Shown: piece after piece, positions 1 through 64,000 of the stretch | Numbering within the stretch: the first letter of the stretch is position 1 | Layout: the number at the start of each line of letters is the position of its first letter | From: Armatimonas rosea | GTDB taxonomy: Bacteria > Armatimonadota > Armatimonadia > Armatimonadales > Armatimonadaceae | Assembly (NCBI RefSeq): GCF_014202505.1 | Contig: NZ_JACHGW010000004.1 | Location: 558,001 to 622,000, forward strand | Length of the DNA: 64,000 nucleotides | Direction: 5' to 3' | The notes under the pieces: model-generated | Seen by the model: the letters and a program-made list of their open reading frames with translations, nothing else | Database searches by the model: none | What the model was told of the DNA's origin: nothing | Position numbers and translations under genes: made by a program

Positions 1-987
1 GCGCTGGAGTCGGCGTGCGGCGCGGGGGATGCCGCCCGTGCCTACACGCTCTTTCTGGCCCAAGCGACCCGAACCCTGGCCGTGCTAGGAGCGCCCCTGG
101 CCCTTGCGCTTGGAAAGTCCGTACTCGCACTCCCCGCCCCGACCCCTCGTGAGCGGCTCTTAACCCTCAGCCACACGGTCGCCTTTGCCGATACCTGCGG
201 CGACACCGAGGCGGCGCACGCGCTGGCCCAAGATGCCCTTACCGCAGCCGGCTCCGAACCGTCCCTCCGTGGGGTCGCGCTCGCGATCCAGGGCCAGCTC
301 GCGGTCTCCAACTACGCCGCCCCCGCCGCCGCTCTCCCTCTGCTCCGCGAGGCACTGGTACTCTCGGAGGTGGCGCAGGACCTCCCGACCCAAGCGACGG
401 TCCTGCGCCGCCTAGGCATCCTGCTCCTGCGTAGCAAGCAGCTCCCCGAGGCCGCCGGGTGCTTCGAGCGCTCCGAGCGGCTCTTTCTCTCGGTCGGGGA
501 CGCGTCGGGGGCCCGCTACGCGCTGGCCAACCGCGCCCATGTCCTCGGGGCACAGGGCGACTCGCTCGGCTCGCTCGCGCTCTACCAGACCTGCCTGGCC
601 CGCGCCCGCGCCCTCGGGGACCGGGTGCACCAGAGCAAGCTGCTCCTCAATATCGGCTCGCTCCAAGCGGAGCTGGGGCAGTGGCCCGAGGCGCTGGAGT
701 CGGGGCAGGCCTGCGTCCGGGTCTGTCAGGCGATTGGCAACCTCCGCACCCTCGCGTTTGCCTTCTGGAACCTCCCCGAGCCCCTGCTCCACCTGGGCCA
801 CCCAGACCGTGCGGTGCAGCTCATGGCCTTCGCCGAGACCTTCTGGCTCGCCCGCTTCGACGCGCTCACCCCCGACGACCACACCTACCGTGATGGCATC
901 TACAACCAAGCGAGTGCCACAGCCGCACAGAAAGCGATGGGTAGCACGCTCTCCCTGAGCGAGGCACTGGCGCTGGCGCTGGGGTAG
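1..987 (+). CDS. TPR-repeat C-terminal part of a large regulator (partial)
   Basis: The reading frame is open from the first base of the window, so the gene begins upstream; 328 codons are visible. The product is a chain of alanine- and leucine-rich helical pairs typical of tetratricopeptide repeats, for example around RRLGILLLRSKQLPEAAGCF and NIGSLQAELGQWPEALESG. The end, with a short helix close to TLSLSEALALALG, resembles the tail of large NB-ARC/AAA-type regulators that carry C-terminal TPRs, such as the complete cyclase-ATPase-TPR protein at 49318-52077. The TPR assignment is secure. The N-terminal output or sensor domain lies outside the window, so the molecular role is unknown. Confidence 0.7.
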   Translation, partial: ALESACGAGDAARAYTLFLAQATRTLAVLGAPLALALGKSVLALPAPTPRERLLTLSHTVAFADTCGDTEAAHALAQDALTAAGSEPSLRGVALAIQGQLAVSNYAAPAAALPLLREALVLSEVAQDLPTQATVLRRLGILLLRSKQLPEAAGCFERSERLFLSVGDASGARYALANRAHVLGAQGDSLGSLALYQTCLARARALGDRVHQSKLLLNIGSLQAELGQWPEALESGQACVRVCQAIGNLRTLAFAFWNLPEPLLHLGHPDRAVQLMAFAETFWLARFDALTPDDHTYRDGIYNQASATAAQKAMGSTLSLSEALALALG

Positions 988-1202
988 GGGGCATCCCTCC
1001 CCCCCGGCCCCCTCCCTTCCCCACACCCAGAGGGTACCCGCCGACTTCGTCGGGGGGAAGGGAGGGGGTGACTTACTCATCCCACCCCTCGGGCTCCCCT
1101 CCCTTCGTCCCTCGGAACGAGGGTTTCAAGCGAAGGGAGGGGCCGGGGGAGGGATGCCAAAGAGCCGGGGGAGGGATACCAAACTCCCTCCCTCCCCCCT
1201 CT
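988..1202. repeat. GC-rich intergenic repeats between genes
   Basis: About 215 bases of unusual C- and G-run sequence separate the TPR gene from the next one. Related words such as CCTCCCTTCC, GGGAAGGGAGGGGG and GGGGGAGGGATGCC recur in both orientations, and a small hairpin is formed by CCGACTTCGTCGG near 1038-1050. Reading frames through this stretch look like by-products of skewed composition and are not called. It resembles the other short palindromic elements in this window (12.2 kb, 29.0 kb, 42.6 kb). Confidence 0.5.
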
Positions 1203-1233
1203 ACACGTTTGCCACACGGTCCCCCGCTACCCT
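1203..1233 (+). promoter_or_regulatory. Shared 18-bp upstream element and -10 box
   Basis: ACACGTTTGCCACACGGT at 1203-1220 is identical to 6499-6516, and in both places it ends 19 nt before an ATG. It contains two ACACG words 11 bp apart, about one helical turn. A -10-like TACCCT at 1228-1233 lies six nt before the ATG, which would give a leaderless transcript. Confidence 0.55.
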
Positions 1234-1239
1234 GTGCAC

Positions 1240-1851
1240 ATGAAACAAAAGAAACTCAAGACCCAGACCTTCGGCGATGGAACGGGCAGTATCGGGGTGG
1301 CGGCGGGCTTTACGCTCGTGGACCAGAAGCGCGATTCGATTCTCCTCACCGGCCCCGACGGCACCCAAGTGGCACTGGGGCAGTACGGCTCGACCATTGT
1401 CCCCCAGGCGGTGCAGTTTGGTGCCGAGGGCTACTTCACGGTCACCCCCGACCTCTCCGACCCGGTGCGCGCGACCGCGGACTTTGTCGAGCAACAGGGG
1501 CGCAAGACCGGCAAGCCGATGCGCCTGAAGATCCTGGAGCAGAAAGCGGTTCCCAGCCAAGGGATGCGGGCGGTCCTGCTGCGCTATCGCATTGAAGGCG
1601 CCGCGCCGTTCGAGGGATTTGGGCTCTTTGCCGCCGGCCCCGTCGGTAATGGCATGGGCCAGACCTACGCCTCGTTTATCGGTGCCACCAGCGCCGCCGC
1701 CTTCAAAAAATATGCTCCCGCGATGCTGGCGATGTGGCAGTCCCGCAAGACCAACTTCGGGAGCAAGGCCTTTACCGAGGTCCCGGTCGAGCTGGCGGAG
1801 AAAATGGAGACCATGCGGCTCCAGGCGATCGAAGTGCGCAAGCTCCTGTGA
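1240..1851 (+). CDS. Hypothetical protein (203 aa)
   Basis: No family is recognised. The protein begins with a lysine-rich stretch (MKQKKLKTQTFGDGTGS) and has no signal peptide or membrane segment, so it is probably cytoplasmic. The sequence alternates beta-type segments in the first half (FTLVDQKRDSILLTGPDG) with helices at the end. The ATG at 1240 is preferred over a GTG six bases upstream because a TACCCT box sits six nt before it, as for other leaderless genes here. The upstream 18-bp element is shared with the PEP-CTERM gene at 6536, so the two may be co-regulated. The next gene starts two nt after the stop, suggesting co-transcription. Confidence 0.7.
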   Translation: MKQKKLKTQTFGDGTGSIGVAAGFTLVDQKRDSILLTGPDGTQVALGQYGSTIVPQAVQFGAEGYFTVTPDLSDPVRATADFVEQQGRKTGKPMRLKILEQKAVPSQGMRAVLLRYRIEGAAPFEGFGLFAAGPVGNGMGQTYASFIGATSAAAFKKYAPAMLAMWQSRKTNFGSKAFTEVPVELAEKMETMRLQAIEVRKLL

Positions 1852-1852
1852 G

Positions 1853-2239
1853 ATGCAACCCCTAACAGTCACCCCAGCGCGGGAGCGGGCGAGCACGAAG
1901 TCCGGCACGACCACCGAGGCCCACTTCTGGGAGTTTCCCACGGTTCCGGGGGCACGGCACTACACGATCACGGTCTGCAACAAGGCCGGGGGCATCCAGC
2001 AGCGCTACCACGTCCTCCAGAGCGATATCGACGCGACCGCCGTGACCAGCATCCCGATCCTCACCGCCGATGAGCCCTTTCCCCCGGCGATCCCGGTGCG
2101 GGAGGAGCTGACAGGGACGGTCCGGGCGAGTTTCTACCGGAGGGAGAGTGGCATTCGCTACCTACTTGTCTGGGGCCGCGGCTTCGATCCCGCCCCCTAC
2201 TACGAAAACAACCCGATCCACGTGGTCGTGGCCTACTAG
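1853..2239 (+). CDS. Hypothetical protein (128 aa)
   Basis: This small protein has no recognised family. It is rich in beta-type segments (HYTITVCNKAGG, RYLLVWGRGFDPAPYYENN) and might be a single compact beta-sandwich domain, but no diagnostic motif is visible. The ATG at 1853 lies two nt after the stop of the preceding gene, pointing to translational coupling. No signal peptide is present. The lipoprotein gene follows ten nt downstream, so the three genes may form one transcript. Confidence 0.6.
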   Translation: MQPLTVTPARERASTKSGTTTEAHFWEFPTVPGARHYTITVCNKAGGIQQRYHVLQSDIDATAVTSIPILTADEPFPPAIPVREELTGTVRASFYRRESGIRYLLVWGRGFDPAPYYENNPIHVVVAY

Positions 2240-2249
2240 GAAGAAAGTC

Positions 2250-4490
2250 ATGATACTACAACGACGAAACCTACTCAAGCTGGCGCTTGCCCTGCCCCTT
2301 GCGGGCTGTGGCGGGGGCTGGCAGCCCGGCTTTGGCCCCATCAAAGGTGGCGGATCAGGCGGCGACAACTCAGTCCCAACACGCTCCGTCGCAGGGCGCG
2401 TTGTTTTCCCCACCGGAACCCCCGTGACACTAAGTGCTCTCAAGGTGGAGACGGCACTGGGGGCGGTCGCTATCGACGGCAATGGAAGCTGCCAGATACC
2501 GACATCCCAAACAGCAACCAGCCCGACACTGGCCTGGGTACGTAACAATACGGCAGTTCTTTACCTAGGCTTTGTCGACGATGGGGACGCCACGATCGAC
2601 GCCACCTCTACTGCAGTCGCGCTTCTCTATCTCTCGCTGGGAGGCTTTCAGGCCGAAGAGGTCAGCAAGTCGCTCTTGCTCAGTGGGCTCCGCAAGCACG
2701 CCGCCACCGCGACGCTCGCCCAAGTTGTCGCTGCACGGGTCACTGCGGTTCCCACCGCGCTAGCCGAGGGCGATGCAGCACTCGGGGCGGCGCTTAAAAC
2801 CGCCCACAATGCCCTTGTCGCGGAGCTGAGCGCCACGGGAAGGGCCACCGCGACTCCCGCACCGAGTCGCTCGCGGGCAACCACAACGGCAAGCTTACTC
2901 TTAGAGCCCGCCATCGCACAAAGCAATCTCCGCGTGGATCAAGCCACGGCTCCCCAGACCTTCATCGCCACCAATCAAGCCCGGCGCTACTGCCAGGTAA
3001 TGACCTATGAGATCAACCGTGAGAACAAAAGCGGGCAACGCACCAACCCGTCAAAGGCACGCCTTGTCTCTTCCGTCTGGCTTCCCAGCACGCCCGCCCT
3101 CGGCTTCAAAGATACCGCAACAGGCTTCTTCAGCCGTAAAACCGCCTTTACCCCCGTCGCAACCGACCCCATCACACTCTCCATGAACGACGGTGATGCC
3201 AAGACGTTCTTCGAGGTCGTAGTTCTCGGGTCCTCGTCGCTGGTGGGCGATCCCCCTGTCTACAGCGAGCCGCGCTATGCCAGTGAGGTCGGAGTGTGGC
3301 GTGAGATCCGCGCCGATCTGAACCTCTCATCGTGGGTTGCCGATGTTCTTCTGGGCCTGCTCCTAGAGCTCTGGGGCCTACGGGATTTTGTGGCACAGAA
3401 AGGAGCCATTCGAGAGGCGGTCCAGAAGTTTCGTAAAGACTACGCCACTATCGAGACGCGGCTCTTCATTGCCGCAGATGCAGGCGATCTCTCCGGAGCA
3501 CTTACCGAGGTATTGCGGCTGCTCGCAACCAATCCTGCCTTTGTGGAGTACATGGTCTCTCTCTCGATCACGCTCAGTCCCAATCTCAAGAGCTATCTCT
3601 TTGCGGATACGGTCAAGAACAGCACGGCCCTGCTCGCCAAGTCGCTGATGACGGTGCTAAACGTGGCAGGGCTGGTTCTAGGAGCGGGTGATCTGGGAGC
3701 GGTGATCGTGGACCTGGCAAGCTCGGAACCAGTGGAGCGCTGGAGCGCGACACTTGTCACTAGCGATGTTACCCTGAGCCCAGCGTTGGCGACGATTGCG
3801 CCAGGCGACAGCCTCGCGCTCAGTGCACGGCTTCCGAATGCCTTGGGAGCAAATATTGTCTACAAGTGGTCACTTGTAGGAAGCGATCTCGCGACTCTGA
3901 CAGATGTGAAAGAGGGCAAGTCAGGCTTGAGTTTTGAGACATCAGGCTCCGATATTTCACTTGCCACAACCCCCTCAACCAAGGGGACTCTCACCGTGAC
4001 GGTCGAGGCAGTTGAGCTTAGTTCGGGGGGAAACCGCACGTCGCGCGGGCAAGCCCTCTCGACTGTCACCGTCAATGATGACGTCCCCTTTGGCTCGGTT
4101 CGGGTTGTCTTCGATGGCAAGACCCGCATCTTGCCCAAGTACAGTACCCAGCGCCTCGGCAGCACCACGGGCCTGGCGCTCGGGGCACTCTACCAGGCGG
4201 TCTCGACTGCCTACGGGGGTAAGGTCGCCCTCAAGCTGACGCTTCAGTTCGCCACGAAGACCCTCGTGGTAGGGAGCACCGCCACGGTCACCAGCGACTA
4301 CGACCTCACCTACGAGCTCCCCGCAGGCAGCGACTCTCTCTACTTTGCCCCGTCTGCCCCCGGGACCTTGACCGTCACCGAGGTCGGCCCTGGCTACTTT
4401 GGCTACACGCTGAGCGTGAACCTCAAGGGCCTGCGCGGTGTTCCGACCACAGGCCCGGCGACCTTCAAAGGCTGGGTGACGGACTACTAA
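2250..4490 (+). CDS. Large secreted lipoprotein of unknown function
   Basis: The 746-aa product begins with a twin-arginine-like start (MILQRRNLLKLALALPLAGCGGG). The LAGC lipobox places the lipidated cysteine near residue 19, so the mature protein should be anchored to a membrane facing the periplasm or exterior. A glycine- and serine-rich linker follows. The C-terminal third has Ig-like beta segments (VTLSPALATIAPGDSLAL, KGTLTVTVEAVEL) reminiscent of Big/cadherin-like extracellular modules. No catalytic motif is visible. The ATG at 2250 was chosen because it starts the signal sequence. The 3' end overlaps the convergent GH42 gene by 26 nt. Confidence 0.7.
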   Translation: MILQRRNLLKLALALPLAGCGGGWQPGFGPIKGGGSGGDNSVPTRSVAGRVVFPTGTPVTLSALKVETALGAVAIDGNGSCQIPTSQTATSPTLAWVRNNTAVLYLGFVDDGDATIDATSTAVALLYLSLGGFQAEEVSKSLLLSGLRKHAATATLAQVVAARVTAVPTALAEGDAALGAALKTAHNALVAELSATGRATATPAPSRSRATTTASLLLEPAIAQSNLRVDQATAPQTFIATNQARRYCQVMTYEINRENKSGQRTNPSKARLVSSVWLPSTPALGFKDTATGFFSRKTAFTPVATDPITLSMNDGDAKTFFEVVVLGSSSLVGDPPVYSEPRYASEVGVWREIRADLNLSSWVADVLLGLLLELWGLRDFVAQKGAIREAVQKFRKDYATIETRLFIAADAGDLSGALTEVLRLLATNPAFVEYMVSLSITLSPNLKSYLFADTVKNSTALLAKSLMTVLNVAGLVLGAGDLGAVIVDLASSEPVERWSATLVTSDVTLSPALATIAPGDSLALSARLPNALGANIVYKWSLVGSDLATLTDVKEGKSGLSFETSGSDISLATTPSTKGTLTVTVEAVELSSGGNRTSRGQALSTVTVNDDVPFGSVRVVFDGKTRILPKYSTQRLGSTTGLALGALYQAVSTAYGGKVALKLTLQFATKTLVVGSTATVTSDYDLTYELPAGSDSLYFAPSAPGTLTVTEVGPGYFGYTLSVNLKGLRGVPTTGPATFKGWVTDY

Positions 4491-6468
4491 CCAGCACCCG
4501 GACGCCGCGCGTCTCCAGCGTGGCGTCCCCGGTGAGGGTCTCCCCGGTCAGCAGGTCGGTCCACGCGCCCGGTGCCAGTGCGACCGTCGCGGGCTCCGCG
4601 TGGTTGAGCAGGTAGACAAACTCGCCCCGCTGGGTCACCTCGACCCCGGCGGGCGGCGCGACCCCATCGGCCAGCGGCGAGCCAATCCCCTTCTCCCGAC
4701 AGAGCGACCAGACCAGGCGGCGCAGTCCACGCGCCTCGGGCTGGGTGGCGACATAGTAGGCGACTCCCTCCCCAAACGCATTTCGGGTCACCGCAGGCTC
4801 CCCGGCGTAGAAGTCCGCCGTGTAGGTCGCCACGGTCTCCGCCGCCTCTAGCCGCACACGGTCACAGAGCAGCGTCGCCTCAAAGGTCTCGCCATCGTCG
4901 AAGCGCACTCCGTTCTTCTCACTCGCCATCACCGCATCGGTCTCCTCCACCCAGAGCCCGAGCACGTCGCGCAGAGGGCCCGGAGCGCCGCCCGCGTGCA
5001 CCGTGTCGAACTCGTCGGTGAGGCCGGTAAACACCGACGCGAGCAGCGTGGCTCCGGCCGCCACCCGTGCTTTGAGCGCCTCGGCCTGTGGGAGCGTCAG
5101 CATCGAGAGAGTCGGGGCGATGATCACGTCGTAGGCCGAGAGGTCGGCATCGGGACGAAGCACCTCGACCTGGATTCCCAGGCTCCAGAGCGCGACAAAG
5201 TAGCTGCGGCAGAGCTCGACATAGTTCAGGTCGCGGGTCGGCCCCGACGAGAACGAGAGACCCCACCAGTTTTCCCACGAGAAGAGCAGCGCCACGCGCG
5301 CCGCAACCCGCTTGCCCAGCGGCGCCTCCCCGAGTGTCTTGAGCTCGCCACCAAGTGCCTTCACTTCCTGAAAGACCCGCGTGTCGGTGCGGTTGCGGTG
5401 CTCCATGATCGCGCCATGCAGCTTCTCGATCCCGCCTTGCCCGCGCCGCCACTGAAAATACATCACCGAGTCCGCGCCGTGTGCCACGGCCTGGAACGAC
5501 TGGAGCCGGAGCTCGCCGGGCAGCTTGACCGTGTTGTAGTACTGCCAGTTCTGCTGCGACGGGCTCTGCTCCATCAGGAGAAACGGCTTGCCGTCCTTGA
5601 GCCCCCGCATCAGCGAGTGCGTGAAGGCGACATGGGCGGGCGGGCTCCCCTGCGGCGGGTAGCTATCCCAGCTGACAACGTCCATTTCCTTGGCCCACTC
5701 GTGGTAGTTGAGTGGGTAGAACGTCCCCATCAGGTTGGTCGTGATCGGGATATTCGGCGTGACCTCACGCAGAACCGCGGCCTCCGCACGGTAGCAGCTG
5801 AGAAGGCTCTCGCTCTGGAAGCGCTGCCAGTCCAGCTTCAGTGCCTGGATCGCGCCCTCGCCGTTGCGGTACGGGGGCTCGATCTGCGCCCAGTCGGTGA
5901 AGGTATGCCCCCAGAAAGTCGTGTACCAGCGCACGTTCAGCTCGGTGAGGGAACCGTACTTGGCTTGGAGCCACTCCCGGAACTTTTGCGCGCAAGTCTC
6001 GCACCAGCAGTAGGTGCCGTACTCATTGCTGACATGCCAGAGGAGCACCGCAGGGTGGTCTTTGTAGCGCTCGGCGAGCTTGCGGGCAAGACCGGTCGAG
6101 AGCCGGCGGAAGTTTGCCGAGTTAGGACAGAACGTGTGGCGGTTGCCGTGGCGGCGGCGCACCCCCATGTCGTCGGCGGTGAGCACATCCGGGTACTTCT
6201 GGGTCACCCACGCCGGCACCGATGCCGTGGCGGTGGCGAGGCAGATCTTCACGCCCCCCTCGGCGAGCTTATCGAGAATCTCATCGAGCCAGTCAAACGT
6301 AAACGTGTCTTCGTCGGGCTGGAGGCTCACCCAGCCAAAGACCGGGAGGGTCGCGATATTGACATTGGCCTCCCCCATCAGCGCCACATCGTCGGCCCAG
6401 ACCGCACGCGGCCACTGCTCGGGGTTGTAGTCGCCACCATAGAGAAAGCGGGAAAAGTGTGTATTCAT
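4465..6468 (-). CDS. Beta-galactosidase, glycoside hydrolase family 42
   Basis: The 667-aa protein starts MNTHFSRFLYGGDYNPEQWP, the classical GH42 opening. Family members hydrolyse terminal beta-D-galactosides with retention of configuration. The acid/base glutamate is E149 in HVSNEYG and the likely nucleophile is E300 in LLMEQSPS. Cys114, Cys154, Cys156 and Cys159 fit the zinc site known in several GH42 enzymes. The three expected domains (TIM barrel, trimerisation domain near 390-600, small C-terminal beta domain) fit the length. There is no signal peptide, so it acts in the cytoplasm on imported galactosides. A TAGAAT box seven nt before the ATG suggests leaderless transcription. Confidence 0.93.
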   Translation of the reverse strand: MNTHFSRFLYGGDYNPEQWPRAVWADDVALMGEANVNIATLPVFGWVSLQPDEDTFTFDWLDEILDKLAEGGVKICLATATASVPAWVTQKYPDVLTADDMGVRRRHGNRHTFCPNSANFRRLSTGLARKLAERYKDHPAVLLWHVSNEYGTYCWCETCAQKFREWLQAKYGSLTELNVRWYTTFWGHTFTDWAQIEPPYRNGEGAIQALKLDWQRFQSESLLSCYRAEAAVLREVTPNIPITTNLMGTFYPLNYHEWAKEMDVVSWDSYPPQGSPPAHVAFTHSLMRGLKDGKPFLLMEQSPSQQNWQYYNTVKLPGELRLQSFQAVAHGADSVMYFQWRRGQGGIEKLHGAIMEHRNRTDTRVFQEVKALGGELKTLGEAPLGKRVAARVALLFSWENWWGLSFSSGPTRDLNYVELCRSYFVALWSLGIQVEVLRPDADLSAYDVIIAPTLSMLTLPQAEALKARVAAGATLLASVFTGLTDEFDTVHAGGAPGPLRDVLGLWVEETDAVMASEKNGVRFDDGETFEATLLCDRVRLEAAETVATYTADFYAGEPAVTRNAFGEGVAYYVATQPEARGLRRLVWSLCREKGIGSPLADGVAPPAGVEVTQRGEFVYLLNHAEPATVALAPGAWTDLLTGETLTGDATLETRGVRVLVSSPSPSL

Positions 6469-6475
6469 CGGGTCT

Positions 6476-6481
6476 ATTCTA
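6476..6481 (-). promoter_or_regulatory. -10 box of GH42 gene (leaderless)
   Basis: TAGAAT on the minus strand ends seven nt before the ATG at 6468, so transcription should begin at or next to the start codon. Confidence 0.5.
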
Positions 6482-6498
6482 TCGTGTGGACTCGCCTG

Positions 6499-6529
6499 AC
6501 ACGTTTGCCACACGGTAGCGGGTTAGGCT
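6499..6529 (+). promoter_or_regulatory. Second copy of the 18-bp element and -10 box
   Basis: This is identical over 18 bp to 1203-1220. The -10-like TAGGCT at 6524-6529 is again six nt before the ATG. The same spacing at two loci argues for a functional promoter or operator rather than chance. Confidence 0.55.
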
Positions 6530-6535
6530 GGGGGC

Positions 6536-7453
6536 ATGCAAAAACCAACCTTCCTTCGGCTCCTCTCCACGAGCCTCCTCCTGACCGCGGCGACAGTCGC
6601 CCGTGCCCAGGACCCGTTTGTTCCGTTCTTCCGAAGCTTCTCCGGGCTCTTCACGGACAGCACCGACGATGGGATAAACAACTTTACAGCGCCGGGCACC
6701 GACATCGACTTTCAGGACACCGCCATCCCCGTCAATACGGCAAAGTCGATCTTTGGAAACTACAACGGGGCCACGGTCTCGTCGTACACCCACTCGGACT
6801 ATGCGGGCTTCTTTGCCGCCAAGAACTACGCCCAGCTTGGGGTGACCAATGTCCAGAACGAGGGCTACTACGCCATCGCGGGCCGCGGCTCCCACACGAC
6901 CGTCGAGTTCTTCACCCCCGGTGCCCTCGCCGAGCGCGCGGTCTTCCACTGGCATGTCACGGGCAACAGCAACACGCCCCTCGGGGTTGCGGGGAGCCGG
7001 ATCGACTTTGCCGCGGGCAGCTACGGCACGACCGACTTCAATGGCTTTTTTAGTATCCCCACTGGCCCGCGCATGGAGGAGTACGGCCCCGGGAACTTCA
7101 CCTACACCCTCCCCATGACCCTCAACCAGCCCATCGACCTCTTCTACTGGTCCAGTGCCTACATCCAGATCAACCAGCCCGAGACCACGGGCCACGTCGG
7201 CTCCTCCCTCAGCGCCCTCGCCGACTTCTCCAATACCTATGTCCTGGACAGCATCGACCTCTACGATGGCAGCAACACGCGTCTGACAAACTGGACTATG
7301 CAGGAGGTCTCCAGCGGCGAGGTCATGTTCAACCAAGACGGCCGCACCGCCGCCGCGGGCTCGTCCGCGCCCGAGCCCACCTCACTCTGCCTGCTTGTGG
7401 TAGGAGGCACCTTGGTAGTGGTCGGCCGCCGCCGACATTCACGCGCCATCTAG
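6536..7453 (+). CDS. PEP-CTERM sorting domain protein
   Basis: This 305-aa exported protein has a signal peptide (hydrophobic LLSTSLLLTAATVARAQ, cleavage after AQ near residue 25) and a typical PEP-CTERM tail: APEPTS, then a hydrophobic helix (LCLLVVGGTLVVVG), then RRRHSR. Such tails are recognised by exosortase, which processes proteins for the cell surface or extracellular matrix. The middle region is beta-rich without a recognised catalytic domain. The two families share only the sorting logic, so the function is unknown. The 18-bp promoter element links its expression to the gene at 1240. No exosortase is encoded in the window. Confidence 0.85.
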   Translation: MQKPTFLRLLSTSLLLTAATVARAQDPFVPFFRSFSGLFTDSTDDGINNFTAPGTDIDFQDTAIPVNTAKSIFGNYNGATVSSYTHSDYAGFFAAKNYAQLGVTNVQNEGYYAIAGRGSHTTVEFFTPGALAERAVFHWHVTGNSNTPLGVAGSRIDFAAGSYGTTDFNGFFSIPTGPRMEEYGPGNFTYTLPMTLNQPIDLFYWSSAYIQINQPETTGHVGSSLSALADFSNTYVLDSIDLYDGSNTRLTNWTMQEVSSGEVMFNQDGRTAAAGSSAPEPTSLCLLVVGGTLVVVGRRRHSRAI

Positions 7454-7547
7454 CATCATCCACACGAAGGAGTTGCCTGCTCCTCTGTCGAACTCTTGCG
7501 TACCTCTCAGAAACCAAGTTTGTCCGAGCAGAAAGAGCAGGTGGCCC

Positions 7548-8360
7548 ATGCCGTCCTTCGTTGTCCTTCTTATCTTCCTCTATGTCGTCCTGCCGCTGGT
7601 GATCCTCTTGACTCAGAAGGCCAAGATCCACCCCGAGATCAAGGCGATCCCCCCCGAGACCCTCCCCCGTGAGTGGCAAGGCTTTTTAGACCACCACCTT
7701 CAAGAGCTCCGCGCCCTCGGCTTTCTCGAGTCCAGCTACCTCCAGATCGCCGCGCCGCTCCCCGGTGCCACCGCGACCACGGTGATGATGGTCAACCGCC
7801 ACACGGGGGACAAGGCGATGGTCAATGTGCTCTTCAGCAAGTCCGGGGGCTCGACTATCAAGACCCTCTATCTGGAGTTCAACACGCGCCTCGCCGATGG
7901 GCGCTGCTTCAATACCCACAACTCCAAGCAGCTCGGGAGCTTCGTCCTTCCCGCCACCGATACCAACACCTACCTGCCGTCGGTGAAGAGCCCCCACGAG
8001 CTCTACCAGGCCCACCGCATGGTCCTCCGGGAGAGCGATGCTCAGGGCGAGCGCGTGCTCTATCCCCCCGGAACCGCGGCGGCGTACCTCGCCGAGGTCT
8101 GGACAAAGGGCTTCGACGAGCAAGTTGAGCTTGGGCAGTACCGGCGCAACGATAAAGCGGGCATCTTCCAGCTCACACTGCTCGGGGCCTACCGCATGAC
8201 CTGGATGCTCCTCTGGCCCATCAGCACGATCCGCCTGCTCCTACGCTGGCTCAATGAGCAGAAAGTGCGTAGCCGGCTCCGCGCCTCGGAGCAAGAGCCG
8301 ATTGCGAGCTTTTTTCCGCCGCAAGCCCAGCAGGTCCTCGCCGGACACTTCGAGCTGTAA
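7548..8360 (+). CDS. Membrane-anchored hypothetical protein (270 aa)
   Basis: One strong N-terminal transmembrane helix (FVVLLIFLYVVLPLVILL, residues about 4-21) is followed by a soluble alpha/beta domain of about 240 residues. A second short hydrophobic stretch (MTWMLLWPISTIRLLLRW) lies near 212-230. No family or catalytic motif is recognised. The ATG at 7548 is chosen because it starts the membrane segment; an in-frame ATG 75 nt upstream would add a charged, non-conserved-looking tail. It precedes the ECF sigma operon but has its own spacing of about 60 nt, so linkage is uncertain. Confidence 0.65.
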   Translation: MPSFVVLLIFLYVVLPLVILLTQKAKIHPEIKAIPPETLPREWQGFLDHHLQELRALGFLESSYLQIAAPLPGATATTVMMVNRHTGDKAMVNVLFSKSGGSTIKTLYLEFNTRLADGRCFNTHNSKQLGSFVLPATDTNTYLPSVKSPHELYQAHRMVLRESDAQGERVLYPPGTAAAYLAEVWTKGFDEQVELGQYRRNDKAGIFQLTLLGAYRMTWMLLWPISTIRLLLRWLNEQKVRSRLRASEQEPIASFFPPQAQQVLAGHFEL

Positions 8361-8423
8361 AAAATTAAAGGCTCTCTTACCAACCAAATCGCCGTATCTT
8401 CCGACTACTAGGAGAGACCGACG

Positions 8424-8969
8424 ATGTTGGATGTAAACACCAAGCAGCATACACAAGAGAATCCAGAGTGCGAACAAGGCGGATGTAGCCATAGACGCTT
8501 CAACCGCCTCTACGTGGAGCTTGCTCCCCGTGTTCTGGGCTATCTCCTACGCCGGATGCCCAGTCGTGCGGATGCGGAAGATGTGCTCCAGGAGACCTTT
8601 TTGGCCGCGTATGCGGGCAGGCAGCAGTACCGCGGCTCGGCACAACCGCTCGCTTGGCTCCTGGGAATTGCCCGCCGCCGCTGTGCAGACCGACTCCGAC
8701 AGCCCGAATACCGAGGACTGGTTGAGCGCGACGAGCAAGACTCGCACGACCTCGCCCAGGCGGTCGCCAACGCCCTCACGCTTGAGGCCGCAGTCCAGGC
8801 TCTGCCACCAACACTTCAAGAAGCGCTGGAGCTTATTGTCCTCCAGCAGCTCACCTACAAGGAAGCCTCCGCGCTACTGGGCACCCCACAAGGGACGCTC
8901 AAGTGGCGCGTCCACGAAGCGACACGCCTCCTGCGCCTTCGTCTCACCACCTCGGAGAACCCAAAATGA
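8424..8969 (+). CDS. ECF-type RNA polymerase sigma factor
   Basis: The 181-aa protein has the two sigma domains of extracytoplasmic-function factors. Region 2 lies around RFNRLYVELAPRVLGYLLRR and DAEDVLQETFLAAY, which binds core polymerase and the -10 element. Region 4 has the helix-turn-helix TYKEASALLGTPQGTLKWRV, which reads the -35 element. The start has a purine-rich ribosome binding site (TAGGAGAGACC). The next gene overlaps its stop by four nt (ATGA) and encodes a membrane protein, the normal arrangement for a sigma/anti-sigma pair. The inducing signal cannot be read from the sequence. Confidence 0.9.
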   Translation: MLDVNTKQHTQENPECEQGGCSHRRFNRLYVELAPRVLGYLLRRMPSRADAEDVLQETFLAAYAGRQQYRGSAQPLAWLLGIARRRCADRLRQPEYRGLVERDEQDSHDLAQAVANALTLEAAVQALPPTLQEALELIVLQQLTYKEASALLGTPQGTLKWRVHEATRLLRLRLTTSENPK

Positions 8970-9778
8970 GAGAACAAGATCACGCCCAGCTCACCCTACT
9001 CGCCACAGGAGGGCTCTCGTGGTGGCGGGCCGCCCGGCTACGCAAGCGTCTCACCCAAGACCCCGAACTCGCCCGCGTGTGGGAAAACACCCAGGCACTA
9101 CATCATCAGCTTCGGCTCTCTGCCACGCCCAAATCGGTTCCTCCCCCACCGAGCTGGCCCCTAGAATCAGGCCGGCAAGGAGTACTGCCACAGCTCCTCA
9201 ACCCAAGAGTTTTCCATGTGGGGCTCGTTGTCAGCCTCGTTTCCTGCCTCCTTGCCGGGTTTCTCTGGGAGCAACAAAAGCTCGCAAAGATGAGGCAACG
9301 GTACGCCTCCGTCGCTGCCCCTCGTGAGTCCCTTCTTTCGAAGAAGCGCAAAAAGATGAAGTATTCCCTCGAGTCTCCTGCCTTCTTACGAGAGAAAGTA
9401 CTCAAGGATCCCTTTCTTCTGATTGAAGAGCACAACAACACATTAGGAGTTGCCTGGAAGCTCATTGGCCATGCACAAGTCACGGCGACCTATGCAGATG
9501 GGACTACCTCTCGTCGTGTCAGTCGCCTACCCAATAGTCCTCAGCAGTGGAGGGTCCTCATGAGTAGCTACCCCAACTTCCCCAGCCGTGGTGATCTGCC
9601 ACCGACATTGCTCTGGAGCAAGGGCTGGGTCGCACGCGAGTGGGATAGCACCGAGGGGCCGGTTCGCGGCAAGGGGCTCCTCCAGGATATTGGACAGTTC
9701 GCTGGCTTTGGTATCCACCGCGTTGTGGATAAAAACGGCGAGGTTCTCGTCACGCTTGAGGTAAAACCGGTAAAATAG
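8966..9778 (+). CDS. Probable membrane anti-sigma factor
   Basis: The 270-aa protein has a short cytoplasmic N-terminus (MREQDHAQLTLLATGGLSWW) followed by a helical segment, one transmembrane helix near residues 75-95 (VGLVVSLVSCLLAGFLW) and an extracytoplasmic domain. Its ATG overlaps the sigma factor stop as ATGA, so the two are translationally coupled. The topology fits an anti-sigma factor that holds the sigma factor until an external signal is sensed. A zinc-binding HxxxCxxC motif typical of ZAS anti-sigma factors is absent. The role rests on position and topology. The last codons overlap the -10 box of the next gene. Confidence 0.65.
   Translation: MREQDHAQLTLLATGGLSWWRAARLRKRLTQDPELARVWENTQALHHQLRLSATPKSVPPPPSWPLESGRQGVLPQLLNPRVFHVGLVVSLVSCLLAGFLWEQQKLAKMRQRYASVAAPRESLLSKKRKKMKYSLESPAFLREKVLKDPFLLIEEHNNTLGVAWKLIGHAQVTATYADGTTSRRVSRLPNSPQQWRVLMSSYPNFPSRGDLPPTLLWSKGWVAREWDSTEGPVRGKGLLQDIGQFAGFGIHRVVDKNGEVLVTLEVKPVK
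9771..9776 (+). promoter_or_regulatory. -10 box of the PhyH gene (leaderless)
   Basis: TAAAAT lies exactly six nt before the ATG at 9783 and overlaps the stop codon of the anti-sigma gene. Confidence 0.6.
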
Positions 9779-9782
9779 CCGC

Positions 9783-10604
9783 ATGACACCCAATCTTCTC
9801 ACGGCGGAGCAGAAGGCGCAGTTTGATCGGGATGGCTTTCTGGTCCTGCGGGACTTGATCGACCCGGAGCTCGTGGCACGGCTGGTCGCGGCGGCGGACC
9901 GGCTCTCGGCGGAGGGTATCGCGGCCCAGGGGCTCTCGGAGCGCAAGCACTGGCAAAAGCGCGGCTGCCTCCCCGACGATCCCGCGTTTCTGGAGCTGAT
10001 CGACCACCCGCAGGTCCTGCCGCTGGTCGCCGGAATCCTCGGCTGGGACATTCACTTGATGACCAGCCATCTGATCGTCCGCCCGCCTACCCCTGGCGCC
10101 GACGAGCACTTCAAGGGCGAGGGCTGGCACCGCGACGGTGGCCAGTCGAGCTGGGAGATGACCGAGCCCCACCCGCGCATCTTGCTCAAGATCGCCTTCT
10201 TCCTCTCGGATCAGAGCGAGCCGGGGCGGGGCAACACCCAGGTCGTGCCAGGGAGCAACCGCCTGACCGGCCCCCTAGCCAAAGACCCCAGCGCACCCCA
10301 TCCCTACGGTGCCATCGAGATCTGTGGCAAGCCCGGCGATGCCTTTCTCTTCGAGCAGCGCACCTACCACGCGGTCGGCCCCAACTACTCGGACATCACC
10401 CGCAAGACCCTCTTTATCGGCTACGGCTTCCGCTGGGTCTTCCCGATGGACTTCTCACCGCAGTACGACTACCGCGAGCTCTACGAGAAAGCCAACCCCA
10501 TCCAGCGCCAGCTCATGGGCGACATCAAGACCATCACGGGGGTGCACCTCCCCACCGATGCAGATGTCCCCCTCCGCGCCAAGTGGCGCGAGTGGTACGG
10601 GTAG
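9783..10604 (+). CDS. Phytanoyl-CoA dioxygenase family (PhyH) protein
   Basis: The 273-aa length and motifs match Fe(II)/2-oxoglutarate dioxygenases of the PhyH family. FDRDGFLVLRDLI is the usual opening. WHRDGG supplies the first histidine and aspartate of the iron triad. EQRTYHAVGPN gives the distal histidine, followed by the 2-oxoglutarate-binding arginine in TRKTLF. These enzymes hydroxylate diverse small molecules and the bacterial substrates are mostly unknown. No signal peptide is seen, so it is cytoplasmic. A TAAAAT box six nt before the start suggests leaderless transcription independent of the upstream sigma operon. Confidence 0.88.
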   Translation: MTPNLLTAEQKAQFDRDGFLVLRDLIDPELVARLVAAADRLSAEGIAAQGLSERKHWQKRGCLPDDPAFLELIDHPQVLPLVAGILGWDIHLMTSHLIVRPPTPGADEHFKGEGWHRDGGQSSWEMTEPHPRILLKIAFFLSDQSEPGRGNTQVVPGSNRLTGPLAKDPSAPHPYGAIEICGKPGDAFLFEQRTYHAVGPNYSDITRKTLFIGYGFRWVFPMDFSPQYDYRELYEKANPIQRQLMGDIKTITGVHLPTDADVPLRAKWREWYG

Positions 10605-10777
10605 GACCGGACAACGCAAGAACCCGAGGAACGTAGTAGCCCGAGGAACAAGTCCTCGGGCTTAAAAGGGCTACGGGCACCTTCGTGCCCAGTGGATTTG
10701 GTTTGGCTACGAAGGCCGGGTACCCGCTTGCGGGTGGATCGCCCTCTTAAGCCCGGACCTCGTTGTCCAGGCTCTCA
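10605..10777. repeat. Intergenic palindromic repeats between convergent genes
   Basis: The gap between the convergent PhyH and DUF1501 genes holds several hairpins. AGCCCGAGGA/TCCTCGGGCT (10638-10662, 5-nt loop) is preceded by a partial direct copy (CCCGAGGAAC at 10623). GGGCAC/GTGCCC lies near 10675-10690, and CGGGTACCCG lies near 10718. The first hairpin may end transcription of the PhyH gene but has no T-run. The segment 10693-10712 (TGGATTTGGTTTGGCTACGA) recurs with one change at 63536-63555. Confidence 0.5.
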
Positions 10778-12172
10778 TTACGCCAGCAGCTCTTTAACGA
10801 CGCTCGCCGTTCCCGCGACGCCCGTAAGGCGCTCGGGGCGGCCGGCGCGCTCGAAGTAGAGCTTCTCGTGATCGAGGCCCAGGATATGTAGGATCGTCGC
10901 GTGGAGGTCCTTAAAGGTCATCGGCTTCTCGGTCGCCATCAGCCCGAGCTCATCGGTGGCCCCGTAGCGCTGGGGCTTGACCGCCCCGCCGCCCAGCCAG
11001 ATCGTGAAGCCCGCCGCGTTGTGCTGGCGCCCGTCGTTGCCCTGCATCATCGGTGTGCGGCCAAACTCGCTCGCCCAGACAACCAGGGTCTCGTCCCAGA
11101 GGCCGCGTTGTTTTAGATCGGTCAGGAGCGCCGCCGTGGGCTGGTCGATCCAGCGGGCGCGGGGCGTGTGGTTCTTGGAGAGCTCCCCGTGGGCATCCCA
11201 GCCGTCTTTATCCGGCATGTCGTAGACCTCGACAAAGCGCACGCCACGCTCCACCAAGCGCCGGGCAAGGAGCAGCTTGCGGGCATAGGCGACCGTCCGT
11301 GGGTCCTTGTGCTCAAAGCCATAGGCACGGCGCAGGTGCGTGGGCTCTTTTTCGATATCCCCCACCTCCAGCGCTGCGCTCTGCATCCGGTACGCCAGCT
11401 CATAGCTCGCGATCCGGGCATCCAGCTCAAGTGTCTCTTTTCGTCCCTGCCGATGCCTCTGGTTCATGGACTTCAGAAACGCAAATGTGTCGGCCTGGCT
11501 CGCGGCAAACGCTTGGGGCGGGGTGAGGTCCAGCACCGGCAAGCCCTGGTCGCGGAGCTTGGTGGACTGAAACGCGGGAGGGAGAAAGCCGTTCTGGTAG
11601 TTGGCCGCGCCGCCCAGCGGACCGGCATCGAAGAGCACGACATAGCCGGGCAGGCTCTGGTTCTCCGTGCCGAGGCCGTAGGTGATCCAGCTCCCTAGGC
11701 TCGCCTTGCCTGCGTTGAGGTCGCCCGTGTGAAAGAGATAGCTCGACGGCGCGTGGTTGTTGGACTCGGACTGGAGCGAATGGACAAAGCAGAGGTCGTC
11801 CACGTGCTTGCCCAGCTCGGGGAAGAGCTCACTCACCCACATCCCGTTCGAGCCTTGCTGCGTGAACTTGTACGGCGAGGCCATGAGCTCGTCCTTGCAC
11901 CCCTCAAAGACATTGGCGTGGCGGGTCGCCTTGAGGGCATCGCGGAAGCTCTTGGGCACGGGCTTTTTATGGAGCTGCTGGAGGGTCGGCTTGTAGTCAA
12001 ACGTGTCCATCTGCCCGGGGCCTCCGACTTGGTAGAGGACAATGACGTTCTTCGCGCGGGCCTTGAAGTGGGGCTTGCGCGGCGCGAGCGGCCGAATCGG
12101 GTCAATTGTCACCGCAGGCGGTCGTGCCTGCGCCTGCAGCAGTGCGAGGGCTAGCTCACCAAAGAGACTCAT
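10778..12172 (-). CDS. DUF1501 (sulfatase-like fold) protein
   Basis: The 464-aa protein matches the DUF1501 family, which adopts an alkaline-phosphatase/sulfatase-like fold and is abundant in Planctomycetes, Verrucomicrobia and Armatimonadetes. The opening NVIVLYQVGGPGQMDTFDYKP is diagnostic, with the later ASEFGRTPMMQGNDGRQHN as the conserved metal-site region. The substrate is unknown; the family is always linked to DUF1549/DUF1553 proteins and is thought to act on complex polysaccharides. The partner gene here is divergently transcribed. The ATG at 12172 has a TACAAT box six nt upstream. Starts further upstream would run through the repeat-rich intergenic region. Confidence 0.88.
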   Translation of the reverse strand: MSLFGELALALLQAQARPPAVTIDPIRPLAPRKPHFKARAKNVIVLYQVGGPGQMDTFDYKPTLQQLHKKPVPKSFRDALKATRHANVFEGCKDELMASPYKFTQQGSNGMWVSELFPELGKHVDDLCFVHSLQSESNNHAPSSYLFHTGDLNAGKASLGSWITYGLGTENQSLPGYVVLFDAGPLGGAANYQNGFLPPAFQSTKLRDQGLPVLDLTPPQAFAASQADTFAFLKSMNQRHRQGRKETLELDARIASYELAYRMQSAALEVGDIEKEPTHLRRAYGFEHKDPRTVAYARKLLLARRLVERGVRFVEVYDMPDKDGWDAHGELSKNHTPRARWIDQPTAALLTDLKQRGLWDETLVVWASEFGRTPMMQGNDGRQHNAAGFTIWLGGGAVKPQRYGATDELGLMATEKPMTFKDLHATILHILGLDHEKLYFERAGRPERLTGVAGTASVVKELLA

Positions 12173-12178
12173 GAAGGT

Positions 12179-12184
12179 ATTGTA
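12179..12184 (-). promoter_or_regulatory. -10 box of the DUF1501 gene (leaderless)
   Basis: TACAAT on the minus strand lies six nt before the ATG at 12172 and fixes the start of this gene. Confidence 0.6.
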
Positions 12185-12381
12185 CCTGTGGATCGCCCCC
12201 TGTGGATCGCCCCCGTGGGAGGGGGGCGTCAACGAGCGCTTCGCGCTAGGAAGGCCTTCGGCCATACAAATCCCCATGCCCGGAACGGGCTTTGTAGCGC
12301 GAAGCGCTCTCCAGCCCCCCCGTTCTGATCGGGGGGAACGCGACGCTCTCCTGCCCCCATTCGAACCTGGAAGATCGAAGG
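12185..12381. repeat. Repeat-filled divergent intergenic region
   Basis: The spacer between the DUF1501 and DUF1553 genes holds a perfect tandem repeat TGTGGATCGCCCCC (12187-12200 and 12201-12214). It also has small palindromes: AGCGC/GCGCT at 12235-12247 and again near 12297-12309, GGCC hairpins near 12251-12262, and CCCCCCG/CGGGGGG at 12315-12335. It carries promoters for both flanking genes at its edges. No protein is called here. Confidence 0.55.
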
Positions 12382-12387
12382 TATAAT
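12382..12387 (+). promoter_or_regulatory. -10 box of the DUF1553 gene (leaderless)
   Basis: A perfect TATAAT lies six nt before the ATG at 12394. It is the clearest example of the leaderless arrangement in the window. Confidence 0.65.
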
Positions 12388-12393
12388 ACCCGC

Positions 12394-14196
12394 ATGCGCC
12401 TCGCACCGTTGCTGTTGCTCACGCTTCTCAGTCTCATCCCCCGATCCACCGGGGCCCAAGAGCGTGTCGGCCCGGCGTGGAGCGATCGACGAAACCCGAT
12501 TGTCGAGATTTTTGGCGGCAAGCGGCTGGACCTGTGGAGCCTGCGCCCGCTGAAGAAAGCCCCTCAAGGGAGCACCATCGACTCGCTCCTGGGGACCACG
12601 AGAGCTCCCCTTGCGGATAAGCGGACCCTGGCGCGACGGCTCCGCTTTGACCTGACCGGGCTCCCTCCCACGGCGGGAGAGGTGGCGACCTTTACCACCG
12701 CAGAGACCTTTGCCAGCGGTCTTCTAGAGCAACACAGCTACGGCGAGCACCAAGCGCGGCTCTGGCTGGATGTGGTGCGCTATTCCGACTCCAATGGCTT
12801 CGACTGGGACGAGTTCCGGCCACTTGCCTGGCGCTACCGGGACTATGTCGTGCGGAGCTTCAACGCCGACAAGCCCTATGATCGATTCCTCACCGAGCAG
12901 CTCGCCGGCGATGAGCTGGTGGCGGGCAGGCCCAAGACCGCCGCGGAACAAGACGCCCTGCTCGCGACCAGCTACCTGCGGCTCGGGCCGTGGGACAATA
13001 GCGCGGGGCTCTTTGGCGAGGCGAACCGGGTGCGCAACGCCCTCATGAACGACCTGGTCGAGACCACGGGCACGGCCTTTCTGGGGCTGACTCTGGCCTG
13101 TGCCCGCTGCCACAACCACAAGACCGAGCCTCTCGCCCAGACCGACTTCTACCGTTTCCGCGCGTTCTTCGAGGGCGTGACCTTCCGCGACGATCTCTCG
13201 CTGGCGCTGGCTCCCGACCAAGAGCCGCTCAAGGCACTCCTCGCCACCGATGGGGAGAGAGCGCCCGCGGCGACCCATGTGCTTGTCGGTGGGGACCTGA
13301 ACCAGCCTAAAGAAGAAGTCTCGTATGGCTTTCCCAGTGTGCTTGATCCCAACCCCGTCTCGCTGGTGCGGCCAGCACGCCCAAAGTCCACGGGGCGGCG
13401 GCTCACGCTGGCACGGTGGATCGCAAGCCGGAACAACCCGCTGACGGCGCGCGTGCTGGTCAACCGCGTCTGGAAGCAGCTCTTTGGCGAGGGCCTCGTT
13501 GCGACACCAGGGGACTTTGGCTACGCGGGCGCGCGGCCTGCCAACCAAGCCGTCTTGGACTTTCTCGCGAGCTACTTTATCGAGAGCGGCTGGTCGGTCA
13601 AGAAGCTCCAGCGTCTTATTGTCGCCAGCCGCGCCTACAAGAGCGTCCATGCCCCGCGCCGGCTCTCCGCCGAGCAGCTCCGCGATGCCGTTCTCGCCAC
13701 CAGCGGACAGCTGACCGAGCGCTTTGGCGGCCCGCCGATCTGGCCGCCCCTCCCCGATGAGGTCCTCAAGGCCAATCCTGCCTTCCTCGACGACAACAAA
13801 GAGAAAACGAAAGGGTGGTATCCGTCGCCGACGGAGCGTCAGGGGGTCCGGAGCCTCTACTTGGTGCAGAAGCGTACGGTCGCGGTTCCCTTGCTCGCCA
13901 CCTTCGATCTCCCCGACAACGCCCTCTCCTGCTCCCGCCGCACGACCTCGACGGTCGCTCCGCAGGCCTTGACCCTCCTCAACAATCCCTTCCTCACCGA
14001 GGCAGCACTGGCGTTTGCGAGGCGGGTGGAGAAGCACCCGGAGCCGGACAAGGTTCAGGTCGCGTTTCGGCTCGCGCTCCAGCGCTCTCCCCACGCCGAC
14101 GAGCGCCGTCTCTGTGAGGAGCTCTTAAAGAAACACGGGCTTTCTGCGCTCTGCCGGGCACTTCTTAACCTCAATGAGTTTGTCTACCTTGACTGA
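12394..14196 (+). CDS. DUF1549/DUF1553 (PSCyt2-PSD1) secreted protein
   Basis: The 600-aa protein has a signal peptide ([17 protein letters not shown]). The DUF1549 domain ([17 protein letters not shown], through the heme-type CARCHNHK motif near residue 235) is followed by DUF1553 ([25 protein letters not shown], and [21 protein letters not shown] near the end). Many relatives start with a PSCyt1 cytochrome c domain, which is missing here; the protein passes directly from the signal peptide into DUF1549. The family is paired with DUF1501 proteins and is suspected to take part in degrading sulfated or complex polysaccharides, but no reaction is proven. Expression is probably shared with the divergent DUF1501 gene. 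Confidence 0.88.
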
Positions 14197-14217
14197 GAAG
14201 ACGTTTGGAGATATAAT
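14189..14217 (+). promoter_or_regulatory. Sigma-70 promoter of rpsU
   Basis: TTGACT at 14189-14194 and TATAAT at 14212-14217 are separated by 17 bp, a near-consensus housekeeping promoter. It gives a leader of about 60 nt with a strong ribosome binding site, in contrast to the many leaderless genes nearby. The -35 box overlaps the end of the DUF1553 gene. Confidence 0.8.
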
Positions 14218-14285
14218 TGCCCCCGGCACGGTGTGCGTCGCACATCCATTTGATTGATGATCATTTTGGGAGGGGGTGAAATATT

Positions 14286-14477
14286 ATGGCACAGATTAAT
14301 CTGAAACCGGGCGAGCCGCTCGAAGCTGCTCTTAAGCGCTTCAAGAAGGTCCTCCAGCAGGACGGCGTCCTCAAGGCTGCCCGCGCCCACGAGTTCTACG
14401 AGAAGCCCAGCGACCAGCGCCGGAAGGCTGAGGCAGCTCGCAAACGCAAGATTCGCCAGGCGAACGAAGAGAAGTAG
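14286..14477 (+). CDS. rpsU: Ribosomal protein bS21
   Basis: The 63-aa, very basic protein matches bS21 of the small ribosomal subunit, which helps 30S subunits select mRNA start sites. The conserved core PLEAALKRFKKVLQQDGVL is followed by the Arg/Lys-rich tail RRKAEAARKRKIRQ. A strong Shine-Dalgarno sequence (GGGAGGGGGTGA) lies a few bases before the ATG. In a genome with many leaderless genes, bS21 content may affect the balance between leadered and leaderless translation; that last point is inference. The pgpH and ybeY genes follow in the same direction. Confidence 0.95.
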   Translation: MAQINLKPGEPLEAALKRFKKVLQQDGVLKAARAHEFYEKPSDQRRKAEAARKRKIRQANEEK

Positions 14478-14570
14478 TTTTAACCCCGAGCGTGCCGTGC
14501 ACCGTGCCAAGTTGCCGACAACCGCTCTCCCCACTGTCTACCGAACTCCGAGATCGCCACGGGATCGCTT

Positions 14571-16862
14571 ATGAAGATGCGCTGGCGTCTGCCCTTTGAG
14601 CTACAAATCCGCTCCACCTCCCCCCGCCCCCGTCGCCGCACCGAGCCGCGCCGAAAGGCTCCCCCTGCGCCGCGTGTCGCGCCCGTTCGGCTCCTTCTCG
14701 CTCTGGGCACCACCGCGATTCTTGCGCTTTTGCTCTGTATTCACCTCCTCCCCAACCGTGTCTCGGTCGCGCTAGGCTCTATTGCCAAGCAAGAGGTGAC
14801 GGCACCGCGCACGGCACGCTACGAAGACACGGAGGCGACCCGGCGGCTACGCGACGAGGCGATGAATAGTGTCGAGAAGCGCTACCAGCTCATTCCCGAT
14901 GCGCTTCAGAATATCCAGGAGTCGGTGAAGACGGTATTTGAGGCGATCGAGAACCCTATTCGGGATACCCCCGATGTCAACGATATCCGCCGCCAGTCCG
15001 GCCTTTCTGTAACCACGGCGACTGTCGAGGCGCTCAAGACCCAGCCCAAGGCGCTTCAGGAGAAGGCACAGGAGGTCGCCGGCCGGCTCGTGACGCGGAC
15101 GATGGAGGGGTCCCTGCGCGATGACACCAACGATCTGCTGATCGCCCGCCGGAGCCTGGTGGCTGATCCGATCTTGCTCGACCTGCCCGAGAACCTGCGC
15201 GCGCCCGTTGCGGCGATCTGTAGCGAGGCCCTCACCAACAACAAGCACTACGATGCCCGCGCTACCCAGCAGGCCCGCGATGAAGCGGAGTCGTCGGTGC
15301 AGCGCCAGATGCGGCGGATCGCGGCGGGAGAGCAGGTCCTGCGCCCGGGCGAGCGGGTGACCCAGGCCCATCTCGATGCCCTCACGGCCCTGGGACTGCG
15401 CAATGCCTCGCTGGACACGACCGCCGTCTTGGTCATCGTGCTCATGGTGGGCCTGATTGTCGGCTTTGTGACCATCTACCTGCGGCTCTTTCACCCCGAC
15501 CTCTACAACGACACGCCGCGCCTGTTTCTGCTCTCCATCTTGGCCATTGTCTCCGTGATGGGGATCAAGCTGGGCTCTAGCCTGCTCGGGCTCCCGTTCA
15601 CGGGGATCAACCTCTCGTACCTGGGAATGATGTGTGTCGCCTCCGCCGGGATGGTGATCGGCCTGCTCTTGTCGCCGTCGGTGGCGACCCTGATCGTCGC
15701 GCTGCTAGCGGTGACATCGGGCGTGGTGCTCAACAACGAGCTCCGCTTCACGCTGTTTACTCTGGGCTCGTCGCTGGCCGGAATTGTCTCCGTCGCCTCG
15801 ATGCGCAACCGCAGCGATGTCTTCCGCGCGGGGCTGGCGGTGTGCGGAGCCAATGCGATCCTGAGCCTGCTGGTCTCCCAGATCGAACACGATCTGCCGC
15901 GGGAGATGCTGGCGGGTGCGCTCATGGGAATCGGCTCGGGGCTGGTGGCGCTTGCGCTCTTCTATCTGGGGGTCTGGTGCCTGGAGCGCCCCTTTGGGAT
16001 CACAACCCACCTGCGCCTGCTGGAGCTCTCCGACCCGGCAACCCCGATCCTCCAGGACTTCCGCCTCGCCGTGCCGGGCACCTACGCCCACTCGCTGATG
16101 GTGGGTAACCTCGCGCACGTGGCGGCGGAGGCGATCGGTGCCGATGCGATGCTCGTCCGTGTTGCCGCCTACTACCACGACCTAGGCAAGATGAACCGCC
16201 CGGAGTTCTTTATCGAGAACCAGGCCAACGCTGAGAATGTCCACGATAGCATCAGCCCGTCGCTCTCGGCGCTGGTGCTGGTCAACCATGTCAAGGACGG
16301 CCTCGAGATCGCGGAGCGGGTGGGGCTTCCTCCCAAGGTGCGGGAGGTGATCTCGCAGCACCATGGGACCACCCTGATGAAGTACTTCTACCACCAGGCG
16401 ACCGGCGGTGTCCCCGACCCCACCCTGGAGTCCCAGTTCCGCTACCCCGGCCCCAAACCACAGAGCAAGGAGGCCGCGATTCTCATGCTCGCCGATGGGG
16501 TTGAGGCGGCATCGCGGGTGCTGAGCAAGCCCACCCCCCAGCGGGTCAATGAGTTCGTGGCGCGGATGATCGAGGACAAGCGGGTCGATGGGCAGCTCGA
16601 CGAGTGTCCGCTGACCCTTCGGGACCTGAAGATGATCCAGGAGGTCTTCACCCGCACTCTCTGCGCGACCCTGCACGCCCGCATTGAGTACCCCAAAGAC
16701 CCCAAAACCGCTCGCGAGCATAAAGAGCAGCGTGAGCAAAAAGAGCCAAAAGAGAGCCATGATCCTAGCGGAGATTCTCGTCCAGAACCAGCACCCGAAC
16801 CCGACCCTGCCGTGGGAGCGGGCCGCCGCCGCCGCGCAAAGACTCCTCTCGGAATGCCTTAG
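14571..16862 (+). CDS. pgpH: 7TM-HD family c-di-AMP phosphodiesterase PgpH
   Basis: The 763-aa protein has the PgpH (7TMR-HD) order. An N-terminal transmembrane helix (LLLALGTTAILALLLCIHLL, about 42-62) is followed by a large extracellular 7TM-HDED domain (residues 70-280), seven membrane helices (about 285-480) and a cytoplasmic HD domain. The HD site is seen in GTYAHSLMVGNLAH, YYHDLGKM and ISQHHGTTLM. PgpH hydrolyses the second messenger cyclic di-AMP. A charged, proline-rich C-terminal tail is encoded in the stretch overlapped by ybeY. The operon partner PhoH, common in other bacteria, is not present. Confidence 0.92.
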   Translation: MKMRWRLPFELQIRSTSPRPRRRTEPRRKAPPAPRVAPVRLLLALGTTAILALLLCIHLLPNRVSVALGSIAKQEVTAPRTARYEDTEATRRLRDEAMNSVEKRYQLIPDALQNIQESVKTVFEAIENPIRDTPDVNDIRRQSGLSVTTATVEALKTQPKALQEKAQEVAGRLVTRTMEGSLRDDTNDLLIARRSLVADPILLDLPENLRAPVAAICSEALTNNKHYDARATQQARDEAESSVQRQMRRIAAGEQVLRPGERVTQAHLDALTALGLRNASLDTTAVLVIVLMVGLIVGFVTIYLRLFHPDLYNDTPRLFLLSILAIVSVMGIKLGSSLLGLPFTGINLSYLGMMCVASAGMVIGLLLSPSVATLIVALLAVTSGVVLNNELRFTLFTLGSSLAGIVSVASMRNRSDVFRAGLAVCGANAILSLLVSQIEHDLPREMLAGALMGIGSGLVALALFYLGVWCLERPFGITTHLRLLELSDPATPILQDFRLAVPGTYAHSLMVGNLAHVAAEAIGADAMLVRVAAYYHDLGKMNRPEFFIENQANAENVHDSISPSLSALVLVNHVKDGLEIAERVGLPPKVREVISQHHGTTLMKYFYHQATGGVPDPTLESQFRYPGPKPQSKEAAILMLADGVEAASRVLSKPTPQRVNEFVARMIEDKRVDGQLDECPLTLRDLKMIQEVFTRTLCATLHARIEYPKDPKTAREHKEQREQKEPKESHDPSGDSRPEPAPEPDPAVGAGRRRRAKTPLGMP

Positions 16863-17223
16863 TAGCCCCCCCCGTCCCACGGGGGAGCCTTTCGAGGTCA
16901 GTGTGGTGATCGTCACCGACGACGCCATCCACCAGCTCAACCGTCAGTGGCGCGGTAAAGACAAGCCCACCGATGTCCTCTCCTGGCCCCAGTCCGAGGC
17001 CGACGAGCCCCTGAGCGCCTACCTTGGGGATGTGGTGATCTCCCGCGACACCGCGGAGCGTCAAGCCACCGCCCGCGGCTGGGCACTGGAAGATGAGCTC
17101 GCGCTCTTGCTGGTCCACGGCATTCTCCACCTCCTCGGCCACGAAGACGATACCGAAGAGGGCTCGGAGCAGATGAAGGTTATCGAGCGAGAGATCCTCG
17201 GAAAACCCCTAGACCCACTCTAA
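16759..17223 (+). CDS. ybeY: Endoribonuclease YbeY
   Basis: The 154-aa metalloprotein carries the family zinc site HGILHLLGHEDD (H-x3-H-x5-H) near residues 120-132, and the usual NRQWRGKDKPTDVLSWP motif. YbeY acts in 16S rRNA 3'-end maturation and ribosome quality control. The start at 16759 gives the family length; an upstream ATG at 16684 would add 25 Lys/Ser-rich residues. The gene overlaps the end of pgpH by 104 nt in another frame. A GC-rich palindrome at 16869-16885 encodes a short Pro-rich segment (SPPRPTGEP) in the N-terminal region. A strong terminator follows immediately. Confidence 0.92.
   Translation: MILAEILVQNQHPNPTLPWERAAAAAQRLLSECLSSPPRPTGEPFEVSVVIVTDDAIHQLNRQWRGKDKPTDVLSWPQSEADEPLSAYLGDVVISRDTAERQATARGWALEDELALLLVHGILHLLGHEDDTEEGSEQMKVIEREILGKPLDPL
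16869..16885. repeat. GC-rich palindrome inside ybeY
   Basis: CCCCCGT and ACGGGGG flank a 3-nt loop, just downstream of the pgpH stop codon and in frame within ybeY. It resembles the palindrome inside selD (23387-23402). Confidence 0.45.
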
Positions 17224-17269
17224 AGACACAAAGCCCACGCGAAGGCTCGCGTGGGCTTTGTGTCTATTT
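17224..17269 (+). terminator. Rho-independent terminator after ybeY
   Basis: A perfect 19-bp stem (17224-17242 with 17247-17265) has an AGGC loop and is followed by ATTTT. It begins one base after the ybeY stop and also separates ybeY from the convergent pseudopilin gene. Confidence 0.85.
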
Positions 17270-17280
17270 TGAGAGAGACC

Positions 17281-18114
17281 CTAGTCTTCCTGGATGCTCC
17301 ACTCCGAAGCCTTCGACGAGCCCCACTTCTTGTAGCCCGCGTGGCCGTCGCCAAACAGACAGACATAGCCACCAAAGTGCCGGTTGGAGACCTTAGACGC
17401 CGTGATATTGGGGTAACGGTCGGTGCGGATTTCCTGCTGGATTCCGCGAATCGAGTTGCCTTGGTCACAGACCGTGGTCCAGGCATCCATGATGTGGATC
17501 GTGTTGGAGGGCTGCGCCACCGCGGCCTCCGAGACAGAGAGTGTGGTGCCCGTGGTCACGAAACCACTCTTGTCCTGACCAGCAAAGCCGACCGTGGTCC
17601 AGTTGGTCGCGCTCGATGTTCCCAGGGGGATCAGGTTACGGCCGTAGGAGAGCTTGTTGACCTTGCCGTAGCCCTGCGTGCTGCCATCGCCCTGAGCAGC
17701 CGGGGTGAAGCGGGTATTGGCAGTGGTCACGCCACAGTAGTTTCCCGTGGTAGTGGTGCCATTGACCGTCAGGGTGACCCCCTTCACACTCGTCTCGCCA
17801 TCGGGGCAGACAAAGATCCCCTCGTTCTTGACATAGGCATAGATCAAGGTCGGCCAGGAGAGCACCGCGCCTGCAGGCGGAGCCGGGGTGGCATCGTTGG
17901 GCCCAAGGGGGATCTGCGACGGCGGATAGGTCTCGTCGTAGTCCTGGACATACATCATCACGGCAGTGCCGATCTGGCGCATGTTGGAGAGACAAGCGGT
18001 CTGGCGGGCCTTGGCACGTGCCTGGGCGAAGACGGGAAAGAGGATGGCGGCAAGGATCGCGATAATGGCGATCACCACAAGCAGCTCGATGAGCGTGAAT
18101 GCGCGGCGAGTCAT
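17281..18114 (-). CDS. DUF1559 type II pseudopilin-like protein
   Basis: The 277-aa protein begins [20 protein letters not shown]. This is the prepilin N-terminal motif, with cleavage before FTLIELL and a glutamate at position +5 of the mature chain. The rest is the DUF1559 domain typical of Planctomycetes and Armatimonadetes, with the [18 protein letters not shown] helix and the C-terminal H-x9-DG motif ([16 protein letters not shown]). Such proteins are thought to be surface or type II secretion pseudopilins; their specific role is unknown. The ATG at 18114 begins the prepilin signal. A TATACT box at 18149-18154 gives a leader of about 30 nt. Confidence 0.9.
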
Positions 18115-18148
18115 AGGAATTATGTTAGCCTTTCTAGTGCTAAGACGG

Positions 18149-18154
18149 AGTATA
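18149..18154 (-). promoter_or_regulatory. -10 box upstream of the pseudopilin gene at 18114
   Basis: TATACT on the minus strand lies 34 nt before the ATG. This promoter is leadered and sits in the gap downstream of the second pseudopilin gene. Confidence 0.45.
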
Positions 18155-18217
18155 CCCAGAAAAGGGGCAGTGCCGCTTTCTGGCAGCCCCCCCCCTCCTG
18201 CATTGGGCGACAACCGA

Positions 18218-19039
18218 TTAGTTACAGCCCTGCTTGTAGGGATCCCAGATCAAGAAGTCGGCAGCCTGGTTGGTAACATTTGCCACTTTATTGTAGGGAA
18301 GCGCCTTAGCGTGACCGTCGAGCCAGATGACATTCAGAACCCCGCTGTGTCGTGACTTCCCACGATCCATCGCCTGCTGATCGGTGGGGTTGGGAAGATC
18401 GGCAAACCCCCAGTAAGAGTTCCCAAGGTTCTTCCAGTAGTTCGGGTAGCTCGTCCCTGCGGTCACAAAGAGAGTCCCTGTCGGATCGGCTCGGAGAGCA
18501 CAGGCATAGCGAGGCAGCGCGTTGTAGTAGCTGGCATCGACCATTGCAAGGGTATCCGCAGGTGCTTCAAAGGCAGCAAGGGCAAAGCCTGCGTTGGACT
18601 TGAAGACGTAGTTGTTCATGGCGTAGGAGTTCTGCCCTCCGTAGCTCTGGAATCCGCTGCCCGCGTTGCCCATCGCGCCGGCGGCATCGATATTCACCCA
18701 GGAGTTGGGCTTCGAGGGGCAGCGCCAGATCTGGTCATTTTTCGTGTAGGACTGTAGGATCTGGTTCGTAAAAGTAGCCGTCTTGGCGTTGGCTCCAACC
18801 CGCGTATCGGCAGCAAACGGGTTGGCATAGGCAAAACGGTACCCCGGGATCATCTCATCGTAGTCCTGGGAATACATCATCAGCGCGGTCCCGATCTGCT
18901 TCATGTTGGAGAGGCAGGAGGTCTGGCGGGCCTTCTCACGGGCCTGTGCAAAGACCGGGAAGAGAATGGCGGCAAGAATCGCGATAATGGCGATGACGAC
19001 AAGAAGCTCGATTAAGGTAAAACCACGTTTTTGTTGCAT
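18218..19039 (-). CDS. DUF1559 type II pseudopilin-like protein
   Basis: The 273-aa protein begins [20 protein letters not shown], a prepilin peptidase site followed by the hydrophobic pilin helix. DUF1559 hallmarks are [19 protein letters not shown] and the C-terminal [17 protein letters not shown] (H-x9-DG). It is a close paralogue of the neighbouring pseudopilins, with a nearly identical first 60 residues, and probably arose by local duplication. A minus-strand TATGAT near 19108 would give a leader of about 70 nt. The pair with 17281-18114 is co-directional but each gene appears to have its own promoter. Confidence 0.9.
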
Positions 19040-19171
19040 GGAAAGAGTCCTTTGAAAGGGAGTGGTCGTAGAAGTAGAAATTGGTTTGTCGAGAACCAGA
19101 GGTTAAGACAGTCTACATCATATCAGGTGTTCCCTTAAAAATCACGGATCGGGAAAATTTATCGCAGATGG

Positions 19172-19177
19172 TACACT
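19172..19177 (+). promoter_or_regulatory. -10 box of the pseudopilin gene at 19184 (leaderless)
   Basis: TACACT lies six nt before the ATG at 19184. Confidence 0.55.
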
Positions 19178-19183
19178 GGTTCC

Positions 19184-19942
19184 ATGACGAAGCGTCGTGG
19201 TTTTACCCTCATTGAGCTACTTGTCGTCATCGCTATTATCGCGATTCTTGCCGCTATTCTCTTCCCCGTCTTTGCCCAGGCACGGGGTCAAGCGCGCAAG
19301 GCGACCTGCCAGAGCAACCTGCGCCAGATCGGGATGGCAGTGCAGATGTACGCCCAAGACTACGATGGCCTCTACCCGTACGCCAAAGATGCCTCCGATG
19401 CCTATGTCCCCCAGATCTGGGCGGGCTACCCTCAGTGCAAGGCCGTGATCGACGCGATGCCCTTCCTCCACGACTCGCCCATCCTCTCGACTCCCAACTG
19501 GTCCACCGGCTCGCTGACTCCCTACACCAAGAGCCGCCAGGTCTGGCGCTGCGCCGGAGACACGGGCTTTGACGTGCTGGACAACAACTTCAACTGCGGC
19601 GGCCCCTGCCCCCTCAATGCACGCCCCACGATGTACGAGCGCTACGGTGCCTCCTATCTCTTCCGCACCGAGATCGCCTTCCGAAAGCTCAATATCGACA
19701 CCGCGACCGCGGTCACCGCAACCGGTCAGGAGGTCGGGCTGGCACAGCTCAACATCCTCTTCGATGGCAATGGCGGCTGGCACGCCAGCCCCCTGCGCTT
19801 CGACCCGCTGGGCTGGAACCCGAGTGGCCTGCGCTACACCACGCTCTTCGCCGATGGGCACGTCAAGTTCTTGACCTACGACGACTACCAAAAGGCCTGG
19901 AACATCCAGCTCGCTGCCCCTGGGTCGAACCCATGCCAGTGA
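19184..19942 (+). CDS. DUF1559-like pseudopilin
   Basis: The 252-aa protein starts [20 protein letters not shown], a prepilin signal nearly identical to that of the two divergent pseudopilin genes. The body has [19 protein letters not shown] and ends in a DG motif ([13 protein letters not shown]), but the histidine of the usual H-x9-DG motif is not at the expected place. Four cysteines (CQSN, WRCAG, CGGPC) may form disulfides outside the cell. A TACACT box six nt upstream suggests leaderless transcription. An amidohydrolase gene starts ten nt after the stop, which is unexpected for a pilin operon. Confidence 0.88.
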
Positions 19943-19951
19943 GGGCCTCCC

Positions 19952-21373
19952 ATGCCTGATCTCACCGACCTCCTGCGCAACGCCGAGGGTCCCGTGCGCC
20001 TCAAGGCACGCTGGGTGCTCCCCATCTCCGGGCCGCTCTTTGAGAACGGGGAGGTGGCGTTTGAGAACGGCATCCTGACCTACGTGGGTCGCGCCCGTCC
20101 GGACGCCGGCGCGCTTGACCTGGGGCTCGCCGCCATCCTGCCCGGCCTGGTCAATGTCCACGCCCACCTGGAGTACACGGTCCTGCGTGGCCTGCTGGAG
20201 GACATGCCCTTCTTCCCCTGGATTCGGGGCCTCACCGGCCTCAAGGCCTTTCTCACCCTCGACGACTGGGTAACATCGGCGACCCTGGGAGCAGCGGAGC
20301 TGGCGGCGGCGGGGATCACGACGGTTGGGGATGCCTGCGATGCGGGTGCCACCATCAATGCCCTCGTGAGCTCGGGGCTCCGCGGGACGGTCTTTCGGGA
20401 GGTCTTTGGGATCGAGAGCCAGCCACCCGTTAGCCAGACCCTCGATGTGCTCCGGCGCCAGCTGGCGCAGATGGGGAGCACGCTCTCCCGTAGCAACGCC
20501 GAGAGCCGTGTCCACCTTGGGGTCTCGCCCCATGCGCCCTACACGGTCCGCGCCGAGCTCTTCCAAGCCCTCGCCGATTTCTCGGATCAAAACGGCTACC
20601 TCCAGACCATTCACCTGGCCGAGTCGCCCGCCGAGGAGGCGCTCTTCCAGATCGGCGGCGGCCCCTTTAAGGAGATGTTCGACCGGCGCGGGATCGCCTG
20701 GCCAACCAAGGATATCTCGCCGATCGCCTACGCAAAACAAGCCGGTGCACTGGATGCGCGAACCCTGGCGGTGCACTGTGTCCATGCCAGCGACGATGAC
20801 ATCACGCTATTAGCAAACGCCGGGGCATCGGTGGCACACTGTCCTCGCTCCAATGGAAAGCTTGGGGCGGGGCTCGCACCGCTGAGGGCTCTCAAGGAGC
20901 GTGGCCTGGATATCGGCCTGGGCACCGACTCCATGGTCTCGGGCAACTCCGCCGACTTCTTCGAGGAGATGCGCGCCGCGGTCTACGGTGCCCGTGCCCG
21001 GGAGCAGGATACCCGCGCCCTGACGGCGAAAGAAGCGCTGTTCATGGCAACGTTGGGCGGGGCACGCGCCCTGCACCGGGAGCGGGAGGTTGGCTCTCTG
21101 GAGCTCGGAAAGCAGGCCGATCTCTGTGTCGTGCGGCTCGACGGGGTCCACCATGCGCCGGTCGGCGACGATAACCCGGAGGCGGCACTGGTCTACTCCG
21201 CGCGTGCCAGCGATGTCTGCCTGACCCTGGTGGCCGGCCAGGCGGTCTACGATCATGGGCGCTATCCCACGGTCGATGTGGCCCGCCTGCGCCAGAGTGT
21301 CCTCACCGCACGGCGGAAAGTTCGTTCAGAGGGAGAGAAGATTCTTGGCGAAGCGAAGCAGCAACGATACTAG
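19952..21373 (+). CDS. Amidohydrolase (deaminase-type, MtaD/SsnA/TrzN-like)
   Basis: The 473-aa protein belongs to the metal-dependent amidohydrolase superfamily. The metal site is seen in LVNVHAHLE (HxH near residues 69-73), the HLAESPAEE histidine, VHCVHASDDD and the catalytic aspartate in GLGTDSMVSGN. Close families deaminate S-adenosylhomocysteine or methylthioadenosine (MtaD), chlorohydrolyse triazines, or deaminate 6-amino-6-deoxyfutalosine in menaquinone synthesis. The glutamate after HAHL fits the last family, but I cannot decide. No signal peptide is present. The CPBP gene overlaps its 3' end. Confidence 0.85.
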   Translation: MPDLTDLLRNAEGPVRLKARWVLPISGPLFENGEVAFENGILTYVGRARPDAGALDLGLAAILPGLVNVHAHLEYTVLRGLLEDMPFFPWIRGLTGLKAFLTLDDWVTSATLGAAELAAAGITTVGDACDAGATINALVSSGLRGTVFREVFGIESQPPVSQTLDVLRRQLAQMGSTLSRSNAESRVHLGVSPHAPYTVRAELFQALADFSDQNGYLQTIHLAESPAEEALFQIGGGPFKEMFDRRGIAWPTKDISPIAYAKQAGALDARTLAVHCVHASDDDITLLANAGASVAHCPRSNGKLGAGLAPLRALKERGLDIGLGTDSMVSGNSADFFEEMRAAVYGARAREQDTRALTAKEALFMATLGGARALHREREVGSLELGKQADLCVVRLDGVHHAPVGDDNPEAALVYSARASDVCLTLVAGQAVYDHGRYPTVDVARLRQSVLTARRKVRSEGEKILGEAKQQRY

Positions 21374-22109
21374 TGGTGCCAGCACCGGCTCCCGGGGCGC
21401 CAGCGACGAGCTGGTGGGCTGGAGCACCCTGGCCTTTGGCATGGCGATCAGCACCCTGCTCCTCTGGAAAAACGGAGGCTGGCCGGTCTTTCGCTGCCCC
21501 ACGCAGATGAATGTGGTGGAGTTCAATCTCTTCAATATCTGCATGCTCCTCGCCCCCCCCCTGACCTGGATTCTTGTGGTCCTACGCCGCGACCTCAGCG
21601 ACTTTGGCCTCACCCCCGGCAATGCCCGCGGCGCGCTGATCCTCTCGCTGATTGTGGGGGTAGCCTACATTCCCGTGCTAGCGCTCTTCTCCGGCCAGCA
21701 AGCCTTCCAGAGCTACTACACCCGGGTCCTGATGGACGACCGCGTGCTCTATGGGGTCGGCTGGGTCAATGGCAAGCTCTCGGGCGGGCAGATCGACTAC
21801 GGGCGGCTGGTCCAGCACGAGCTGATGATGCTGATGTACATGCTGGCCTGGGAGTGGTTCTTCCGCGGGTACCTGCTCTTTGGACTGCGCAAGATCATGC
21901 CCACCTGGGCCGCCGCGCTCGTGCAGGTCCTCCCCTTCTTCATCCTCCACCTGGGCAAGCCCCCCGCCGAGTTCTGGTCGTCGCTGGCCGGCGGTCTAAT
22001 CCTCGCTCCGGTGGCGATCCGCTACAAATCGTTCTTGCCGTGTTTTCTAATGCACTACTTCATCTCCCTGGGCAACGATATCGCGGTGCTGTACTTCCAT
22101 TTTCGCTGA
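21345..22109 (+). CDS. CPBP family intramembrane protease-like protein
   Basis: The 254-aa protein has about six to eight membrane helices and the three CPBP (Abi/CAAX protease) motifs. They are EWFFRG near residue 169, FFILHLGKP near 200, and the last-helix HYFISLGND near 240. The family includes glutamate intramembrane proteases and proteins linked to bacteriocin immunity. The first motif has Trp instead of the second Glu of EExxxR, as in a subset of the family. I choose the TTG at 21345 because GGGAGAGAAG precedes it by four nt; an ATG at 21255 is the alternative. It overlaps the amidohydrolase and, at the 3' end, a convergent gene by 50 nt. Confidence 0.75.
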   Translation: MAKRSSNDTSGASTGSRGASDELVGWSTLAFGMAISTLLLWKNGGWPVFRCPTQMNVVEFNLFNICMLLAPPLTWILVVLRRDLSDFGLTPGNARGALILSLIVGVAYIPVLALFSGQQAFQSYYTRVLMDDRVLYGVGWVNGKLSGGQIDYGRLVQHELMMLMYMLAWEWFFRGYLLFGLRKIMPTWAAALVQVLPFFILHLGKPPAEFWSSLAGGLILAPVAIRYKSFLPCFLMHYFISLGNDIAVLYFHFR

Positions 22110-22980
22110 GGCAGGCGGTTTGCGGGAGCAGGGTTTGTAGTCCTTCGATGAGATAGGCGATTGCCTGGTGGGGCGTGACGGGATTGAGGAGTGTATCAGG
22201 GCTGCTCCAGATCAGCTCCACACTGCCGTGATCGAGGACGACCACGGGTCTGTAGAGATAGTGGCCCTCGGGGTTCTGGGAGACATGGAGCCAGAAGGCG
22301 ATGTGGCCGGCTGGGACAGCACCAGAGATGTGAACGTGTTCCCGTGGCTCCAGCCAGGCATCGAGGCCAAGCTCTGGGACCTGCACACGCCGACGGCGCA
22401 GCGTTCGATAGTGGATGGTCAGCTTCCAGCCGGCTTGGTGCCGGCTCTGCTCACGGGAAAACCACTTCCCCACCCGTACCGGCTCGTCAATGCGGGTTGG
22501 CTGTGCGGGACGCGTGGTGTGGTAGCTGAGTAACCAGCCAGCACTGGGCGTGCAACGCTGAGCAAACCACTCGCGACAGGCTTTTTTGGTAGGGGCCACA
22601 CAGTTGAATGTCTGCTCGTCTTCGTCCAGCCAGACCAGACGATCCGGGAGACGCTCAAGCCTTCGGTAGAGCTGCCAGCCTCGTCGGGTGAAGTCTAGGT
22701 CACCCCTCTCTGCAAGGTCCTCCCGTGGCGGTGTGAGCCAGCCCGCGGAGCGCCAGCGCTCTAGCCGCACCGCCCGAGGCGTGCGCACGATCTTGAGCCA
22801 GCCCTCGGCTAGCATCTCGGCCAGCACGGCGTGGTAGGTCTCGGCTGTCTCAATCTTGCGCTCGGGACGAGAGCGGCGTGTGAAGCCAAGCTCTTCGACC
22901 AGGTCCTGCGCCATCGCCTCCAGAGGATTGTAGAGCCGGTAGCACAGACAGGTCAGGGCGTCTTTTTTCAGCGGGCTCAT
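22060..22980 (-). CDS. Hypothetical protein following selD (306 aa)
   Basis: No family is recognised. The protein is soluble, rich in Arg and Trp, and has a likely winged-helix-like N-terminal region (ETYHAVLAEMLAEGWLKIV, then DLDFTRRGWQLYRRL). A beta-rich middle and a C-terminal helix (HQAIAYLIEGLQTLL) follow. It starts six nt after the selD stop in the same direction, so it is probably translated from the selD transcript. Whether it has a selenium-related job is only suggested by position. Its 3' end overlaps the convergent CPBP gene by 50 nt, and both frames look coding. Confidence 0.65.
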   Translation of the reverse strand: MSPLKKDALTCLCYRLYNPLEAMAQDLVEELGFTRRSRPERKIETAETYHAVLAEMLAEGWLKIVRTPRAVRLERWRSAGWLTPPREDLAERGDLDFTRRGWQLYRRLERLPDRLVWLDEDEQTFNCVAPTKKACREWFAQRCTPSAGWLLSYHTTRPAQPTRIDEPVRVGKWFSREQSRHQAGWKLTIHYRTLRRRRVQVPELGLDAWLEPREHVHISGAVPAGHIAFWLHVSQNPEGHYLYRPVVVLDHGSVELIWSSPDTLLNPVTPHQAIAYLIEGLQTLLPQTACLSENGSTAPRYRCPGR

Positions 22981-22986
22981 GGACGG

Positions 22987-24105
22987 CTAGGTGACAAGAA
23001 TCTGGGGCTCGCCAGCCTCGACTCGCCCGATCACGGCACGGGTGACAACTCCGTGGCGCTCCAGGGCGGCCAGCAGGGCGACAAGCTTCCCCGAGGCGAC
23101 CGCGATACAGAGCCCCCCCGAGGTCTGGGGATCGAAGAAGACCTCCCGCTGATCGTCGGGGACCGATGGGTCGAAGGTGACAAGCTCGGCGAGGTACTCC
23201 GCGTTGCTCGCGCCCCCTCCCGTGGTGAAGCCCGCGCGGGCGAGCTCAACGGCACGAGGGAGGAGCGGGATGGCATCGTTTTCCAGGTGCAGGCGCACCC
23301 CACTCTGCCGCGCGATATGCGAGAGATGCCCCAGCAAGCCAAACCCCGTGATATCGGTCGCCGCGGAGACCGCTCCTTCACGCACTCCCCCACTCGTGGG
23401 GGCTGGGGGGCAGATCCCCACCTCGCGCATCGCGGCGGCGGCGGCGGCGTTGAGGGTCGCCATGCTCTCCACGGCTAGCTGCAGGGTGTGGTCATCGAGC
23501 TTGTCGAACTTGGCCGCGGTCATTAGAATTCCCGTGCCGAGTGGCTTGGTAAGAACCAGGACATCACCGGGGCGCGCTCCGGCATTGGTTGTCACGCGCT
23601 CCGGGTGGACGGTCCCCGTGACCGAGAGTCCGAACTTGGGCTCAGGGTCATCCACACTATGGCCCCCCGCCAGGTGCACCCCCGCCAGACGAAGCTGATC
23701 GCCCCCCCCGCGCAGGATCTCCGCGAGCACATCGCCGGGGAGCTCCTTGATGGGGAAGCAGAGGATATTCATCGCGGTCAGGGGAATTCCCCCCATCGCA
23801 TAGACATCCGAGAGCGCGTTGGCGGCGGCGATCCTCCCGAAGTCGTAGGGGTCATTCACGATGGGCGTGAAGAAGTCCAGGGTCTGGATCAGGGCCAGCT
23901 CGGGGCTCAGCCGAATCACCCCGGCATCGTCCGACGTGTCGAGGCCCACGAGGAGGTCGGGGTGCTTCTCGTGGGGGAGTCCTGCCAAGATTGTCTTCAG
24001 GGCCGACGGCCCGATCTTGCTCGCTCAGCCAGCGCAGCGCACCCTTGCAGTCAGACGCTGCGCAGCCAGGGTGCGCTTATTGGGTTCCTCGGGGGTAGTT
24101 GTCAC
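22987..24105 (-). CDS. selD: Selenide, water dikinase with in-frame UGA (selenocysteine)
   Basis: SelD makes selenophosphate from selenide and ATP. The open frame after the UGA encodes most of the enzyme (GPSALKTILAGLP, LDFFTPIVNDPYDFGRIAAA, TDITGFGLLGHL, FFDPQTSGG). The family's catalytic Cys/Sec-x-x-Lys lies before that. Reading upstream through TGA at 24025-24027 gives VRCAGUASKIGP, with Sec27 and Lys30 in the correct places. The frame continues to a GTG at 24105, seven nt after a TACAAT box, for 372 residues. A hairpin follows the UGA. A start at the TTG at 23988 would delete the active site. A Pro-rich insert near a GC palindrome (23387-23402) precedes TDITGFG. A 306-aa gene follows directly. 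Confidence 0.93.
23387..23402. repeat. GC-rich palindrome inside selD
   Basis: CCCCCAC and GTGGGGG are separated by two bases, followed by more G-runs. In the protein it encodes a short CPPAPTSGGVRE-type loop between two conserved blocks, where relatives are usually shorter. Confidence 0.5.
23987..24018 (-). promoter_or_regulatory. SECIS-like hairpin after the selD UGA
   Basis: On the minus strand GGGCC (24012-24008), loop GTC (24007-24005) and GGCCC (24004-24000) form a hairpin whose loop starts 17 nt after the UGA. An outer stem AAGAT/ATCTT (24018-24014 with 23991-23987) can extend it. Bacterial SECIS elements bind SelB through a small apical loop with a G about 16-37 nt after UGA, which fits. 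Confidence 0.65.
24036..24077 (-). other. Long-range inverted repeat in the selD N-terminal codons
   Basis: AGCGCACCCT (24036-24045) and AGGGTGCGCT (24068-24077) are perfect 10-base inverted repeats separated by 22 nt. They lie within the first 25 codons of selD and just before the Sec codon. In the mRNA this could form a strong stem near the leaderless start. Confidence 0.5.
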
Positions 24106-24112
24106 AACTTAG

Positions 24113-24118
24113 ATTGTA
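24113..24118 (-). promoter_or_regulatory. -10 box of selD (leaderless, GTG start)
   Basis: TACAAT on the minus strand lies seven nt before the GTG at 24105 and supports the long selD reading frame through the UGA. Confidence 0.6.
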
Positions 24119-24135
24119 CCCGGGAGCCGCGCTGT

Positions 24136-24173
24136 AAAAAGTAAGAGCCCCCCAGACTGCTCCGGGGGGCTCT
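24136..24173 (-). terminator. Terminator after the pilin gene
   Basis: AGAGCCCCCC/GGGGGGCTCT (24164-24173 with 24144-24153) is followed on the minus strand by TACTTTTT. It lies about 20 nt after the pilin stop and isolates the pilin gene from the selD promoter. Confidence 0.8.
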
Positions 24174-24192
24174 CTCAGGACGTGGTCGGGGC

Positions 24193-24558
24193 CTACGGCA
24201 GGACGTGAGCAACGGCAGCGGCCGTGCCGATGGAGCAGACTGGGTCGGTGCCCAGGTTGCCGACCGTGTAGGTGCCGCTCGATGCACAGGTGGGAGTACC
24301 GCCCTTGATGTAGGTGGTGGTACCCGCGCCACAGAGGGCGGACAGAGCGGGCATGGTGGAGCCCTGTGCCAGCTTGTAGTCCATGGCGTACTGCTCCTTG
24401 GCGGAGTCGATCTGCTTCAGGTTGGCAACACAAGCACGAGCGCGAGCGGACTCACGAGCACGGACAAAGTTTGGGACAGCGATCGCAACCAGGATACCGA
24501 TGATCAGGACGACGATCATAATTTCTACAAGCGTAAACGCACGGCGAAGAGATTTCAT
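24193..24558 (-). CDS. Type IV pilin-like protein
   Basis: The 121-aa protein begins MKSLRRAFTLVEIMIVVLII, a short leader, prepilin peptidase site and the hydrophobic pilin helix with Glu at +5. It continues ANLKQIDSAKEQYAMDYKLA and ends with a small globular domain containing three cysteines (LCGAG, TCASSG, VCSIG). It lacks the DUF1559 domain and looks like a short PilA/type II secretion major pilin homologue. It would be inserted in the inner membrane and assembled into a pilus or pseudopilus. The ATG at 24558 starts the leader. No pilus assembly genes are nearby. Confidence 0.87.
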   Translation of the reverse strand: MKSLRRAFTLVEIMIVVLIIGILVAIAVPNFVRARESARARACVANLKQIDSAKEQYAMDYKLAQGSTMPALSALCGAGTTTYIKGGTPTCASSGTYTVGNLGTDPVCSIGTAAAVAHVLP

Positions 24559-24801
24559 TCGAGTTAAAGGGCCTTTCGATATCAGGAGAATCTTCTCCCA
24601 ATTCACACCCCAAATAGCGGAAGAAACCCAGATTATCCTTAGAGGTTATTTACGAAAAATCCGCCAAACGCAGGAAACAGGTAATCCCACCTGGTTAAAT
24701 CTCTCCCGCCCACGAGACCTAAAGAAAGGTTTTTCCATCGCCAAAATACTTCGCAGTAATCCTCACTATTCAAAACGAAAGTATCCCTTCGAGATCACTA
24801 C

Positions 24802-25692
24802 ATGCCATCTAGACCATCACACATCCGCGCCCCTCGCTACGTCGGGGCTCTGTTCGCCGCCACCTCTCTTCTTCTCACCGCATCGGCCGACGCCCAAGTC
24901 AGTATTTACCTCTCTGCTCCTGGTGCCACCAGCTCCGGCTTTTCCAACACCGATGTCGAGACCTTCGAGTCCCTCACAACCGGGATCAAGACCTCGGACT
25001 TCCTCTCCCCCAACTTTGGGACCGCTACCGGGGTTACCGGGACCTACCAGGGAAGTGTCGCTCATCCGTACGCAATTGGCCCAGCAAGCGACCCCTGGAG
25101 CGTCGGGAGCAACTACTTCGCGGTCGGTGCCCAGTCAGGCAGCACCGCCACCGCCACCCTTCAGCTCTCGTCGTCGGTCGGCTACTTTGGATTTTCCTGG
25201 AACGCGGGGGATAACAACAACCGCATGGCGTTCTATAAGCAGGGTGCTGTCCTCGCCATCTTCTCATCGGCCAATATTCAGACCCTTCTGGCAAACCCCA
25301 CCGTCACCGCCATCGATGGGACGGTCTACAACTCCTCAAGCTACCGGGGCCAGCCAGGAAATACGACCGTCAACGCCGGGGAGAACTACGCCTTTGTTCA
25401 CTTTCTGATCGCCGGTGGCGCGGACCGTATTGACTTCTGGAACACCGGCGGCTCGGGGTTTGAGTCCGACAATCACACCCTGCGGACCACGGCCCCCACG
25501 GTCGCGGGAAGCTCACTGGTCTTTGTGACCACCACCAGCGCCCCCGAGCCCTCCACCCTTGGGCTCCTTGCTCTGGGTGCGGTCATCGCCAGTGTCTTGG
25601 CGCTCTACCGAAAAGATGCGCTCGCGTCCCAGCGTGTAAGCCAGACCAGCTTCGCGGTGATACACTCTAAGAACTCAGTAGACGGTAGCTAA
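24802..25692 (+). CDS. PEP-CTERM protein with extended C-terminus
   Basis: The 296-aa protein has a signal peptide (VGALFAATSLLLTASADAQ, cleavage near residue 32) and a beta-rich body with GYFGFSWNAGDNNN and a region resembling Npun/PEP-CTERM secreted domains. The sorting signal APEPSTLGLLALGAVIASVLA is followed by LYRK. Unusually, about 25 more residues follow the basic motif (DALASQRVSQTSFAVIHS), whereas such proteins normally end there. Exosortase-dependent surface delivery is expected. The 243-bp upstream gap shared with the pilin gene contains no clear leaderless -10 box for this gene. Confidence 0.82.
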   Translation: MPSRPSHIRAPRYVGALFAATSLLLTASADAQVSIYLSAPGATSSGFSNTDVETFESLTTGIKTSDFLSPNFGTATGVTGTYQGSVAHPYAIGPASDPWSVGSNYFAVGAQSGSTATATLQLSSSVGYFGFSWNAGDNNNRMAFYKQGAVLAIFSSANIQTLLANPTVTAIDGTVYNSSSYRGQPGNTTVNAGENYAFVHFLIAGGADRIDFWNTGGSGFESDNHTLRTTAPTVAGSSLVFVTTTSAPEPSTLGLLALGAVIASVLALYRKDALASQRVSQTSFAVIHSKNSVDGS

Positions 25693-25722
25693 CGATCTGT
25701 AGAAACAGACAGCTGAACACCG

Positions 25723-25768
25723 AGCCCCGAGAGGTAGAGCCAAGCCGCAACACCTCTCGGGGCTTTTT
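25723..25768 (+). terminator. Terminator after the PEP-CTERM gene
   Basis: AGCCCCGAGAGGT/ACCTCTCGGGGCT (25723-25735 with 25752-25764) is followed by TTTTT. It lies 30 nt after the PEP-CTERM gene stop. Confidence 0.85.
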
Positions 25769-25772
25769 GTTG

Positions 25773-26183
25773 TCAGTAGGCCACAGAGTAGTTTTCCTGG
25801 AGCAGGGCGACCACCTCGATGAGTGTGCTCAGTCGCTGCGGAGCGGCGCGCTTGCCGGTAAAGGTCTCCCGTGGCCCCCGGAGTACGTGCTGCCGGTCTA
25901 CCACTGCGCTCGTCGGCTGTGTCAGCGCCTGTGCGACAAGCGGGCGCTCATCGCGATCGACCTTCTCGCTCAGACTCAGCAGGGCCAAGCGGATCGCAAC
26001 TTCCTCGTCGAGAACGCCCTTGCTGACTCCGGTCGCCATGACCTCAAAGGGGCGACGCCCCGGTTCGATGAGGCAGGCTATCGCACACCACTCACGGAGA
26101 CGAGCGCTCTGGGTACAAGCGACTCGCACCTCCACTCTCTTCACACCAAGCAAAACGGGAATAGATTCTTGAATGCTAGACAC
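25773..26183 (-). CDS. Hypothetical protein (136 aa)
   Basis: No family is recognised. The protein is soluble with short beta segments at the N-terminus (VLLGVKRVEVRVACT) and helices after residue 55 (DEEVAIRLALLSLSEKV, LSTLIEVVALLQENY). Overlapping frames on the other strand exist, but this frame has a TATACT box seven nt before its GTG start, as in other leaderless genes here. It ends head-to-head with the PEP-CTERM terminator. The assignment as a real gene rests on this promoter and its balanced composition. Confidence 0.55.
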   Translation of the reverse strand: MSSIQESIPVLLGVKRVEVRVACTQSARLREWCAIACLIEPGRRPFEVMATGVSKGVLDEEVAIRLALLSLSEKVDRDERPLVAQALTQPTSAVVDRQHVLRGPRETFTGKRAAPQRLSTLIEVVALLQENYSVAY

Positions 26184-26190
26184 GAACCAT

Positions 26191-26196
26191 AGTATA
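26191..26196 (-). promoter_or_regulatory. -10 box of the gene at 26183 (leaderless)
   Basis: TATACT on the minus strand lies seven nt before the GTG start at 26183. Confidence 0.55.
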
Positions 26197-26303
26197 GGAA
26201 CATAGAGATTTTCTCTTTACAATCGTGGAGCCAGAAGGCGGTTTGGACCGAGGCACCACACACCACGTTGCTCTCTCGCCGATGCGCCTTCCCCTCGAAA
26301 CAC

Positions 26304-26336
26304 AAAAAAAGCCCCGGAGCACCAGGCACTCCGGGG
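26304..26336 (-). terminator. Minus-strand terminator
   Basis: On the minus strand CCCCGGAG (26336-26329) pairs with CTCCGGGG (26319-26312) around a nine-base loop and is followed by C and seven T residues. It ends a transcript coming from the permease gene, 170 nt upstream, or from an uncalled unit in between. Confidence 0.8.
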
Positions 26337-26444
26337 TGTAGATAACGCATAACTCACGGCTTCGACTCGGCTCCCTCGTGAAAAGCAAAGTCCCACCATC
26401 TTAACCACTAAAAGAATCAGCAAGAAGAGACCTTGACCTTATGC

Positions 26445-26464
26445 TTCTTAAGTGATTCTTAAGT
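26445..26464. promoter_or_regulatory. Tandem 11-bp-period operator-like repeat
   Basis: TTCTTAAGT occurs at 26445-26453 and 26456-26464, separated by GA. Direct repeats with an 11-bp period are typical binding sites of PhoB/OmpR-type response regulators (compare Pho boxes). The regulated gene is not clear. Confidence 0.35.
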
Positions 26465-26506
26465 ACTAAATTCGCAATATACGATCCTGCCCCGCCTGTG
26501 CGGTTG

Positions 26507-28273
26507 CTACTTAAACGAGGGCAGGACAATTCCACGCAGGATCACTTTCTGCGCGGCCAGGAAGACCAGCAGCGTGGGCAGTGCCGCCAGGGTGAGTGCC
26601 GCAAAGATCACGTACTGCGGTGCGCTGGACTGCAGGTTGTAGAGCGCGACCATGATGGTCCACATCTTCGGGTCCTGACAGACCACGAGGGCGAAGAGAA
26701 AGGCACCGTAGGCCCCGGTGAAGGCATTGAGCGCGATCACCGAGAAGATCGGCAGCGACAGCGGGAGCGTGATCCGAGCAAACATCGCCAGCTCCGATGC
26801 CCCATCCAGAATCCCCGCTTCGTAGAGTTCCTTGGGCAGTGAGTCAAAGAACCCCTTGAGCAGAAAGATCGAGTAGCCACTGGCGAGCCCAGGGAGGATC
26901 AGTGCCCCGAAGGTGTTGAGGAGCCCCAGGCTCTTGAGCATCAGGAAGTTAGGGATCATCGCGACCTCGGCGGGGAAGGCCATGGTCGCGAGGAGAAAGA
27001 GCAAGACCTTGTAGGCGTAGGGCAGCGGGTAGCGCGAGAGCGCGTAGGCGCAGAGCGGGTTGACTAAGAGCGCCCCCAGGATCGAGAGCACACAGAAGAC
27101 AACGGTATTGAGCAGGGTGCGCCCGCTCTGTCCCCCAGTCATGAGCTGCCGGTAGACATGGATAAAGTTGCGCCCCACAAAGTCCTGGCGCAGCTCGCTG
27201 CGGTGGGCCTTCACAAAGGCAAAGTCCGCGGCGGCCTGCGGGGGCTGGGCCGTGGTGTCACTACGGGTGGCGCGCCAGAGGTTCTCCGGTGCCTGCGCGA
27301 CCAAGGCACTCACCGGCGCGTCGGTCTTGATGAACTCCATCCAGTCGGTGAGGGAGAGGCCATCGGCGGGCGGGGCGGTGGGCAGTGGGATCTGCGGGCG
27401 CTTGCGGCGCGCCAGAAACGCCTGCCAGGCGGGTGCGGCGCTGGCCTCGACCTTGAGCATGCGGAGCGGGAACTTGGTGCGCATGAACACCTCCCAGTCC
27501 GTGTAGCTTGCTCCCACGGGTGCGGTGGTGGGCAGGGTCAGCGCGGTCCAATCCGTAACCGACGTCTTCCAGGCGGCGTTGAGGTTCTCCAGCTTGCCTT
27601 CGTAGCGGTCCTCCTTGAGAAACTTACGCCAGAGAGAGTCGCCAAAGGTCGGGATCAGGTAGTTCTTAGGGAGGCTCTTGCGGAAGGCGAACCAGTCCTT
27701 GACCTTGGGACGCTCACTCTGGGGCATCCAGGCGCGGAGGTTGGGCTTCTCGATCGGCGCGGTGATGGTCTCGAAGCGGACATTCTCCTCACGCCACGCC
27801 TTGTTGAGCGCGTCGATATCGTTGCCGTACTTTTGCTTGAGCCAGTCTCGGAAGCGCATCAGGAGCGGTGCGGGCGCGTTCTCGTGCTCCCCGAAGCCGG
27901 CGCGCAGGAGGTGCTCGGGGAGGGACTGGGCGAAGCTCTCCCAGGCAGCGAGATCGGCGGGCTCCCCTGTGGGAACCGGGGCCTCAGCGACTTTTTTGTA
28001 GTCCGCGTGGTGGGCCGCGTTGAGCTCATCGACATTGTTGGCATAGCGGTCCTCCAGGTACTTGACATAGAGCGCCGCATCGTCGCGCCAGTACGCCGGG
28101 ATCAGGCGTGCGGGGGCGTAGTCATTGAAGTCCGACTGGCTCTTGGTGGCCGTGGAGAGCATCAATAAAAACGGGTAGAGCGTGGTCACGGCCCCGAGGC
28201 TCAGCACCAGGTAGAGCACTGCCAGCCCCAGCCGCACCTTCCACGAGCGCCTCCCGATCCGTGAGATATGCAT
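26507..28273 (-). CDS. ABC sugar transporter permease with large repeat insert
   Basis: The C-terminal 220 residues form a MalG/CUT1-type permease. Membrane helices begin at TLLNTVVFCVLSILGALLVNPL, and the coupling motif EAGILDGASELAMFARITLPLSLPI contains the EAA loop. The first helix is at 13-40 (LGLAVLYLVLSLGAVTTLYPF), as usual, but between the first and second helices lies about 310 extra residues. The total is 588 aa against the usual 280. The insert, probably extracytoplasmic, holds four imperfect repeats (about 64-119, 137-202, 212-269, 281-330) with a W-x-x-[FY]-L-x-x-x-Y...LN-x-A-W...DW-x-x-F...LP pattern. The ATG directly follows the stop of the upstream gene. No partner permease, binding protein or ATPase is adjacent. 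Confidence 0.85.
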   Translation of the reverse strand: MHISRIGRRSWKVRLGLAVLYLVLSLGAVTTLYPFLLMLSTATKSQSDFNDYAPARLIPAYWRDDAALYVKYLEDRYANNVDELNAAHHADYKKVAEAPVPTGEPADLAAWESFAQSLPEHLLRAGFGEHENAPAPLLMRFRDWLKQKYGNDIDALNKAWREENVRFETITAPIEKPNLRAWMPQSERPKVKDWFAFRKSLPKNYLIPTFGDSLWRKFLKEDRYEGKLENLNAAWKTSVTDWTALTLPTTAPVGASYTDWEVFMRTKFPLRMLKVEASAAPAWQAFLARRKRPQIPLPTAPPADGLSLTDWMEFIKTDAPVSALVAQAPENLWRATRSDTTAQPPQAAADFAFVKAHRSELRQDFVGRNFIHVYRQLMTGGQSGRTLLNTVVFCVLSILGALLVNPLCAYALSRYPLPYAYKVLLFLLATMAFPAEVAMIPNFLMLKSLGLLNTFGALILPGLASGYSIFLLKGFFDSLPKELYEAGILDGASELAMFARITLPLSLPIFSVIALNAFTGAYGAFLFALVVCQDPKMWTIMVALYNLQSSAPQYVIFAALTLAALPTLLVFLAAQKVILRGIVLPSFK

Positions 28274-28669
28274 CTACTTGCGGCTTGCCAGGAACGCTTC
28301 CTCTTTGGCGGCCAGCTCCTCGGGGGTGATGCGCTTTGCCTCGCCCGGAGCCAGGTCCGCGACCGCCACGAGGATCGCGTAGTTGAGGGCGAACTTCTTC
28401 TCCGCGCCGGTTAGGCGGTTGCGGGCTTCCTCAGAGAGGCCATCGAGCCACTTGGCCTTCATGCTCTTCTCATTCTCTTCATGGCGCTTGCGGAGCTCGG
28501 TGGTCATGGTGTCTCGGTCCACTAGGATCGAGGCTTCATCGCCGTAGACCTTGAGGATCGTGCCACTGAGGCCCCCGTAGTGGGGGTAGTAGAGTCCGCT
28601 CTTGATATCGGCGGGGGTCTGCTCGCGCTTGGCGACAGTCACGGTGTCACCGGAAGAAATCTTGCTCAT
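28274..28669 (-). CDS. Hypothetical protein with SH3/KOW-like start (131 aa)
   Basis: The N-terminal 50 residues (SGDTVTVAKRE, YYPHYGGLSGTILKVYGDEASILVD) resemble a small SH3-like or KOW/L21e-type barrel. A charged helical second half (TTELRKRHEENEKSMKAKWLDGLSEEARNRL) follows. No family is confidently assigned. It directly precedes the permease (stop TAG then ATG) and is probably co-transcribed with it. A TAAAAT box six nt before the ATG indicates leaderless transcription, divergent from the small gene at 28706 with only 36 bp between the two starts. Confidence 0.65.
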   Translation of the reverse strand: MSKISSGDTVTVAKREQTPADIKSGLYYPHYGGLSGTILKVYGDEASILVDRDTMTTELRKRHEENEKSMKAKWLDGLSEEARNRLTGAEKKFALNYAILVAVADLAPGEAKRITPEELAAKEEAFLASRK

Positions 28670-28675
28670 GCCGGT

Positions 28676-28681
28676 ATTTTA
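28676..28681 (-). promoter_or_regulatory. -10 box of the gene at 28669 (leaderless)
   Basis: TAAAAT on the minus strand lies six nt before the ATG; it is part of a compact divergent promoter with 28694-28699. Confidence 0.6.
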
Positions 28682-28693
28682 CCGTGCTAGCGG

Positions 28694-28699
28694 TACAAT
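28694..28699 (+). promoter_or_regulatory. -10 box of the gene at 28706 (leaderless)
   Basis: TACAAT lies six nt before the GTG at 28706. Both divergent genes are thus served by -10 boxes only 12 bp apart. Confidence 0.6.
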
Positions 28700-28705
28700 A
28701 GCACC

Positions 28706-28909
28706 GTGACTCCCTACGAAAACCTGCGCATTGTGGTCTGGGTCTTCGGCGTCCCCACGATAATCGCACTGACGGTCCGGGCGATCCGTAAGGTGCACGC
28801 CATCCGCAAGCGCCACGAGGAGCTCTTGGCGGAGGCGGAGCGCAACCCCCAAAACCCCCACCAGGCCCTCGCCGAGCTCTATGCCGAGCCGCGGAAGCAA
28901 AAGCGCTAG
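28706..28909 (+). CDS. Small membrane protein (67 aa)
   Basis: The GTG start at 28706 follows a TACAAT box by six nt. The product has one transmembrane helix near residues 6-24 (LRIVVWVFGVPTIIALTVRAI) and a short charged cytoplasmic tail (KRHEELLAEAERNPQNPHQALAELYAEP). No family is recognised. The stop codon overlaps the stop of the convergent fucosidase gene. The gene is easily missed by length filters, but the promoter spacing and absence of overlapping alternatives support it. Confidence 0.6.
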   Translation: MTPYENLRIVVWVFGVPTIIALTVRAIRKVHAIRKRHEELLAEAERNPQNPHQALAELYAEPRKQKR

Positions 28910-30222
28910 CGAATCCGCACATCCCCCGGCCGCTTTACCTCCCCCGGCTCGCTTAGGCTCGCCACCCCCTCCGGCTTCGCGAAGGGGGTTGTGGGCAGCG
29001 GGTGGTCGAACTCTAGCTTGATCACGGGGACGGTGGCGCTGAGCTCGTTGGTGGGCAGGCCGGTGAGCCGCAGGTAGCCCTCGTGCTCGACATGGTCGCT
29101 CGGGGCCAGCTCCAGCGAGAAGCTGACGGGCTTGCCGGTATTGAGCAGGGTCGCGCGTGTAGGAGTAAGCGTGAGAGGTTTGAGCTTGAGGGCGCTCCCC
29201 ACCAAGTCCGTATGGCAGACCACGTAGAGCGTGTTGTTCTTGCGGGTCAGCAAGATGCTCTTATTGGCAGAGAGCTCGGTGCAAGGAGTGGTGCCATCGA
29301 AGGCCTCGCGGACCGTGTGGTACCACTTGCCCAAGCGCCTCACAATTCCCGCTGACTCCGTGGGGATGGTCCCATCGCCCTTGGGCCCGACATTGAGCAG
29401 GTAGTTGGCATCGCGCGCCCGGAACTTGGCGATCGAGCGCATCAGGTGGCGGTCGGTGTAGTAGTCCTCGCCCTTGCGCCAGCTCCAGCTCTCCATCCCC
29501 ACGGACTGACAGGCCTCCACCCGCCGGGCGAAGTCCACCTTGCTCTCGTAGTCCCGCTCCGGTGTGCCAAAGTCGCCGTCGTCGTAGCCCCGGTCGTTGA
29601 TCACGGCCTTGGGCTGGAGCTGACGGATCAAGGCGTTGATGCTCGGGTCGCGGTGGAGATCGACATTCATGTCCCACCAGAAGCCGTGAAGCTCGCCGTA
29701 CTGGGTGCAGAGCTCGCGCACCTGGCCGCGCACAAACTCGGTGTAGGCGAGCAGATCGGGGCTGTCTTCCGGCTGTGCCGGGATTTCGTGGTGCCGCCCC
29801 TGATTCGGATAGTTCGGGTGGTGCCAGTCCGCGATGGAGTAGTAGAGGCAGAGCGGGAAGCGGCGCTTGTGGCAGGCATCGGCAAGCTGGCGGACGATAT
29901 CTTTCCCGTAGGGCGTGTTCATCGTGTTGTAGCGCGTCAGCTTGGTGTCCCAGAGGCAGAAGCCATCGTGGTGCTTGGTCGTAACGCAGAGATACTCCAT
30001 GCCCGCCTCCTGCGCCAGATCCAGCCAAGCCTCGGGGTTGAACTTGACCGGGTTCCACTGGGCTTGGAGCTTCTGGTACTCACTGCGCGGCACCCGCCGC
30101 CGCCACTGCTCTTGCTCGTGCCAGCCGTGGAGCGAGTAGAGCCCCCAGTGGACAAACATCCCGTAGCGGTGGGCAAACCACCAGTCGCGGCCATCGCCGA
30201 ATCGTGGAACCAAGCTATTCAT
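28906..30222 (-). CDS. Alpha-L-fucosidase, glycoside hydrolase family 29
   Basis: The 438-aa protein matches GH29 retaining alpha-L-fucosidases. FGMFVHWG-type motif RYGMFVHWGLYS lies near residue 20. The region AGMEYLCVTTKHHDGFCLWD is conserved, and the catalytic nucleophile is Asp184 in GFWWDMN. It removes fucose from glycans. There is no signal peptide, so it acts in the cytoplasm or relies on another export route. The last 30 residues are encoded in part by a GC-rich palindromic repeat (28964-28989), which suggests the 3' end was extended by repeat insertion. The ATG at 30222 follows a CATACT box by six nt. It lies just downstream of the DAHP synthase gene. Confidence 0.9.
   Translation of the reverse strand: MNSLVPRFGDGRDWWFAHRYGMFVHWGLYSLHGWHEQEQWRRRVPRSEYQKLQAQWNPVKFNPEAWLDLAQEAGMEYLCVTTKHHDGFCLWDTKLTRYNTMNTPYGKDIVRQLADACHKRRFPLCLYYSIADWHHPNYPNQGRHHEIPAQPEDSPDLLAYTEFVRGQVRELCTQYGELHGFWWDMNVDLHRDPSINALIRQLQPKAVINDRGYDDGDFGTPERDYESKVDFARRVEACQSVGMESWSWRKGEDYYTDRHLMRSIAKFRARDANYLLNVGPKGDGTIPTESAGIVRRLGKWYHTVREAFDGTTPCTELSANKSILLTRKNNTLYVVCHTDLVGSALKLKPLTLTPTRATLLNTGKPVSFSLELAPSDHVEHEGYLRLTGLPTNELSATVPVIKLEFDHPLPTTPFAKPEGVASLSEPGEVKRPGDVRIR
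28964..28989. repeat. 26-bp dispersed palindromic repeat, copy 1
   Basis: ACCCCCT and AGGGGGT flank a 12-nt centre. The 26-bp unit differs at a single base from 42627-42652. This copy lies inside the C-terminal codons of the fucosidase gene. Confidence 0.65.
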
Positions 30223-30228
30223 GCCCCT

Positions 30229-30234
30229 AGTATG
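30229..30234 (-). promoter_or_regulatory. -10-like box of the fucosidase gene
   Basis: CATACT on the minus strand lies six nt before the ATG at 30222, in the 13-nt gap after the DAHP synthase stop. Confidence 0.45.
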
Positions 30235-30235
30235 C

Positions 30236-31279
30236 CTAAAACATCGCGTGGAGGCGAGCGAGCAGCGCCTCGGTCTCGTCCCAGCCCAGGCAGGCATCGG
30301 TGACCGACTTGCCGTAGACCATCTCCTTGCTGATGCTCTGCTTGCCCCCTACTAAGTTGCTCTCGATCATCACACCCAGAAGGGACTTGTCCCCCTCCAG
30401 GCGCTGGCGCCCGATCTTCTCGGCGACAAAGGGCTGGCGCTCAGGGTCGTAGCCGGAGTTGGCGTGGCTGGCATCGACCACGATTCCGGGGGGGAGCCCG
30501 GCTTTATCGAGGCAGGCCACGGCGCGGGCGACACTCACCCGGTCGTAGTTGGGCTGGCTCTTCTTGCCACCGCGGAGCACCAGGCACACATCGGGGTTGC
30601 CGGGGGTGCGCACCACGCAGCAGCGACCATCCTCATCGAAGCCGAGGTAGGAGTGCTTGCTCTGCGCCGACTGCATCGCATCCAGCGCGATCTGCAGCTC
30701 GCCATCGGTGCCGTTCTTGAAGCCCACGGGCATGGGCATCCCGCTGGCCATCGCCCGGTGCGGCTGGCTCTCGGTGGTGCGAGCGCCGATCGAGCCAAAG
30801 GAGATTAAGTCGGCGAAGTAGTCCGGGGTCGCGGTATCGAGCAGCTCGGTGGCGACGGGCAGGCCCAGCTCGGTGATCTCGACTAGAAGCTTGCGGGCGC
30901 GGCGCAGCCCCTCGGACATGTCGTAGGTGCCATCGAGGTGCGGGTCGTTGATCAGGCCGCGCCACCCGACTGTCGTGCGGGGCTTCTCAAAGTAGGTGCG
31001 CATCAGGATCACCAGCTTGTCGGAGTACTGCGCGGCCAGCGGCGCGAGGCGGCGGGCGTAGTCCAGCGCGGCCTCGGGGTCGTGGATGGAGCAAGGGCCG
31101 GTGACCACCAAGAAGCGGGAGTCCTGGCGGTTAAGGAGACGCTGGATGGCCACACGGCCCTGGGCGACAGTCTGGTACGAGGCGGCACTGACCGGAAACT
31201 CCTCCCGCAGCACGGCGGGGGCAGGCAGCACGGTGCGGGTCACGGCGCTCTCATCTCGTTTATCGGCGATCTTGTCCAT
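30236..31279 (-). CDS. aroG: 3-deoxy-7-phosphoheptulonate (DAHP) synthase, type I
   Basis: The 347-aa enzyme condenses phosphoenolpyruvate and erythrose 4-phosphate, the first step of aromatic amino acid synthesis. It matches the AroF/AroG/AroH type in length and motifs. VTGPCSIHDP lies near 59-68, RTYFEKPRTTVGWRGLINDP is the PEP/metal region, and the C-terminal part has IVVDASHANSG and the substrate motif GVMIESNLVGGKQ. The N-terminal extension used for feedback inhibition in E. coli enzymes is present. Upstream lies an aromatic leader peptide and terminator (31303-31434), so expression is likely attenuated by aromatic tRNA charging. No other aro genes are adjacent. Confidence 0.93.
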   Translation of the reverse strand: MDKIADKRDESAVTRTVLPAPAVLREEFPVSAASYQTVAQGRVAIQRLLNRQDSRFLVVTGPCSIHDPEAALDYARRLAPLAAQYSDKLVILMRTYFEKPRTTVGWRGLINDPHLDGTYDMSEGLRRARKLLVEITELGLPVATELLDTATPDYFADLISFGSIGARTTESQPHRAMASGMPMPVGFKNGTDGELQIALDAMQSAQSKHSYLGFDEDGRCCVVRTPGNPDVCLVLRGGKKSQPNYDRVSVARAVACLDKAGLPPGIVVDASHANSGYDPERQPFVAEKIGRQRLEGDKSLLGVMIESNLVGGKQSISKEMVYGKSVTDACLGWDETEALLARLHAMF

Positions 31280-31302
31280 AGGTTTGCTTTGCTCTTTCCC
31301 AA

Positions 31303-31337
31303 GAAAAAAGCCCGCCCCGGTTCTCCGGGGCGGGCTT
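31303..31337 (-). terminator. Attenuator terminator before DAHP synthase gene
   Basis: On the minus strand a 13-bp stem (AAGCCCGCCCCGG with its complement, AGAA loop) is followed by TTTTTTC. It sits between the aromatic leader peptide (stop at 31360) and the DAHP synthase start (31279), so it can decide whether the gene is transcribed. Confidence 0.85.
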
Positions 31338-31359
31338 GGTGTGGGTGTCTTGGCAGACG

Positions 31360-31434
31360 CTACACAACGGCTCCGTCCCGGTTCGGGAAGAAGTAAAAGC
31401 TAAAATACCAGTAGCCGTTGGTGGGGTGTGCCAT
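31360..31434 (-). CDS. Aromatic leader peptide (24 aa) of the DAHP synthase attenuator
   Basis: A 25-codon frame begins at ATG 31434 and ends at TAG 31360. Codons 8-16 read YWYFSFYFF, eight aromatic residues out of nine, covering Tyr, Trp and Phe. Downstream lies a strong terminator and then the DAHP synthase gene, the layout of amino-acid-controlled attenuation. The codon 6-8 region (AACGGCT) can pair with AGCCGTT in codons 21-23, so a stalled ribosome would alter folding. A -10-like TATGAT (31451-31456) or TACAGT (31446-31451) is near the start. The peptide itself has no other expected function. Confidence 0.85.
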   Translation of the reverse strand: MAHPTNGYWYFSFYFFPNRDGAVV

Positions 31435-31450
31435 AACTAAAATCCACTGT

Positions 31451-31456
31451 ATCATA
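31451..31456 (-). promoter_or_regulatory. Possible -10 box of the attenuated operon
   Basis: TATGAT on the minus strand lies 16 nt before the leader peptide ATG; the overlapping TACAGT (31446-31451) is an alternative that would start transcription almost at the ATG. No convincing -35 box is seen. Confidence 0.4.
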
Positions 31457-31557
31457 AGCACACAGACTTTGCACCACACTGTTGTGGCACCTCGCCTGCT
31501 TGACACCATGGCAGAGAGGAACTATTACAATATGCCCATCGTCTAATGGAGAGAACC

Positions 31558-33021
31558 ATGTCCCTATCTGAGATCCAACCCCGGCGCACCGCGCACACGC
31601 TCTTTGTGGACTTTGTCGGCTACTCCCGGCTCTCCGCCGACTCGCAGGCGGCGGTCCAGGTCGCGCTCCAGAACCTGGTCTACAACCTCCCCGCCTTTAT
31701 CGCGGCCCGCAACGACGGCCAGCTGATGGTGCGCAAGACCGGCGATGGGATGGCGATTGTCTTCTTTCAGGATGTTGAGTTCCCTCTGGCCGCCGCGGTG
31801 GCGCTGGACGAGGTCCTCAAGCACCAAGCGACCAGCCTGCGGGACCAGGTGGGCGCAAACTTTCGGCTCCGTATGGGAGTCCACTCCGGCCCAGTCGTGA
31901 TTGTCGATGAAGACGGCGATGGGATCATGGATGTTGCGGGCGAGGGAATCAACACGGCCCAGCGGGTGATGGACTGTGGCGACCAAGGGCATATCCTGGT
32001 CTCTGGCCCGGTCTTCAATCTCGTAGAGGAGAAGCCGCACTGGAAGAGCCTCCTCCATGATCTGGGAATCGTGCGGGTGAAGCACGACGAGCTTGTCCAC
32101 CTCTACAGCCTCCACGGGATCCGCCCCGATGGTACGACAATCGGCTACGAGGCCCTGCCCCGCAAGGTCTACGAGAGCCGGGAGCGTGCTCGGGAGCAGG
32201 CAGAGCAAGAGGCAGCGCGCACCCAAGAGGAGAACCGGAGCACGGTCACGGGCTATGCCCTCCGCGCCGCCCTGCTCCTGGGAGCCCTCGTGCTCCTGGG
32301 CTCACTGCTCTTTATGGTCTGGCGCCACAGCACGCTGGACTCCAAAGAGGTCCAGCATGTCGCCGATGTCATTCGCAAGAACAAAGAAGAGAAAGAACGC
32401 AAGAACCAGCCGCCTACCCCTGAGCCCAAGCCCATCGTGGTCGCCACCCCCACCCCCGGACCGGCGAGCACAAGCCCCGAGACAAGCGCAATGGTCGAGG
32501 CGGATGTCCCGAGTATTGTCGGCCTGCCCCGCGCCGATGCGGAGAAAGCTCTCGCGGCTGTCAAGCTGACCCTGGCCCTCTCGGAGAAGAGCCCGGAGGT
32601 GCAGAACCCCACGGTCGCGCCGGGGACGGTCCTGAGCCAGTTCCCGATCCCAGGTAAGCAGTTTGTGCGCGGGGGGACGGTCTACGTGAGCCTCGCCGTA
32701 GGCGGCCAGGTAGCGCCGACTCCCGCCCCCGCCGGGGAGCAGAGTGCCTTCACCGGAGTTCTGGTGGATGCCCGTAGCTTTCCCCAGCTCGCCAATAGCG
32801 CCTCGATCGGGCTGTTTGGCCCCAACGATGTCGCGCTCTACACCAGCTCCGGCGCTACCAACGACGAGCTCCAGGCGGTCCAGGCCGTGGGGATCAATCC
32901 CCTTCGGATCACCGCCCAGCAAGCCGGCGCTCAGGGAGTGGGCCTCGCGGCGGAGGATGTGGAGAAGCTCCGCACCCTCCCCGATTCCGTCCGCGCTAAG
33001 ACGGTCGTTCTGCGCCCGTAG
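31558..33021 (+). CDS. Class III cyclase-domain membrane protein with PASTA domain
   Basis: The 487-aa protein has an N-terminal adenylate/guanylate cyclase catalytic domain (FVDFVGYSRLSADSQ, RKTGDGMAIVFF, RMGVHSGPV, residues about 12-190). A transmembrane helix follows near 230-250 (ALLLGALVLLGSLLFMVW), then a Pro/Thr-rich linker, a PASTA domain (VPSIVGLPRADAEKALAA, near 320-385) and a C-terminal unknown domain. PASTA domains bind peptidoglycan fragments, so the protein may link wall state to cyclic nucleotide signalling; this is inference. The ATG at 31558 follows GGAGAGA by three nt and is preferred over an ATG 12 nt upstream. TTGACA at 31500-31505 and TATTAC at 31524 could be the promoter. 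Its end overlaps the convergent efflux gene by 26 nt. Confidence 0.85.
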   Translation: MSLSEIQPRRTAHTLFVDFVGYSRLSADSQAAVQVALQNLVYNLPAFIAARNDGQLMVRKTGDGMAIVFFQDVEFPLAAAVALDEVLKHQATSLRDQVGANFRLRMGVHSGPVVIVDEDGDGIMDVAGEGINTAQRVMDCGDQGHILVSGPVFNLVEEKPHWKSLLHDLGIVRVKHDELVHLYSLHGIRPDGTTIGYEALPRKVYESRERAREQAEQEAARTQEENRSTVTGYALRAALLLGALVLLGSLLFMVWRHSTLDSKEVQHVADVIRKNKEEKERKNQPPTPEPKPIVVATPTPGPASTSPETSAMVEADVPSIVGLPRADAEKALAAVKLTLALSEKSPEVQNPTVAPGTVLSQFPIPGKQFVRGGTVYVSLAVGGQVAPTPAPAGEQSAFTGVLVDARSFPQLANSASIGLFGPNDVALYTSSGATNDELQAVQAVGINPLRITAQQAGAQGVGLAAEDVEKLRTLPDSVRAKTVVLRP

Positions 33022-36000
33022 GACTCCCCACCGCACGGTCACAGCGGGCCCAGGCCGCGAGCAAGGCACAGCGGGCATTGACCACGTTGCTCTGTGCCTG
33101 GGTCAGCGCGGCCTGGGCATCTGCCAGGTCCAGCAAGGGAGAGACCGTCCCCTCGCTCACCCCCGCGTTGTACTTGATCCGCGCCAGCCGCGCCGCCTCT
33201 TCCGCGGTCGCCTGGGCCTGCTCTGCCACACCGAGCCGGGCCTGGGCATCGCGGATCGCGAGCACGGCCTGGCGCACCTCCAGCGCGACTGCCTCCTCGA
33301 GCTGGCTCAGCGTGGTCTCGGCACTGCTCTGGTCCGCCCGCGCCTGCTGCCGACGGCTCCGGGCGAGCCCGCCATCGCTCAGCGGCAGGGTCACCCCCAC
33401 GGCGACTTGGGCGAGGTCCCGCACCGCCAGTGAGCCCGCGTTGGGGTTGTACTGTCCGCCCAACGAGACTCCCACACTCGGGGCCAGGCTCCGCTGCGAG
33501 AGCTTGACTCCCAGCGATGCCGCCTTCACGCCCAGCCGTGCCTGGAGCAGCTCGGGCCGCTGGGAGCGGGCGCTCGCCTGGAGCGTGGCTTCGTCGGGGA
33601 GGGGCCGCTCGGGAGTCGCCCGCTCCCCCAGCACGAGTGGGCTCTCCAGCGGGAGGACGAGCAGGGTCGCCAGCGCGGCCTGCGCGAGCTTGACCCCGTT
33701 CTCGGCTTGCAGGAGCTGCTGCTGGGAGTCGGCGAGCCCGGTCTGGGCGCGCAGGACATCCAAGCGCGGTGCGATTCCTGCCTTCTGGCTCGCCTCCGCA
33801 TCGTGGAGGCGCTGTGCGGCGGTCTCCTGCGCCGCCCGTGCCACCCGCTCCAGCGCCACCGCTCGGGTGAGCTCGTAGCAGGCGAGCCGCACCTCCAGCG
33901 CCACGATCTGCCGGGCGCTCTCAACTCCCAGCAGCCCACTGGCCTCGTCGAGCTGGGCGGCATCGCGTGCGGTGTGGAGCAGCCCCGCAACATCCAGAGG
34001 CAGGGTCGCGCTGGCGGCGTACTGCGCCTGCTCCAAGTACGCGCCCTGGATCGCCACGGGACCTGCCGCAAAGCGCTGCTCACGGTTGAGCCGCACCAGG
34101 TTCGCACTCACCCCTGCGGTCGGCTTGAGCGCCGCACGGGCCTCGTCGGTCTTGCCCGCCGCACGCCGCACCAGCGCCTCCGCAAGCTGCACACGGCGGC
34201 TCTTCTGGAGCGCCTGAGTCACGGCACTATCGACCGTCAGGCTCTGTGCCTGGCTCGGGAGCGCCATCATCAACACGCTTGCCACGACCGCCGGGACTAG
34301 GAGACGTCGTGCCTCGCCGCGGGCCAGGAGGGCGTAGACACTGGGAATGACGATCATCGTGAGGAAGGTCGAGACCAAGAGCCCGGCGATAATCGCCCAG
34401 TCGAGCGGCGGCCAGAGCTTGCTCCCGGCGTAGGCCTGCGGCAAGAGCGCCCCCACAGAGAGCAAGACGGTCAGCAGGATCGGGCGCAGGCGGCGGCGGC
34501 TCGCATCGACCAAGGCCTCCGCCATCGAGACGGGCTGCTGGCGCTGCTCTTCTTGGGCGTAGTGGAAGATAAAGATCGTGTGGTTGGTGACGATCCCCCC
34601 CAGCGCGGCGATCCCCAGAAAGGCCATGAAGCCAAAGTTCTGGTGCGCCAAGTAGAGCCCCGGCACGGCACCAATCACGCCCAGCGGCACCGACGAGAGA
34701 ATCGCAGTGACGATCGGGACGGAGTTAAACTGGACCATGAGCACGACCAAGTTGAAGACAAAAGCCACGGCAAAGACCACCATCATGTCCGTGAAGGTCT
34801 TGTTGGCCTCCTCTTGCTCCCCACCAAACCCGACAGTCACCGGCTCTGCAAGCGGTCTCTGGGCCAGCGATAGCTTGAGGTCGTCCACCACCGCGGAGGC
34901 GAGCCGGGTGCCATCCAGAAACGCGGAGACCGTCAGGGTGCGCTGGCCGTTGCGGCGGACAATGCGCCCCTCGCCGGGGGTGAGCGCGAGGGTGGCGACC
35001 TGACGCAGAGTAACCCCACCCGGCAGGTAGAGATTGAGGACATCGTCGGGGGACCTGCGCTCGCTCGCCGCCACCCGTAGCTCGATAGGAATCTCTTTAT
35101 CCCCCTCACGGAAGAGCGAGACGGTCTGCCCCGTGACTGCCAGGCGTGCGGTCTGTGCCACGGCAGCCGACGAGAGCCCGAGCGCGGCGGCCCGGTCTTC
35201 GTCGATCTTCACCTCGAGCTGGAGCGGGAGCTCACCGTAGCTGTTGTGGACACTGTGCGTCCCCGCGATCCCATTGAGCCGCGCCTCCAGCTCTGCCGCC
35301 GCCCGCCGCAGGCCCGCGACCGACTCGCCGGTCACGCGCACCGCCACGGGAGCTCCCACGGGCGGGCCTTGTTCGAGTTTCTTAGCCGTCACCCGCGCCT
35401 CCGGGACGGCCGTCCGAGCCGCGCTCTGCAGCGAGGCCACCAGCGCCTCGGTCTGGTCCAGGGTCTCCGTGTTGACCACGAGCTGGGCGTAGTTGGGGGT
35501 CGGGACCTCGGGGTTGACATTGTAGTAGAAGCGCGGCCCGCCCTGCCCGATATAGCTCACGTAGGAGACAATGCCCTTCTGACCAGCTAACAGTTTCTCC
35601 ACTTTTTGGACCGCACGCTCGGTCGCCCGGATATCACGGCCCTCGGGGAGCCAGACATCGATCGTGAACTGGTCGCGATCCGCCGACGGAAAGAACGAGA
35701 AGCCCAGCTTGGGGATCAGGCTCACCGCCCCGAAGAGCAGGACCGATGCGATCCCAACCACCACTCCCGGCCGACGGAACGCGAGCTGGGCGAGGTTTGC
35801 CTTCCCTTCCCGCAGGGCATCGACACCGCGGTCTAGCCAGCGCTGCACCACGGTTTTCTTTTCGTCGTGGCCCGCTCGCAGGAATCGGAAGCAGAGCAAG
35901 GGTAGGACCGTCAGGTTGAGCACGACCGAGACCACGAGCGAGAGGCCGGTCACCAGCCCCAGATCGCGCACAAAGTCGCCCGCGCCCCCCGGCAGGAAGG

Positions 36001-37351
36001 CAAGCGGGAGAAACGAGCTAATCGCCACCAGGTTTGCGGTGATAAAGGGGCCACGAAGCTCATCGGCACCCGAGATCGCGGCCTCCTCGCGGGGGATTCC
36101 CGCCGCGAGCTTCTCCTCGATGTTATCCAGCACGACAATACTGTTGTCCACGACCAGCGCCAGCGCGATAATCAGCGCGGCGATACTCATCTGCTGGATC
36201 TCGCGGCCCGTGAACCACATCGCGGCAAAGGTCACCAGCATCGAGAGCGGGAGCATCGCCCCCACGAGGAGTGCGGAGCGCCAGCCCATGAAGGCCAGCA
36301 TGACCACAAAGATAATCGCCACCGCCAGCATCAGCTCGTGAAAGAAGCTCCCCACCCGGCGCTCGACCGAGCGCGGCAGGTTGTTGACGGTCGTCACGCT
36401 TGCGCCCTGCGGCAGGCTCAGCCCCGCCACGACCGCCTGTGCCTTGGCCCCCAGCGCGGAGATATTGCCGCCCTTGCGCATGGTCAGGCCGACCCCCACT
36501 GCGGGCTCGCCCCCGACCCGGAGCAGGGCGGCGGGGGGATCGGCAAAGCCGCGCGTGACGGTCGCGATGTCCCGCAGGTAGACCGGTGCGCCTTGCTCAG
36601 AGAGGCCCACGACTAGGCTCTCCAGGGTCGCCGGGTCGGTGAGGTTTCCGGTCGGCAGAAGGGTGAGGCGTGCATCGCCCGCCGCCAGCGAGCCGCCTAC
36701 CTCCGGCAAGACATTCTTCTGGGCGATCGCCGCCGCGATACGCTCCGTGGTCACCGCGCCGCCCAGTGCGCCCAGCCGCTGCGACGAGAGCGAGACGGTC
36801 ACCACCTCCTGCTCGACTCCTAGGAGCTGGGTCTCGCCCACCTCGGGGAGGACCTTGAGACGGTCTCGGAGCTGGCGGGCCAGGGCCTCGCGGTCGCGTG
36901 CACTCGCCCCCGGCTGGGTGACCGCAAAGATCAGCGCCGACGTATCCGCGAACCGATCGTTGACCGCCACACTCACGACACCCGCAGGGAGCTGGGGGCG
37001 TAGGTCCGCACTGCGCTTGCGGAGCTGGTCCATGAGCTTGTCGAGCGTGTCGGTCATGCGGTCGGCGGCCTGCACCTGGATCACGGCAAGACCGGGCCGC
37101 GATGTGCTGGTCACGGTCCCGACATCGTCGATCTCGCGCAGGGTTCGCTCCAGCTTCTCGGTGACAAGCTGCTCGACCTGCGAGGCCGAGGCCCCCGGAT
37201 AGAGCGCAACAACCTGGGCAAAGCGGCCCTTGAGATCGGGGTCTTCGCGACGGGACATCGTGAAGAGGCCCGTCAGGCCGAGGACCAGCACCAAGAACGC
37301 GACTAAAATAGTCACTGGGCGGTAGGTAAAGGCAAGGCGTGTCAGGGTCAT
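32996..37351 (-). CDS. RND efflux pump fused to TolC-type outer membrane channel
   Basis: The 1451-aa product has two complete parts. Residues 1 to about 1010 form an AcrB/MdtB-like RND transporter with two repeats of six helices. Its TM4 proton-relay motif is VVDNSIVVLDNIEEKL, and the first periplasmic segment begins GLFTMSRREDPDLKGRFAQV. Residues about 1014-1037 look like a signal peptide (LLVPAVVASVLMMALPSQAQ). The rest is an outer membrane factor with long TolC helices and the repeated-half pattern. Pump and channel are normally separate genes. The adaptor gene upstream overlaps by four nt (ATGA). The pump should export hydrophobic compounds by proton exchange. The fusion could be processed into two proteins at the internal signal-like segment. 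Confidence 0.9.
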   Translation of the reverse strand: MTLTRLAFTYRPVTILVAFLVLVLGLTGLFTMSRREDPDLKGRFAQVVALYPGASASQVEQLVTEKLERTLREIDDVGTVTSTSRPGLAVIQVQAADRMTDTLDKLMDQLRKRSADLRPQLPAGVVSVAVNDRFADTSALIFAVTQPGASARDREALARQLRDRLKVLPEVGETQLLGVEQEVVTVSLSSQRLGALGGAVTTERIAAAIAQKNVLPEVGGSLAAGDARLTLLPTGNLTDPATLESLVVGLSEQGAPVYLRDIATVTRGFADPPAALLRVGGEPAVGVGLTMRKGGNISALGAKAQAVVAGLSLPQGASVTTVNNLPRSVERRVGSFFHELMLAVAIIFVVMLAFMGWRSALLVGAMLPLSMLVTFAAMWFTGREIQQMSIAALIIALALVVDNSIVVLDNIEEKLAAGIPREEAAISGADELRGPFITANLVAISSFLPLAFLPGGAGDFVRDLGLVTGLSLVVSVVLNLTVLPLLCFRFLRAGHDEKKTVVQRWLDRGVDALREGKANLAQLAFRRPGVVVGIASVLLFGAVSLIPKLGFSFFPSADRDQFTIDVWLPEGRDIRATERAVQKVEKLLAGQKGIVSYVSYIGQGGPRFYYNVNPEVPTPNYAQLVVNTETLDQTEALVASLQSAARTAVPEARVTAKKLEQGPPVGAPVAVRVTGESVAGLRRAAAELEARLNGIAGTHSVHNSYGELPLQLEVKIDEDRAAALGLSSAAVAQTARLAVTGQTVSLFREGDKEIPIELRVAASERRSPDDVLNLYLPGGVTLRQVATLALTPGEGRIVRRNGQRTLTVSAFLDGTRLASAVVDDLKLSLAQRPLAEPVTVGFGGEQEEANKTFTDMMVVFAVAFVFNLVVLMVQFNSVPIVTAILSSVPLGVIGAVPGLYLAHQNFGFMAFLGIAALGGIVTNHTIFIFHYAQEEQRQQPVSMAEALVDASRRRLRPILLTVLLSVGALLPQAYAGSKLWPPLDWAIIAGLLVSTFLTMIVIPSVYALLARGEARRLLVPAVVASVLMMALPSQAQSLTVDSAVTQALQKSRRVQLAEALVRRAAGKTDEARAALKPTAGVSANLVRLNREQRFAAGPVAIQGAYLEQAQYAASATLPLDVAGLLHTARDAAQLDEASGLLGVESARQIVALEVRLACYELTRAVALERVARAAQETAAQRLHDAEASQKAGIAPRLDVLRAQTGLADSQQQLLQAENGVKLAQAALATLLVLPLESPLVLGERATPERPLPDEATLQASARSQRPELLQARLGVKAASLGVKLSQRSLAPSVGVSLGGQYNPNAGSLAVRDLAQVAVGVTLPLSDGGLARSRRQQARADQSSAETTLSQLEEAVALEVRQAVLAIRDAQARLGVAEQAQATAEEAARLARIKYNAGVSEGTVSPLLDLADAQAALTQAQSNVVNARCALLAAWARCDRAVGSPTGAERPS

Positions 37352-38880
37352 TTCGTCACCTCCGCGCGCGCCGCAACCGCAACGCCGTCGGTGAGGCGCT
37401 GGGGGGTCGCCGCCAAGGTCTCCCCCCCAACCAGCCCGGCTTGGACCAGCACCCGCTCTCCCTGAACAGGGCCAGTGACGATATCCTTGCGCTGCGCCTT
37501 CCCGGACTTCAGGAGAAAGACATAGGACCTGCTCCCATCGGTCGCAACGGCGGAGAGCGGTATAAACACGGCTTTCGTGGTCGTGGGGGCTGCATCGAGC
37601 GCAAGGCGGACGACCATGTTGGGCAGGAGCGCCTCCTGGGGATTCTCCACACGAACCTCGACGGCAAAGGCGCGGGTCCGGGGGTCGGCCTGGTAGCCCA
37701 CGGTCTCGATCACCCCGGTGAAGCGCTTACCCGGCAGGGCATCGGCGGTCAAGGGGACCCTCTGACCGGGCCGGAGCGCCAGCCGTGCGGCCTCGGGGAC
37801 GGCAAAGACTGCCTTCACACGGCTCAGCTCCCCGAGGCGAGCAATCGGCGAACCGGGCGCGAGCGTCTGCCCGCTCTCGGTGAGCTTGGCCAGCACGCGC
37901 CCGGCAAAGGGCGCGACAACCCGGTGTTTCAGAACTAGGAGGCGTGCCTGCTCCACACTGGCGGCGGCGCGTGCCTCCTGTGCCTTTAGCCCCTCGATCT
38001 GCCGCCGGATGCTCTCCAGCCGCGCGGGGCGTGTCGCGGCGACTCGGAGCTGGGCACGGGCGGCGTCTTTTTGTGCCTGGAAGCTCGCGACGCCCGCGCT
38101 CGCCTGCGCCACCCCTGCCGCCGCCGAGCGAATGTCTTCGTCCCGTGCCCCCTCTCTTGCGAGGGAGAGCCCCTGCTCCGCGGCGCTCTTGCGTGCGGCG
38201 GCGGCCTCCTGGGCGGCCTGGGCTCGGTCCAGCGCCTGCTGCCCCACCACCCCCTCGCTAAGCAAGACCGCGACCCGGTCCCGCTCCTTGGTCGCCAGCC
38301 GATCGTCTGCCTGGGCTTGGGCCAGTGCGGCCACGGCCTGAAGGAGCTCCTGAGCACGGGTGGCAGAGCGGGCCTTTCGCTCCCCCTCGGCTGCCTGGGT
38401 CGCTTGAGCGGTCGCCCCCTTCTCTCCTGCCTCCGCCTGCGCGAGCTGGGCGTGGGCGGCTTGCTGGGCGGCAGCGGTCTCGACCACGGCACGGGCGTAC
38501 TCTGCCTCGGCCTGGCTCCGTGCCGCGCGGCTCTGGCGTAGCCCCGCCTCGGCTTCGTGCAGGGTCGCGGTCGCCACACCACTATCGAGCTGAGCCAGAA
38601 GCCCCCCTACTCCCACACGAGCCCCCACCGTGATGGGGAGTGCCGTCAAGCGCGCCGCCACCTCCGACGAGACAGTCGCGATCCGGTAGGGCTCTACTTG
38701 CCCGCTGAGCTGGACTTTAGCTTGCGATAGTTGCAATTGTGCCGTAATGCTCTCGACGGGAATCCCTCCTAACGGGCTAGGGGGTGCTTGCGCGGTGCTC
38801 CTCGCGCAGCCACTGGCGAGCCCCAGCCCGAGATTCACGAGGGCAAGTGCTCCAAGAAGTCGCTCATTTCTTAACATCAT
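37348..38880 (-). CDS. RND efflux periplasmic adaptor lipoprotein (HlyD/AcrA family)
   Basis: The 510-aa protein begins with a lipoprotein signal (LGALALVNLGLGLASGC). It continues with the adaptor order: a barrel-sandwich half (VEPYRIATVSSEVAARLTALP), a long alanine/glutamine-rich coiled coil (about 110-330), the second half (VVAPFAGRVLAKLTESGQTL) and a beta-barrel/MP region. The coiled coil is longer than in AcrA and would reach the fused TolC-like channel. It bridges the RND pump and channel across the periplasm. The first of two adjacent ATGs follows AAGGA by five nt. A TetR-type operator (38888-38903) lies just upstream. The stop overlaps the pump ATG. Confidence 0.9.
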   Translation of the reverse strand: MMLRNERLLGALALVNLGLGLASGCARSTAQAPPSPLGGIPVESITAQLQLSQAKVQLSGQVEPYRIATVSSEVAARLTALPITVGARVGVGGLLAQLDSGVATATLHEAEAGLRQSRAARSQAEAEYARAVVETAAAQQAAHAQLAQAEAGEKGATAQATQAAEGERKARSATRAQELLQAVAALAQAQADDRLATKERDRVAVLLSEGVVGQQALDRAQAAQEAAAARKSAAEQGLSLAREGARDEDIRSAAAGVAQASAGVASFQAQKDAARAQLRVAATRPARLESIRRQIEGLKAQEARAAASVEQARLLVLKHRVVAPFAGRVLAKLTESGQTLAPGSPIARLGELSRVKAVFAVPEAARLALRPGQRVPLTADALPGKRFTGVIETVGYQADPRTRAFAVEVRVENPQEALLPNMVVRLALDAAPTTTKAVFIPLSAVATDGSRSYVFLLKSGKAQRKDIVTGPVQGERVLVQAGLVGGETLAATPQRLTDGVAVAARAEVTK

Positions 38881-38887
38881 GATTTTC

Positions 38888-38903
38888 CTTAACACTGTTT
38901 AGT
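38888..38903. promoter_or_regulatory. TetR-type operator, copy upstream of the adaptor gene
   Basis: CTTAACACTGTTTAGT matches the palindrome at 39532-39547 at 14 of 16 positions. It lies between the tetR stop and the adaptor start, where the repressor could control the efflux genes. Confidence 0.6.
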
Positions 38904-38917
38904 AGGACACAAAAAAT

Positions 38918-39529
38918 TTAGGACGCCAGGAAGCCGCGCAGGCTTGCCTCAGCGACACTCTCGAAAAACGCCGCGTGGTACTCGTCGGGGAGCATGGTGA
39001 GCCGCCGCGCCAGTGCGAGGGCGGCGGCACCGTGGATGTGTGCCCAGATCGTGTGCGAGACCACGATCTCGGGCTGGTCGTTGCGAAACTGCCCGCTTGC
39101 CATCGCCTGCGCGACCGCGAGGCGGATAAAGTTAAAGGCCATCAGCCCTGCCTCCGGCTTCGGGCCAAAGCTCTTCTCAAAGTCCTCGTCGCAGAGCTCG
39201 AACATCAGGGCGTAGTACTGCGGGTGGTTCTGGGTGAAGGCAAAGTAGCAGCGTGCGCCCTGGCGCAGGCGCTCGACGGGGTCCTCGATCTGAATCTGGT
39301 GCATCTGGGTGCAGAGCAGCTCAAAGCCCTCGACGATCAGCGCGGCCAGGATCTCGTTTTTGTCTTTGAAGTAGAGGTAGATCGCGGTAGGCGAGTACTC
39401 AATGCGCTCCGCGATCTTACGGAGCGAGACAGCCGCAAAGCCCTGCTCCACGAACAGATCGCGTGCCGCATCCAGGATCGCCCGCTGGAGGTTCTCCCGC
39501 TCTCGTTTTCGTCGCTCCGTACTTCCCAT
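38918..39529 (-). CDS. TetR/AcrR family transcriptional repressor
   Basis: The 203-aa protein has an N-terminal TetR DNA-binding domain (AILDAARDLFVEQGFAAVSL, RKIAERIEYSPTAIYLYFKDK). A helical ligand-binding domain of the AcrR/C-terminal TetR_C type follows. Such regulators release DNA when a drug or metabolite binds. It is the first gene of the efflux cluster and probably controls it, together with its own promoter, through the two palindromes at 39531-39547 and 38888-38903. The start at 39529 is separated from the first operator by a single base, so the repressor would block its own transcription directly. Confidence 0.9.
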   Translation of the reverse strand: MGSTERRKRERENLQRAILDAARDLFVEQGFAAVSLRKIAERIEYSPTAIYLYFKDKNEILAALIVEGFELLCTQMHQIQIEDPVERLRQGARCYFAFTQNHPQYYALMFELCDEDFEKSFGPKPEAGLMAFNFIRLAVAQAMASGQFRNDQPEIVVSHTIWAHIHGAAALALARRLTMLPDEYHAAFFESVAEASLRGFLAS

Positions 39530-39530
39530 T

Positions 39531-39547
39531 ACTTAACACCGTTAAGT
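39531..39547. promoter_or_regulatory. TetR-type operator at the repressor gene start
   Basis: ACTTAACACCGTTAAGT is a perfect 7-3-7 inverted repeat next to the tetR start codon. Its partial copy lies before the adaptor gene. Confidence 0.65.
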
Positions 39548-39565
39548 TTACACCCAGAATTTGGT

Positions 39566-39988
39566 TTATGCAAACGGGTCGCCCTCGCGCAGGGAAAAAT
39601 CCGCAAAATCAAAGCCCGGTCCCACCGTGCAGCCCACCAGTGTGTACTCCCCGAGCGAGCGCGCCGCCTGCCACGCCCCCGCCGGGATGGTATGGGTCGG
39701 TGCTTGGCCCTCCCCAACCGGCCCCAGCACCCAGCGCTCCGTGTCGCAGAGCAGCTCCAGGGGCGCGCCTTCGTAGTAGTGCCACACCTCGTCGGAGAGC
39801 ACCCGATGCCAGCGGGAGTACGCCCCCGCTGGCAAGAGAAAGTAGATCGTGGTCAGCGCCGAGCGGGTCGGGCGGCCGTCGCTTGGGGTGACGGTCTCGG
39901 CGGAGCGAAAGACCTCGCGGAAGTAGCCGCCCTCAGGGTGGGGCGTGAGCTGGAGTGTCTCGATCAGCTCCTGGGCGCGTGGATGCAT
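39566..39988 (-). CDS. Cupin-fold protein, DUF985 family
   Basis: The 140-aa protein matches the DUF985 (cupin_5) family. TPHPEGGYFREVFRS is the family opening, followed by TTIYFLLPAGAYSRWHRVLSDEVWHYYEG with the cupin metal/ligand histidines, and the later TLVGCTVGPGFDFADF. The family is conserved in many bacteria and plants, but the substrate and reaction are not established. It is cytoplasmic. A TACAAC box six nt before the ATG indicates leaderless transcription. The gene is divergent from serS; the two -10 boxes lie within 17 bp. Confidence 0.85.
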   Translation of the reverse strand: MHPRAQELIETLQLTPHPEGGYFREVFRSAETVTPSDGRPTRSALTTIYFLLPAGAYSRWHRVLSDEVWHYYEGAPLELLCDTERWVLGPVGEGQAPTHTIPAGAWQAARSLGEYTLVGCTVGPGFDFADFSLREGDPFA

Positions 39989-39994
39989 CGCATC

Positions 39995-40000
39995 GTTGTA
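39995..40000 (-). promoter_or_regulatory. -10-like box of the cupin gene
   Basis: TACAAC on the minus strand lies six nt before the ATG at 39988. Confidence 0.5.
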
Positions 40001-40005
40001 CCCGA

Positions 40006-40011
40006 TACAAT
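40006..40011 (+). promoter_or_regulatory. -10 box of serS
   Basis: TACAAT lies nine nt before the serS ATG at 40021, giving a leader of only a few nt. No Shine-Dalgarno fits in that space. Confidence 0.55.
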
Positions 40012-40020
40012 AGCGGCGCT

Positions 40021-41301
40021 ATGCTGGATATTCGACGAATTCGCACCGAAACGGACACGATTAAGGCCAACCTCTCCAAGCGCGGCGAGGATGTTGCCAA
40101 GATAGATGCGCTCCTCGCCATCGACGAGACACGCCGGGAGAAGCAGACCGAGTGGGAGGGGCTCCGCGCCGAGCAGAACCGCTTGGGGCCGCAGATCGCC
40201 GCCGCCAAGAAGGCCGGGGAGGACGCCACCGCGATCCTGGAGCGCTCCGGGGAGCTCAAGGCCCGCCTGGCGAGCCTCGACGGGGAGCTGAAGTCCCTCG
40301 ACCCCGAGCAAGAGGCGCTGCTCTCCAAGCTCCCCAACCTGGTGCTCGACGATGTCCCGGCGGGCGGCGAGGAGTGCAACGCGGAGCTTCGTGGTGCCAA
40401 CAAGCCGCTCCGGGAGTTCGACTTCGAGCCCAAGGCACACTGGGACCTTGCCGCCCACCTCGGGCTGTTCGATACGGAGCGCGGTGCCAAGCTCAGCGGG
40501 AGCGGCTTTGTGCTCTACACGGGAGTCGGGGCGCGGCTCCAGCGGGCACTGATCAACTACATGCTGGACCTGCACACCACCGTCCACGGCTACACCGAGC
40601 TGGGCGTCCCCTACCTGCTGACCCGCGAGTCCGTCACGGCATCAGGGCATATCGTCAAGTTCGCCCCCGAGATGTACCACGATGCGGAGAGCGACCAGTT
40701 CTTTGTCCCGACCGCAGAGCCTGCTCTTGTCAATGTCCACCGCGGCGAGCTGCTAGAGCCGGGCGTCCTGCCGCTCAAGTATGTCGCGCACACCCCGTGC
40801 TGGCGGCGCGAGGCGGGTGCGGCAGGGAAAGACACCCGTGGCCTCCAGCGCGTCCACCAGTTCGACAAAGTGGAGATCTTCCAGTACACCCTCCCCGAGG
40901 CGAGTGCGGCGGCCCAGGACGAGATGGTGCAGCAGGCCTGCGCCGTGCTCGATGGCCTTGAGATCCCCCACCGCCTGCTGCTTCTTGCCGCGGGAGACAC
41001 CAGCTTCTCGATGGCCCGCACGATTGATATCGAGGCTTGGGCACCGGGCGTGGGCAAGTGGCTTGAGGTGTCGTCGGCCTCGGATGGCACGGACTTCCAG
41101 GCACGCCGCGCCAATATCCGCTTCCGCCGCGAGGCTGGTGCCAAGCCCGAGTTCCCGCACCTGCTCAACGCCTCAGGAACCGCGCTCGCCCGTGTCTATG
41201 CCGCCCTCCTCGAGACCCACCAGAACGCCGATGGCAGCGTGACAATCCCCGCGGCGCTTCGCCCGTACCTGGGCGGCCTGGAGACCTTGGAGCCCAAGTA
41301 G
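40021..41301 (+). CDS. serS: Seryl-tRNA synthetase
   Basis: The 426-aa class II synthetase charges tRNA-Ser with serine (and also tRNA-Sec, relevant because selD here needs selenocysteine). It has the N-terminal coiled-coil arm (residues about 30-100, AEQNRLGPQIAAAKKAG). Motif 2 lies at HTPCWRREAGAAGKDTRGLQRVHQF and motif 3 near the end (NASGTALARVYAALLETHQ). The serine-binding TAEPALVN and E of FDKVEIF are present. The ATG at 40021 starts the standard MLDIRRIR opening. A TACAAT box nine nt upstream means a near-leaderless mRNA. A Uma2 gene follows 15 nt after the stop. Confidence 0.96.
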   Translation: MLDIRRIRTETDTIKANLSKRGEDVAKIDALLAIDETRREKQTEWEGLRAEQNRLGPQIAAAKKAGEDATAILERSGELKARLASLDGELKSLDPEQEALLSKLPNLVLDDVPAGGEECNAELRGANKPLREFDFEPKAHWDLAAHLGLFDTERGAKLSGSGFVLYTGVGARLQRALINYMLDLHTTVHGYTELGVPYLLTRESVTASGHIVKFAPEMYHDAESDQFFVPTAEPALVNVHRGELLEPGVLPLKYVAHTPCWRREAGAAGKDTRGLQRVHQFDKVEIFQYTLPEASAAAQDEMVQQACAVLDGLEIPHRLLLLAAGDTSFSMARTIDIEAWAPGVGKWLEVSSASDGTDFQARRANIRFRREAGAKPEFPHLLNASGTALARVYAALLETHQNADGSVTIPAALRPYLGGLETLEPK

Positions 41302-41304
41302 GGT

Positions 41305-41310
41305 TAGGAT
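41305..41310 (+). promoter_or_regulatory. -10 box of the Uma2 gene (leaderless)
   Basis: TAGGAT lies six nt before the ATG at 41317, in the short gap after serS. Confidence 0.5.
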
Positions 41311-41316
41311 CGCGAG

Positions 41317-41895
41317 ATGAGCACAAACACGGCCCGCACGTTCACGTTGGAGGAGTACATCGCCATCGAGGAGGCCTCGGAGGTCAAGCACGAGTTCCGC
41401 GACGGTCAGATCGTCGCGATGGCGGGGGCGAGCCCAAGCCACACCTTTATTCTGGCAGACCTGGTCTTCCTAATCCGCTCACAGCTTAAGTCGGGAGGGT
41501 GCCGGATCGGTTCGGCGGATATGCGCGTGCGGCTCACACCAGACGGCCGCTACTTCTACCCGGATTTAGTCGTGGTCTGTGGGACGCCCGTCTTTGACGA
41601 CACCAAACCGCAGGCGCTGATCAACCCGAGACTGATCATTGAGGTGCTCTCCGACTCGACCGCGGCCTACGACCGGGGGGATAAGTTTCATGACTACCGC
41701 CAGGTGCCGTCGCTGACGGACTATGTCCTGGTCTCCCAGGACCGGGCCTATATCGAGCACTACCAGCGTCAGGGGGAGAGCGATCTCTGGCTCTACCAAG
41801 CCGCGGAGGGTCTGGAGGCGACCTTGCTGATCGGTGGTCTGAACCTCTCTCTGCCTCTGGTGGATGTCTACGCCCAAGTGGATAATATCGCATGA
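41317..41895 (+). CDS. Uma2 family (DUF820) PD-(D/E)XK nuclease-like protein
   Basis: The 192-aa protein matches the Uma2 family, restriction-endonuclease-fold proteins especially common in cyanobacteria, Planctomycetes and Armatimonadetes. Motifs are HEFRDGQIVAMAGASPSH near residue 26, YFYPDLVVVCG with the catalytic aspartate, and LIIEVLSDSTAAYDRGDKFHDYR. Most Uma2 genes have unknown physiological roles. It stands between serS and a HAD hydrolase whose ATG overlaps its stop (ATGA), so those two are coupled. A TAGGAT box six nt before the start may give a separate leaderless promoter. Confidence 0.87.
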   Translation: MSTNTARTFTLEEYIAIEEASEVKHEFRDGQIVAMAGASPSHTFILADLVFLIRSQLKSGGCRIGSADMRVRLTPDGRYFYPDLVVVCGTPVFDDTKPQALINPRLIIEVLSDSTAAYDRGDKFHDYRQVPSLTDYVLVSQDRAYIEHYQRQGESDLWLYQAAEGLEATLLIGGLNLSLPLVDVYAQVDNIA

Positions 41896-42590
41896 TCCGT
41901 GCGGTTCTCTTCGATCTGGACGACACCCTCTGCGACGACACGGGGCAGATGTTTGAGAGCATCCGAGAGGTCGCCGGGCTGGTTCCCGGCGGCGATCCTG
42001 AGGCGATTGCCGACGGCTACTGGCGTATCTCCCACCGGTTCTGGACCTACGAGATCCACACGCGCCCGCCCGAGCCGCTGGAGAGCATCCGCGAGCTCCT
42101 CTGGAAGCAGACTCTCGACGAGGCGGGGGTCGCGCACGCACCCGCACAGCTCAAGCTGCTTGCGGCCCGCTACGGCGAGGCACGGGAGAAGACCCCGCCG
42201 CCTTTTCCCGATGCCGAGCACACGCTTGCGCAGCTCAAGGCGCGCGGCCTGAAGCTGGGGATGGTCACCAACGGAGTCTCGGAGTCGCACACGGGCAAGC
42301 TGGCACGGCTGGGGCTGGGGCACTTTTTCGACACCGTGCTCATGCCCGACCTGACCGGCTTCGCCAAGCCCGACCCGCGCCAGTTCCACCTGGCTTGTGA
42401 GCGTCTGGGCGTGCTCCCAGAGCACACCGCCCATATCGGCGACTCGCTGGTCTCGGATATCGGCGGCGCACGGGGCGCGGGCCTCACGGCGATCTGGTAC
42501 AACCCGGAGAACAAGCCCCGCCCCGAGTCGGCTACGGAGCCACACCACACGGTCCAAACCCTCGCCGAGCTACTGGAGATCACCGGCTAG
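41892..42590 (+). CDS. HAD-family hydrolase
   Basis: The 232-aa protein is a haloacid dehalogenase-like phosphatase. Motif I is VLFDLDDTLCDD (nucleophile D in DLDDT), motif II is the MVTNGVSESH region, motif III uses the lysine in FAKPDPRQFH, and motif IV is IGDSLVSDIGGARGAG. A helical cap lies after motif I. Relatives include pyrimidine 5'-nucleotidases and phosphoglycolate phosphatases; the substrate cannot be read from sequence. Its ATG overlaps the Uma2 stop, so it is translated with the upstream gene. A GATAAT box five nt upstream may also start a leaderless transcript. Confidence 0.87.
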   Translation: MIRAVLFDLDDTLCDDTGQMFESIREVAGLVPGGDPEAIADGYWRISHRFWTYEIHTRPPEPLESIRELLWKQTLDEAGVAHAPAQLKLLAARYGEAREKTPPPFPDAEHTLAQLKARGLKLGMVTNGVSESHTGKLARLGLGHFFDTVLMPDLTGFAKPDPRQFHLACERLGVLPEHTAHIGDSLVSDIGGARGAGLTAIWYNPENKPRPESATEPHHTVQTLAELLEITG

Positions 42591-42626
42591 CGATCCGGCC
42601 GCCTCCCCCACGGCGACAGCGCCGTA

Positions 42627-42652
42627 ACCCCCTCCGGCTCCGCGAAGGGGGT
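42627..42652. repeat. 26-bp dispersed palindromic repeat, copy 2
   Basis: ACCCCCT and AGGGGGT flank a 12-nt centre, 25 of 26 bases identical to 28964-28989. It lies between the convergent HAD and oxidoreductase genes and may act as a terminator or boundary. Confidence 0.65.
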
Positions 42653-42660
42653 ATGGCCGG

Positions 42661-43914
42661 CTAGACCGTCCAGCCCTTCGGAAACTTCGGGCGAACCAGG
42701 GCGCTGGCCTTCGCGCTACTGGCCTTGAGCGTTTTCGAGTCCCAGTCGAAGCCCTCTTGTGCGCGGTAGGCGACATTCCCCAGGAGCACGGTCTCGGTCA
42801 TCGGGCCGGAGTAGCCAAAGTGGCAGGTTGCCGGCGTGCCCCCCGCGATCGCCTCAAGCCACTCTTTGTGGAAGCCCGGCGACTTCTTCAGCTTGACGCT
42901 GGGCTCGCCCTCCACCCCGATCAGCTGCGCCTTATCAAAGCCGCAGAGGAGCATCCCCTTCTCCCCGATAAAGAGATTGTTCATCCCCTTACCATCGAGA
43001 TTTTTCTCCTTCAGGATCGCAGGGGTCCCCTGGTACCAGTGGAGCGTGATGTCCTTCTCGTACTTGAAGCTGACATGGAACTTGGTGGGCGTGGTCACCG
43101 CATGCACCGGGTCACCGTCGTGGTAGTCCACCCGGCTGGGGTAGGTCAGACCCAGCGCCCAGAACGGGATATCGAGGATATGGCAGCCCCAGTTGCCCGC
43201 CTCACCGGTGCCGTAGTCCCAGAAGAAGCGCCACTTGTAGGGGACGATATCGGGGGTGTAGGGCCGCTGTGGACCGGGGCCAAGCCAGAGATCGTACTTG
43301 AGGGTGCTGGGGACGGGCGGCATATCCGTGGGGACGGGCGGCATGCCGCGGCTACTGGCGATCCAGCTATGCACCTCGGTGACCTTGCCGATCAGCCCGG
43401 ACTGGACAATCTCGACTGCCTTATGGAGCGCCGGTAGCGTGTGGCGCTGCACCCCGAGCTGGGTGGCGACTTTCTTCTCCGCCGCCAGCTTGGTGAGCTC
43501 ACGCACCTCCCAGACCGAGTGGGCCATGGGCTTCTCCAGGTAGACATGCTTGCCCATCGAGAGTGCACGGTAGGCGGGGTGAAAGTGCGTGTGGTCCGGG
43601 GTGGCGATCACGACCGCCTCGATCTCCTTGCCCATCTTGTCGAACATCTCGCGCCAGTCGTAGAACTTCTTTGCACCCGGGAACCGCGCGTAGACCTTCC
43701 CCGCCCGCTCATCGTCCACGTCACACAGCGCGACAAAGCTCTCCGCGGGGACCAGCTTTGCCAGCTCATTGACCGAGAAGGTCCCCTGCCCCCCGATCCC
43801 AATCACGGCGATCCGCACCGGGCGGCTCGGTGGTTGGGCCTGCGCCTCGGTCGTTCCTAGTGCCAGTGCGGCACTCCCCAAAAGTAGCTCTCGTCGGTTT
43901 AGCTCCTGCGACAT
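42661..43914 (-). CDS. Gfo/Idh/MocA family oxidoreductase with Tat-like signal
   Basis: The 417-aa protein begins with a twin-arginine-like leader (NRRELLLGSAALALGTTEAQAQ). The Rossmann NAD(P) domain (VRIAVIGIGGQGTFSVNELA) follows, with the family lysine in YLEKPMAHS and a C-terminal alpha/beta domain with DYGTGEAGNWGCHILDIPFWALG. Such proteins oxidise or isomerise sugars and inositols, and Tat-exported members are typical of Planctomycetes and Armatimonadetes. The start is fixed by the GGAGGAGAG ribosome binding site and by the leader. Its substrate is unknown. It converges with the HAD gene. Confidence 0.88.
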   Translation of the reverse strand: MSQELNRRELLLGSAALALGTTEAQAQPPSRPVRIAVIGIGGQGTFSVNELAKLVPAESFVALCDVDDERAGKVYARFPGAKKFYDWREMFDKMGKEIEAVVIATPDHTHFHPAYRALSMGKHVYLEKPMAHSVWEVRELTKLAAEKKVATQLGVQRHTLPALHKAVEIVQSGLIGKVTEVHSWIASSRGMPPVPTDMPPVPSTLKYDLWLGPGPQRPYTPDIVPYKWRFFWDYGTGEAGNWGCHILDIPFWALGLTYPSRVDYHDGDPVHAVTTPTKFHVSFKYEKDITLHWYQGTPAILKEKNLDGKGMNNLFIGEKGMLLCGFDKAQLIGVEGEPSVKLKKSPGFHKEWLEAIAGGTPATCHFGYSGPMTETVLLGNVAYRAQEGFDWDSKTLKASSAKASALVRPKFPKGWTV

Positions 43915-44006
43915 TCCTGACTCTCCTCCTTAAAAATCTGGTCTACAGAGTACCACAAAAGCTGGTATTGACTTAATAGAAAACAACACATAATGAAGGC
44001 TAGATT

Positions 44007-45761
44007 ATGGAAGAGCCTCTCTCCGCGTGCGAGAAGATCACACAGCTCTGTGAGCAGGTCAAGGGTCTCCTTGCCCACGACTCCCAGCAGGCGCTCTGTC
44101 TGGCACAGCAGGCCCTCGCGCTGGCACAACAGATCGAGGCACCGCGACGACTCCTGCTCCAAGCCCTGATCTGCCGTGGGGGGGCACAGCGCTTCTGCGG
44201 AGACTTAGATGCCTCGTTTGAGGACTACTCGGAGGTGCTCGCACAGTGCCGCGACCAGGGCAGTGAGCTCGATGACCTGCACGCCTCCGCGCTCTTGGGG
44301 CTGGGGATTGTCTACCGTAACCGCGCCGACTACCGCCAGGCGCTGGACTGCTATCAGCAGGGGCTGGAGCGGGCACGGCGTAGCGGGGCAAAACGGATCG
44401 AGAGTACGCTCCTCAATGGTCTGGGAAATGTCCATAGTGTCCTGGGAAGCCACACCGAGGCGGTGGGCTACTACCTCCAGGCCCTCACCCTCGCCCGAGA
44501 GCAAGCCGATCCCCAAGCCGAGCTGGTGATGCTGGGCAACCTGGGCTTTCTCTTTGAGGAGATGGGAGACTTTGAGCAAGCCCTTACCTACTACGAGCAG
44601 GCTCTGGTACAGTCGGATCGGGTCAAGGACCGCTACTTCCGGGTCAGTATCTTAAGCAATAAGTGCAGTAGCCTGCGCCAGCTCGGACGCTTCGAGCAAG
44701 CGCTCTCTGCGGGACTGCAGGCACACCGAGAGGCGCTTGAGAGTGGCAATGAGATGCGCCGGGCCCCGACGCTCCAGGTGCTCGCGGCCCTCTACAAAGA
44801 CATCGGCGAGTACGAGCAGGCCGAGCAACGGATCCAAGAAGCGATCCAGATCTACAAGGTGGTCGGGAACCTGCGGCATCTCCCGGAGGCACTCCGGCTT
44901 CAGGGAGGGCTGGCGAGCCTGCGGGGGGAGCACGCCCTGGCCGAAGCCGCCTTTCTCGCCGCTCTGGAGCGCACCCAGACCGAGGGCGACCCGAAAGAAG
45001 AGGCCGCGGCCCACCAGGCGCTGGCGGAGCACTTTGAGAGTCGTGGCGAGCTGGGCAAGGCGCTCCCCCACTTCAAGGCCTACCACGCCCTGGAGCAGCG
45101 CCTCCGGCGGGAGCAGGTGCAGCTCGTGCTCGCGTCGCGCCTCACGGACAGGGAGAACGAGGTCGCCCGGAAAGACGCCGAGCTCCAGCGCCTCCGCAAT
45201 GGCGAGCTCGCGGAGCTAGTCGCGGCCTTGGAGCGGGCCAACCAGCAAAAAGAGGTTCTTCTGGTCCAGCTCTCCCAGCAGGCGATTGAAGACCCGCTCA
45301 CCGGGCTCTACAACCGGCGCTACCTTGAGGAGTACCTGCCCCGCGAGCTCCAGTTCGCCCAGCGCCAGAAACAGGTGCTCGCCCTCGCCCTCGCCGACCT
45401 GGATAACTTTAAGCAGATCAACGACCACTTCAGCCACGAGGTGGGTGACCAGGTGCTCAAGATTGTCTCCCAGATCTTTCGCAAGCACAGCCGCAAGAGC
45501 GATGTGGTGATCCGCTACGGCGGCGAGGAGCTGCTCTTGGTGATGCCCGAGACCGACTCAACCCAGGGCCGCGATGTCTGTGAGCGTATCCGCAGAGCGG
45601 TGGAGAGCCACCCCTGGAAGCACTTCCACCCCGACCTCCACGTCACGCTCAGCATGGGGCTCAGCGACAGCCGCACGCGCTCCCCCCGGCGCCTCCTACA
45701 GCACGCAGACAAGATGCTCTATGTCGCCAAGAACGCGGGCAAGAACCAAGTCGCTGCCTGA
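44007..45761 (+). CDS. TPR-GGDEF diguanylate cyclase
   Basis: The 584-aa protein has a long N-terminal array of TPR units (residues 10-380, for example YRQALDCYQQGLERARRSG and HTEAVGYYLQALTLAREQA). A coiled coil (390-425, NGELAELVAALERANQQKE) leads to a GGDEF domain. The active-site signature is present as YGGEELLLV near residue 510, with DPLTGLYNRRYLEEYLP at the start, so it should make cyclic di-GMP. There is no membrane segment. The ligand sensed by the TPRs is unknown. A CATAAT box 12 nt before the ATG gives a very short leader. A clan-A glycosidase gene follows 37 nt downstream. Confidence 0.9.
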   Translation: MEEPLSACEKITQLCEQVKGLLAHDSQQALCLAQQALALAQQIEAPRRLLLQALICRGGAQRFCGDLDASFEDYSEVLAQCRDQGSELDDLHASALLGLGIVYRNRADYRQALDCYQQGLERARRSGAKRIESTLLNGLGNVHSVLGSHTEAVGYYLQALTLAREQADPQAELVMLGNLGFLFEEMGDFEQALTYYEQALVQSDRVKDRYFRVSILSNKCSSLRQLGRFEQALSAGLQAHREALESGNEMRRAPTLQVLAALYKDIGEYEQAEQRIQEAIQIYKVVGNLRHLPEALRLQGGLASLRGEHALAEAAFLAALERTQTEGDPKEEAAAHQALAEHFESRGELGKALPHFKAYHALEQRLRREQVQLVLASRLTDRENEVARKDAELQRLRNGELAELVAALERANQQKEVLLVQLSQQAIEDPLTGLYNRRYLEEYLPRELQFAQRQKQVLALALADLDNFKQINDHFSHEVGDQVLKIVSQIFRKHSRKSDVVIRYGGEELLLVMPETDSTQGRDVCERIRRAVESHPWKHFHPDLHVTLSMGLSDSRTRSPRRLLQHADKMLYVAKNAGKNQVAA

Positions 45762-45787
45762 CCTAAACACAGGGCCTCGCAATGACC

Positions 45788-45793
45788 TATAAT
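45788..45793 (+). promoter_or_regulatory. -10 box of the glycosidase gene (leaderless)
   Basis: A perfect TATAAT lies five nt before the GTG at 45799. Confidence 0.55.
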
Positions 45794-45798
45794 GGAGC

Positions 45799-48462
45799 GT
45801 GAACCTAACTCTTGCGCTTAGCCGCCGTACGCTTCCCTGGCTCGCCCTTCCCGCTCTGGCCGCTGGTGTGGCCTTTCTCGGTCCCCGGCTCCTCCCCGCT
45901 GCCCAGGCGCAGCCCCCCGCCGAGGCCGCCTTTCCTTTCGCCCTCCCCTGGGACGACTCCAGCGCGAGCGTGACCAGTGTTGCCGCTCTCAACCCGGCAC
46001 CCCTGACCGCGGCGCACCAGCTCACCGCCAAGAACGGCCACTTCTACGACTCCACGGGCCGGCGGGTGCGCTTTGTGGGGATGAGTATCGGTGCGGCGGC
46101 GGCGTTTCCCAGCAAGGCCGATGCGCCCAAGATCGCGGCGCGCCTGCATAAGTTCGGGGTCAATCTCGTGCGTCTGCACCACCTGGATGCCCAGTGGTCG
46201 ACTCCCAATATCTTCAACCACAAGGGGCCCTACACCACGAGTGCCGCCCCCGATCCTCAGAGCCTGGACCTCTTGGAGTTCTTTATCGCGGAGCTGAAGA
46301 AGAACGGTATCTATGTCGACCTGAACCTACATGTCTCCCGCGAGTGGCTCCCCGGCGATGGCTTTCCCCCCGGTAAGCTCCCCGAGCTCGGCAAGGTGGT
46401 CGCCTACTTCCATCCCCGGGCAATCGCGCTCCAGAAGCAGTTCGCCACCCAGATGCTGAGCCATAAGAGCCCCTACACCGGCCAGCCGCTCGCCACCGAT
46501 CCCGTGCTTGCCCTGGTCGAGCTCAACAACGAAGACTCCTTGGTCGGCTCGTCGGGGCAGGCCGAGGCGCTCCCCCCGGCGGTCCGCAAGCCGCTGGAAG
46601 ACGGCTGGCGTGCCTATCTGCTCCAAAAGTACGGCACGACCGAGGCGCTCAAGAAGGCATGGAACCGCTCGGCGGCACTCGGCCCGGAGCAGCTAAAGCG
46701 CGAGCCTAGCGCCTGGACCTCCGAGGCCCAAGGTCAGACAAAGCTCACGGTCACCCCGGTGAGTGCTGCGGGGCAGACCAATGCGCCATCGGGGACGGTA
46801 CTCCAGCTCGCCCCGGAAAAAATCGACAGCACCAACTGGCATGTTCAGCTCCACCAGACCGGCCTCACGCTAGACACCGGCAAGACCTACACCGTGTCGT
46901 TTACCGCACGGGCATCGGCGCCTCGGACCGTCTTTGTCAACGCGCGTCTGGACCAAGCGCCGTGGAGCATGGTCGGGCTCGATACCAGTATCGGGCTGGA
47001 CACGCAGTGGAAGCGCTACTCCTTCACCTTTGTTGCCAATGGCAGTGTCGTCCCCGGCCACTGTCGGCTCTCCCTGATGCTGGGCGATAGCACGGCGAGC
47101 GTCTTTCTGGGCGAGTGGAGCCTTCGCCCGGGCAGTGGCGGGGTCTCTCTCGCGCCGGGCCAGCGCCTGGAGGCGGGCAATCTCGGGCTCGGGCAGGTCA
47201 GCGGCTCTCCGGCGGGCGTGGACTACACCCACTACCTCATGACCGTCGAGGACCGCTACTGCACCGCACTGAAAGCAGCGATCTCGGCGACCGGCTGCAG
47301 GGCGGCGGTTGCCTGCTCCCAGGCCAGCTACGGCGGGATCGCGGGGGCCTACCGGGAGTCGAAGCTGGACTGGGTGGACATGCACGCCTACTGGCAGCAC
47401 CCCAGCTTCCCCGGCACGGCCTTCGACCCCAACAACTACCGGATCGAGAACACCCCCATGACCGCAAGCTCCGCCGCGGGTGTCCTCGATGGGCTCGCGA
47501 TGCACCGGGTGGCAGGGAAGCCCTTCACGGTCAGCGAGTACGACCACCCCGCTCCCAGCGAGTACAGCGCCGAGATGGTCCCCTTGATCTTCGCCTACGC
47601 CGCCTGGCAGGACTGGGATGGGGTCTTTCTCTTCGCCTACGAGACCGCCCGAAGCGAGAAGATCACCGGCTTCTTCGACCAGCAGCTCCACCCGGGCAAG
47701 CTAGGCTTTCTCCCCGCAGCGGCGTCGCTCTTCCTTCGGGGAGATCTCGCGCCCGCACCCAATGCCATCCAGCTCACGGTCCCGAAGAACCGGGTCGCGG
47801 GTCTCAAGGGGCTGGGCTCGGACTATGCCTTCTGGGGACTGGCCCAGACCCGCTACTTGCAAGGCAGCCTCAAGAACGCCCCAGAGCGAGTCGATGCCAA
47901 GAGTTTCCTGACGTTTCGGGCGGCCGTGCGCTTTGAGAGCGACCCTGGCCCCCTCGCGCTGGGCATCCAGAACCTCAAGCCCGAGAGCGAGGGCTTTGTC
48001 TGGGACCACTCCGCGCAGCAAGTGCGGGTGAGCTCCCCTGCCTCGAAGGCACTGATGGGCAAGCTCGGAGGCCATGCGAGCCGTGTCGCCGGCTTTGTCG
48101 CCGAGGTGGCACCGTCGGCGCGCAACTTCGCCGTCCTGACCCTCACCAGTCGGGATGGCAAGCCCACGCAAGAGTCGAGCTCGTTGCTCCTGACAGCTCT
48201 AGACAAGGCGGAGAACCCAGGCCTTCAGTGGAACAAAGAGCGCACCTTTGCCGCCGAAGCCTGGAAATCCGGCCCGACACAGCTCAGTGTCCCCACAGCG
48301 ACCCTCCACATTGCGACTTTGGCACAAAACTTGACAGTCTGGGCACTTGATAACACAGGTAGGCGCGTCAAAGAGATTCCCGCCACTCTAGAGAATGGCA
48401 CTCTGACACTGGCAATCGGTCCTGAGCACAAGACGCTCTGGTACGAGCTGGTAAAAAACTAG
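45799..48462 (+). CDS. Secreted clan-A (GH5-like) glycosidase with embedded carbohydrate-binding domain
   Basis: The 887-aa protein has a Tat-like signal (RRTLPWLALPALAAGVAFLG, cleavage after AQA). A GH5-like (alpha/beta)8 barrel contains the acid/base E245 in VELNNEDS and the probable nucleophile E580 in FTVSEYDHP. A jelly-roll domain similar to CBM4/9 (about 310-430, TYTVSFTARASAPRTV, SVFLGEWSLRPG) is inserted between these halves of the barrel. A C-terminal beta-sandwich follows. Before the insert lies WRAYLLQKYGTTEALKKAW, related to repeats in the permease and GH42 proteins. It probably cleaves a beta-linked polysaccharide outside the cell. A TATAAT box five nt before the GTG start suggests leaderless transcription. 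Confidence 0.85.
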   Translation: MNLTLALSRRTLPWLALPALAAGVAFLGPRLLPAAQAQPPAEAAFPFALPWDDSSASVTSVAALNPAPLTAAHQLTAKNGHFYDSTGRRVRFVGMSIGAAAAFPSKADAPKIAARLHKFGVNLVRLHHLDAQWSTPNIFNHKGPYTTSAAPDPQSLDLLEFFIAELKKNGIYVDLNLHVSREWLPGDGFPPGKLPELGKVVAYFHPRAIALQKQFATQMLSHKSPYTGQPLATDPVLALVELNNEDSLVGSSGQAEALPPAVRKPLEDGWRAYLLQKYGTTEALKKAWNRSAALGPEQLKREPSAWTSEAQGQTKLTVTPVSAAGQTNAPSGTVLQLAPEKIDSTNWHVQLHQTGLTLDTGKTYTVSFTARASAPRTVFVNARLDQAPWSMVGLDTSIGLDTQWKRYSFTFVANGSVVPGHCRLSLMLGDSTASVFLGEWSLRPGSGGVSLAPGQRLEAGNLGLGQVSGSPAGVDYTHYLMTVEDRYCTALKAAISATGCRAAVACSQASYGGIAGAYRESKLDWVDMHAYWQHPSFPGTAFDPNNYRIENTPMTASSAAGVLDGLAMHRVAGKPFTVSEYDHPAPSEYSAEMVPLIFAYAAWQDWDGVFLFAYETARSEKITGFFDQQLHPGKLGFLPAAASLFLRGDLAPAPNAIQLTVPKNRVAGLKGLGSDYAFWGLAQTRYLQGSLKNAPERVDAKSFLTFRAAVRFESDPGPLALGIQNLKPESEGFVWDHSAQQVRVSSPASKALMGKLGGHASRVAGFVAEVAPSARNFAVLTLTSRDGKPTQESSSLLLTALDKAENPGLQWNKERTFAAEAWKSGPTQLSVPTATLHIATLAQNLTVWALDNTGRRVKEIPATLENGTLTLAIGPEHKTLWYELVKN

Positions 48463-48525
48463 ATAGCTCTCCTAGACGACTCGCAGACAAAACAGACTCG
48501 AAGCTACCCATCCTAAGGACATCCT

Positions 48526-49299
48526 ATGCGTTTCCCTCTACATAAAGTTCTCTCTCTTGCCGCGACACTCTCCCTTCTCACCACCTCCGTACGTGCACAG
48601 ACCGTCAGCGTAGGTTACTTCGACCTCGGGTCTGAAGGCTTTGTCAACACAACCTACCACGGCTCCGGCAACGGTTTTATCAACCTAGGCACTATTAATA
48701 GCAGCTTTCTAGGAGCGGGAACGGGCCAGACAGGGGATGCCATCATTGTCACCCCCATCTCAGATCCTGTGCTCCACTTCAATACCTACAACCTCTATAA
48801 CTTCAATCTCCAGACCATCACCTCGGTGACATTCCGTCTGCCCCAGTACGCCCCCACCGATCCCAACTACCGCAAGCTTGGCTTTCTCGATACGGGTGCC
48901 ACTACCTTCGGAATCGGAAACGCGGGGGCGTTTAATGTCTCTTACGCTGATCCCCTCACCGGTACCTACAATGGCGATGGCCCTCTCGCTTTCCAGAATC
49001 TCCCTGTCTATAGCACCCTCCACTTCTGGGGCGGCGGGATCACCAATAACACTACGGGCAACTTTAGCTTCTATGCGGCCTACCCCGCCACCAATGGGCT
49101 GACAGCGTTTATCATGGATGTGGCCCCCGGTTTCGGCACACCCAGCAGCACGCCTAACACCACGTTCTTTAATACCGCGACCAACCCGAGTGGTGGTATC
49201 GTCCCTGCAGCTGTCACACCGGAGCTTCCGGGGGCGGCGCTGTTTGTTCCCGCCCTTCTCCCCGTTGTTCTCGTGGCGCGGCGGAGACGGCGCTCGTAG
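48526..49299 (+). CDS. Secreted protein with PEP-CTERM-like tail
   Basis: The 257-aa protein has a signal peptide (VLSLAATLSLLTTSVRAQ, cleavage near residue 25) and a beta-rich body with many Asn, Thr and Gly residues. The tail TPELPGAALFVPALLPVVLVARRRRRS has the order acid/proline motif, hydrophobic helix and Arg cluster of a PEP-CTERM signal, but with PELPG in place of PEP. It is probably delivered to the cell surface by exosortase or a related archaeosortase-type system. Function is unknown. AAGGA precedes the ATG by six nt, so this gene is translated with a leader, unlike the genes on either side. Confidence 0.8.
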   Translation: MRFPLHKVLSLAATLSLLTTSVRAQTVSVGYFDLGSEGFVNTTYHGSGNGFINLGTINSSFLGAGTGQTGDAIIVTPISDPVLHFNTYNLYNFNLQTITSVTFRLPQYAPTDPNYRKLGFLDTGATTFGIGNAGAFNVSYADPLTGTYNGDGPLAFQNLPVYSTLHFWGGGITNNTTGNFSFYAAYPATNGLTAFIMDVAPGFGTPSSTPNTTFFNTATNPSGGIVPAAVTPELPGAALFVPALLPVVLVARRRRRS

Positions 49300-49303
49300 C
49301 GGG

Positions 49304-49309
49304 TATACT
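49304..49309 (+). promoter_or_regulatory. -10 box of the cyclase-ATPase gene (near-leaderless)
   Basis: TATACT lies eight nt before the GTG at 49318. Confidence 0.5.
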
Positions 49310-49317
49310 CTCCCCTG

Positions 49318-52077
49318 GTGTTTACCGAGCAAGAACGTTACTTCCTCTTCACAGATATTGAGGGCAGCACCCCCCTTTGGGAGCGCTTTCCAGTCGCGAT
49401 GCAGACAGCCCTTGCGCGCCACGATTCCCTCCTCCGGGAGGCAGCCGCGGCAAACGAGGGCCGGGTCTTCAAGACCATCGGCGATGCTTTCTGTATCGCC
49501 TTTCCTACCCTGGCCGACGCGCTCCGGGGCGCACTTCAGGCACACCAGGCACTCTACGCTCAAGACTGGGGCCAGGTGGGCACGGTTCGGGTGCGATTGG
49601 CGATCCACGGCGGCACGGTGCAGGAGCGCGACGGCGACTATTTTGGGACTCCCTTAAACCGAGTCGCGCGGCTACGGGACGCGGGCCACGGAGGGCAGCT
49701 ACTCATCTCCGGACACCTTCGTCCCCAGGTCACCGAGCCTGAGTTTGAGACGCTCCAGTGGCTGGACCTGGGCAACCACCGCCTCCGTGGCCTTGAGGAG
49801 CCCGAGCCGATCTTTCAGCTAGCCCTGCCCGGTCTCCCCACCGAGTTCCCCCCCCTCAAGACCGAGTCCGCCCACCCCCACAACCTGCCGTCGGAGACCA
49901 CATCGTTTGTGGGACGGCGGCCCGATATCATCCAGATCCGCAACCTCCTGATCGAGAAAAAAGCCCGCCTGGTCACCCTGACCGGGCTGGGAGGGAGCGG
50001 CAAGTCCCGGCTCGCGATCCGGGCGGCGAGTGACATCCTCTGGCGCTACCCCGACGGTATCTGGTATGTCGATGCGGTCTCCCTCTCCCATGTGGAGGAG
50101 TTTAGCTCGACTCTCTTGCACGCCTGTGGCCTCACGGAAGACAGCAAGAAGACCGCTCTCCAGCAGCTCTGTGAGCGCTTCAAGAGCAGCAAGGCGCTGA
50201 TCCTCGTGGACGGTGCCGAGCGCTTCGAAGAGCTCGCCGACGATATCGCGGTCTTGCTTAAGGGAACCGAGCACCTCCAAGTCCTGGCGACCTCGCGGAG
50301 TGTGCTCTATCTCAGCATGGAGCACGAGGTGGGGATCGAGCCGCTCACCCTGGCCGAGTCGCGGGAGCTCTTTGTGGAGCGTGCCCAGCAGGCACGCCCC
50401 GAGTTTTCCCTCACCACGGAAACAGAGCCGATCCTAGACACCCTCTGCCAGACCCTGGAGGGTGTCCCCCTCTCCATCGAGCTCGCCGCGGCCCAGGTGC
50501 GCCTCCACGCCCTCCCCGAGCTACTAGATGCCCTGAGCAAGCGCTTTGAGCTCCTGGCTACCCGCCTGCGCGATATCCACCCGCGCCACCGCTCCCTCCG
50601 GAGCACGATCGACTGGAGCTACCAGTCGCTCACACCGGAAGAGCAGGCGCTGTTTCGGAGCCTCTCGTGCTTTGCAGGCAGCTTTAGCACCGAGGCCGCC
50701 ACCGCAGTCTGTGGCCCTCTCACCCCAGGATCCTCGCTCACCGAGACCCTGGGACGGCTACGAGACAAGAGCCTCCTGCGCCTTGCGGCGGCGCAGCACA
50801 GCACACCGACCGAGCCCGTGCGGTATCTCCTCCAGGATAGCCTCCGTGAGTTTGGTGCCGATGCCCTCCGCGAGACCGAGCCCCCGCCCCAGCAAGAGCT
50901 GCTCTTTTCGCGCCATAGCCAGTACTACCAGAGCTTGGTGCAGGAGCGTGCACAGGAGCTCCGGGGAGCAGGCCAGCGAGCGGCACTGAGTGCCCTTGAG
51001 CGCGATGCCGCCAATATTCGCGCGGTTCAAGAGCGTCTCCTCAGTACCGGTGAGGTCGGGGATGCCGCACGACTCGCGATCCACCTCTGGCGGTTCTGGG
51101 AGATCCGCGGCTGGCTCCGCGAGGGCCGAGCTCAGGTCCAGCGCCTCCTCCAGCGAGAGAGCGCACTCGACGACCCACTGACCCTCGCCGAGCTCCTCCT
51201 CACGGCCGGTCGTCTGGAGTGGAACAGCGCCAACGCCGCGAAGGCGATCCGCTACCTGGAGCGCAGCGTCGCTCTCAGCTCCCAGCACCCCGAGCCGGAG
51301 TCGCAGCTCACGCAGCGCACGGCACTCACGGTCCTTGGCATGATTGCCTATAGCCGTGGCGACCTCCTCGCCTCAGACCAGCACTATGAAGCGGCACTTG
51401 CTGTCCCGTCCGAGGACAGGTCGGTGTCGATGGCGCTCAAGACCAACCTGGGCATCAATGCCATGACCCGCGGTGAGAACGACCGTGCGCTACAGCTCTT
51501 TGAGGAGTGTCTCGCCTACCGCCAGAGTGTCGGGGACCTGGTCCGGGAGGCACATGCCTGGAACTGTATCGGAGCGACGAGTGCCGCCCTCGGGCAGGTG
51601 GAGCGCGCGATTGCGGCCTTTGAGACGAGCCACCAGATGTACGAGGCCTTGGGCGATCCGGTCCATGCGGCCCATGCCCAGATCAACCTCGGCGACCTCG
51701 CAGGCCAGAGCGGAGATCCTGCCCGCGCCCAGCAACACTTCGAAGGTGCGCTTGTCGTGCTTCGCCCCCTTGAGGAGTGGCGTGGAATCACCGCCTGCCA
51801 GCTAGGACGTGCGGTGCTCGCCTTGCAGCAAGAAGAGCTTGCCGTGGCCCAGGCGCTCGCCCAGGAGGCCTTGCAGATCAGCCAGCAGAACGGCTACCAG
51901 GAGAGTGTTGCCCAGGCACAGGAGCTCCTCGCCCTGGCTGCCTTCTTCACCGGCCAGCACGATGCGGCACGCGACAATCTCCAGAGCGCCGAGGCCCTCC
52001 GTGACGATATCCAGCTCCCTCGGAGTAGCGCTCAGGAGCAGCTCCTCGCTCCCTTGCTTCAGAGCCGAACCCCGTAG
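49318..52077 (+). CDS. Cyclase - NB-ARC ATPase - TPR regulator
   Basis: The 919-aa protein starts with a class III nucleotide cyclase domain (LFTDIEGSTPLWERFP, KTIGDAFCIAF, RVRLAIHGGTV, residues about 5-170). An NB-ARC/AAA-type ATPase follows (FVGRRPDI, Walker A TGLGGSGKS near 223-231, Walker B ALILVDG), then a winged helix and about eight TPRs (560-910). This layout is common in Actinobacteria, Chloroflexi and Armatimonadetes and is thought to sense signals through the TPRs and control cyclase or DNA output. The first metal aspartate in TDIEGS is intact. A GTG start is used. The partial gene at the left edge of the window has the same TPR type. Confidence 0.88.
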   Translation: MFTEQERYFLFTDIEGSTPLWERFPVAMQTALARHDSLLREAAAANEGRVFKTIGDAFCIAFPTLADALRGALQAHQALYAQDWGQVGTVRVRLAIHGGTVQERDGDYFGTPLNRVARLRDAGHGGQLLISGHLRPQVTEPEFETLQWLDLGNHRLRGLEEPEPIFQLALPGLPTEFPPLKTESAHPHNLPSETTSFVGRRPDIIQIRNLLIEKKARLVTLTGLGGSGKSRLAIRAASDILWRYPDGIWYVDAVSLSHVEEFSSTLLHACGLTEDSKKTALQQLCERFKSSKALILVDGAERFEELADDIAVLLKGTEHLQVLATSRSVLYLSMEHEVGIEPLTLAESRELFVERAQQARPEFSLTTETEPILDTLCQTLEGVPLSIELAAAQVRLHALPELLDALSKRFELLATRLRDIHPRHRSLRSTIDWSYQSLTPEEQALFRSLSCFAGSFSTEAATAVCGPLTPGSSLTETLGRLRDKSLLRLAAAQHSTPTEPVRYLLQDSLREFGADALRETEPPPQQELLFSRHSQYYQSLVQERAQELRGAGQRAALSALERDAANIRAVQERLLSTGEVGDAARLAIHLWRFWEIRGWLREGRAQVQRLLQRESALDDPLTLAELLLTAGRLEWNSANAAKAIRYLERSVALSSQHPEPESQLTQRTALTVLGMIAYSRGDLLASDQHYEAALAVPSEDRSVSMALKTNLGINAMTRGENDRALQLFEECLAYRQSVGDLVREAHAWNCIGATSAALGQVERAIAAFETSHQMYEALGDPVHAAHAQINLGDLAGQSGDPARAQQHFEGALVVLRPLEEWRGITACQLGRAVLALQQEELAVAQALAQEALQISQQNGYQESVAQAQELLALAAFFTGQHDAARDNLQSAEALRDDIQLPRSSAQEQLLAPLLQSRTP

Positions 52078-52156
52078 CCTACACAGCGCTGTAACCAAAG
52101 CGGAACTTCCGATGATAAAATATCGTAGGTTAAGCAACGGAAGGTAGAGCACAGTG

Positions 52157-53578
52157 ATGCAACGACGGCGTGGGTCTTTTCTTTTTGGCGCGGGGGTCGT
52201 CCTGGCCACCGGAGTCGCCTTTGCCGGTGGGGTGCGCCTTCGCCAAGGCCACCAGGCACCGCGAACCACAACCCTAGAGGCGGCTCCCGGGCGAGCCCAG
52301 GTGGCGGAGAACGGGCATGCCGTGACTCCCCGTGGGAGCGAGGCGCAGGACCTAGGGGGAACCTTTGAGACGGTCTACGCCCTGGTCAAGGAGCAGTACT
52401 ACGACAAGCTTCCCACCGACACCAAGATGTCCCAGAGCAGTGTCAAGCTCATGCTCGCCGCTCTGGAAGACCCGAACTCCTACTACCTAGAGCCCGAGCA
52501 GCGCTCGCTCTTCGAGGCCGAGGCGCAGGGGCGCTTTAGCGGGATCGGGGCGGCGCTAAGCCTCCAGTCCACCAAGACCAACGGCTACACGGACTACAAG
52601 ATCACCGTAGTCGCTCCCTTGCCCGGGTCACCGGCAGAGAAGGCGGGCCTCAAGCCAGGGGATATCATCACCCATGTCGATGGCAAGTGGGTCCTGGGCT
52701 ACGACCCCCTGCTCTCCTTTGCCAAGGTCGCCCAGCAGTTCCAGAACCGCGAGGTCGATGAGAAGGTCTACGAGAAGGCCCGAACGAGTGCCCGCGACCG
52801 AATCACCGGGGGAATTCGCCTCCACGCCGCAGAGATGCTGCTCCGCGGCGACAAGCTCCTGGCCAAGACCATCGCGGCTAAGGACTCCTACTCGCTCACC
52901 GTCCAGCGCAAGGGCCAGAGCGCCCCACTCAAAGTGGAGATTACGCCGGACACGACCACCGCTCCCACGCTAGCCAGCAAGTCTCTGTCGGGTAAGGCCA
53001 GCTACCTCAAGCTCCCCTATCTCAGCCAGGGCAGCGACGAGGCAGTCGCCACCGCCCTGAAGGCACTCCCAGCGGATAGCGCCGGCCTCGTGCTCGATCT
53101 CCGTGGCAACCCCGGGGGCTCGTTTGAGGCGATGCAGCGGATCGCGGGGTTGCTTGCGGGACGCGGGGTGGTCGCCCAAGAAGTGGGACAAGCCGGCAAG
53201 AAGAACAACCTCCTCGCCGCCGATGCCGCAGTCTTTAAGGGCCCCCTCACCGTGCTGGTCGATGGCGGAACGGCCTCGACCGCGGAGGCGCTTGCCGCCT
53301 GCCTGAGCGAGCGCGGAGGGGCGACTCTTGTCGGTGAGAAGACCTTTGGAGACGCTCTCGTGCAAGGGATGTACCGGATGGAGGATGGCTCCGCCTTTAC
53401 GCTGATCACGGGCAAGCTCGTCAGTAGCAAGGGAGTCGCTTGGAGCGGCGTGGGGCTCAGTCCCCAGGTAGCTGTCGCGTCGGGAACCCCGGAGTCCGAG
53501 CTACTCGCCCGCGCGGTCGCGACCCTCAAGAGTCGCCCCCAAGTCGCCGCCACGGCTCCGACCGGAGGGAAGGGTTAA
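52157..53578 (+). CDS. S41 (CtpA-like) peptidase with altered catalytic lysine
   Basis: The 473-aa exported protein has a signal/anchor (FLFGAGVVLATGVAFAGG), a domain found before PDZ in carboxy-terminal processing proteases, a PDZ domain (about 170-220, SPAEKAGLKPGDIITHVDG) and the S41 core. The nucleophile Ser374 in GGTASTAEA is kept, but the general-base lysine of TFGKGLVQ is replaced by Asp399 in TFGDALVQ, so normal peptidase activity is doubtful. A stretch of about 60 extra residues separates parts of the PDZ region. The intact paralogue follows two nt later. The ATG at 52157 is preceded by GGAAGG. It may be a partner or substrate-presenting subunit. Confidence 0.85.
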   Translation: MQRRRGSFLFGAGVVLATGVAFAGGVRLRQGHQAPRTTTLEAAPGRAQVAENGHAVTPRGSEAQDLGGTFETVYALVKEQYYDKLPTDTKMSQSSVKLMLAALEDPNSYYLEPEQRSLFEAEAQGRFSGIGAALSLQSTKTNGYTDYKITVVAPLPGSPAEKAGLKPGDIITHVDGKWVLGYDPLLSFAKVAQQFQNREVDEKVYEKARTSARDRITGGIRLHAAEMLLRGDKLLAKTIAAKDSYSLTVQRKGQSAPLKVEITPDTTTAPTLASKSLSGKASYLKLPYLSQGSDEAVATALKALPADSAGLVLDLRGNPGGSFEAMQRIAGLLAGRGVVAQEVGQAGKKNNLLAADAAVFKGPLTVLVDGGTASTAEALAACLSERGGATLVGEKTFGDALVQGMYRMEDGSAFTLITGKLVSSKGVAWSGVGLSPQVAVASGTPESELLARAVATLKSRPQVAATAPTGGKG

Positions 53579-53580
53579 TC

Positions 53581-55089
53581 ATGGTACGCAGTGTTATCAA
53601 GGGAATCGCCGCCACGAGCCTGATCGGGGCCGCGTTCTTCAGTGGCTTCAATAGCCAGGCCCTCCTCGGCCGCAAAGAGGACCCGCTCCGCACCACGCCC
53701 CTCCTGCTGGCCACCCGCCTGAGCGAGGCAACCCGGCCCGCATCGGCCAAGGCCGGCTCCAGCGATCTCTCGCCCATCGACACCTACCACAGTGTCCTGG
53801 AGAAGATCATCAGCGAGTACGGCACCCCGCCCACCGAGCCCAAGGCCCTGGGAAAATGGCGCGATCGGCTACGCTACGCGGGGATCGAGGGGATGCTTCT
53901 GGCGATCGGGGACCGCTACACCGAGTACTGGGACCCCGAGGAGTTCAAGCGTAACATGGAGGATACGCAGGGACGCTTCTTCGGGATCGGGGCACGGCTG
54001 GATGTCACCACCGACAAGAAATACCCGATGATCATCGAGCCGATCGAGAACTCCCCCGCCTGGCGCGCCAAGCTCAAGCCCGGCGATGCCATTACGTCGG
54101 TGGATGGCAAGTCCGCGCTCCTCTCGGACCAGCAGCACCTCGACGATGTGATCAAGCGCATCAAGGGCGAGGAGGGCACCAAGGTCAAGCTGACAATCCG
54201 CCGTGGCACCGAGGTGAAGGACTATGTCTTTGTCCGAGCTCAGGTCAACTCCCCGGTGATCGACTCGTGGATGCAGGACGAGGCCGCCAAGATCGGCTAC
54301 ATCCGCCTGGACCTCTTTAGCGAGGAGGCCGATACGCAGTTTGGGATCGCCCTGGAGCGACTCCAGCGCCAGGGGATGAAGGCCCTGATCTTCGACCTGC
54401 GCAACAACCCTGGAGGGATGCTCCATGTGGCACAAGACCTGGCATCGCGCTTCCTCCCCGGCGGACCGGTGACCTGGCTCAAGGAGAAGAACGGCCAGAT
54501 GCGCTCGCTGGATGTCAACACGAGCCTGCGCCGCGGCCCACTCGCGGCCGGCAAGATTCCCACAGTCGTGCTGGTCAACGGCGGCTCCGCCAGCGCGTCG
54601 GAGATTGTCTCCGGTGCGGTCCAAGACGGCGGCGCGGGCTTCTTGGTCGGAACGCGCACCTTTGGCAAGGGCCTCGTGCAGACCATCATCCCGCTGCAAG
54701 AGGGCGAGGGCGCGGTCAAGATCACGACCCAGCGGTACTACACCCGCAACAAGCGCGATATCAACACCTTCCGCGATGAGTCCGGCGCGGTCACCAAGCT
54801 CGGCGGTGTCAAGCCGGACATGGTCCTCACCGAGACCGACAAGGATATCGAGGCACAGTGGAACGCCCTGCGCGACAAGCCCTTCGACCGTAAAGCCGCC
54901 GCGAAGTTCAGCCCACAGGTTGCCAAGGGGATCGAGCTCCTCAAGGCACGCATGGCGGGCAAGCCCTGGCCCAAGTCGGAGAAGGACCTCCCCGACAAGC
55001 CCGAGAAGTCGGAGACCGTCAGCGCCAAGCCTAAGGACGCGGTCGGCCCGTACTCCAAGCCGACTCACGAGCCCAAGCTCACCGAGTAG
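53581..55089 (+). CDS. S41 carboxy-terminal processing protease
   Basis: The 502-aa protein has an N-terminal signal/anchor (VIKGIAATSLIGAAFFSGFN), a PDZ domain (SPAWRAKLKPGDAITSVDGKS) and the S41 catalytic core. Ser338 lies in GGSASASEIV and Lys363 in TFGKGLVQ, the normal catalytic dyad of CtpA/Prc enzymes. It should degrade or trim C-termini of envelope proteins. A Lys/Pro-rich C-terminal tail follows. The ATG at 53581 has GGAGGGAAGGG upstream; the preceding paralogue ends two nt before it, so the two form one operon. A terminator follows at 55104-55132. Confidence 0.92.
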   Translation: MVRSVIKGIAATSLIGAAFFSGFNSQALLGRKEDPLRTTPLLLATRLSEATRPASAKAGSSDLSPIDTYHSVLEKIISEYGTPPTEPKALGKWRDRLRYAGIEGMLLAIGDRYTEYWDPEEFKRNMEDTQGRFFGIGARLDVTTDKKYPMIIEPIENSPAWRAKLKPGDAITSVDGKSALLSDQQHLDDVIKRIKGEEGTKVKLTIRRGTEVKDYVFVRAQVNSPVIDSWMQDEAAKIGYIRLDLFSEEADTQFGIALERLQRQGMKALIFDLRNNPGGMLHVAQDLASRFLPGGPVTWLKEKNGQMRSLDVNTSLRRGPLAAGKIPTVVLVNGGSASASEIVSGAVQDGGAGFLVGTRTFGKGLVQTIIPLQEGEGAVKITTQRYYTRNKRDINTFRDESGAVTKLGGVKPDMVLTETDKDIEAQWNALRDKPFDRKAAAKFSPQVAKGIELLKARMAGKPWPKSEKDLPDKPEKSETVSAKPKDAVGPYSKPTHEPKLTE

Positions 55090-55103
55090 AACATAAAAAA
55101 ATC

Positions 55104-55132
55104 AGAGGGGGTGCCCCGAGGGCACCCCCTCT
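55104..55132 (+). terminator. Terminator-like hairpin after the protease pair
   Basis: AGAGGGGGTGCCC and GGGCACCCCCTCT form a 13-bp stem with a 3-nt loop. A U-run is lacking on the plus strand; AAAAAA precedes the hairpin instead. It lies directly before the -10 box of the next gene. Confidence 0.6.
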
Positions 55133-55136
55133 GTGT

Positions 55137-55142
55137 CATAAT
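55137..55142 (+). promoter_or_regulatory. -10 box of the DUF4178 gene (leaderless)
   Basis: CATAAT lies seven nt before the ATG at 55150 and probably starts the whole polyamine-linked operon. Confidence 0.5.
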
Positions 55143-55149
55143 TGGTTAG

Positions 55150-56367
55150 ATGAAGCACACCCTCGACTCTTCGCTAGCCTGTCCCAGCTGCGGTGCCCAG
55201 GCGCGTGTCTTTAAGAACGGGCAGAGCACCTGTGCCTACTGCGGAGCGACACTTCCTCCTCTTCCCTTCACCCACCCCGGCGGCAGGTTTCCGCACACCT
55301 CCCCTCTCCGCATCGGCATGAAGGCAAGGCTCGGTGGGCGCGAGTATGTCGCGGTGGGCCGCCTTCTCTTCCGCGATTCCGAGGGCTACACCTGGGAAGA
55401 GTGGGTCCTGCTCTCCCAAGATGGCGATGCCCAGTACCTGGAGTTCGACGAGGGCAAGTGGAAGCTCACCCACTACTGGCCCGATGGCGACGACTCGGTG
55501 CAGGTGCGCTCCTACACCGAGGGACAGCCCGTCACTCTGGGCAACAAGGCTTATATCGTCACCTCTGTCGGAGTCGCGACGGTCACAGGAGTCGAGGGCG
55601 AGATCCCTTGGCCGGTCCGCGTGGGCGAGAGTAGCCCCTACGCCGACTTTGGCTCCGGCGACACGATCTTCTCGGTCGAGCAGACCAGCGAGGGGATCGA
55701 GTGGTTTCGCGGACGGCACCTCGATGCCGCCGAGGTCTACACGGTCTTTGGACTCCAAAAAGAGGCCCAAGGTGAGCTGAAGAAAGAAGAGGTTCAGGGC
55801 GACAAGCGGCGCTTTGGGTGCCTCTGGCTCAACCTCTCGCTCCTCGCGTTTATCTTGTGCGCGGTCGCCTCGGGAACGCCGGGGCACCAGGTCTACAGCA
55901 CCCAGCTCACGGCGGATCAAGTGGCCGAAGAAGGCTCGGTGGTGGGGCCCTTCGCGCTCACAAAGACCGGTGCTCCCCACCGCCTCTACCTCTCCACAGG
56001 CTCGCTCAGCCAGACATCGGTGTGGGTGCAGGGGGTGCTCGAGGATACCAGCGGGCCGGTCTTTGAGGCAGAGCAAGAGTTCTGGGACGAGACGGGCTAC
56101 GACGATGGCCCGTGGCACGAGTGGGTGACCGAGTCCCATGCGGACTTTCGCCTGGCCAAGCCCGGCGACTACCGGGTTCGCGTCTACGCCGACCCCGAGG
56201 CCGCCGCCACCGGAGCCCCCGTGGTCGTCCGCCTCTACGAAGGTGTCCCCCACGCCACACCGCTCGCCTGGTTCGGAGGAATCGGGCTTGTCCTCGGGAC
56301 GGTCTTCTGGCTCCAGGGCTCGCCCGGTGCGCGCAAGAGCCTCGTGGAGGCGATGCAAGACTCATGA
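55150..56367 (+). CDS. DUF4178 protein with N-terminal zinc ribbon
   Basis: The 405-aa protein begins with a zinc ribbon (CPSCGAQ...CAYCGA, residues about 11-33). A DUF4178 domain (GMKARLGGREYVAVGRLLF, EEWVLLSQDGDAQYLEFDEG) and later two membrane segments (LWLNLSLLAFILCAVAS near 225 and WFGGIGLVLGTVFWL near 385) follow. DUF4178 genes repeatedly occur with DUF350 and membrane-bound spermidine synthases, as here. The molecular role is unknown. The next gene overlaps its stop as ATGA, so the cluster is one operon. Confidence 0.8.
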   Translation: MKHTLDSSLACPSCGAQARVFKNGQSTCAYCGATLPPLPFTHPGGRFPHTSPLRIGMKARLGGREYVAVGRLLFRDSEGYTWEEWVLLSQDGDAQYLEFDEGKWKLTHYWPDGDDSVQVRSYTEGQPVTLGNKAYIVTSVGVATVTGVEGEIPWPVRVGESSPYADFGSGDTIFSVEQTSEGIEWFRGRHLDAAEVYTVFGLQKEAQGELKKEEVQGDKRRFGCLWLNLSLLAFILCAVASGTPGHQVYSTQLTADQVAEEGSVVGPFALTKTGAPHRLYLSTGSLSQTSVWVQGVLEDTSGPVFEAEQEFWDETGYDDGPWHEWVTESHADFRLAKPGDYRVRVYADPEAAATGAPVVVRLYEGVPHATPLAWFGGIGLVLGTVFWLQGSPGARKSLVEAMQDS

Positions 56368-56558
56368 GAACCTGGGGCTACCGACTCGCGACACTGGTGC
56401 TCCTGGCCGCCTTTGCCTTCACCTGTGCACTGGCCTACTTTGGCTGGCTCCTCCCCGGAAGCGCCACCACGACGGCGCAACGCAACGCAGTTCATAGCCG
56501 AGCCAGTGCGCGAGTCGGGACGCATATCACCGGTGGTGGAAGTCATTTTGGAAAGTAA
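56364..56558 (+). CDS. Small membrane protein (64 aa) in the polyamine cluster
   Basis: This short protein has one transmembrane helix (LATLVLLAAFAFTCALAYFGW) and ends with a glycine-rich tail (THITGGGSHFGK). Its ATG overlaps the DUF4178 stop. In other genomes a DUF4247-type small protein occupies this place, and the tail composition is similar, but the match is weak. It lies four nt before the DUF350 gene. Too little is visible for a function; I treat it as a membrane component of the same complex by position only. Confidence 0.6.
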   Translation: MRTWGYRLATLVLLAAFAFTCALAYFGWLLPGSATTTAQRNAVHSRASARVGTHITGGGSHFGK

Positions 56559-56562
56559 TGCA

Positions 56563-56856
56563 ATGAAAAAACTACTTGTCACGCTCTTCTCCCTCTCTCT
56601 GACGGCCCTGCCAGCCCTCGCCCAAGAAGCCGAAGCTCGGTCCCGGCCCAGCCTGCTGGAGGGAATTGTCTCCACCGTTCTCTACGGTGCCATCGGGATC
56701 GCGCTTGCCATTATCGGCTTCAAGCTCTTCGACCGCGCCATCCACGCCGATATCGAAAAAGAGATCTTCGAGAACAAGAACATGGCCGCCGCGATCCTTG
56801 CTGGCGCGGTGGTCCTCGGTGTCTCGCTGATTGTTGCGATGACCATCCACTCGTAG
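56563..56856 (+). CDS. DUF350 family membrane protein
   Basis: The 97-aa protein starts with a signal/anchor (LLVTLFSLSLTALPALAQ) and has two further helices (IVSTVLYGAIGIALAIIGFKLFD and MAAAILAGAVVLGVSLIVAM). This is the DUF350 pattern with IxxENxAxA (IFENKNMAAAILAGAV). DUF350 proteins (YjfL-type) occur next to spermidine synthase-like and PspA-linked genes and are suspected to be small channels or membrane sensors; neither is proven. The ATG at 56563 begins MKKLLV. It is seven nt before the membrane SpeE gene. Confidence 0.8.
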   Translation: MKKLLVTLFSLSLTALPALAQEAEARSRPSLLEGIVSTVLYGAIGIALAIIGFKLFDRAIHADIEKEIFENKNMAAAILAGAVVLGVSLIVAMTIHS

Positions 56857-56862
56857 GCGATA

Positions 56863-58392
56863 ATGCAAGAGCAAGACCGCCGTGAGGCGCTGACACTGCT
56901 GACAAGTGTCTTTCTCGTGGCGGCCTGTGGCCTGATCTACGAGCTACTCCTGGCGACGATCTCGTCGTACCTGATTGGCTCGTCGGTCACCCAGTTCTCC
57001 CTCTGTATCGGGGTCTTTATCGGGGCGATGGGGATTGGCTCCTATATCTCCCAGTTTGTCACCACGAATCTCATGCGCTGGTTTCTCACGGTCGAGATCC
57101 TGCTCGCGGTGGTCGGGGGAGTCTCCGCCTGGGCACTCTTTGGGGCATACTCCTACCTGGGGAGCATCTACTACGCCGCGCTCTTTCTGCTGATCGGCCT
57201 GATCGGCGGGCTGGTCGGGATCGAGCTGCCGCTGCTAACACGCCTGCTCTCCCAGTACGGTGCGCTCAAAGAGACGATCGCACAGGCGCTCTCGTTTGAC
57301 TATGTCGGCTCGCTCTTGGGCTCTATAGCCTTTCCCCTGGTGCTCCTTCCCGCACTAGGAATGACCCGGACGGCCTTTGTGGTCGGGCTCCTGAACCTGG
57401 GGATCGCGGTCTGGAACCTCAAGGTCTTCGCGCCGCGGCTCAAGAGCATCCGCCCTCCCTTGGTCCTCTGCGCCTTCCTAGCCGCCTTTCTCGCCTCGGG
57501 CCTCGTGGTCGCCGACCAGGCCGGGCGGTTCTTCGAGAAGCGGCTCTACGACGATGAGATTCTCTTTGCGCGGCAGACTCCCTACCAGAAGATCGTGGTC
57601 ACCCGCTTTCGGGAGGACCTGCGGCTCTACCTCGATGGCAATCTTCAGTTCTCCTCCCTGGACGAGCACCGCTACCACGAGTCCCTCATCCACCCCGCGC
57701 TGAGCCTGGCAGCCGTCCACGAGTCGGTCTTGGTCCTGGGGGGCGGGGACGGCCTCGGGGTGCGCGAGGTGCTCAAGTGGCCGGGAGTCAAGCAAGTGGT
57801 CTTGGTGGATATCGACCCCGCCATGACCAAGATCGCCCGCACCTACCCCAGCCTGCGCGCCCAGAACGCGGGGGCGCTCGACGATCCCCGGGTGACCCTG
57901 GTCCACGAGGATGCCTTTACCTACCTGAATAAAACGGGTGCGCTCTTCTCCGTGATTATCGGGGACCTGCCCGACCCCAACAGTGAGGCACTCGCCAAGC
58001 TCTACTCCCGCGAGTTCTACGCCATGATCCGCCGCCACCTCGCTCCGGGGGGCATGTTTGTTACCCAGGCCACGTCGCCTCTGTTCTCACGCGATGCCTT
58101 CTGGTGTATCGAGCGCACGGTCCATGCCGCGGGCTTTGCGACCACGCCCTACCATGTCTATGTCCCCAGCTTCGGCGACTGGGGCTTTGTCCTGGCAAGA
58201 GACAGCGCCACTGCCCCCAAGCTCACCGATACCAAGCTCACGGGGCTCTCGGTCAAGTACCTCACCGACGAGCTCCTTCCCACACTGACAGTCTTCGATG
58301 CGGACTCAAAGCCGACCCTTGTCTCCGCCTCCACTCTGGATCGACCGCAGGTGGTGCGCCACTACGAGCGGGGAGCCAAGCGGTGGGAGTAG
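56863..58392 (+). CDS. Membrane-bound polyamine aminopropyltransferase (SpeE family)
   Basis: The 509-aa protein has an N-terminal seven-helix membrane domain (residues 10-215, including GVFIGAMGIGSYIS and LLIGLIGGLVGIELPLLTRLL) fused to a spermidine-synthase Rossmann domain. The SAM/decarboxylated-SAM site is GGGDGLGVREVLKW near 290, and the catalytic GDLPDPNS region lies near 365. It should transfer an aminopropyl group from decarboxylated SAM to putrescine or a related acceptor at the membrane. The SAM decarboxylase gene follows with a ten-nt overlap, supplying the co-substrate. Fused membrane SpeE enzymes are common but their substrates are often unproven. Confidence 0.88.
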   Translation: MQEQDRREALTLLTSVFLVAACGLIYELLLATISSYLIGSSVTQFSLCIGVFIGAMGIGSYISQFVTTNLMRWFLTVEILLAVVGGVSAWALFGAYSYLGSIYYAALFLLIGLIGGLVGIELPLLTRLLSQYGALKETIAQALSFDYVGSLLGSIAFPLVLLPALGMTRTAFVVGLLNLGIAVWNLKVFAPRLKSIRPPLVLCAFLAAFLASGLVVADQAGRFFEKRLYDDEILFARQTPYQKIVVTRFREDLRLYLDGNLQFSSLDEHRYHESLIHPALSLAAVHESVLVLGGGDGLGVREVLKWPGVKQVVLVDIDPAMTKIARTYPSLRAQNAGALDDPRVTLVHEDAFTYLNKTGALFSVIIGDLPDPNSEALAKLYSREFYAMIRRHLAPGGMFVTQATSPLFSRDAFWCIERTVHAAGFATTPYHVYVPSFGDWGFVLARDSATAPKLTDTKLTGLSVKYLTDELLPTLTVFDADSKPTLVSASTLDRPQVVRHYERGAKRWE

Positions 58393-58727
58393 GTGTCCAT
58401 GTTCTCCTCGACGGCTACGAGCTTCGTCCCGAGCGCCTCACCAACGCGCACGGGCTGGCCCAAGCGCTCCTGGCTGCCGCCCAAGCCGCCGAGATGACTC
58501 CCCTCTCCGAGCCGGTTGTCCATGTCTTTCCCGGCGGCGGCGTGACCGCCTTCCTGCCCCTGGCGGAGTCCCACCTTGCCCTGCACACCTACCCCGAGCG
58601 GGGCTATATCGCCGCGGACTGCTTCACCTGTGGGCTTCCCGATGGCGCCGACCGCGCGGTGTCGGTTCTCTGCGAGGCGCTAGGCAGCGGGCGCTTTGAG
58701 CTTCGCAAGCTGGAGCGGGGCGGATGA
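58383..58727 (+). CDS. speD: S-adenosylmethionine decarboxylase proenzyme
   Basis: The 114-aa protein is a short bacterial SpeD (SpeH). It is cleaved between Glu62 and Ser63 in ESHLALHTYPE to make the pyruvoyl cofactor; His68 and Cys83 complete the active site. The product, decarboxylated SAM, is used by the adjacent SpeE. The GTG at 58383, overlapping the SpeE stop by ten nt, gives the standard length; ATG starts further upstream would add over 90 unrelated residues. The following membrane gene overlaps its stop (ATGA). Confidence 0.9.
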   Translation: MGVGVHVLLDGYELRPERLTNAHGLAQALLAAAQAAEMTPLSEPVVHVFPGGGVTAFLPLAESHLALHTYPERGYIAADCFTCGLPDGADRAVSVLCEALGSGRFELRKLERGG

Positions 58728-59746
58728 GGCCGCGCTGGATTGTCTCGGCGCGCTACGACCTGGCGTTCTTTATCGGCTCGTGCGTCCTGACCTTTGCCTT
58801 CTACGGGCTCTACCGGGCGGCACACCACCTTGGGTTCTTCCTACACGGCGATAGCATCCTCATCACCTACTTCTTCTTCACCGCCCTCTTCGACCACCCG
58901 CACATCTTCCAGACCTTCGCCCGCACCCACGCCGACCGCACGGAGTTCCAGAAGCGCAAGGGGCTCTACACCTGGGGGCTGGCAGGCTTTATCGCGGTCG
59001 GGTTTATCGGTGTGGCGCTCAAGCTGGAGGCCTATCTGATTGTCGGGGCGGCGATCTACGGGACCTGGCACATCATCAAGCAGCACTACGGCTTCCTCAA
59101 GATCTACAAAGCCCTCAACGACGACCGCGCACCGCTGGACAACTGGCTCGATGGGCTGACCTACTTCACGGGAATGTTTGCCTGCTTCTTCCAGGACTAC
59201 GGCGATGTCCGCGGCCCCCTGGTGGTCTACGGCAGTGTGAGCGTCCGTGTCCCCAACCTCCCCGGCGACTGGGGCGAGGGGCTCTGGGTGGTCTTCTTGG
59301 TGCTCCTGACGCTCTTTGGGTTCCGCCAGGTGGGCCGTGCGATGCTGGGGCAGCGGGTAAACCTCCCCAAGATCCTGCTGATGCTCTCGGCGCTCGGGAC
59401 ACACTACTTTGTCTTCTTTGTGACCGCCACCCCATTCCTGGTCGCTGAGGCGCTGGAGACAGCCTTCCACGATGTGCAGTACCATGCCTGGATGGCCCAC
59501 TATGAGAAACGCCGCTTCCCCGGGATTCGCCATGTCGCGCTCAAGTGGGGACTGACGGCGCTGGCCTACGGCCTGATTGTCGGGGTGATCGAGATCAAGG
59601 GGCTCCTCGCCCCCGAGAGCTGGGCGATGTGGGCCTTCATTCCCTTCACGATGGTGGTCATCTTCCACTACTTTGTCGATGGGCTGATCTGGCGCATCCG
59701 CGACTACCCCGAGCTGGGCACCCTACTCTTAAAGCCCAATAACTAA
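58724..59746 (+). CDS. Histidine-rich multi-pass membrane protein
   Basis: The 340-aa protein has about eight membrane helices and is not assigned to a named family. Twelve conserved-looking histidines lie at helix edges, in motifs FDHPHIFQTFARTH (57-69), TWHIIKQHYG (115-122) and FHDVQYHAWMAHY (248-260), with a later IFHYFVDGLIWR. This pattern recalls membrane di-iron oxygenases/desaturases or heme-binding proteins, with enough histidines for two metals. Its ATG overlaps the speD stop, so it is translated with the polyamine genes. A role in modifying a polyamine or lipid is an inference from position. Confidence 0.7.
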   Translation: MRPRWIVSARYDLAFFIGSCVLTFAFYGLYRAAHHLGFFLHGDSILITYFFFTALFDHPHIFQTFARTHADRTEFQKRKGLYTWGLAGFIAVGFIGVALKLEAYLIVGAAIYGTWHIIKQHYGFLKIYKALNDDRAPLDNWLDGLTYFTGMFACFFQDYGDVRGPLVVYGSVSVRVPNLPGDWGEGLWVVFLVLLTLFGFRQVGRAMLGQRVNLPKILLMLSALGTHYFVFFVTATPFLVAEALETAFHDVQYHAWMAHYEKRRFPGIRHVALKWGLTALAYGLIVGVIEIKGLLAPESWAMWAFIPFTMVVIFHYFVDGLIWRIRDYPELGTLLLKPNN

Positions 59747-59761
59747 CCGGAGACCTCCCCC

Positions 59762-60550
59762 ATGAGCTATCGTACCGTACAAGACCCCGTGAACTACACG
59801 ACCGGCGTGGTGCGCGCCACGGGCAGCGGCCCCCTAGGCTCCGCCAAGGCCGCTGCGCTCCGCAACCTGGCGCTGGCTATCCGCACGATCCCGGTCACGG
59901 CCACCACCACGGTCAAGAGCTATGCCATGGAGAGTGGTACGGTCGAGACCAAGCTAGCCGCCCTCCTGCAAAACGCCCGCACTGTCGCCGAGACTGTGGG
60001 AAAAGAGGGCATCACAACCATCACGGTCGAGATTCCCCTCTATGGCGCACGCTCGGTCGCCGCGGCCGTGCTTGCCGAGGTGATCCTCGATCCACGCGAC
60101 CTGCATGCCAATGCTCCCATTCCACGCCCTGAAGCCCGTCCCGCACCACGTCCCCTCCCGCACAAGCGACCTCTGCCGCTGACCCCACCGCGTGACCGTG
60201 GCCCGTTTACAGCGCTACTTGTGGACTGCCGTGGCCTCGGGGTTCAGGCAGCGCTGAGCCCCAAGCTCTACGATTCCAGCGGCCACGAGCTCTACGGCCC
60301 CCTGCGCGTGGATATCGACGATGCCATCATAGGGGGAATTGTTGGCTACCCACGCTCGGTTGAGGAGGCGCTCAAAAGCAAGCGTGCAGGGGCTCGGCCA
60401 CTGATCGTGCAGGCCCTGGGTCCCAAAGGCTCCTCCAAGGTCGACATGGTGCTCAGCAACGACGATGCCCTGCGCGTGATCCAAGCGGACCAGCAGGCGG
60501 GCTTTTTGGCACAGTGCCGGGTGCTCCTACTCTGCGATCCGCCGCGCTAG
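59762..60550 (+). CDS. LPP20-like domain protein
   Basis: The 262-aa protein has an N-terminal LPP20-type segment (VVRATGSGPLGSAKAAALRNLALAIRTIPV). The C-terminal half (FTALLVDCRGLGVQAALSPKLYDSSGHELYG, then PLIVQALGPKGSSKVDMVLSNDDA) occurs in many uncharacterised envelope-linked proteins and flagellar assembly-like factors. No signal peptide is visible at this start, although a Pro-rich linker divides the halves. GGAG precedes the ATG by six nt. It follows the membrane gene by 15 nt and closes the cluster. Function is unknown. Confidence 0.7.
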   Translation: MSYRTVQDPVNYTTGVVRATGSGPLGSAKAAALRNLALAIRTIPVTATTTVKSYAMESGTVETKLAALLQNARTVAETVGKEGITTITVEIPLYGARSVAAAVLAEVILDPRDLHANAPIPRPEARPAPRPLPHKRPLPLTPPRDRGPFTALLVDCRGLGVQAALSPKLYDSSGHELYGPLRVDIDDAIIGGIVGYPRSVEEALKSKRAGARPLIVQALGPKGSSKVDMVLSNDDALRVIQADQQAGFLAQCRVLLLCDPPR

Positions 60551-60588
60551 GTGGTAACGAATCGCGCCGTTTTTGCGTCATAGGTGGT

Positions 60589-61626
60589 ATGAAGAAGTTC
60601 CTGCTGCGTCTCAAGATCTTTGGCTGTCTTGGCTCTCTTGCTCTCCTCGCCCTCCTCACCTTTTTCCCGATGCTCCGGGAGTTTGTCTTCACCCGCTCGA
60701 TGCAGGCACAGCCCACCGAGCGCCAGGAGACCACCCGTAAGTTCCTGACCATGGTGCATGTCCTTGCCCCCACCCCGAGCCCCGCTCCCACCCCTGCGCC
60801 CCTTGCGACACCGTCCCCCGCGCCCGCGTCCCCCAGCCCCGCGCCGCTCGACGCGACACCGAGTCCGAGCCCGGAGCCAACGCCTCCAGCCGCTCTTGTC
60901 CCGACTCCCGAGCCAAGCTTGGTCGCCGAGCGGACGCCGGAGGCCGTGCTCATCAAGCGGGGCGACGAGGAAGTGGGGCGCTTTACCACCCTCTACAAGA
61001 CCGACATGCCCGGCGGAAACGGCCCCGCGGCGGTCAGCGGGCCGCACGCCTGGTGGGGCACCAAGGAGCTTCTCTTCCACGGCGATCTGGTGACCAAGAA
61101 GATCGAGGTCTTTCTCCCCTACGCTGGTGCAAAGGGCGAGGTCACGGGGCTCAAGGCCGATGAGGACGGGGTCACCGTGAGCACGAGCAGCGGACAGAGC
61201 CTGCGCATCCTGCCCGAGCGCCATAGCTGGAAAGGCTTTATCCGCGCCGCCCTCGGCCCCGAGACCGAGTCGCCCGCGCCGAAGTACGCGAGCCTGAAAA
61301 AGACCGTGGAGGGCTGGATAGGGACACCCTATGTCTGGGGCGGCGATACCAAGAAGGGAATCGACTGCTCTGGGCTGGTCTGTCAGATCTTCCAGAGCTG
61401 CAAGATCTCCCTCCCTCGAACCTCAAAAGAGCAGGCCACGGCGGGGAAGCCGGTCACGGATGAGCTTCAGTGGGGCGATATTTTATGTTATGATGGCCAT
61501 GTCTCTGTTTATGTGGGAAATGGCCGCTCTGCAGAGGCACTAGGGACAAAAGAAGCGGGTGGGGTCGTGAAATACGCCACCATCTGGCACCGTCCCTGTA
61601 CCGGGGCACGACGACTTCTTCCCTAA
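60589..61626 (+). CDS. NlpC/P60 cell-wall peptidase
   Basis: The 345-aa protein has an N-terminal membrane anchor (IFGCLGSLALLALLTFFPML), a long Pro/Ala/Ser linker (about 60-110) and a middle beta domain. The NlpC/P60 catalytic domain follows. The catalytic Cys260 is in GIDCSGLVCQIF, with the histidine in CYDGHVSVYVG and a polar third residue (ALGT region). The enzyme should cleave peptide links in cell wall peptidoglycan outside the membrane. The ATG at 60589 starts the anchor. It stands alone, 38 nt after the LPP20-like gene. Confidence 0.88.
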   Translation: MKKFLLRLKIFGCLGSLALLALLTFFPMLREFVFTRSMQAQPTERQETTRKFLTMVHVLAPTPSPAPTPAPLATPSPAPASPSPAPLDATPSPSPEPTPPAALVPTPEPSLVAERTPEAVLIKRGDEEVGRFTTLYKTDMPGGNGPAAVSGPHAWWGTKELLFHGDLVTKKIEVFLPYAGAKGEVTGLKADEDGVTVSTSSGQSLRILPERHSWKGFIRAALGPETESPAPKYASLKKTVEGWIGTPYVWGGDTKKGIDCSGLVCQIFQSCKISLPRTSKEQATAGKPVTDELQWGDILCYDGHVSVYVGNGRSAEALGTKEAGGVVKYATIWHRPCTGARRLLP

Positions 61627-61684
61627 AAAGAAAATATATTTTGTGTTCGGCCCGGTTCTTGCCGATTATTTCTGCTGAGACACT

Positions 61685-62845
61685 ATGGAACCGATTCGAG
61701 TCATCATGCTGGGGCCGACCCAGTCCGGCAAAACCCTCTTTCTCTCGGCGATGTGGCAGAAGCTACAGTGGCCGCTCGATCCCGGCTTTCACCTGGAGAC
61801 GGTTACGGCGGATGGGTACCCCGACACGACCTCGCGCAACAAGCTTGATCGTATCTACAACCAGCTGATCTCTCAACAGGACTTCCCCCCGGGCACCTCG
61901 CTGGGGAGCAAGGCCAACTACCGGTTCGCCTGCCATGTCCAGGTGCAGCAGAAGAGCTTCAAGGCCTGCGACTTTGAGTACCTGGACTACGCCGGAGGCC
62001 TCCTCAATAGCGAGAGCATCCAAGACGAGGACTTCGATGCTGCGGTCAACGAGGCCGATATCTTGCTGGGGCTCCTCGATGGGGTCAACCTCCTGCGCGC
62101 GATGAGCGCCGATAGCGATGCCCAGGACTGGATCTCGCAGGAGCTTGCGCCGGTCTTGGTGCGCACGGCAGCGACCCTGCGCAAGGCAAAGAACCGAACC
62201 CTCTCGATCCACTTTGTCATCAGCAAGTGGGATGCGATTGGCCAGCTTGCGCCGCACCTGACCCTGGAGCAGTTCAAGAAGTTCCTCCTCGATATCCCCG
62301 CGGTCCAAGCCCTACTTGGCCTCACCGATGCCAATGCGACCGTGCGCTTGATCCCGGTGAGTGCGCTGGGGACGGGCTTTGCCCAGATGGAGTCGGAGAC
62401 CATCGACGATGGCAACGGCAACCGGCGGCTGATTGTCTACACCCGCAAGCGCCATCTGCCCGAGAGCATGGTCACCCCTATCCCCACCAATGTGGAGATC
62501 CCGATTGCCTGCTGCATCCCCGATGTCCTTACCCAGCGTCTGGCGGCCCTCACTACCGACAAGGCACAGCTCGGGACAAAGCTAGAGCGCCTGGACTCGG
62601 CACAACCGAGCTTTGCGCAGCGGCTCAAGGGCATCCGTGTCCCGGTCCTACGGGAGCTGGGAAACTGGCTAGCGCGGACGGAGGAGCAGCGCAGGACCGA
62701 GCTCGTGACCACGCTACGGGAGCGCCACCGCCAGGTCACCGACACCGAGAGCGCCTTCCAGTACCTGGTCCAGTTCTGTAGCGCCGTCCGCGACTCGTTT
62801 GAGAAAGAAGAACCCCACTCCATCTTAAAACGGGGTAGACTGTAG
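61685..62845 (+). CDS. P-loop GTPase-like protein
   Basis: The 386-aa protein has Walker A GPTQSGKT at residues 10-17. A likely G3/Walker B aspartate lies in EYLDYAGG, and a G4-like SKWD motif (FVISKWDAIG) occurs where GTPases have NKxD. Helical regions near the end (LRERHRQVTDTESAFQYL) have no recognised match. The family resembles predicted GTPases of conflict or membrane-associated systems, including the double-GTPase group, but only one G domain is seen. The next gene starts seven nt after its stop and has no other neighbours, so the two form a cassette. Confidence 0.7.
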   Translation: MEPIRVIMLGPTQSGKTLFLSAMWQKLQWPLDPGFHLETVTADGYPDTTSRNKLDRIYNQLISQQDFPPGTSLGSKANYRFACHVQVQQKSFKACDFEYLDYAGGLLNSESIQDEDFDAAVNEADILLGLLDGVNLLRAMSADSDAQDWISQELAPVLVRTAATLRKAKNRTLSIHFVISKWDAIGQLAPHLTLEQFKKFLLDIPAVQALLGLTDANATVRLIPVSALGTGFAQMESETIDDGNGNRRLIVYTRKRHLPESMVTPIPTNVEIPIACCIPDVLTQRLAALTTDKAQLGTKLERLDSAQPSFAQRLKGIRVPVLRELGNWLARTEEQRRTELVTTLRERHRQVTDTESAFQYLVQFCSAVRDSFEKEEPHSILKRGRL

Positions 62846-62852
62846 GTGATCC

Positions 62853-63518
62853 GTGGCAGTATCTTCCGACCCTAATATTGTCCCTGCCTGGCCCTTTCTC
62901 GTTGCCAACCATGAGCTTGGACGGGTGGACTACCGTACGGTGGTGGCCCCGGACTTTCTCGCGGATCAGGCGGCGAGCCAGGTACTGACCGCCCTCCCGA
63001 TGGACCTCGACGACAGCGGTCCGTTTCTCTGTGAGCTGTCTTATCGCAGTGGAAAGCGCTCGCTCTGCAAGGTCACCGTGCTCTACACCATCCGCACGAT
63101 TCCCAGCGCCGAGTACTTCCCGATCCGTCCTCAGCGTGCGGTCCAGATAATCTCGGGGCTCGTCCTCCCTCAGCCACTGGCGCAGCCCGCCTGCGATCCC
63201 ACGCTCCTGGAGGAGTGCTTTACGCTCTACTCCGATGACTACCGGCAGTTCTGCTGGACCATGCTCCCCCGCGACTACCCGATCGTCCTGTCCTGGCCGC
63301 TGGCGGTCTCGGTCGCGCCGCACAGCCCCCTAACCGTTCTCCCACCGCTCGACACCACCCGCATCCACTCGCGTGCCCTTCCCAGCCGCCCCGCCGCCGT
63401 GATTCCCCAGCAGCGGGCCGAGCGTGCCTTCCCCATCGCCCGCACCGAGGTCCTGGCACGAATCAGCCAAGAGAGCCGCCTACGCCGCCTCTTCCGCCGC
63501 TTTCTCCTACGTCGGTAA
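62853..63518 (+). CDS. Unknown partner of the GTPase (221 aa)
   Basis: The 221-aa protein has no recognised family. It uses a GTG start, seven nt after the GTPase stop. It is mixed alpha/beta, with LVANHELGRVDYRTVVAPDF at the start and a Pro/Arg-rich C-terminal tail (SRLRRLFRRFLLRR). The tail is strongly basic and might bind membrane lipids or nucleic acid. Two-gene GTPase/GAP-like pairs are known in predicted conflict systems, which is one possible reading of this pair. No catalytic motif is visible. Confidence 0.55.
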   Translation: MAVSSDPNIVPAWPFLVANHELGRVDYRTVVAPDFLADQAASQVLTALPMDLDDSGPFLCELSYRSGKRSLCKVTVLYTIRTIPSAEYFPIRPQRAVQIISGLVLPQPLAQPACDPTLLEECFTLYSDDYRQFCWTMLPRDYPIVLSWPLAVSVAPHSPLTVLPPLDTTRIHSRALPSRPAAVIPQQRAERAFPIARTEVLARISQESRLRRLFRRFLLRR

Positions 63519-63535
63519 CGCTCCAAAACGCCCAC

Positions 63536-63555
63536 TGGATTCGGTTTGGCTACGA
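63536..63555 (+). repeat. Copy of the 20-bp element seen at 10693
   Basis: TGGATTCGGTTTGGCTACGA matches 10693-10712 with one change. Here it lies directly before the -10 box of nadB and may have been recruited into its promoter. Confidence 0.45.
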
Positions 63556-63557
63556 GG

Positions 63558-63563
63558 TACAAT
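63558..63563 (+). promoter_or_regulatory. -10 box of nadB (near-leaderless)
   Basis: TACAAT lies nine nt before the ATG at 63573. Confidence 0.45.
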
Positions 63564-63572
63564 ACCCTCACA

Positions 63573-64000
63573 ATGGCTGAACTACAGGGACCAGAGGCGG
63601 CACTGTTTGATTTTGTGGTGATGGGCTCGGGGATTGCCGGGCTGACCTTCGCGCTAAAAGTGGCAGCGGTGGGCACGGTGGCCCTCATCACCAAGAAAGA
63701 CCGCTCCGACTCCAACACCAACTGGGCACAGGGCGGGATCGCGGGCGTCATGGCCCCCGACGACTCCTTCGACCTGCACCTTCAAGACACGCTGATCGCC
63801 GGTGCGGGGCTGTGCCACGAGGATGCCGTCCGGGCGCTGGTCACCGAAGGGCCAGAGCGCATCCGAGAGCTGATCGCGCTGGGGACCCACTTCAATAAAG
63901 AGAGCGACGGCGACTACGCCCTGACCCAAGAGGGTGGGCACTCCCGCCGGCGCATTCTCTACAACAACGACCTCACCGGGAGAGAGATCGAGCGGGCGCT
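63573..64000 (+). CDS. nadB: L-aspartate oxidase (partial, 5' end)
   Basis: The visible 142 residues carry the FAD-binding motif VVMGSGIAGLTFALKVA and the L-aspartate oxidase signature SNTNWAQGGIAGVMAPDDS, with HSRRRILYNNDLTGREIE near the edge of the window. NadB oxidises L-aspartate to iminoaspartate, the first step of de novo NAD synthesis. The rest of the gene lies beyond 64000. The ATG at 63573 is preceded by a TACAAT box nine nt upstream and by a repeat element at 63536-63555. Confidence 0.93.
   Translation, partial: MAELQGPEAALFDFVVMGSGIAGLTFALKVAAVGTVALITKKDRSDSNTNWAQGGIAGVMAPDDSFDLHLQDTLIAGAGLCHEDAVRALVTEGPERIRELIALGTHFNKESDGDYALTQEGGHSRRRILYNNDLTGREIERA

Follow-up and report, generated by a model that had tools for sequence, protein, structure and literature searches.

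What is the role of a short reading frame packed with aromatic codons that lies, together with a strong terminator, just upstream of a DAHP synthase gene in Armatimonas rosea (Armatimonadota)? We have analysed this locus within a stretch of 64,000 nucleotides (64 kb; hereafter the window), and consider it, with a probability of roughly 0.88, to be a transcription attenuator of the ribosome-mediated (Yanofsky) type, by which aroF is adjusted to the availability of charged Phe, Tyr and Trp tRNAs. The elements from which the argument starts are the following.

31360-31434, minus strand: leader-peptide ORF of 24 codons, MAHPTNGYWYFSFYFFPNRDGAVV, stop TAG
31387-31413, minus strand: putative sensing run YWYFSFYFF, codons 8-16, with 3 Tyr, 1 Trp and 4 Phe
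31308-31337, minus strand: intrinsic terminator hairpin (segments 3 and 4), 13 bp, 11 of them G-C, folding at -29.5 kcal/mol
31337-31325, minus strand: 5' arm of the terminator, the candidate antiterminator partner
31301-31307, minus strand: terminator U-tract TTTTCTT, from the terminator scan
30236-31279, minus strand: aroF, the gene under the proposed control, a type I 3-deoxy-7-phosphoheptulonate (DAHP) synthase of 347 aa (TIGR00034)

The first-pass annotation of this DNA had described a 24-residue leader with YWYFSFYFF at its centre, followed by a strong terminator with a T-run and then the DAHP synthase gene, and all of these are present as described (the leader at 31434-31360 of the minus strand). 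The hairpin begins 22 nt after the leader ORF, has a loop of 4 nt (AGAA), and is the single site returned by the terminator scan (minus strand, 31337-31308). The downstream product is of the AroFGH type, with an NCBIfam TIGR00034 score of 462 bits against a cut-off of 173. This aroF is the sole close match in the genome (6.3 Mb); a further DAHP synthase, of a different type, and a KdsA-like gene lie elsewhere in it, both assigned from their lengths and neighbours.

Since a 5' UTR tolerates short ORFs, such an arrangement might in principle be nothing but a functionless aromatic-rich frame beside an ordinary terminator. However, the aromatic run is rare. Actually, across the six frames of the 64 kb no 9-residue window other than YWYFSFYFF contains 8 aromatics, and among ~1.37 million windows of the fetched DNA, at least 7 aromatics in 9 were reached only by this leader, by its orthologues in loci L002 and L007 (plus duplicate copies), and by one stretch in L052 (Marinamargulisbacteria). 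The last of these, YFFIWYFRY upstream of a DAHP synthase, was rejected as a leader, being out of frame within the preceding gene. In addition, the leader RNA folds better than 200 of 200 shuffles (z = -5.05), and the terminator cannot serve the upstream gene, because that gene is divergent. With the conservation in four genera and the conserved antiterminator complementarity given below, pure chance becomes an almost negligible explanation.

A candidate promoter element precedes the leader.

31451-31456, minus strand: -10-like hexamer TATGAT, 16 nt ahead of the leader ATG, a consensus match only

All six leader-bearing loci of the family have a -10-like hexamer at a distance of 10-17 nt ahead of the leader ATG; it is TGn-extended in L006, L008 and L009, and weak (CATGAT) in L002. 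By this consensus argument the leader mRNA should be almost leaderless, that is, TATGAT implies a transcript start of its own only ~10 nt ahead of the leader codons. The position of the element also supports the chosen leader start. A longer in-frame ORF of 49 aa from an upstream ATG was discarded: it would enclose the -10-like element, and the L002 orthologue begins at the 24-codon ATG.

The leader transcript may alternatively be mainly a small RNA, or the message of a trans-acting peptide, with the terminator as its end and aroF expressed from another promoter. A terminated transcript of ~140 nt, which is a by-product of any attenuator, agrees with this, and leader peptides with trans roles have been described, such as peTrpL of Sinorhizobium (PMC7298713). 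Against it, a consensus scan of the aroF strand between terminator and aroF gave no promoter-like site (weak evidence), the leader-terminator unit stands only upstream of aroF among the genes examined and tracks with it, and the antiterminator complementarity would be purposeless. We therefore regard this possibility as highly improbable.

As to the surroundings, the divergent gene adjoining the attenuator (31546-33021, plus strand) encodes a nucleotide cyclase catalytic domain together with a PASTA domain. The minus-strand frame at 32996-37351 is one ORF of 1451 aa in which an AcrB-type RND transporter (residues 10-1009) is fused to an outer membrane efflux protein domain (match 1256-1440); such a joining of two efflux pump components is unusual. 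On the same strand, 26507-28273 encodes a 588-aa MalG/UgpE-type ABC permease whose permease domain is preceded by a long insertion, and residues 139-177 of this protein match the beta-galactosidase family GH42.

We have compared ten aroF loci of the family that include the aroF start, L001 being the locus of the window. An aromatic leader is found in six of them, from four genera, always with a U-tailed hairpin 20-35 nt past the leader stop; across these loci the AroF identity to that of the window goes down to ~52%. The L002 orthologue, MARTNNSFWYFSFYFFPNREEAAL, uses the same start ATG; the other leaders contain NYGFYWQDGYFSFPWFPNVLERTAC (L006), RYYFNYLFFWFYYAEPGAGGRS (L007), YGYYYFPWQTPTPGAEATRR (L008) and LFWRQWLAFGYYFYQGQTRESGTNKTV (L009). 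Their length ranges from 24 to 56 codons, and sequence and spacing vary widely, with the aromatic density kept. Phe, Tyr and Trp codons are all present in every leader, each of which has at least one Trp and at least two Tyr. Conservation of the leader in relatives had been named in advance as a check on the attenuator interpretation. The recurrence of leader, terminator and antiterminator complementarity in six aroF loci of four genera supports that interpretation.

On the other hand, the four aroF loci of genus g3 (L003-L005 and L010) were found to have neither leader nor terminator; there, aroF follows a same-strand ORF by ~110 nt, with no terminator between. In the AroF tree the family forms one clade (100/97), and g3 is the sister of the window's genus. 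Because the leader is present in the deepest branch and the leaderless g3 is nested, one origin and one loss make the simplest history, and the absence in g3 is probably a loss. Outside the family, not one of the 1165 short ORFs in 150 regions upstream of a DAHP synthase reached 6 aromatics in 10 residues, and the 72 non-family loci of the phylum, which are part of these 150, gave no leader-terminator element.

Attenuation further calls on an alternative pairing, for which the following segments matter.

31369-31382, minus strand: segment 2, ACCGGGACGGAGCC, the antiterminator arm just before the leader stop
31413-31419, minus strand: segment 1, AACGGCT, codons 6-8, pairing with AGCCGTT in the minimum-energy fold of the untranslated RNA
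31366-31372, minus strand: AGCCGTT, codons 21-23, the partner of segment 1 in that fold

For each locus, the segment from the last aromatic codon to the terminator was paired with the terminator 5' arm and compared with 2000 dinucleotide shuffles. In the window, segment 2 and the 5' arm form a duplex of -18.4 kcal/mol, the shuffles averaging -11.8 (p = 0.015), and the pairing is present in all six loci (p = 0.015, 0.048, 0.0095, 0.025, 0.0135 and 0.019), with a combined Fisher p of 3.5e-6, or 8.7e-6 if the near relative L002 is left out. Both arms differ in sequence between loci, and the pairing is kept. In five of the six, the antiterminator arm occupies positions -24 to -5 relative to the leader stop and would be largely covered by a ribosome terminating there; the exception is L009, where the best arm, at -38 to -29, would escape such a ribosome, and a weaker one is found at -22.

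Two earlier remarks on pairing can now be judged. The first-pass annotation had seen a word nearly complementary to the terminator arm, and indeed CGGGACGG complements the 5' arm with one mismatch. It had also proposed that AACGGCT pairs with AGCCGTT. This helix is real in that it belongs to the minimum-energy fold of the window's own RNA, but it is not the conserved part; what recurs is the pairing of the post-aromatic segment (here CCGGGACGGAGC) with the terminator 5' arm. For the untranslated RNA, a helix between upstream RNA and segment 2 is predicted in L001, L002 and L008, is weaker in L009, and is absent in L006 and L007. As the untranslated RNA is thus predicted to protect the terminator in some loci only, we take this helix to be a local feature.

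We have then modelled the stalled ribosome by masking the RNA to 12 nt beyond its A-site, with RNA polymerase placed just past the terminator 5' arm. For the window's leader, the antiterminator probability is 0.81-0.90 with stalls at codons 8-15, drops to 0.46 at codon 16 and stays at 0 from codon 19 onwards. The stall region had been expected at codons 8-16; the model agrees for codons 8-15, whereas a ribosome at codon 16 already begins to cover the antiterminator. The other five leaders behave similarly, with probabilities of about 0.8-1 for stalls at aromatic codons, and the effective stall positions in every leader include Phe, Tyr and Trp codons. With the ribosome on the stop codon, the probability is 0 in five of the six loci and 0.82 in L009. 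That is, both halves of the switch are seen in the folding models of the window's locus and of four of the five others, whereas L009 fails the stop-codon half. As the RNA grows, antiterminator pairing prevails as long as no more than ~6-8 nt of the terminator 3' arm have emerged (~4 nt in L002); beyond this point the terminator takes over. Once complete, the terminator (-29.5 kcal/mol) exceeds the antiterminator in stability, so that read-through has to depend on kinetics.

The mechanism that these observations suggest would run as follows. RNA polymerase would initiate a short distance ahead of the leader ATG and be followed by a ribosome translating the 24 codons. With an ample supply of all three aminoacyl-tRNAs, this ribosome would reach the stop codon and cover segment 2 (31382-31369); the terminator 5' arm would then remain available, and the transcript would end in the U-tract, short of aroF. 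If any one of the three runs short, the ribosome would stall within codons 8-15, segment 2 would pair with the nascent 5' arm, the terminator would come too late, and aroF would be transcribed.

A leader peptide may also act by another route. In TnaC, the nascent peptide stalls the ribosome in response to Trp, and here the aromatic peptide might likewise stall its own ribosome on a free amino acid and not on an uncharged tRNA. Some peptide sequence is actually kept, as YFSFxxFPN is common to L001/L002 and L006. However, the variability of sequence, length and spacing noted above, set beside the constant aromatic density, fits codon sensing, and ligand-induced stalling would switch a biosynthetic gene in the wrong direction. 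Nascent-peptide sensing is thus very unlikely.

If the codons are what is sensed, how many amino acids count? The attenuator may effectively sense only one of them (e.g. Phe), with little or no contribution from the remaining aromatic codons. In most of the leaders no aromatic residue is more frequent than Phe, and the AroR leader of Corynebacterium glutamicum (Phe-Tyr-Phe) responds to Phe limitation and not to Tyr limitation (PMC11802643). Nevertheless, the Tyr and Trp codons kept in all six leaders stand at positions where a stall would free the antiterminator, and trpE in this family has a Trp leader of its own, on which ground Trp appears to be sensed in the family. Single-amino-acid sensing thus remains the less probable case, though one to be taken seriously. 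We lean towards a single leader acting as an any-of-three sensor, in which a shortage of Phe, Tyr or Trp alone would each open aroF, and a separate Trp leader would open trpE. If so, RNA-only attenuation would replace in Armatimonadota the logic of TyrR and TrpR in enteric bacteria.

The trpE leaders are Trp-rich ORFs followed by GC-rich terminators, found in six genera of the family (L145, L142-L144, L146, L147 and L149-L151), with WWW in most and WSW in genus g3. That of the same genome as the window (L145, G000:C8, ~134.2 kb) contains QWWWRTGACPVRATS and shows antiterminator complementarity at p = 0.005; seven loci combined give p = 0.0003, with L144, L147 and L150 not significant alone. 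They are probably Trp attenuators. Like the aroF leader, they combine a short leader holding the regulatory codons with a GC-rich terminator and with complementarity between the segment after the Trp codons and the terminator arm, and in the window's own genome the -10-like element is again close to the ATG; unlike it, they are Trp-only and stand on the Trp branch. Within the family, no aromatic leader was found before the second DAHP synthase, pheA or tyrA, and the regions before leuA and hisG gave no convincing match. Upstream of ilvB in the same genome (L232:3297-3583, minus strand), there is a T-box-like element of 55.4 bits (Rfam cut-off 93, E = 1.5e-9), probably a T-box. Hairpins with T-rich tails are also seen upstream of ilvB in L232-L237.

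Overall, the mechanism is that of classical ribosome-mediated attenuation, here in a new phylum and with a putative three-input design. We have found no description of leader-peptide attenuation in Armatimonadota in the openly accessible literature. Leader peptides were known in Proteobacteria and Actinobacteria, and Naville and Gautheret added Firmicutes (PMC2965389); the present case would extend the mechanism, known mainly from the first two and from some Firmicutes, to Armatimonadota. Here the entry enzyme of the pathway appears to be wired to three end products through one leader, next to a Trp-only leader on the Trp branch and a probable T-box for ilvB. This offers a natural example, readily open to experiment, of how codons alone can give control by several inputs, and cautions that such short leaders go unannotated in less-studied phyla.

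Known leader families do not capture the element: the Rfam family Trp_leader (RF00513) scores 19.6 bits in the window, below its cut-off of 41, and no Rfam leader family reached E<=1 in the six loci scanned whole. The E. coli trp, pheA and pheST attenuators share with it the leader ORF, the antiterminator and the U-tailed terminator. However, each of them answers to one amino acid (Trp for trp, Phe for pheA and pheST) and sits on branch or tRNA synthetase genes, whereas here a three-aromatic leader precedes aroF; the DAHP synthases of E. coli are under TyrR/TrpR repression (PMC11802643). The earlier remark that joint attenuation by Tyr, Trp and Phe is known in enteric bacteria is thus contradicted for E. 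coli. In Streptomyces lividans, leader peptides are transcribed with almost no 5' UTR, like the minimal 5' UTR predicted here, but the eight listed serve Trp, Leu, Ilv and others, with no aromatic DAHP synthase leader among them (PMC8079986).

The closest precedent is the actinobacterial aroR-aroF of C. glutamicum, where a leader of aromatic codons also precedes the DAHP synthase gene, and where ribosome stalling is reported to raise expression (Neshat et al. 2014, cited in PMC11802643 and PMC7356990; leader in PMC4046766). The difference is that the run with 8 aromatics in 9 found here includes Trp, while AroR has Phe-Tyr-Phe. In other Actinomycetota loci, including L027, L062 and L072, a leader MTxRWYAYFxxALEGP lies ~150-320 nt upstream of the DAHP synthase match, followed by a leader-complementary segment (GGCTCTGGAG with CTTCAGAGCC) and then by a hairpin without U-tract. 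These are probably aroR relatives carrying all three aromatics. The leaders of Arthrobacter and Microbacterium (MTNRWYAYFSLALEGPASN and similar), with the same kind of hairpin, have no sequence likeness to those of the Armatimonas family, and in the AroF tree this family is far from the AroF of Actinomycetota. As Phe, Tyr and Trp all occur in the Arthrobacter and Microbacterium leaders too, leaders of this composition probably have more than one origin. The leader of the Armatimonas family would work like an aroR-type leader, a likeness of mechanism that does not imply homology.

Follow-up and report, generated by a model that had tools for sequence, protein, structure and literature searches.

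Gene content and organization of the locus

The window, i.e., the complete stretch of 64,000 nucleotides that was analysed, harbors a run of seven genes between positions 55150 and 60550 (Table 1). All seven open reading frames were confirmed on the plus strand. They are spaced, in order, by -4, +4, +6, -10, -4 and +15 nt, and the tight packing described in the initial annotation is thus borne out. The starts of the DUF350 gene (56563) and of speD (GTG, 58383) were corrected. The DUF4178 protein consists of N-terminal zinc-ribbon-like CxxC pairs, the DUF4178 domain and hydrophobic C-terminal segments. For the following small membrane protein, no Pfam or NCBIfam match beyond chance was obtained, while SpeE-M and SpeD both pass the curated cut-offs of their families.

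Table 1. Genes of the packed run and the evidence for their assignment.
Feature	Position	Strand	Evidence and remarks
DUF4178 protein	55150..56367	+	PF13785 E 1.1e-17; adjoins SpeE-M in many loci
K-tail protein, 64 aa, single TM, ends GGGSHFGK-stop	56364..56558	+	candidate acceptor
DUF350 (YjfL-type) small membrane protein	56563..56856	+	PF03994 E 1.7e-12
SpeE-M, 7-TM segment and aminopropyltransferase domain	56863..58392	+	NF002956/PRK03612 627.9 bits (curated cut-off 472)
SpeD, class 1b AdoMet decarboxylase, GTG start	58383..58727	+	PF02675 E 5.8e-28; TIGR03330 97.3 bits (class 1b curated cut-off 75.65)
His-rich polytopic membrane protein, unnamed superfamily	58724..59746	+	conserved H60, H116, H249, H315
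Lineage-specific last gene of the packed run, probably accessory	59762..60550	+	no Pfam/NCBIfam family

The order of the first six genes is kept in three other loci (L002, L004 and L086) and partly in further loci, thus the arrangement did not arise by chance. The last gene was present in only four of the 50 sequences examined, namely the window and L002, L086 and L087 of its own genus or family, and is therefore placed outside the wider system. The three homologues begin with a signal-like segment. No Pfam family was matched by the last gene at E-values up to 1 and NCBIfam models were matched only far under their cut-offs, so that its earlier designation as LPP20-like has no support in either collection. 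Ubiquitin-like E2/JAB genes next to DUF4178 were seen in one locus only (L004) and are therefore not counted as part of the system.

A PspA-linked CesT-Tir operon of unknown product, comprising a 7TM-spermine-synthase, DUF350, a lipoprotein and DUF4178, has been described (Ravi et al., 2024, PMC11237479) and corresponds to the conserved part of the locus. The locus in the window shares with this operon the 7TM-SpeE, DUF350 and DUF4178 genes and a membrane or lipoprotein partner, whereas PspA and CesT/Tir are absent among its seven genes and the three flanking genes scanned. Neither a lysine tail nor a His-rich protein is mentioned in the accessible text of that paper, whose main text does not contain the word lysine at all. 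In the accessible literature, no paper was found on the lysine tail or the His-rich family. The combination of 7TM-SpeE, DUF350, lipoprotein and DUF4178 is already in print; as a whole, the system is undescribed, as the initial annotation had proposed.

Membrane SpeE and its lysine-tailed partner

In an alignment of 35 of 36 SpeE-M sequences (the fragment L096 was left out), the catalytic residues D296, D368 and D371 occur in 35/35, and the residues of the GGGDG and DxxDP motifs are kept. The TM segment carries four conserved acids, E27, E121 and D146 in all 35 sequences and E78 in 34. Lys and Arg residues number about 10 on one side of the membrane vs about 1.3 on the other; from this charge pattern, SpeE-M is predicted to have its N-terminus inside and its catalytic domain outside the cytoplasm. 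The catalytic domain with its GGG(D/E)G, DxxDP-type and YHE motifs resembles soluble SpeE/thermospermine synthases (7xif, 1uir, 6bq2), which, however, possess neither a TM domain nor a lysine-tailed partner. A second relative is the fungal N-terminal histidine methyltransferase NHMT, which likewise combines seven TM segments with a spermidine-synthase-fold domain and modifies the terminus of secreted proteins (PMC10349129). According to the accessible text of that paper, the 7TM region of NHMT is reported in fungi only, and the enzyme methylates and has Ile in GxG(D/E)G, where all 35 SpeE-M sequences have Asp; the non-acidic GxGxG residue of NHMT is thus not found in SpeE-M.

Both the window and 18/18 Cytophagales-type loci have SpeD within the operon. 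In a search confined to PF02675, as distinct from class 2 (PF01536), 10 of 28 SpeE-M genomes gave no match, so that a source of decarboxylated AdoMet appears to be missing there; one SpeD-less genome is 96% complete and has an intact K-tail cluster. A Tat-exported FAD amine oxidase often lies within the SpeE-M operon, and its twin arginines could be made out by eye in 22 of 24 loci. A cluster in Novosphingobium sp. ES2-1 comprises two DUF4178 genes, a 48-aa protein (WP_193828724.1), DUF350, SpeE, an amine oxidase and speD. Beside the cluster in the window, no amine oxidase was found.

The K-tail protein and its nine homologues, which form the HMM set of 10, all end in GGGxxFGK, and GGGxxFGK-stop of the window protein occurs a single time in its genome. 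A small-protein counterpart ending in lysine is found at the same position in 23/36 and 18/18 SpeE-M loci from many phyla, counts that derive from searching for open reading frames ending in K; in 13 of the 36 loci, a K-tail gene is absent near SpeE-M. Because these counts are preselected, the unselected evidence consists of the HMM set, the gene calls and the controls. Gene calls at the 18 Cytophagales-type loci include a small open reading frame in 10, all ending in HK. In the last-residue control, K was found in 20 of 36 loci and the next best residue in six. A further control yielded equal numbers of G-terminal and K-terminal open reading frames (16 each), the G-terminal ones being read as DUF350. 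Genome-wide, the pattern GGGPxxGK-stop occurs at 12 sites across 291 genomes, 10 of them no more than 1.7 kb from SpeE-M; two further hits, which end in TGG and hence lack a stop, are excluded. The reversed-pattern control gave eight hits. On the basis of the last-residue control and the genome-wide pattern with its reversed control, chance was rejected as an explanation of the lysine tail. The terminal lysine is kept across otherwise unlike tails (GGGPGFGK, FYHK, GHHK, GPSHK). The predicted orientation of 29 K-tail proteins was N-in/C-out in 24, opposite in one and a tie in four.

The lysine tail is the strongest feature of the locus; the initial annotation had passed over it and listed the protein just as a small membrane protein. 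We found no evidence that the polyamine is linked to a lipid, a possibility raised earlier, and the protein with the C-terminal lysine is the better candidate acceptor.

A His-rich membrane protein family linked to SpeE-M

Of the 340 aa of the His-rich protein, 14 are histidines (first counted as 12). The protein heads a family for which neither a name nor a Pfam entry was found. It has no match in Pfam, NCBIfam or PDB, and the PDB profile search remained empty at E-values up to 10. In an alignment of 43 of 45 superfamily sequences (the short L020 and L131 were left out), H60, H116, H249 and H315 are conserved in 42-43. They lie one per helix in predicted helices 44-70, 102-131, 238-264 and 300-322, with within-pair spacings of 56 and 66 residues, and five further histidines are kept in a close group that includes the window protein. 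Two AlphaFold2 models reached pLDDT values of 79.6 and 83.6, the latter showing about 10 TM helices. Foldseek searches against PDB with both models gave nothing at E <= 0.001. Microbial rhodopsins were the best VIA-align matches, with Z scores of 6.3 and 6.1 (5.5 A over 166 residues and 6.1 A over 177), which are within the stated background of the tool, and no fold was assigned. An internal repeat between the two halves found no support (hhalign E 0.44). Membrane desaturase/hydroxylase (histidine-box diiron) families are absent from the Pfam matches of 21 family members. PF15461 (Brp/Blh carotene dioxygenase) is also absent from their matches at E-values up to 10, and a genome search for PF15461 matched nowhere, controls included. 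The four histidines fit a metal or heme centre, and a metal or heme protein is plausible from this conservation. The earlier proposal of a metal-dependent membrane enzyme is thus supported in part only, as the predicted models match no known fold.

The initial annotation had made its proposal dependent on co-occurrence of the His-rich gene with speE/speD elsewhere, and co-occurrence with membrane SpeE holds far beyond its own neighbourhood. With presence of SpeE-M defined as an NF002956/PRK03612 score over the curated cut-off of 472 bits, 19 of 20 carrier genomes of the His-rich family also possess SpeE-M. Within the phylum of the window, SpeE-M occurs in 13 of 291 genomes, i.e., in 8/8 close His-rich carriers vs 5/283 others (Fisher p 1.1e-12). 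Among 194 Cytophagales-type genomes it occurs in 67, namely in 41 of 44 carriers of the superfamily vs 26 of 150 others (p 1e-20); both p values ignore kinship, and the panels share genomes with the 20 carriers, five as judged by matching contigs and nine as judged by handle. In 16 of 18 Cytophagales-type loci examined, the operon reads SpeD-DUF4178-K-tail-DUF350-SpeE-amine oxidase-His. Based on co-occurrence and operon membership, we count the His-rich protein among the components of the SpeE-M system.

It is highly improbable that the His-rich protein has no connection with the polyamine genes and that lineage or horizontal transfer alone accounts for their joint presence in genomes. In 15 of 20 His-gene loci of one set, no SpeE relative lies within the stretch examined, and the neighbours scanned there are unrelated (LRR, MurD, MutS, OEP, CinA, histidine kinase, AI-2E transporter and others at several loci), so that no other constant partner was identified. 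The co-occurrence was, however, seen in two separate groups, and adjacency to SpeE-M recurs in different gene orders in six loci (L002, L004, L008, L017, L019, L086) in addition to the 16 Cytophagales-type loci. Distant His-rich proteins of one family (f14) occur in 20 genomes of the phylum, none of which has SpeE-M over the cut-off.

A possible aminopropyl system of the cell envelope

The genes are part of a widespread, uncharacterised bacterial cell-envelope system that combines a membrane polyamine-making enzyme with a small, lysine-ending membrane protein and often with a His-rich membrane protein. From the computed gene content, co-occurrence, lysine tail, Tat signals and conserved residues, we infer a possible topology, acceptor, donor, chemistry and role of the His-rich protein. 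SpeD would produce decarboxylated AdoMet in the cytoplasm, and SpeE-M, with its catalytic domain facing outward, would transfer an aminopropyl group to the C-terminal lysine of the K-tail protein, which would be membrane-anchored with its tail also outward. The aminopropyl group might be supplied through or across the TM domain with its four conserved acids. In many relatives, the Tat-exported FAD amine oxidase would then act on the product. The His-rich protein would be a frequent, optional component, whose four-His core probably binds metal or heme and which would most likely perform an oxidative step on the product or receive the electrons of that step. Diatom silaffins offer a precedent for lysines that carry aminopropyl units; they are, however, eukaryotic, modified at many internal lysines and involved in biosilica (PMC4557024). 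In microcin C, MccD/MccE place an AdoMet-derived propylamine on a ribosomal peptide conjugate; the target there is the phosphoramidate of a peptide-nucleotide, not lysine, and the accessible text mentions no membrane enzyme (PMC12250964).

We propose only tentatively, at less than even probability, that SpeE-M may modify the terminal lysine outside the cytoplasm, and the same caution applies to the explanation as a whole, an envelope-facing aminopropyl system with a lysine-tail acceptor. The SpeD-less genomes, the SpeE-M loci that lack a K-tail gene, the f14 proteins, the His-gene loci without SpeE and the lack of an amine oxidase beside the window cluster count against it. Moreover, a catalytic domain that faces outward needs its donor, a charged nucleotide, on the same side of the membrane, and nothing points to such a donor there. 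Potentially, SpeE-M is instead a plain membrane spermidine (or agmatine) aminopropyltransferase tied to polyamine export or membrane stabilisation; the K-tail protein would then serve as a small subunit for regulation or assembly, and the His-rich one as a transporter or sensor. Since SpeE-M is the sole strong aminopropyltransferase in the genome of the window, it could simply make spermidine; its catalytic residues and YHE motif match the solved soluble enzymes, and polyamine sensing at the membrane was proposed in the accessible text of PMC11237479. This appears somewhat unlikely to us and leaves unexplained the lysine at the extreme C-terminus of unlike tails, the Tat-exported amine oxidase in the operon and the predicted outward catalytic domain.

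The absence of PF02675 matches from part of the genomes would also fit an enzyme that uses AdoMet itself and places a 3-amino-3-carboxypropyl (or methyl) group on the lysine tail, with SpeD as an optional later or parallel step. MccD is described as acting likewise on a peptide-nucleotide (PMC12250964) and NHMT as methylating (PMC10349129). However, every aligned SpeE-M retains the GGGDG acid, which according to the latter source is a requirement for decarboxylated AdoMet, and the constant presence of SpeD in the operons of the window and the Cytophagales-type loci speaks against such a donor, which we regard as quite unlikely. Concerning the His-rich protein, one conserved histidine per predicted helix, the spacing within pairs and the position of its gene behind the Tat-exported flavoprotein in Cytophagales-type operons would suit a membrane electron carrier, diheme or quinone-linked, to which the exported amine oxidase passes its electrons. 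The five further histidines of the close group, to which the window protein belongs, exceed the needs of two hemes, though, the cytochrome b fold was unmatched, and no oxidase lies beside the window cluster; such a carrier is rather unlikely.

Under the favoured reading of an envelope-facing aminopropyl system, it is tempting to speculate on a new bacterial protein modification, a C-terminal lysine of a membrane-anchored peptide that is aminopropylated by the outward-facing enzyme, with decarboxylated AdoMet passing through the enzyme's own 7-TM domain, and then oxidized by the exported oxidase and the His-rich metallo- or heme protein to a surface group (a hypusine-like residue, a peptide-borne cofactor or a crosslink). 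This further step is doubtful. Should SpeE-M instead modify a lysine-tailed envelope protein, the family model would be misleading in naming it an ordinary polyamine aminopropyltransferase, and a new class of protein modification would be at hand, which may take place outside the cytoplasm. The lysine tail makes this question directly testable on one small protein, and the His-rich family is now tied to a defined genetic partner and characterised by a core of four conserved histidines.

The His-rich family and its association with SpeE-M

The seven plus-strand ORFs of the cluster are separated by intergenic spacings of -4, +4, +6, -10, -4 and +15 nt (window, 558001-622000 of contig 4; genome, 6.3 Mb). 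Membrane SpeE (SpeE-M, a 7-TM segment fused to an aminopropyltransferase domain; NF002956, 627.9 bits) and SpeD (TIGR03330) were firmly assigned, as were DUF4178 and DUF350 in the Pfam/NCBIfam search. Immediately upstream are two PDZ-domain proteases of the S41 (C-terminal processing) type, encoded one after the other; tail-specific proteases adjoining a gene set whose small protein keeps a conserved C-terminal tail may merit attention.

Coordinates of the features discussed
Feature	Sequence	Position	Strand
Two S41 proteases	window	52154-55089	
Seven-gene cluster	window	55150-60550	+
Small membrane (tail) protein, 64 aa	window	56364-56558	+
His-rich protein, 340 aa	window	58724-59746	+
Ubiquitin-like conjugation set	L004	1479-4896	
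DUF2617 protein	L064	8887-9390	

Neither Pfam nor NCBIfam yielded a match to the His-rich protein with E of 1 or less, its family profile matched no PDB sequence, and the best Pfam match of 21 aligned members (the window's included) was not better than E 0.003. One scan of species genomes found 20 relatives (39-90% identity over the best segment), with record names from Armatimonadetes, Cyanobacteria, Bacteroidetes/Cytophagales, Polyangia, Delta- and Gammaproteobacteria. In the superfamily alignment (43 of 45 members; two short sequences were dropped), H60, H116 and H249 as well as D12, D57, Q120 and Y253 are present in all 43 members and H315 in 42. The close group (n = 21) additionally keeps H58 and H259 in 21, and H69, H121 and H227 in 20. 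H60, H116, H249 and H315 sit roughly mid-helix in predicted helices 44-70, 102-131, 238-264 and 300-322, read from the better of the predicted models (mean pLDDT 83.6); fold comparison of the models matched no known fold. Four conserved histidines so placed in the model would fit a buried metal or heme site. The protein, which the initial annotation had read as a metal-dependent membrane enzyme, probably carries metal or heme, and an oxidative role is possible, at somewhat less than an even chance.

SpeE was present in the fetched stretch for five of the 20 relatives (L002, L004, L008, L017, L019), with differing gene orders. By whole-genome search, SpeE-M exceeds the curated cut-off (472 bits) in 19 of the 20 genomes; in the 20th, whose relative is the most distant of the set, the hits are split and fall below it. 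Among the 291 genomes of the phylum panel, SpeE-M passes the cut-off in 13, including all eight close carriers (over 130 bits; one a contig-end fragment) and none of the 20 distant carriers (48-75 bits, all from one family). The Cytophagales-type panel (194 genomes from the order of G071) contains 67 genomes with SpeE-M and 44 superfamily carriers, 19 of them close; SpeE-M accompanies 41 of the 44, the others being G327, G333 (with a fragment) and G397 (SpeE split over two frames). Fisher p values were 1.1e-12 and 1e-20, respectively, with kinship ignored and both panels sharing genomes with the 20 found by the species-genome scan. In the Cytophagales-type panel the distant form sits inside the SpeE-M operon: 15 loci chosen for this arrangement, and additionally L134, have the order SpeD - DUF4178 (one or two) - small protein - DUF350 - SpeE - flavoprotein of ~550 aa - His. 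The His gene is absent from L132 and L133, chosen as SpeE-M loci without it. The His-rich protein is very probably a member of the SpeE-M system. Distant members of family f14 (L079-L085; genomes G154, G156, G158, G128, G136, G185, G126) occur with SpeE-M absent, often directly downstream of a ~160-aa ORF; the single copy scanned, from L082, matches a GyrI-like small-molecule-binding domain.

The lysine tail of the small membrane protein

An HMM built on the 64-aa protein finds it and nine others, all ending in GGGxxFGK; in the window's tail S replaces P of GGGPxxGK, and it is the sole GGGxxFGK-stop of its genome. The DNA pattern GGGPxxGK-stop gave 14 hits in 291 genomes. Two end in TGG (no stop); ten of the remaining 12 lie at most 1.7 kb from SpeE-M and two elsewhere. 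The reversed-pattern control gave eight hits. At 23 of 36 SpeE-M loci, nine plasmid stretches among the 36, a K-ending ORF with a hydrophobic N-terminus was found; it was not found at 13, including Burkholderia, several Bacteroidota and some loci that are fragmentary or cut by a contig end. Tails end in GGGPGAGK (Cyanobacteria), GGTGGGK and SGRGGK (Polyangia), GGSRSGK (Bacteroidota), GGGPESGK (Ensifer) and GPSHK (Novosphingobium), with further candidates in Tritonibacter and Gemmatirosa; those of a gammaproteobacterium and of Alteromonas resemble lipoproteins. At all 18 Cytophagales-type loci the protein in this place ends in HK. As a control, the last residue was tallied for small hydrophobic ORFs lying 20-750 nt upstream of SpeE: K occurred in 20 of 36 loci, followed by G or S in 6, and flanking windows gave K in 2 and 1; on the 18 Cytophagales-type loci the test gave K 16 and G 16, the G-ending ones being DUF350.

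In genome G004 SpeE-M occurs at two places (C270 and C681), and a separate ORF ending in GGGPxxGK lies shortly upstream of each. Additional SpeE-M copies in G076 and G078 (L072, L073) form a second locus class with DUF350 and SpeE, lacking DUF4178 and a lysine-tailed protein; L072 also has the amine oxidase.

Predicted topology and a possible reaction

SpeE-M has seven hydrophobic segments (average over 35 sequences), and K+R summed over loops is ~10 on the N-terminal side versus ~1.3 on the opposite side. Because of this skew, the positive-inside rule places the SpeE domain outside. Within the TM region, E27, E121 and D146 are kept in 35/35 and E78 in 34/35. Tail proteins are predicted N-in/C-out in 24 of 29 cases (one opposite, four ties). 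The operon flavoprotein (PF01593 or related FAD domains; homologues in 24 loci) has a twin-arginine motif preceding a hydrophobic stretch in 22 loci, read by eye; it was not legible in L123 (RK) and L091 (read in the wrong frame). The outward SpeE domain, the outward tail and the exported flavoprotein, each predicted from sequence, agree with one another.

In the favoured reading, SpeE-M would act outside the cytoplasm on the lysine that ends the tail protein; an exported oxidase, where present, would oxidise the modified product further, and the His-rich protein might perform or assist this further oxidation. That the lysine is the acceptor is a tentative proposal, to which we give clearly less than an even chance. 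Of the residues for decarboxylated AdoMet and for catalysis, those examined are kept in SpeE-M. A PF02675 match was absent in 10 of 28 SpeE-M genomes (G006, G046, G112, G062, G064, G066, G068, G069, G071, G079), which counts against the lysine-acceptor model. Therefore, some lineages may use AdoMet as the donor, an unrecognised decarboxylase may be present, or SpeE-M may be a plain spermidine synthase.

Relation to known systems

A PspA operon that combines 7TM-SpeE, DUF350 and DUF4178 with a lipoprotein was described previously, and a part in monitoring polyamines or in aminopropylating other substrates was suggested for it (Ravi et al. 2024; PMC11237479). In the searched literature, DUF4178 was met only there, and the searches turned up no account of the lysine tail or of the His family. 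The same paper gives DUF2617 as a partner in a variant of 7TM-SpeE operons; a DUF2617 protein follows SpeE-M in a Bacteroidota MAG (L064). At L004 only, genes for ubiquitin-like conjugation, namely an E1/ThiF-like gene (by eye), a JAB protease and an E2 (UQ_con), lie directly upstream of the DUF4178 gene of the SpeE-M operon, with a 4-nt overlap. The nearest working analogue of SpeE-M is the fungal NHMT (PMC10349129), which likewise combines 7TM with a SpeE fold and acts on a terminus of secreted proteins, but is a methyltransferase owing to a residue that SpeE-M retains as acidic. The operon is a variant on a known gene set, and the lysine modification, if true, would be categorically new.
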